NCBI GenBank assembly: GCA_913009315.1 | Contig: CAJVZA010000056.1 | Coordinates: forward strand, 1-13,510 | DNA: 13,510 nt | DNA from: an uncultured Hippea sp. | GTDB lineage: Bacteria > Campylobacterota_A > Desulfurellia > JAADFJ01 | Direction of reading: 5' to 3' | Shown: positions 1-13,510 of the stretch, one piece after another | Position numbering within the stretch: position 1 is the stretch's first letter | Layout of the letters: each line of letters opens with the position of its first letter | Program-made: the position numbers and the translations under genes | The notes under the pieces: model-generated | Told to the model about the DNA's origin: nothing | Databases searched by the model: none | What the model saw: the letters and a program-made list of their open reading frames with translations, nothing else

Positions 1-54
1 AATGATTGTGATGTGCTAGTGGACTGAAAAGCAAAAGAGACAACTTATTTTTTT
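1..54. other. Unassigned sequence before the adapter
   Basis: No coding or structural feature is recognisable here. Because the next bases are a synthetic sequencing adapter, this segment may not be contiguous in nature with anything to its right. Confidence 0.5.
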
Positions 55-112
55 AATGATACGGCGACCACCGAGATCTACACTCTTTCCCTACACGACG
101 CTCTTCCGATCT
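55..112 (+). other. Illumina TruSeq universal (P5) adapter, synthetic contaminant
   Basis: The 58 bases begin AATGATACGGCGACCACC and end ACGCTCTTCCGATCT. As far as I can recall the published TruSeq universal adapter, they match it over its full length with no mismatch. This is library-construction sequence, not biology. It marks the point where an untrimmed read was built into the contig. Confidence 0.98.
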
Positions 113-114
113 CA

Positions 115-810
115 GGACCTGATTTTCCGACCGGTGGCATTATTTACGACTCGCAAGCCATCAAACAAGCACAGACGAGTGGTAAGGGAGGAATTGTGAT
201 GCGTGCGCGAACGGAAATAGTGGAAAAGAAAGCGGGAAGCTTTCAAATCGTCGTTACAGAATTGCCGTATCAAGTGAATAAGGCGCGCCTCATTGAGAAA
301 ATTGCCATGCTCGTCACAAATAAAAAAATCGATGGCATTCGTGATTTGCGCGATGAATCAAATAAAGAGGGAATTCGCATTGTAGTCGATTTGAAGAAAG
401 ACGCATTCCCAAAAAAGGTATTGAATCAATTGTATAAGCAAACGCAACTTCAAGACACATTTCACGTCAATTCACTTTGTCTTATCGACGGCATTCAACC
501 ACGCATCTTGAATTTAAAGGGATTACTGGAAGAACATATAAAGCATCGTGAAATTGTTGTACGTCGCAGAACGCAATATGATTTGGATCGTGCAAAAGAG
601 CGCCAGCATATTCTTGAGGGATTGCGCATCGCGCTTCTTCATATCGATAAAATTATCGAGCTGATCAAAAAATCTAAAGACAAAGAAGAGGCGCGAGCGA
701 ATTTGATGAAGAAATTTAAGTTGAGTGAGATTCAAGCGCAGGCGATTCTTGATATGCGTCTACAGTCTCTCGCGAACCTTGAACGTTTAAAAATTGAACA
801 AGAATATAAA
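115..810 (+). CDS. gyrA: DNA gyrase subunit A, internal fragment (chimeric)
   Basis: The frame opens right after the adapter with GPDFPTGG, the conserved start of the GyrA tower region. It continues through LPYQVNKARLIEKIA, RDESNKEGIRI and LYKQTQLQ, then ends in the coiled-coil signature IQAQAILDMRLQSLANLE. About 232 residues are present. The winged-helix part with the catalytic tyrosine and the C-terminal beta-pinwheel are both missing. The first ATG in the frame (196) is internal and is not a real start. At about residue EQEYK the similarity stops, where GyrA should continue along the coiled coil, and an unrelated sequence follows in the same frame. The spacing and wording (MKKFKLSEIQAQAIL) remind me of GyrA from candidate-phyla bacteria, but I cannot place it. 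I infer that it comes from a different molecule, and probably a different organism, than the sulfur operon. Confidence 0.93.
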
Positions 811-1368
811 AACCAAAAGGATATACCCCCAAATATTCTGAACGATTACATGTCTTATGTATCAACGTCTATCATTTGTTCTGTCGCTGCCTTAGAATCG
901 AAAATAAATGAATGTATTGTTGATCGTAAAGCACAACTCAGCAAGATATTCATTCCAAAAAGTTCGATTATCTTTAAAAAATACAAAAATCTTAATCCCA
1001 AAAAAGTAGTAATAGAACAGATCAATTCAATATCGAATGCATTAGTTAAATGCGATATTGTTGCTTTTCTATTGCAAAATAAATTATTGTCCACAGATAG
1101 TCTTTTCAAAAAAATAAAATATTTGATTGACATGCGCAATTCTCTAATTCATTTCACTCCTGAATGGGACAATGCTTTAATTAAACACAAAAATCTCAAA
1201 GATAAATATCAAAAACAATTCTCCGACGATTTCATTTTAAGCCCTTTTTTTAACGAAGATGCATTGTTTATCCCATATTGCTGTTTAAGTGCTTCATGTG
1301 CTAAATGGGCTTGCAAAAATAGCATTGATTTTATAGAAACGTATTTTTTAAGTATAACCACTGGCTGA
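811..1368 (+). CDS. HEPN-like hypothetical protein, 5' end replaced by gyrA
   Basis: After the GyrA part, about 185 residues of a different protein follow. It is helical and rich in Lys, Ile and Asn. At 1135-1152 it has RNSLIH inside DMRNSLIHFTPEW, which fits the R-x4-6-H motif of HEPN-fold ribonucleases and HEPN-containing toxins or abortive-infection proteins. Near the C-terminus CAKWACKNSIDFIETYF resembles the closing helix of stand-alone HEPN-like hypothetical proteins. The natural N-terminus is not visible. The nearest in-frame ATG (850) falls inside what looks like the first helix. The stop at 1366-1368 overlaps the end of the convergent small gene by 21 bp. The HEPN assignment rests on one short motif and the overall helical look, so it is tentative; no partner nucleotidyltransferase is seen. 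Confidence 0.55.
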   Translation, partial: NQKDIPPNILNDYMSYVSTSIICSVAALESKINECIVDRKAQLSKIFIPKSSIIFKKYKNLNPKKVVIEQINSISNALVKCDIVAFLLQNKLLSTDSLFKKIKYLIDMRNSLIHFTPEWDNALIKHKNLKDKYQKQFSDDFILSPFFNEDALFIPYCCLSASCAKWACKNSIDFIETYFLSITTG

Positions 1369-1533
1369 TATACTAAGATAATGCTCATTATGTTTACTAA
1401 TTTCCATAAAATCCGTTCCAAAATGTAAGTCGGTTGTGTCGCATACAAATTTTCTAATGCATAGTTGTAACTCCATATCACCGTGTTCTTTGATAGCCAT
1501 TTCGAACTTTTTTATTAATTCAGATGCTTTCAT
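1348..1533 (-). CDS. Small hypothetical protein (61 aa)
   Basis: The ATG at 1533-1531 has a good ribosome binding site (AGAAGG, 7 nt upstream), so this is probably a real gene. The protein begins MKASELIKKFEMAIKEHGD, an amphipathic helix followed by an acidic stretch. That layout is common in small phage or accessory proteins that start with a SELIxxL helix and 'GD(ME)'. I recognise no enzyme motif, signal peptide or membrane segment. Its end overlaps the HEPN-like gene convergently. Function unknown. Confidence 0.55.
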   Translation of the reverse strand: MKASELIKKFEMAIKEHGDMELQLCIRKFVCDTTDLHFGTDFMEISKHNEHYLSISASGYT

Positions 1534-1600
1534 TAAAAAAACCTTCTAACCAAGCACTCAAGGGTATGCGTGCCACATAACACTTTTTTGCCTTGTGTGT

Positions 1601-1713
1601 CATCAGAAGATTTTTTTAACATTTTTTCTCAAATGCGGACAAAAAGAAAAGAACAGGCAGGATACCTGTGATACATAAAAAACTGAGATCGCTTCGCTTC
1701 GCTCGCAATGACG
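1601..1713 (+). repeat. Dispersed hairpin repeat, copy 1
   Basis: It starts CATCAGAAGATTTT and ends CGCTTCGCTCGCAATGACG, and aligns along its whole length with 2184-2300, with scattered substitutions and small indels. It holds an ACAGGCA-GGA-TACCTGT hairpin (1653-1669, one mismatch) and an ATCGC...GCAAT-type closing stem around CTTCGCTTCGCTC. Bases 1632-1640 (AATGCGGAC) also recur inverted at about 1731-1739, giving an outer imperfect stem. Confidence 0.8.
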
Positions 1714-1756
1714 CTCTTTTCTTTGTTTTAGTCCGCATTGGGAAATCTGCGTTAAT

Positions 1757-1911
1757 AAAACCGGCTCATCAAGCGTTAAGAAAAGAGATTGTCTGAGCTT
1801 AGGAGCTGTATAAGTAATAACCCTTACAACCTTGCTTATCTTTTATTCTACCCTTCGCAATTGTAAGAAGAAACTGCGAGTTATCTCTTTTTAGCTTTAT
1901 GAGCCGGTTTT
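1757..1911. repeat. Imperfect inverted repeat, about 155 bp (MITE-like or structured RNA)
   Basis: AAAACCGGCTCAT (1757-1769) is perfectly repeated as its reverse complement at 1899-1911. The similarity continues inwards, with TAAGAAAAGAGAT on the left matched by CTAAAAAGAGATAA when the right arm is reversed, so the arms run to about 40 bp. Inside, CTTACAA (about 1825-1831) and TTGTAAG (1861-1867) can pair as a nested stem. No reading frame lies inside. The element is either a small non-autonomous mobile repeat or a transcribed structure; nothing in the sequence decides which. Confidence 0.6.
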
Positions 1912-1941
1912 TAGCATATTTCACACAGCGGTGATTTTTTG

Positions 1942-1969
1942 CTTACTTTTTAATCAATCAAAAAGTAAG
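1942..1969. repeat. Perfect 10-bp stem hairpin
   Basis: The arms are CTTACTTTTT (1942-1951) and AAAAAGTAAG (1960-1969) with the 8-nt loop AATCAATC. The stem is AT-rich and has no adjoining T-run, so it is not a convincing terminator. Confidence 0.7.
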
Positions 1970-2000
1970 AAAGAATCTTTAAAGAGTAAATAAGAAAGAC

Positions 2001-2022
2001 CGACAGATTTATTTCTCTGTCG
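2001..2022. repeat. Small hairpin CGACAGA/TCTGTCG
   Basis: Seven-base perfect arms (2001-2007 and 2016-2022) surround an 8-nt AT-rich loop. No gene is adjacent on either side, and its role is unknown. Confidence 0.6.
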
Positions 2023-2183
2023 TTGATTAAAAACAAGGGTATCTCTAAAAGTTCTATGCGGATCTATAGAAGACAGACATATACCGCTAAGCCTTCGAAA
2101 AACAGATCACTTTATTTTGCTCCTGAGTTATCTTCTATGGAAGCATCCGGCCCGCAGAGTTACCCTTAATTTTCTACACGCTT

Positions 2184-2300
2184 CATCAGAAGATTTTCTT
2201 AACATCTTTTCTCAAAATACGGACAAAAAGAGAAGAGAACACAGGCAGGATGCCTGTGATACACTGAAGATGAGATTGCTTCGCTTCGCTCGCAACGACG
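2184..2300 (+). repeat. Dispersed hairpin repeat, copy 2
   Basis: This is the second copy of the element at 1601-1713. Its central hairpin is perfect here: CACAGGCA (2240-2247), loop GGA, TGCCTGTG (2251-2258). It is followed by the GATTGCTTCGCTTCGCTCGC segment that could fold on itself. The better stem suggests this copy is younger, or that copy 1 has decayed. A frame across it is a shadow, not a gene. Confidence 0.8.
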
Positions 2301-2478
2301 GATGGGAAGTAAAATAACCGGCAGAAAAGAACAGTGTGCAATGGTTTTCTCTTTTCGTTATTGCGTGGAGGCCGAACGATCTGCCTACGTTTGCCTGCGA
2401 CGTTGGTCTGCGTGCGGACACGCCAGGCAGGCTGTTTGGGACTCAAGATGATCGTTTGCGGAGCAACAGAAACACCCT

Positions 2479-2492
2479 TAACCGATCGGTTA
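2479..2492. promoter_or_regulatory. 14-bp perfect palindrome upstream of cysK promoter
   Basis: TAACCGATCGGTTA is a perfect palindrome centred about 70 bp upstream of the predicted cysK start site. ACCGATCGGT resembles half-sites bound by TetR-type regulators, and the position would suit an upstream activator. No regulator gene is in the window, so the binder is unknown. Confidence 0.45.
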
Positions 2493-2522
2493 GTATCTCA
2501 AATTTTAATTTGTATTTATGAC

Positions 2523-2550
2523 TTGACAGAAACAAAAGAAGGATTATTAT
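2523..2550 (+). promoter_or_regulatory. Sigma-70-type promoter of the sulfur operon
   Basis: TTGACA (2523-2528) is a perfect -35 and TATTAT (2545-2550) is a one-mismatch -10, with a 16-bp spacer. Transcription should begin near 2556-2558, about 50 nt before the cysK ATG. This is the only strong promoter I find ahead of the gene cluster, and it fits transcription of the whole run to cysD. Confidence 0.7.
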
Positions 2551-2554
2551 AAAA

Positions 2555-2584
2555 ATACCTAAAAGATAGCATTATTTTAGGTAT
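2555..2584. promoter_or_regulatory. 10-10-10 inverted repeat over the start site (operator or leader hairpin)
   Basis: ATACCTAAAA (2555-2564) and TTTTAGGTAT (2575-2584) are perfect inverted arms around a 10-nt spacer. The repeat begins at the predicted transcription start and ends 9 nt before the Shine-Dalgarno. A repressor dimer bound here would block the promoter, and Rrf2-type cysteine regulators are one possibility. As RNA the same sequence forms a 10-bp stem at the 5' end of the message. The sequence does not tell which is used. Confidence 0.6.
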
Positions 2585-2607
2585 ATGATGCACAGGAGGA
2601 GGTAGAT

Positions 2608-3525
2608 ATGAAAATTGCAGAAAGCAGTTTGGATCTGATAGGAAATACGCCGCTGGTTAAGCTTTCGCGTATTGCCGAAGGCAGGAATCTTTTTGCAAAA
2701 CTTGAATCATTCAATCCATTGGGAAGCGTAAAAGACAGAATCGGACTTGCAATGATTTCAGATGCGGAACAAAGAGGAGTTATCAATAAAGATACCACCA
2801 TAATCGAGCCTACAAGCGGCAATACCGGCATAGCGCTCAGTTCTATCTGTGCTGTAAAAGGCTATAAGCTAATTTTAACCATGTCTGATAGTATGTCTAT
2901 CGAGAGGAGATCTCTTTTGGCTGCTCTCGGTGCAAAGCTCGTTTTAACTCCTGCGTATGAAGGAATGAAGGGATCAATCGACAAGGCGATTGAAATAAAA
3001 AACAGTACGCCGAACAGTATAATACTTCAACAGTTCGAAAATCCTGCAAATCCCGCGATACATAAAAAAACAACAGCGAATGAGATTTGGCGTGATACAG
3101 ACGGAACAGTCGATATTTTTGTTGCGGGAGTGGGAACCGGCGGAACAATAACAGGAGTCGGTGAAAGATTAAAGGAATTAAAGTCGAATGTTAAAATTGT
3201 TGCGGTTGAGCCGGTTGATTCGGCGGTTTTATCGGGCGGTAAACCGGGTCCCCATAAAATTCAGGGTATTGGGGCCGGTTTTATTCCTAAGGTTTTAAAC
3301 AGGTCTGTCATAGATGAGATAATCCGTGTAAAAAACGAAGACGCATACCATACTTCAAGTTCGCTTGCAAAAAAAGAGGGTATTCTTGCAGGCATATCAT
3401 CAGGTGCAGCTCTTTTTGCCGCCCTTCAGATTGCATCGAGAGATGAAAATAAAGGCAAAAATATTGTCGTACTTCTTCCCGATACCGGAGAGCGTTATTT
3501 ATCTGTCGGACTTTATCATGAGTAG
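2608..3525 (+). CDS. cysK: Cysteine synthase A (O-acetylserine sulfhydrylase)
   Basis: This PLP enzyme joins sulfide, or a carrier-bound thiocarboxylate in the CysM/CysO branch, to an activated serine to give cysteine in the cytoplasm. The PLP lysine is K42 in LGSVKDR. The substrate-binding PTSGNTG loop is at 68-74, the phosphate-binding GTGGTITG at 176-183, ISSGAA near 262-267 and LLPDTGERY near the C-terminus. At 305 residues it has the full length of the family. The start is supported by a strong AGGAGGAGG site (2594-2602). It is the first gene behind the promoter, and only a few bases separate its stop from the next gene. Sitting beside a ThiS-like carrier, it could use either free sulfide or the carrier thiocarboxylate. 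The sequence does not settle this, nor whether O-acetyl- or O-phosphoserine is used. Confidence 0.95.
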
Positions 3526-3534
3526 GAGTTGATT

Positions 3535-4749
3535 ATGACATTTACAAAAAAGAGTGCACTTGTGCATCCGATGATTTTAGATCAGTTTGGTTCAGCCGTT
3601 CCTCCTTTATATAAAACAACCTCTTTTGCGCATGATGCTGAATCGACATCCGATATCTTTAGTTCAAAAAAGGCAGGTTTTGTTTATACCCGCATAGGCA
3701 ATCCGACAGTTATGCTGCTTGAGAACCAGATTAATCGGCTTGAAGATGGGATAGGAGCTGTAGCATTCAGTTCAGGAATGGCTGCAATCAGTGCGGTTTC
3801 GATGCTTCTCTGCTCATCAAAAAAGGAAATAGTGGCAAGCAGTTCGATTTTTGGAGGGACATATTCGCTTTTTATAAATATTTTGAGCCATTATGGCGTA
3901 AAAACCGTCTTCTTCAGTTCGATTGATGAACTAAAGCGGGTTATTTCAGATGATACAGCGTTTATATTTGCTGAGACCATAGGCAATCCTTCTATGAAGG
4001 TTGCTGATATAGAAGAATTGGCATCGATCAAAAAAAATGTGCCGCTTGTCGTGGATTCTACGGTTACTCCGTATATTTTTAACGGAAAATCCAGAGGGGC
4101 GGACATTGTTGTATATTCAGCCACAAAAATGCTTTCCGGTCATGGACGAGCTATCGGAGGCGCTATTGTTGATTGCGGCAACTATGACTGGGCAAATCTA
4201 AGATACAAAACATCATTTGCAAACTATTTCGATTTGGGACATATGGCGTTTCTTGCAGCACTAAGACAGCTTTATCTTGCCGATCTTGGAGGGTGTCTGT
4301 CTCCTGAAACTGCCGAAAGTATTTTGACCGGAATGGAAACGCTTGCATTGAGAGTGAAGGAAAGCTGTGAAAATGCAGAATTTCTGGCAGCATTTTTTGA
4401 GGAGAAAAAGCTTAATGTTAATTATCCTAAATTTTCCAGTTATAAACAGACAGCCCGGAAACAGTTTGACGGATATTACGGCTCAATTTTGACAATTGAT
4501 CTCGGATCCCGGGAGAAGGCATTCGAATTTATTGATAGTCTGAAGCTGCCGCTTGATATGCCTAATTTATGTGATACAAGAACGATGGCTATTCATGCAG
4601 CTTCTACAATCGGATCAATGTTGAGCGAGAAGGAGAAGATTGCTTCAGGAATAACCCCCGGATTGGTTCGTATTTCAGTTGGAATTGAGGACAAATATGA
4701 TCTCAAGAATGATTTTTTAAATGCCCTTAGTAAGGCAAAGATACAATAG
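3535..4749 (+). CDS. metY: O-acetylhomoserine sulfhydrylase (MetY type, Cys/Met PLP family)
   Basis: This cystathionine gamma-synthase-family enzyme most likely makes homocysteine from O-acetylhomoserine and a sulfur donor. The fold-type I landmarks are present: YTRIGNPT at 51-58, SSGMAA at 79-84, DST at 174-176 (usually DNT or DNS), the PLP lysine K198 in SATKMLSGHG, and LVRISVGIED near the end. I prefer the ATG at 3535, because GGAG (3525-3528) stands 6 nt before it, over the TTG at 3529; the product is then 404 aa. It is packed 9 bp after cysK and 14 bp before the carrier gene. That neighbourhood matches the Wolinella hcy cluster, where MetY uses a carrier thiocarboxylate rather than free sulfide. 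Related enzymes with other specificity (cystathionine gamma-synthase or lyase, methionine gamma-lyase) cannot be fully excluded. Confidence 0.85.
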   Translation: MTFTKKSALVHPMILDQFGSAVPPLYKTTSFAHDAESTSDIFSSKKAGFVYTRIGNPTVMLLENQINRLEDGIGAVAFSSGMAAISAVSMLLCSSKKEIVASSSIFGGTYSLFINILSHYGVKTVFFSSIDELKRVISDDTAFIFAETIGNPSMKVADIEELASIKKNVPLVVDSTVTPYIFNGKSRGADIVVYSATKMLSGHGRAIGGAIVDCGNYDWANLRYKTSFANYFDLGHMAFLAALRQLYLADLGGCLSPETAESILTGMETLALRVKESCENAEFLAAFFEEKKLNVNYPKFSSYKQTARKQFDGYYGSILTIDLGSREKAFEFIDSLKLPLDMPNLCDTRTMAIHAASTIGSMLSEKEKIASGITPGLVRISVGIEDKYDLKNDFLNALSKAKIQ

Positions 4750-4763
4750 AAGGAGAAAAACGG

Positions 4764-4973
4764 ATGAAATTGATTATTAATGGAAAAGAGGAAAATATCG
4801 CAGAAAATGAACTCTCTTTGAGCAAACTTTTGACCCTGAAGGATGTTAAATTTCCTCAAATGGTCTCTGTGCAGCTCAACGGTGAATTTGTAAAAACAGA
4901 TCTTTATGAAAGTAAGATTCTCAAAGAAAATGATAATGTCGAATTTCTCTATTTTATGGGAGGAGGCAGATGA
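4764..4973 (+). CDS. hcyS: ThiS/HcyS-like ubiquitin-fold sulfur carrier ending GGGR
   Basis: This 69-residue beta-grasp protein reads like ThiS: MKLIINGKEE at the start, then VQLNGEFVK, LKENDNVEFLYF and a Gly tail. Such carriers are adenylated at the terminal glycine and converted to a thiocarboxylate that delivers sulfur. The tail here is GGG followed by Arg69, so the glycine is not terminal in the primary product and a peptidase would have to remove the arginine. A JAMM domain is encoded two genes on. A good AAGGAG site (4750-4755) precedes the ATG by 8 nt. The stop overlaps the next start as ATGA (4970-4973), implying translational coupling. The absence of other thiamine genes and the metY, E1, JAMM and sulfite reductase neighbours argue for amino-acid synthesis rather than thiamine. 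The symbol is by analogy with Wolinella. Confidence 0.88.
   Translation: MKLIINGKEENIAENELSLSKLLTLKDVKFPQMVSVQLNGEFVKTDLYESKILKENDNVEFLYFMGGGR
4961..4967 (+). promoter_or_regulatory. Shine-Dalgarno of the E1 gene made from the carrier's glycine codons
   Basis: The carrier ends with codons GGA GGA GGC AGA TGA. AGGAGG within these codons is also the ribosome binding site of the next gene, whose ATG begins in the AGA codon. The glycine tail that carries sulfur and the initiation signal for the enzyme that activates that tail are therefore the same bases. Confidence 0.7.
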
Positions 4974-5761
4974 GAAATGATGAACTTCTTAGATATTCCA
5001 GACAAATTATTCTGGAACAGATAGGCGGAACGGGCCAGGAAAAGCTGCTCGCATCATCTGTTTTTGTAGCAGGAGCCGGAGGACTGGGTGCGCCGGCTCT
5101 TTACTATCTTGCAGCTGCAGGGGTCGGCAGAATAGGTGTTGCTGATTGGGATGCAGTTGATATCTCTAATCTTCAGCGGCAGATTATTCATTTCACCGAT
5201 GATATAGGGAAGCTGAAGTCCGATTCTGCTTTTGAAAAACTGCACAGACTTAATCCTGATATAAAGATAGAACGGTTTAATCTTCAGATAGATGCAGAAA
5301 ACATCAGTGATATTATTAAAGATTATGATTTTATTATTGACGGAGTAGACAATTTTCCAACTAAATTTTTGATAAATGATGCAGCGGTTTTTTTGAATAA
5401 ACCGTTTTCTCATGCTGGAATTTTACGTTTTTCAGGACAGACTTTCACCCATATTCCGGGGGGCGCCTGCTACCGCTGCATGTTTCCCGCACCTCCGCCT
5501 GCAGGTCTTGTGCCGACATGTTCGGAAGCCGGAATAATCGGACCGGTTGCAGGAGTGATAGGATCTGTTCAAGCGCTTGAAGCCATAAAATATATTACCG
5601 AAACAGGTCAGCTGCTTTCAGACAGATTACTGACATTTGATGCTCTTACCTCGGAATTCAGAACCATAAAAATAAAGCATGCTAATAACTGCCCGATTTG
5701 CGGAGATAATCCAACCATTACAGAGCTGCAGAATACAGAGTTGCCTACATGCGATATTTAA
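4970..5761 (+). CDS. hcyF: ThiF/MoeB/HcyF-type E1-like adenylyltransferase
   Basis: This cytoplasmic enzyme uses ATP to adenylate the C-terminal glycine of the carrier. The nucleotide loop GAGGLGAP is at 35-42, and NLQRQIIHF at 67-75 supplies the conserved arginine. VDNFPTK is at 126-132. The Zn site has two pairs, C167-x-x-C170 and C241-x-x-C244. C184 in PTCSEAGIIGP is the conserved cysteine after which the family can form thioester or persulfide links. At 263 residues it is a typical single-domain member without a C-terminal rhodanese. The start overlaps the carrier stop (ATGA), so the two should be made together. The roughly 210-bp gap after it is unusual for this otherwise tight operon. 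ThiF, MoeB and HesA are hard to tell apart; the neighbours make HcyF the best reading. Confidence 0.92.
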   Translation: MRNDELLRYSRQIILEQIGGTGQEKLLASSVFVAGAGGLGAPALYYLAAAGVGRIGVADWDAVDISNLQRQIIHFTDDIGKLKSDSAFEKLHRLNPDIKIERFNLQIDAENISDIIKDYDFIIDGVDNFPTKFLINDAAVFLNKPFSHAGILRFSGQTFTHIPGGACYRCMFPAPPPAGLVPTCSEAGIIGPVAGVIGSVQALEAIKYITETGQLLSDRLLTFDALTSEFRTIKIKHANNCPICGDNPTITELQNTELPTCDI

Positions 5762-5972
5762 TTTATTTCACGCGCAATGTGTATATTTTGCGGGAAATTT
5801 GTGTTTTGATGCGGAGGATAGAACTTTCAATTGAAAAGATAGGAGTTAATAGAGGTTGTCTAAGAAGATTGCCATGCGCTCTTAAGGTACGCGCAAATGA
5901 CACAATAGAATTTTCGTGCAGACCGGAACAAGACTCATATTAGAATGAATTAAAAATCTGAGGAGATGAATG
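5762..5972. other. Intra-operon gap with a degenerate hairpin repeat
   Basis: No convincing gene lies here. The AGATTGCCATGCGC...GCGCAAATGACAC stretch (about 5866-5903) folds as TGCGC/GCGCA and looks like a diverged relative of the GATTGC...GCAATGAC part of the dispersed repeats at 1601-1713 and 2184-2300. The Shine-Dalgarno AGGAG of the next gene is at 5961-5965. Confidence 0.4.
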
Positions 5973-8570
5973 ATGAAAATAGGAAGGAGCTTATATAACA
6001 AGATAGTTGCCTATGCAGTATCTGAATTGCCGAATGAATCATGCGGTATACTTGCCGGCAGAGGCAGCGAAATCAGATATTTTTTTGCAATGAGCAACAG
6101 CGATATGAGCGATGAGCATTTTTCTATGATTCCTGAAGAGCAGTTCTACGCAGCAAGACGTATAAGAGAACTTGGGCTTGAAATGATAGCTATAGTTCAT
6201 TCGCATCCCAGTACGCCCGCAAGACCAAGTAGAGAAGATATAAAGCTTGCTCTGGACCAATCGGTTCTGTATGCAATTATTTCACTTGCAGATTTTAATG
6301 GTGATAGTCTCAGTGCAGATATGAAACTGTTCCGTATAGCAGGCGATGTAAAAAAAGAACCTCTGGAAATTTTTGATGATAAACCGTATGGCTCGGTAAT
6401 CCTGCCTAAAATAGTAACAGATGATGTAGTTGAGTTTTCAGACAAAATTGACCTTTACAAAAGAGGTAAGATGAGGGAAGCTTCGTTCAAGGCCTACAGG
6501 GTGCCGATGGGAATGTATCAGCAGCGTAATCCGGAACAGTATATGATAAGGATCAGAGTGGCGGGTATTCCGACATCTGCTCAGCTGCAGAAAATTGCTT
6601 TTTTGTCGAAACGTTTCGGCGACGGTGTAGTTCATCTTACTACGAGATCCGACATCCAGATACATGGAGTTACGATTGACGGTGCAGCTGATGTTATGAA
6701 CGGTTTGCTTGAGGTTGGGCTTTCATCAAGAGGAGGAGGAGGCAACACTGTAAGAAATATTCATGCAAGTCCGCTCTCCGGAATAGATCCGGCAGGAGTT
6801 TTTGATGTTATTCCTTATCAGGTTCAGGCAACCGAATTTATGCTGGAAAGCAGGAGTTCGTGGCATCTTCCAAGAAAATTCAAGATTGTGTTTTCCGATT
6901 CGGAAAAAGACAGTGCCGGTGCATGGTTTGCCGATCTTGGCTTTATAGCTGCAAGACGGTCAGGTACAGACGGATTCAGAGTTGTTGGAGGAGGCGGACT
7001 TGGGACTTCTTCTGCATCGGCGGTTCCGCTTATATCTTTTATAAAAAAAGATGAGGCCGCGGCGGCGTGTGAGGCCGGCAAACGATTATTTGATAAAATT
7101 GGAAGCAGGAGCGATCACTTTCGTGCGCGGCTGAGATACGCAGTTGAGCGATTAGGCAAAGAACTTTTTAAAAAGAATTTTATGGAGATTTTTGAAGAGG
7201 TAAAAGGTGAACGAGTCAACTATCCTGATGCCAGATTTAATGATTTTGAAAAGATTAATCTATTTTTTAACAGGACATCCAAATATAAACCGCTCGGCAC
7301 CGTAGAACGCGGATATGGCGCTGTTGAATTTCATCCTGCGCTTGGTCTTATTGATGCCGATAAACTTGTTCTGATTGCACGGTTTTGCGAAAAAAACAAT
7401 GCCGAATTCCGTCCGACTCAGAAACAGGGATTTTATATTGCCCGCTTAAGAGAAAACAAAACGGAAGAAGCTGTCGAAACTTTCAGGGAGTTCTACAATC
7501 CTATTGCTTCGACCGTTCCTGTTTGCTGCGCGAGTGCCGCTACATGCAAGCTCGGCATAGGTTTGTCAAGAGGATTAGCCGGTCAGGTAAGATCGGTTAT
7601 GCTTGAAAAACCTAATAATCTGCTATTTGGACAAATACATATTTCAGGATGTCCCAATAACTGCGGGCAGCACAGCACTGCCGGACTTGGATTTTTCGGA
7701 TCGGCAAAACGAGTAAACGGAAGGCTTGTTCCGTATTATAGTGTAGTCATGAAACGCGGAAAAGGACTTGCGGAATCTGTAGGCATGCTGCCGGCAAAGA
7801 ATATTCCGTCACTGCTTAAAGAAGCCGATTCTCCGGAGGATATTCCCGGTTTGCTGAGCAGATTTCAAATGGTTCCGGATTACGAAAGCGACCCCTCGTT
7901 TTATAAAGATTGGGGTGCAGATAAAGATTTTTCTCTTGCAGGAAGAGGTCCGGGTGAATGCGGTGCAGGAGTATTGGAGCTTATAGATTTTGATTTAACC
8001 GAAGCAGATTCATATTTGCGTTCAGGAAAATTCTATGAATCAATTTTATCCGCTGCCAGATCGCTGCTTGTAATAAAAGGCATAGATACGACTGTTGACA
8101 GAGAGATTTTCGAAGGATTTAAAAGACAGTTTATAGACAGCGGTTATGTTGAAGAAAATGCAGAAGAGATACTTAATGCTGCAATTGACAGCAAGCTCTC
8201 AGGAGCGGCGCTTTCATCATATAAAGAGAAAATAGCGGCACTTATAGCAAGAATCAGACTTTTAAGGGAGAGTCTTGACAGAAATTTGAACTTTAAGGTT
8301 CCTCCTTTGGTCAAGAAATCCGATATTAGCGATAAAAAGAAATCTCACGACAGACTGGATTTAAGCGGCGTGAAATGCCCTATAAACTTTGTTATGGCAA
8401 AGGTAGAGCTTGAAAAGATACCAATAGGAAAAACACTCGAGGTCATTCTTGACGACGGAGCTCCAATCAGAAATGTGCCCGAGTCGTTTAAAAATCAGGG
8501 TCAGGAAGTTATAAAGATTGAGCATCTTGAAGGCATATCGAATCTTATGATTGTAAGAAGGGTAAAGTAA
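5973..8570 (+). CDS. JAMM protease - siroheme sulfite reductase - helical domain - TusA fusion
   Basis: An 865-residue fusion, numbered from the ATG at 5973 (AGGAG 7 nt upstream; an ATG at 5970 is also possible). Residues 1 to about 125 are a complete JAMM/Mov34 metallopeptidase of the Mec/HcyD kind: E22 in NESCG, H76-x-H78-P, S86 and D89. From about 165 to 668 it is a sulfite/nitrite reductase-like siroheme protein with duplicated ferredoxin-like halves. The [4Fe-4S]-siroheme ligands are in C519-x5-C525 (CASAATC) and C560-x3-C564 (GCPNNCGQH). About 668-775 is a helical region with a HEPN-like pattern (SGKFYESILSAARSLLVIKG). About 793-865 is a TusA/SirA domain with C802 in VKCPIN. I infer that sulfite is reduced to sulfide, handed to the adenylated carrier, and the finished amino acid is released by the JAMM domain. 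The JAMM part could also trim the carrier's final Arg. Sulfite rather than nitrite is favoured by context. Confidence 0.9.
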   Translation: MKIGRSLYNKIVAYAVSELPNESCGILAGRGSEIRYFFAMSNSDMSDEHFSMIPEEQFYAARRIRELGLEMIAIVHSHPSTPARPSREDIKLALDQSVLYAIISLADFNGDSLSADMKLFRIAGDVKKEPLEIFDDKPYGSVILPKIVTDDVVEFSDKIDLYKRGKMREASFKAYRVPMGMYQQRNPEQYMIRIRVAGIPTSAQLQKIAFLSKRFGDGVVHLTTRSDIQIHGVTIDGAADVMNGLLEVGLSSRGGGGNTVRNIHASPLSGIDPAGVFDVIPYQVQATEFMLESRSSWHLPRKFKIVFSDSEKDSAGAWFADLGFIAARRSGTDGFRVVGGGGLGTSSASAVPLISFIKKDEAAAACEAGKRLFDKIGSRSDHFRARLRYAVERLGKELFKKNFMEIFEEVKGERVNYPDARFNDFEKINLFFNRTSKYKPLGTVERGYGAVEFHPALGLIDADKLVLIARFCEKNNAEFRPTQKQGFYIARLRENKTEEAVETFREFYNPIASTVPVCCASAATCKLGIGLSRGLAGQVRSVMLEKPNNLLFGQIHISGCPNNCGQHSTAGLGFFGSAKRVNGRLVPYYSVVMKRGKGLAESVGMLPAKNIPSLLKEADSPEDIPGLLSRFQMVPDYESDPSFYKDWGADKDFSLAGRGPGECGAGVLELIDFDLTEADSYLRSGKFYESILSAARSLLVIKGIDTTVDREIFEGFKRQFIDSGYVEENAEEILNAAIDSKLSGAALSSYKEKIAALIARIRLLRESLDRNLNFKVPPLVKKSDISDKKKSHDRLDLSGVKCPINFVMAKVELEKIPIGKTLEVILDDGAPIRNVPESFKNQGQEVIKIEHLEGISNLMIVRRVK

Positions 8571-8573
8571 AAG

Positions 8574-9818
8574 TTGCTTTTACTGGAACAAAAAATAGAT
8601 ACTGTTCTGATAGTAGGCGGAGGAAAGATTGCGGCAAGAAAAGCGGCAAAGCTGCTTGATGATTGTGCAAGTGTTACATTGGTAGCTCCGAAGATTTTGC
8701 CGGAGATACGAAATCTTTCTGCGGCCAAAATGTTTCTAATAAAAGAGAGAGAATTTAAAGATACCGATATTGACGCGCAGGATCTCGTAGTGGCTGCAAC
8801 AAGCTCCAAGTCTCTTAATACGCATATATCCGAATTATGCAGAGAAAAGAGAATCAGTGTAAATGTGGTTGACAATCCCGATCTGTCAACGGTTTATTTT
8901 CCTGCTGTTTTTAAAAAGGGCGGATTAAGTGTAGGGGTTGCCACCTTTGGTGCTGCTCCCGGTTTTGCGAAAGCGATGAAGGAAAATCTTTCAGATTTAG
9001 TTTCGGAAAATGATATGGAGCTTTTGAACAAATATATTGCAGCAAGAAATAGTATAGATAAAAATTTTACGCGCCTTTCCGATCCGCTTGAGGGAACTTT
9101 GGAGCGAAAAAAGACAGGCAAACTGTTTTTTGTGGGTGCGGGACCGGGCGATCCTGAACTAATTACCATTAAAGGCAAAAAGGCGATAGAGGATGCGGAT
9201 CTGATTTTGTATGACGGATTGGTTTCAAGTGAACTGCTGATGCTCAGAGGCAGCAGTTCAAAACTGCTTGATGTTTCCAAGAGAAAGGGCGCTCATGGCA
9301 TCATTCAGGAACAGATAAATAAGCTTATGATAGAATCGGTGAAAGGAGGTCTTAATGTCTGTCGTCTTAAGGGTGGAGATCCGGCGATTTTCGGCAGACT
9401 TGATGAAGAAATTGCCGCATTAAAAAAGGAGAATCTGGAATTTGAAATTATTCCAGGAGTTACGGCGGCTTGTTCAGCGGCTGCAGAGGCAGGCAAAAGT
9501 CTTACTAATAGAAAGAACTCTCATAAGCTTGTTATTTCAACGGGTAATACGGCAGAAAACGACATTCCGAAGATTTTCGAACCTTCCGGCACGGTTATTT
9601 TCTATATGGGACTGACGCATTTGAAGGAGATAACAGCGCAGCTCATCAAAGAAGGTGTAAGCGAAGATTCTGAGGTATCTGTGATCAGCAGAGCGTCGCT
9701 ACCGGGAAGCTGCCGGATTTCAGCAAATTTGAACGAAATAGATTCAGCTGTCAAAAATAGCAATTTAGCGCTGAAATTACCTGCTCTGATTATCGTTTTT
9801 ATAAAGAAGCAAGCTTGA
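8574..9818 (+). CDS. cysG: Siroheme synthase, CysG-like (precorrin-2 dehydrogenase + uroporphyrinogen-III methyltransferase)
   Basis: This makes the siroheme needed by the sulfite reductase just upstream. Residues 1 to about 150 are a Met8-like NAD-dependent precorrin-2 dehydrogenase/ferrochelatase: IVGGGKIAARK at 13-23 and VNVVDNPDL with D100, the position of the catalytic aspartate. About 182-414 is SUMT: GAGPGDPEL at 188-196, RLKGGDPAIFGR at 264-275, IPGVTAACSAA and YMG at 344-346. At 414 residues it is shorter than E. coli CysG, mostly in the C-terminal part of the Met8 domain, so chelatase activity is less certain. The usual GIPLTHR loop reads GKSLTNR. No ATG lies upstream of the Rossmann loop; TTG at 8574 is the only usable start, with AGAAGGG 11 nt before it. 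It is in the same frame as the preceding gene, separated by TAA and one lysine codon. Confidence 0.9.
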   Translation: MLLLEQKIDTVLIVGGGKIAARKAAKLLDDCASVTLVAPKILPEIRNLSAAKMFLIKEREFKDTDIDAQDLVVAATSSKSLNTHISELCREKRISVNVVDNPDLSTVYFPAVFKKGGLSVGVATFGAAPGFAKAMKENLSDLVSENDMELLNKYIAARNSIDKNFTRLSDPLEGTLERKKTGKLFFVGAGPGDPELITIKGKKAIEDADLILYDGLVSSELLMLRGSSSKLLDVSKRKGAHGIIQEQINKLMIESVKGGLNVCRLKGGDPAIFGRLDEEIAALKKENLEFEIIPGVTAACSAAAEAGKSLTNRKNSHKLVISTGNTAENDIPKIFEPSGTVIFYMGLTHLKEITAQLIKEGVSEDSEVSVISRASLPGSCRISANLNEIDSAVKNSNLALKLPALIIVFIKKQA

Positions 9819-10060
9819 AAATGTTACTGAAAAGAGATGAAACGGCTGAAGTAACCCCGGATGCTTTTTTGGTATTCCTATTGATTTTGAATGTTTCCAG
9901 TACGAGTCCAAATTTTTCTCATAAAGCATAAATTGCAGGCAGGCAAGACCATTGCAGCAGGAAGGGCTAATTTAAAGGCTCGGAATGATTGTTTATGGAC
10001 TAATAGAAGTGTCCTTAAGAGTTAGAAATAAGAGATGACCTTATATAAAAGGAGCGACAG

Positions 10061-10795
10061 ATGAAAAACGGATCAAAAATGGAGATAGAACGCTTAGCGC
10101 AGCAATACGAAAAGAGTTCTCCTTCGGAAATAATCAGCTTTGTCGGCAGGCAATTTAAAAATACAGCTATTTCATTTAGTGGAGCAGAAGATGTTGTGTT
10201 GATAGATATGGCTGAAAAAGCAGGTATTCGGATAAAAGCTTTTTTTCTTGATACCGGAAGGCTGCATCAGGAGACATATCGGTTTGTTGAGGAGATCAGG
10301 GAAAAATATTCTATAGATATCACTCTGTTTTTTCCTGATTTCAGAGATATCGAAAAGTTGGTTAACGAAAAAGGCCTGTTTTCATTTTACAAAGATTCTC
10401 ATATTGAATGCTGCAGAATACGCAAGGTCAATCCGCTTAAACGGGCATTAACCGGTCTGGATGCCTGGATTACAGGTCAGAGAAGAGATCAAAATCCGCA
10501 AACGAGGAATGCTCTTCCGGTTATTCAGATTGATCCGGTATTCGGCAGCGGAAATCTTGTAAAGATTAATCCTGTAGCCAGCTGGAGATCAAAAGAGGTT
10601 TGGGATTACATAAGAGACAATCACGTTCCATACAATAGACTGCATGAACAGGGCTATGCCAGCATTGGATGTGCGCCATGCACTAAACCTGTGCTTCCTT
10701 CTCAGAATGAACGTGAGGGAAGGTGGTGGTGGGAGAACGCTGACAAAAAAGAGTGTGGTCTGCATGCAGGGAATTTAAATCTTGAGAAGTTCTAA
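10061..10795 (+). CDS. cysH: Adenylylsulfate (APS) reductase, thioredoxin-dependent, [4Fe-4S]
   Basis: It reduces activated sulfate to sulfite in the cytoplasm. The PP-loop is SFSGAEDVVL (38-47). The cysteine pattern CC at 117-118 and C204-x-x-C207 (GCAPC) is the [4Fe-4S] signature that separates APS reductases from PAPS reductases, which lack these four cysteines. C232 in KKECGLH is the catalytic cysteine that forms the sulfonated intermediate. ITGQRRDQNPQTR (137-149) is the family's substrate-binding arginine segment. At 244 residues the length is normal. AAAGGAG (10048-10054) stands 6 nt before the ATG. About 240 bp separate it from the CysG-like gene, while cysD follows after 42 bp. Because APS is used directly, no CysC kinase is needed, and none is present. 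Confidence 0.94.
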   Translation: MKNGSKMEIERLAQQYEKSSPSEIISFVGRQFKNTAISFSGAEDVVLIDMAEKAGIRIKAFFLDTGRLHQETYRFVEEIREKYSIDITLFFPDFRDIEKLVNEKGLFSFYKDSHIECCRIRKVNPLKRALTGLDAWITGQRRDQNPQTRNALPVIQIDPVFGSGNLVKINPVASWRSKEVWDYIRDNHVPYNRLHEQGYASIGCAPCTKPVLPSQNEREGRWWWENADKKECGLHAGNLNLEKF

Positions 10796-10837
10796 ACATT
10801 TAATCCTTATAATCCTTATGCTGAATCCGGAGTTATT

Positions 10838-11749
10838 ATGATTTCAAAAATAAAATTGACACATTTGGAACAGTTAGAAGCAGAAAGCATTCATATAATC
10901 AGAGAAGCTGTTGCAGAAGCAGAGAATCCGGTAATGCTTTATTCGATAGGCAAGGATTCCTCGGTAATGCTTCACCTTGCGATGAAGGCATTCTATCCTG
11001 CAAAGCCTCCATTTCCGCTGATGCATATCGATACTACATGGAAGTTTAAGGAAATGATTGAGTTCAGAGACAGAAGAATCAAAGAGCTGGGTTTGAACTT
11101 GATTGTCTATATAAATGAAGAGGGAACCAGAAGAAACATTAATCCGTTTATCGATGGCAGCAAGATTCATACCGATATTATGAAGACCGAAGCATTAAAA
11201 CAATCCTTAAACAAATACAGGTTTGATGTGATTTTCGGAGGTGCAAGAAGAGATGAAGAGAAAGCAAGAGCCAAAGAGCGAATCTTTTCATTCAGAGGCA
11301 AAAATCACCAATGGAGTCCGAAGAACCAGAAACCTGAACTCTGGAATATTTACAACTGCAGAATCGACAAAGGCGAAAGCATAAGAGTTTTTCCTCTTTC
11401 CAACTGGACCGAACTTGATATCTGGCTCTATATCTACAGGGAGAGTATACCTATAGTGCCGCTTTACTTTGCAAAAAAAAGGCTTGTGGCAGAATACGAA
11501 GGAGCTTTGATTCTTGTTGATGATGAAAGAATGCCGGTGAGCTTGAGAAAGAGAGCTCAAGACCGGATGGTAAGATTCAGAACTCTCGGCTGCTATCCGC
11601 TTACCGGAGCAATCGACTCTACTGCTGTTACTCTGCCGGGGATTATTCAGGAAACGCTGCTGGCAAAGTTCTCGGAGCGCCAGGGCCGTCTTATAGACTT
11701 TGACCAGGTCGGAAGCATGGAAAGGAAAAAGGTGGAGGGGTATTTTTAA
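10838..11749 (+). CDS. cysD: Sulfate adenylyltransferase subunit 2 (ATP sulfurylase small subunit)
   Basis: It transfers AMP to sulfate to form APS, the substrate of CysH upstream, in a complex with the GTPase CysN. The PP-loop [13 protein letters not shown] is at about 35-47. [21 protein letters not shown] (133-153) is the conserved CysD segment, and [11 protein letters not shown] (189-199), [11 protein letters not shown] (249-259) and the terminal [11 protein letters not shown] complete the fingerprint. The 303-residue length is normal, so the gene is intact. A GGAG lies 7 nt before the ATG, and the 42-bp gap contains a short direct repeat AATCCTTAT. Its partner cysN normally follows immediately, but here the stop is followed one base later by a tandem repeat and an S23 cassette. 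Confidence 0.96.
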
Positions 11750-11750
11750 G

Positions 11751-11931
11751 ATTATGGATGATAAGTAAGAGGTAATAGGTTTTGGGTACTGGGTGATAGG
11801 TATTGGATTTGGGGGTTGAGATATGGGATTTTGAATTATGAATTATGGATGATAAGTAAGAGGTAATAGGTTTTGGGTACTGGGTGATAGGTATTGGATT
11901 TGGGGGTTGAGATATGGGATTTTGAATTATG
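11751..11931 (+). repeat. Perfect 91-bp tandem duplication, G-rich
   Basis: Two copies (11751-11841 and 11842-11931) agree at every position until the last base. The unit starts ATTATGGATGATAAGTAAG and contains G-rich, word-like runs such as GGGTACTGGGTGATAGG and TTGGGGGTTGAG. The repeat begins one base after the cysD stop. Read on the other strand, it closely resembles the C-rich array at about 12630-12680 (CACCCAG-ACCCAAAACCTAT), so it acts as the left arm of a large imperfect inverted arrangement around the four-helix-bundle gene. Confidence 0.93.
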
Positions 11932-11941
11932 GAATTAAAAA

Positions 11942-12055
11942 ATGAAAGAAGAAAATTTAATTAAGGGAAAAAGTTATAATTTTGCATTAGAAGCTATAAA
12001 GCTCTACAGATGTGTAGGTGTCGGTGTATGTGTGAGTGTGGGTGAAGATAAATGA
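11942..12055 (+). pseudogene. N-terminal remnant of a second S23/four-helix-bundle gene
   Basis: The frame from ATG 11942 gives MKEENLIKGKSYNFALEAIK plus LYR, the classic start of S23/TIGR02436 four-helix-bundle proteins (KSYxFALxxVKLY). From about 12011 it runs into the GT-rich repeat, reads as CVGVGVCVSVGEDK and stops at 12053-12055. Only 37 residues remain of a family of about 115-125. The conserved second part (LxxQLLRSxTSIGANxxEA) is not found nearby. The stop overlaps the start of the intact gene as ATGA, so this leader peptide could still be translated and coupled. I read it as a copy destroyed by the event that brought in the downstream gene and its repeats. Confidence 0.6.
12024..12040. 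repeat. Left arm of perfect 17-bp inverted repeat around the S23 gene
   Basis: GTGTATGTGTGAGTGTG lies 11 nt before the S23 ATG. Its exact reverse complement stands at 12426-12442, 8 nt after the stop. The sequence is simple (GT-type), but the match is exact and symmetric about the gene. Confidence 0.85.
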
Positions 12056-12417
12056 TTAAATCTGTTGAAGAATTGGATGTGTACAAGAAAGCACATGAGC
12101 TAACATTAAAACTATATAAAATTACCAAAATTTTTCCAAATGATGAAAAGTTTGGGCTAATTTCTCAAATCAGGAGAGCTGCGTCTTCAATAAATGCGAA
12201 TCTTTTGGAAGGAAGTCATAGGATAAACACTAAAGAGTTTAGACAATTTTGCGGTATAGCAAGAGGTTCTGCAGGAGAATTGAAGTATCATTTGTTGTTA
12301 GCAAAAGATTTAGGGTATATTGCAACTGAGAACTATGATTTATTGATTGAAGAGATTGAAACAATAACAAAGATGCTTTATGGTCTAATAAAATCACTCT
12401 CAGGATTATCCAAATGA
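12052..12417 (+). CDS. Four helix bundle protein (S23 / 23S rRNA intervening-sequence family)
   Basis: A complete 121-residue member of the TIGR02436 family: VEELDVYKKAHELTLKLYKI, then FPNDEKFGLISQIRRAASSI, NANLLEGSHR and LKYHLLLAKDLGYI. The family forms small alpha-helical bundles, is encoded in 23S rRNA intervening sequences in some bacteria, and is related to the Avd accessory proteins of diversity-generating retroelements. Its molecular job outside those settings is not established. Here it is neither in an rRNA gene nor beside a reverse transcriptase or variable repeat that I can see. It is framed by an exact 17-bp inverted repeat and by G-rich and C-rich arrays, and it starts inside the stop of a truncated sibling. 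There is no clear Shine-Dalgarno; GGTGAAG ends 4 nt before the ATG. The layout suggests a small mobile or recombining cassette. Confidence 0.93.
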   Translation: MIKSVEELDVYKKAHELTLKLYKITKIFPNDEKFGLISQIRRAASSINANLLEGSHRINTKEFRQFCGIARGSAGELKYHLLLAKDLGYIATENYDLLIEEIETITKMLYGLIKSLSGLSK

Positions 12418-12425
12418 CACACACT

Positions 12426-12442
12426 CACACTCACACATACAC
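12426..12442. repeat. Right arm of perfect 17-bp inverted repeat around the S23 gene
   Basis: CACACTCACACATACAC is the exact reverse complement of 12024-12040. It begins 8 nt after the S23 stop. A related CA-type stretch recurs at about 12596-12632. Confidence 0.85.
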
Positions 12443-12512
12443 AAATTTGGCAAATATCAAAAATGATAAAAAACTTAATAAAATATAGGATAGACAATGA
12501 CAAAACTAAATA

Positions 12513-12697
12513 ATCAATCCAAAACCCAGCACCCAATACCCAGCACCCACAACCTAAAACCCAGTACCCACAACCCAGCACCCAGTGCCTTTACATCCAC
12601 TCACACTCACACTCACACCTACACTTACACCCATCACCCAGCACCCAAAACCTATAACCTATCACCCATTACTCTTCACTCTTCACCCATCACTCTA
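12513..12697 (+). repeat. C-rich minisatellite of variable ACCCAGC-type words
   Basis: It consists of degenerate short units such as ACCCAGC, ACCCAAT, ACCCACA, ACCTATA and CACCCAT, with a CACTCACACTCACAC block in the middle (about 12598-12617). The other strand carries the complementary G-runs. The part at about 12630-12680 mirrors the 91-bp G-rich unit on the far side of the S23 gene. An open frame across it gives a Thr/His/Pro/Asn low-complexity peptide and is not a credible gene. Confidence 0.85.
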
Positions 12698-12764
12698 TAT
12701 AATGGTGATGATGATTTTGAAGAGGTAGCGATTATGTCCTCTCTTGTGATTGTTTTCGTATCAA

Positions 12765-12983
12765 CTAAGCTGAGATTATCTGCCGCTCAGACGGCACCCT
12801 GTTCAAAATAATTTCCTTAAGGTTGATCTTCCTGCTGGCATTATCAATATCTATACCGGTTATCTGGCCATCTTTATCATAGTCGATGACAATACCTTCG
12901 GATACCTCTATGCTATCAGCGCTTGGCTTGGAAGACAGATCGATATAAAGCGAATCTGTTTCAAGATAATAATTTATCTTCAT
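12765..12983 (-). CDS. DUF2283 domain protein (72 aa)
   Basis: MKINYYLETDSLYIDLSSKP, then EVSEGIVIDYDKDGQITGIDIDNASRKI: this is the DUF2283 pattern of a small beta-rich protein of unknown function, complete at 72 residues. It has an excellent AGGAGG site 8 nt before the ATG. Members of this family are commonly found as the second gene of a two-gene unit with a short partner. The partner is present here, and its stop overlaps this start as ATGA, so translation is probably coupled. The layout resembles a toxin-antitoxin pair, but no such function has been shown for it that I know of. Confidence 0.9.
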   Translation of the reverse strand: MKINYYLETDSLYIDLSSKPSADSIEVSEGIVIDYDKDGQITGIDIDNASRKINLKEIILNRVPSERQIISA

Positions 12984-13229
12984 AATTTAAACCTCCTGTC
13001 AGGAAATGCATTATGAATAGTTTTCTTATCATCGAGTGTTACTACCCTTAATACACGTCCCTTAAGCTCGTCAATTTTTCCCCAAAACCTGAAACGGTTA
13101 TCCTCTTGACGTTCGACTTTGATTGGGGTTTTGTACAACTTTAATGCACCACTCCTTTTTTAGATAAGACCGCTTTCTTAACACTTCGTTCTCAAAATAT
13201 TTTGTATAACCGTATTCTGTCGCCGACAT
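12980..13229 (-). pseudogene. Partner of DUF2283, frameshifted
   Basis: Two frames on the minus strand make one protein. From ATG 13229 the first reads MSATEYGYTKYFENEVLRKR, then SYLKKEWCIKVVQNP, and hits a stop at 13098-13100. The second, one base off, reads PIKVERQEDNRFRFWGKID, ELKGRVLRVVTLDDK and KTIHNAFPDRRFKL, and stops at 12980-12982 on top of the DUF2283 start. Removing one base in the GGGG-TTTT homopolymer zone (about 13122-13132) restores a single protein of about 82 residues. From memory, its order (YTKYFE, LRKRPYLK, W.I.VV.NP, RFWG.I, LRVVT, HNAF.DR.FK) is the standard hypothetical neighbour of DUF2283. The break may be true decay or a homopolymer error. A TTG at 13138 could start the second half alone but is not needed. 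Confidence 0.7.
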
Positions 13230-13510
13230 AAAAATTAACCCTGCTTATTTATTTTTATATATCTTCCTTCTGACGTCTATTTCGCTCCATTCAAACAGTA
13301 AGTATGGAGATGTTTTTATTATAGCTCAGGTGTCAAAATAATTCCAACTATTTTGCCCAAACAATCGGCTGAAAAATCTGCATAATTCTGAACCCCGTGA
13401 CCCGTAAATCTGCATTACTACAGAACGGTCTCAAAAGCGGAAATAGACTTTATATTGAATCCGGATAGATATTTGATCCCGATTGAGGTCAAGTTCAGGA
13501 AAAACATTAC
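13230..13510. promoter_or_regulatory. Gene-free end of window; possible promoter for the DUF2283 pair
   Basis: No reading frame of note. On the minus strand TATAAT (13323-13318) with TTGGAA (13347-13342) at an 18-bp spacing could start transcription about 80 nt before the partner gene. The -35 is weak, so this is a suggestion only. Confidence 0.3.

Follow-up and report, generated by a model that had tools for sequence, protein, structure and literature searches.

The window, that is, the whole 13,510-nucleotide stretch of DNA analysed here, encodes a single polypeptide that joins a JAMM protease domain, a siroheme sulfite reductase (SiR) module, a putative HEPN-like helical domain and a TusA-like domain, and this fusion protein probably both reduces sulfite and processes the carrier, in one chain, for a protein-thiocarboxylate sulfate assimilation pathway of the HcyS/HcyF/HcyD/MetY type. 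JAMM-SiR-HEPN-TusA is a recurrent but rare fusion within this known pathway. The complete gene (5973..8570, plus strand) is a single open frame encoding 865 amino acids, or 866 if translation starts at the ATG at 5970 rather than the one at 5973; the frame runs uninterrupted to the stop codon at 8568-8570 and is preceded by a Shine-Dalgarno-like GAGGAG (5960-5965). The domain order is Prok-JAB, NIR_SIR_ferr/NIR_SIR, a helical stretch and TusA. A preliminary description of this DNA had proposed four parts in one 865-aa chain with all catalytic landmarks intact; the open frame, the Pfam matches and the HEPN-matching homologues bear out the former claim, and a motif scan that recovers the key residues of JAMM, SiR and TusA bears out the latter.

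The fusion gene is present as a single copy in its source genome, a metagenome-assembled genome of 96 contigs that is 88% complete. Such a fragmented genome, together with the odd ends of this contig (a gyrA fragment and repeats), could point to a wrong assembly join without a frameshift or to a binning error. However, in an independent second species (G001, JAADFJ010000038.1) a JAMM-SiR fusion reads across the junction to the contig end with 95% amino acid identity, and the flanking cysK, OAHS, ThiS and E1 genes match those of the window. The two sequences differ by a dS of 0.28 and a dN of 0.025, with dN/dS of about 0.10 in the JAMM part, 0.13 in the linker and 0.08 in the SiR, as expected under purifying selection. 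Since G001 shares the junction and dN/dS is near 0.1 in all three segments, the fusion is not an assembly join, and with the same architecture also present in G447 and G494 we rejected an artefact, the chance of which is negligible. Both circumstances that would have counted against the preliminary description were thus looked for: no frameshift or join was detected at a domain boundary, and homologues are not encoded separately in every case, being fused in G447 and G494. A third genome (G002, JALWSW010000158.1), whose contig begins within the SiR, matches the window at 75% over SiR-HEPN-TusA.

The N-terminal JAMM/Prok-JAB domain (residues 1-122, 5973..6338, plus strand) is matched by PF14464 (1.2e-19) over residues 6-105, above the curated cut-off. 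The motif scan located its zinc site as E22 together with H76-S-H78-x7-S86-x2-D89 (HSHPSTPARPSRED at residues 76-89); with the Glu, the H-[ST]-H-x7-S-x2-D signature and the Pfam score, the domain belongs to the JAMM/MPN+ group, and a relative in the PDB is 2kks (3.7e-22). A comparison of fused with separate genes indicates that the linker that follows (about residues 123-165, 6339..6467, plus strand) corresponds to the C-terminus of separate JAMM proteins and the N-terminus of separate SiR proteins.

The siroheme [4Fe-4S] SiR module (about residues 166-640, 6468..7892, plus strand) was identified by alignments and by Pfam matches, all above cut-offs, to NIR_SIR_ferr (residues 182-247 and a second copy, 2.4e-22) and NIR_SIR (residues 257-408, 9.6e-29). 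The scan identified its basic residues in TTR225, NTVR261N and LPRK302FK304, and the cluster and siroheme cysteines in C519-x5-C525 and C560-x3-C564; across an alignment of 22 relatives, R225, R261, K302, K304, C519, C525, C560, C564, C663 and C802 vary little or not at all. The C-x5-C...C-x3-C pattern, the two Arg and two Lys and the two NIR_SIR_ferr halves place the module among NirA/CysI-type reductases. Its best solved relative is a plant nitrite reductase (3b0h), whose LPRKWN aligns with the LPRKFK of the fusion. The Lys that replaces Asn at the second lysine position of LPRKFK (K304) is the sulfite reductase pattern, and because of K304 and the adjacent siroheme synthase and APS reductase genes the predicted substrate is sulfite rather than nitrite; a role as nitrite reductase was rejected on the same grounds. 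The best NCBIfam matches to the CysI, Sir and NirA equivalogs are far below their cut-offs (e.g. PRK09566, 176 versus 594), and this SiR therefore represents a separate subfamily.

Between the SiR and the helical domain the alignment revealed a GECxAG motif (7953..7970, plus strand) with a near-invariant Cys663 (codon 7959-7961). Because this cysteine is kept even in L068, a member that has no TusA domain, it belongs to the reductase module; that Cys663 takes part in sulfur hand-over from the SiR is speculation on our side. The helical domain itself (about residues 664-789, 7962..8339, plus strand) was assigned through homologue and family profile matches: the window's own segment does not match the Pfam HEPN model (PF05168), while 10 of 31 homologous segments do (best 1.5e-8), and one homologous protein, the TusA-less L068, exceeds the gathering score of 22 bits with 30.7. 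The family profile retrieves solved HEPN proteins (9xbd, E=3.9e-4; 9xbc; 2hsb, 0.026), and hhalign matches the helical segments of carrier-linked proteins with those of the unlinked group (5e-19). These matches support a HEPN-like assignment as a fold, in agreement with the preliminary description. The RX4-6H RNase motif is absent from the window's domain and no conserved motif is seen among its relatives, which led us to reject an RNase role; the domain would instead be a non-catalytic spacer, structural or for dimerisation.

The C-terminal TusA-like domain (8340..8567, plus strand; PF01206, 2e-16, residues 794-857, above cut-off) has the TusA fold and the conserved cysteine, Cys802, of the TusA superfamily. 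Its motif is CPIN rather than the canonical CPxP, and CP[ILMFY]N is found in all 39 SiR-attached TusA domains inspected. A separate canonical CPxP TusA is encoded elsewhere in the same genome (contig C50), and L054, L055, L070, L139, L140, L143, L145, L147, L150 and L151 have, besides the fused CPxN domain, a stand-alone CPxT TusA (mostly CPMT) encoded between E1 and JAMM. Since all 39 attached domains are CPxN, while CPxP and CPxT proteins exist separately, the attached TusA is, judging from these motifs, a distinct subfamily that should not be classed as canonical TusA. Linked to SiR across many bacterial families, the CPxN group is apparently a sulfur-transfer subfamily that has yet to be characterised.

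The fusion gene is embedded in a plus-strand sulfur-assimilation operon. Upstream lie cysteine synthase (CysK, 2608..3525, TIGR01139 above cut-off), an O-acetylhomoserine sulfhydrylase-like, MetY-like PLP enzyme (3529..4749, PF01053; best NCBIfam match TIGR01326, below cut-off; PDB relatives 7kb0 and 3ri6), a ThiS-like sulfur carrier (4764..4973, TIGR01683 above cut-off) and an E1-like ThiF/MoeB adenylyltransferase without a rhodanese domain (4970..5761, PF00899, 1.3e-79). Downstream are siroheme synthase, comprising precorrin-2 dehydrogenase and uroporphyrinogen-III methyltransferase (8574..9818, TIGR01469 and TIGR01470 above cut-off), an APS reductase of the CysH family (10061..10795, TIGR02055, 268 bits versus a cut-off of 235) and the sulfate adenylyltransferase subunit CysD (10838..11749, TIGR02039 above cut-off); no cysN follows cysD on the contig, and an Rfam scan found no riboswitch. 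Carrier and E1, the partners that the preliminary description had assigned to the fusion, are thus encoded directly upstream of it. The ThiS-like carrier, rhodanese-less E1, JAMM, OAH sulfhydrylase and SiR of an Hcy-type pathway are all encoded together, and the set ThiS-OAHS-E1-JAMM-(SiR-HEPN-TusA)-CysH-CysD recurs in many families.

The carrier's C-terminus, EFLYFMGGGR, bears directly on the need for a protease. In most relatives, as in the window and G001 (both GGGR), residues follow the Gly-Gly: the tails are GGG plus R, K, A, Y, QR, RF, EL, SR and others, with only L056 and L147 stopping at GGG. In three loci the carrier is fused in frame, through EFLYFMGGG, to the O-acetylhomoserine sulfhydrylase (L054, 13492-14928; L139, 8890-10341; L140, 10744-12210; all on the minus strand), an arrangement that is polyprotein-like and in which the operon's JAMM could be the cutter. 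Carriers that are extended past GGG, or fused to the sulfhydrylase, require a protease.

A survey of at least 855 distinct genomes showed how the fusion is distributed. Three-part SiR-HEPN-TusA proteins occur in many other bacterial families, where a JAMM gene usually directly precedes them; within the window's class, the protein was not found outside its own genus among the genomes searched. Among the 41 loci in the tree, JAMM is a separate neighbour in 21, often overlapping the adjacent gene, is fused in 3 and is absent from the vicinity in 16, some of which are cut by a contig end, with one locus unjudgeable. For one large SiR-HEPN-TusA clade, the gene neighbourhoods contain neither carrier nor E1 nor JAMM. 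Full fusions are carried by the window's genus, G447 (889-aa frame) and G494 (915-aa frame). In the maximum-likelihood tree the window's genus falls into a single clade with G447 (100/99), whereas G494 groups with G631 (96/90), whose JAMM is separate; with G494 paired with an unfused relative, the JAMM-SiR fusion has at least two origins. G571 (L137) has a gene (7363-8787, plus strand) that joins JAMM to a short siroheme reductase of Dsr/AsrC-like type carrying a 4Fe-4S ferredoxin insert (best NCBIfam match TIGR02912, below cut-off), and the overlapping downstream gene (8687-9031, plus strand) is a CPxN TusA; this is a further independent JAMM association, with another reductase class. The preliminary description was incomplete here: the SiR-HEPN-TusA part is a widespread standard protein, only the addition of JAMM is rare, and the full fusion is not unique, since G447 and G494 have it too. 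Three apparent fusions were discarded on inspection: in G549 JAMM and SiR are separate ORFs, and in G359 and G374 the frame reads through a TAA stop. A search of plasmids yielded only SiR or SiR-HEPN-like relatives below 80% query coverage, and a search of viruses one partial relative. Our literature search found no description of a JAMM-SiR-HEPN-TusA fusion, although subscription papers may hold one, and no biochemistry on any member of the family. As a separate observation, a 418-aa open frame in L055 (10701-11954, minus strand) ends in a JAMM domain and also encodes an FTR1-like iron permease domain.

The closest characterised system is that of Wolinella succinogenes, whose protein-thiocarboxylate methionine pathway Krishnamoorthy and Begley reportedly reconstituted in 2011. 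There the JAMM protein HcyD is said to take the C-terminal alanine off the carrier HcyS, which HcyF adenylates; bisulfide from sulfite reductase reportedly attacks the carrier adenylate directly to give the thiocarboxylate, free bisulfide being sufficient; and MetY is reported to join the thiocarboxylate to O-acetylhomoserine, after which HcyD frees homocysteine. Like the window, Wolinella has an extended carrier (HcyS), a rhodanese-less E1 (HcyF), JAMM, OAH sulfhydrylase (MetY) and SiR (Sir), with the sulfate-reduction genes in one cluster; the window differs in having JAMM, SiR, HEPN and TusA in one polypeptide and in a carrier tail of Arg rather than Ala. The CysO/CysM/Mec+ pathway of Mycobacterium likewise uses a carrier thiocarboxylate and an amino-acid-freeing JAMM; unlike the window, it has no SiR or TusA fusion and its product is cysteine, not homocysteine. 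Three-part SiR-HEPN-TusA proteins share the order of the last three domains, GECxAG and the CPxN TusA with the window but lack the JAMM domain, JAMM being a separate upstream gene or absent. Row 4e of Iyer, Burroughs and Aravind (2006; PMC1779556) is the window's operon type, listed for Wolinella, Geobacter, Desulfitobacterium and others; in these neighbourhoods the E1 always lacks rhodanese and a SirA/TusA-like protein, predicted to stand in for it, is always present. The authors propose from gene neighbourhoods that assimilated sulfur passes to a ThiS-like protein, and the text consulted describes actinobacterial ThiS-sulfite reductase fusions, but no JAMM-SiR-HEPN-TusA chain. The carrier/E1 route of the preliminary description thus stands, but as a link already predicted in 2006 (PMC1779556). 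PMC5764234 and PMC6225789 cite the Wolinella pathway work of Krishnamoorthy and Begley (2011; doi 10.1021/ja107424t).

By analogy with the known pathway, JAMM would first remove the C-terminal Arg that follows GGG on the ThiS-like carrier, and the exposed glycine would be adenylated by E1. The SiR module would reduce sulfite, produced from sulfate via CysD(N) and the APS reductase, using siroheme supplied by the neighbouring CysG. The sulfur would then reach the carrier as a thiocarboxylate, and in this step the CPxN TusA domain may serve as relay or docking site, taking the place of the rhodanese domain absent from the E1. The MetY-like enzyme would join the carrier thiocarboxylate to O-acetylhomoserine, and JAMM would cut the resulting carrier-homocysteine to yield homocysteine and regenerated carrier. 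That JAMM has been fused to SiR repeatedly, including to a second SiR type, supports a physical link between carrier processing and sulfite reduction: with two kinds of SiR joined to JAMM independently, nature itself supplies evidence for coupling of the steps. Channelling of sulfur through the chain is plausible; structure predictions (mean pLDDT 35 for the full chain with a three-sequence alignment, 38 for HEPN-TusA as a single sequence) were too poor for domain contacts. At stake is whether sulfite sulfur reaches ubiquitin-like carriers as free sulfide or by a protein-bound relay, and with SiR, a TusA-type cysteine and the carrier protease in one chain the question is testable in one purified protein.

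The redox state of the sulfur constrains any relay, including the proposal in the preliminary description that sulfur is held on the TusA cysteine. Siroheme SiR normally releases fully reduced sulfide, S(-II), and a TusA persulfide needs S(0); because the sulfide is already fully reduced, a persulfide would require either later oxidation or, as in DsrAB-DsrC, a hand-over that precedes transfer of the final two electrons; absent both, the TusA domain may instead dock E1 and carrier. The chain could in principle be an assimilatory counterpart of DsrAB-DsrC, in which siroheme S(0) moves to Cys663 and/or Cys802 and straight on to the adenylated carrier, which an assembly of the same-chain JAMM and the E1 would hold, with no free sulfide. 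The likeness, a siroheme reductase with a cysteine-bearing sulfur acceptor, is by analogy only, whereas the window's enzyme is of the assimilatory NirA/CysI type and its acceptor a TusA-fold domain of the same chain; we consider this version unlikely, but if true, sulfite sulfur would reach homocysteine without a free sulfide stage. Somewhat less doubtful is that the same pathway runs without coupling, the fusion only equalising expression, free sulfide reacting with both the carrier adenylate and CysK, and TusA being left over as a docking or regulatory element. Most relatives encode JAMM separately, in a neighbouring and often overlapping gene, so that adjacency alone could yield a fusion; the operon has a sulfide-type CysK above cut-off; and direct bisulfide attack is reportedly the Wolinella chemistry, where free bisulfide suffices and a TusA relay is therefore not required. 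The recurrence of the JAMM-SiR fusion, other SiR type included, speaks against it, as does the conservation, in all copies inspected, of the cysteine in the attached TusA and of the CPxN around it.

Since a large SiR-HEPN-TusA clade lacks carrier, E1 and JAMM nearby, the TusA domain need not serve the carrier, and the many members of this kind argue that the SiR-HEPN-TusA core is useful by itself. That clade would also fit a TusA domain that takes S(0) from siroheme for other acceptors, such as tRNA thiolation or the molybdenum cofactor, with carrier loading separate. However, the gene sits between E1/JAMM and CysH/CysD in the window and in more than 20 relatives, and the genome's separate CPxP TusA is available elsewhere, so we regard this as improbable. 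Less likely still is that JAMM mainly strips the carrier from modified proteins, as in a ubiquitin-like system, rather than processing it for sulfur transfer: among NCBIfam models the JAMM part scores highest with haloarchaeal desampylase, below cut-off, but its neighbours are all sulfur-assimilation enzymes.

Outside the operon the contig holds a gyrA fragment (196-1368; DNA_topoisoIV, residues 8-208) that continues in frame into unrelated sequence from about residue 206, where GC falls to 31%; either an insertion may have interrupted gyrA or the end of the contig may be a misjoin. Directly 3' of cysD lies an exact 90-base tandem duplication (11751-11931), and further short C+A-rich repeats occupy 12495-12693. 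The contig also encodes a 23S rRNA intervening-sequence (four-helix bundle) protein (12052-12417) and, on the minus strand, a DUF2283 protein (12765-12983).
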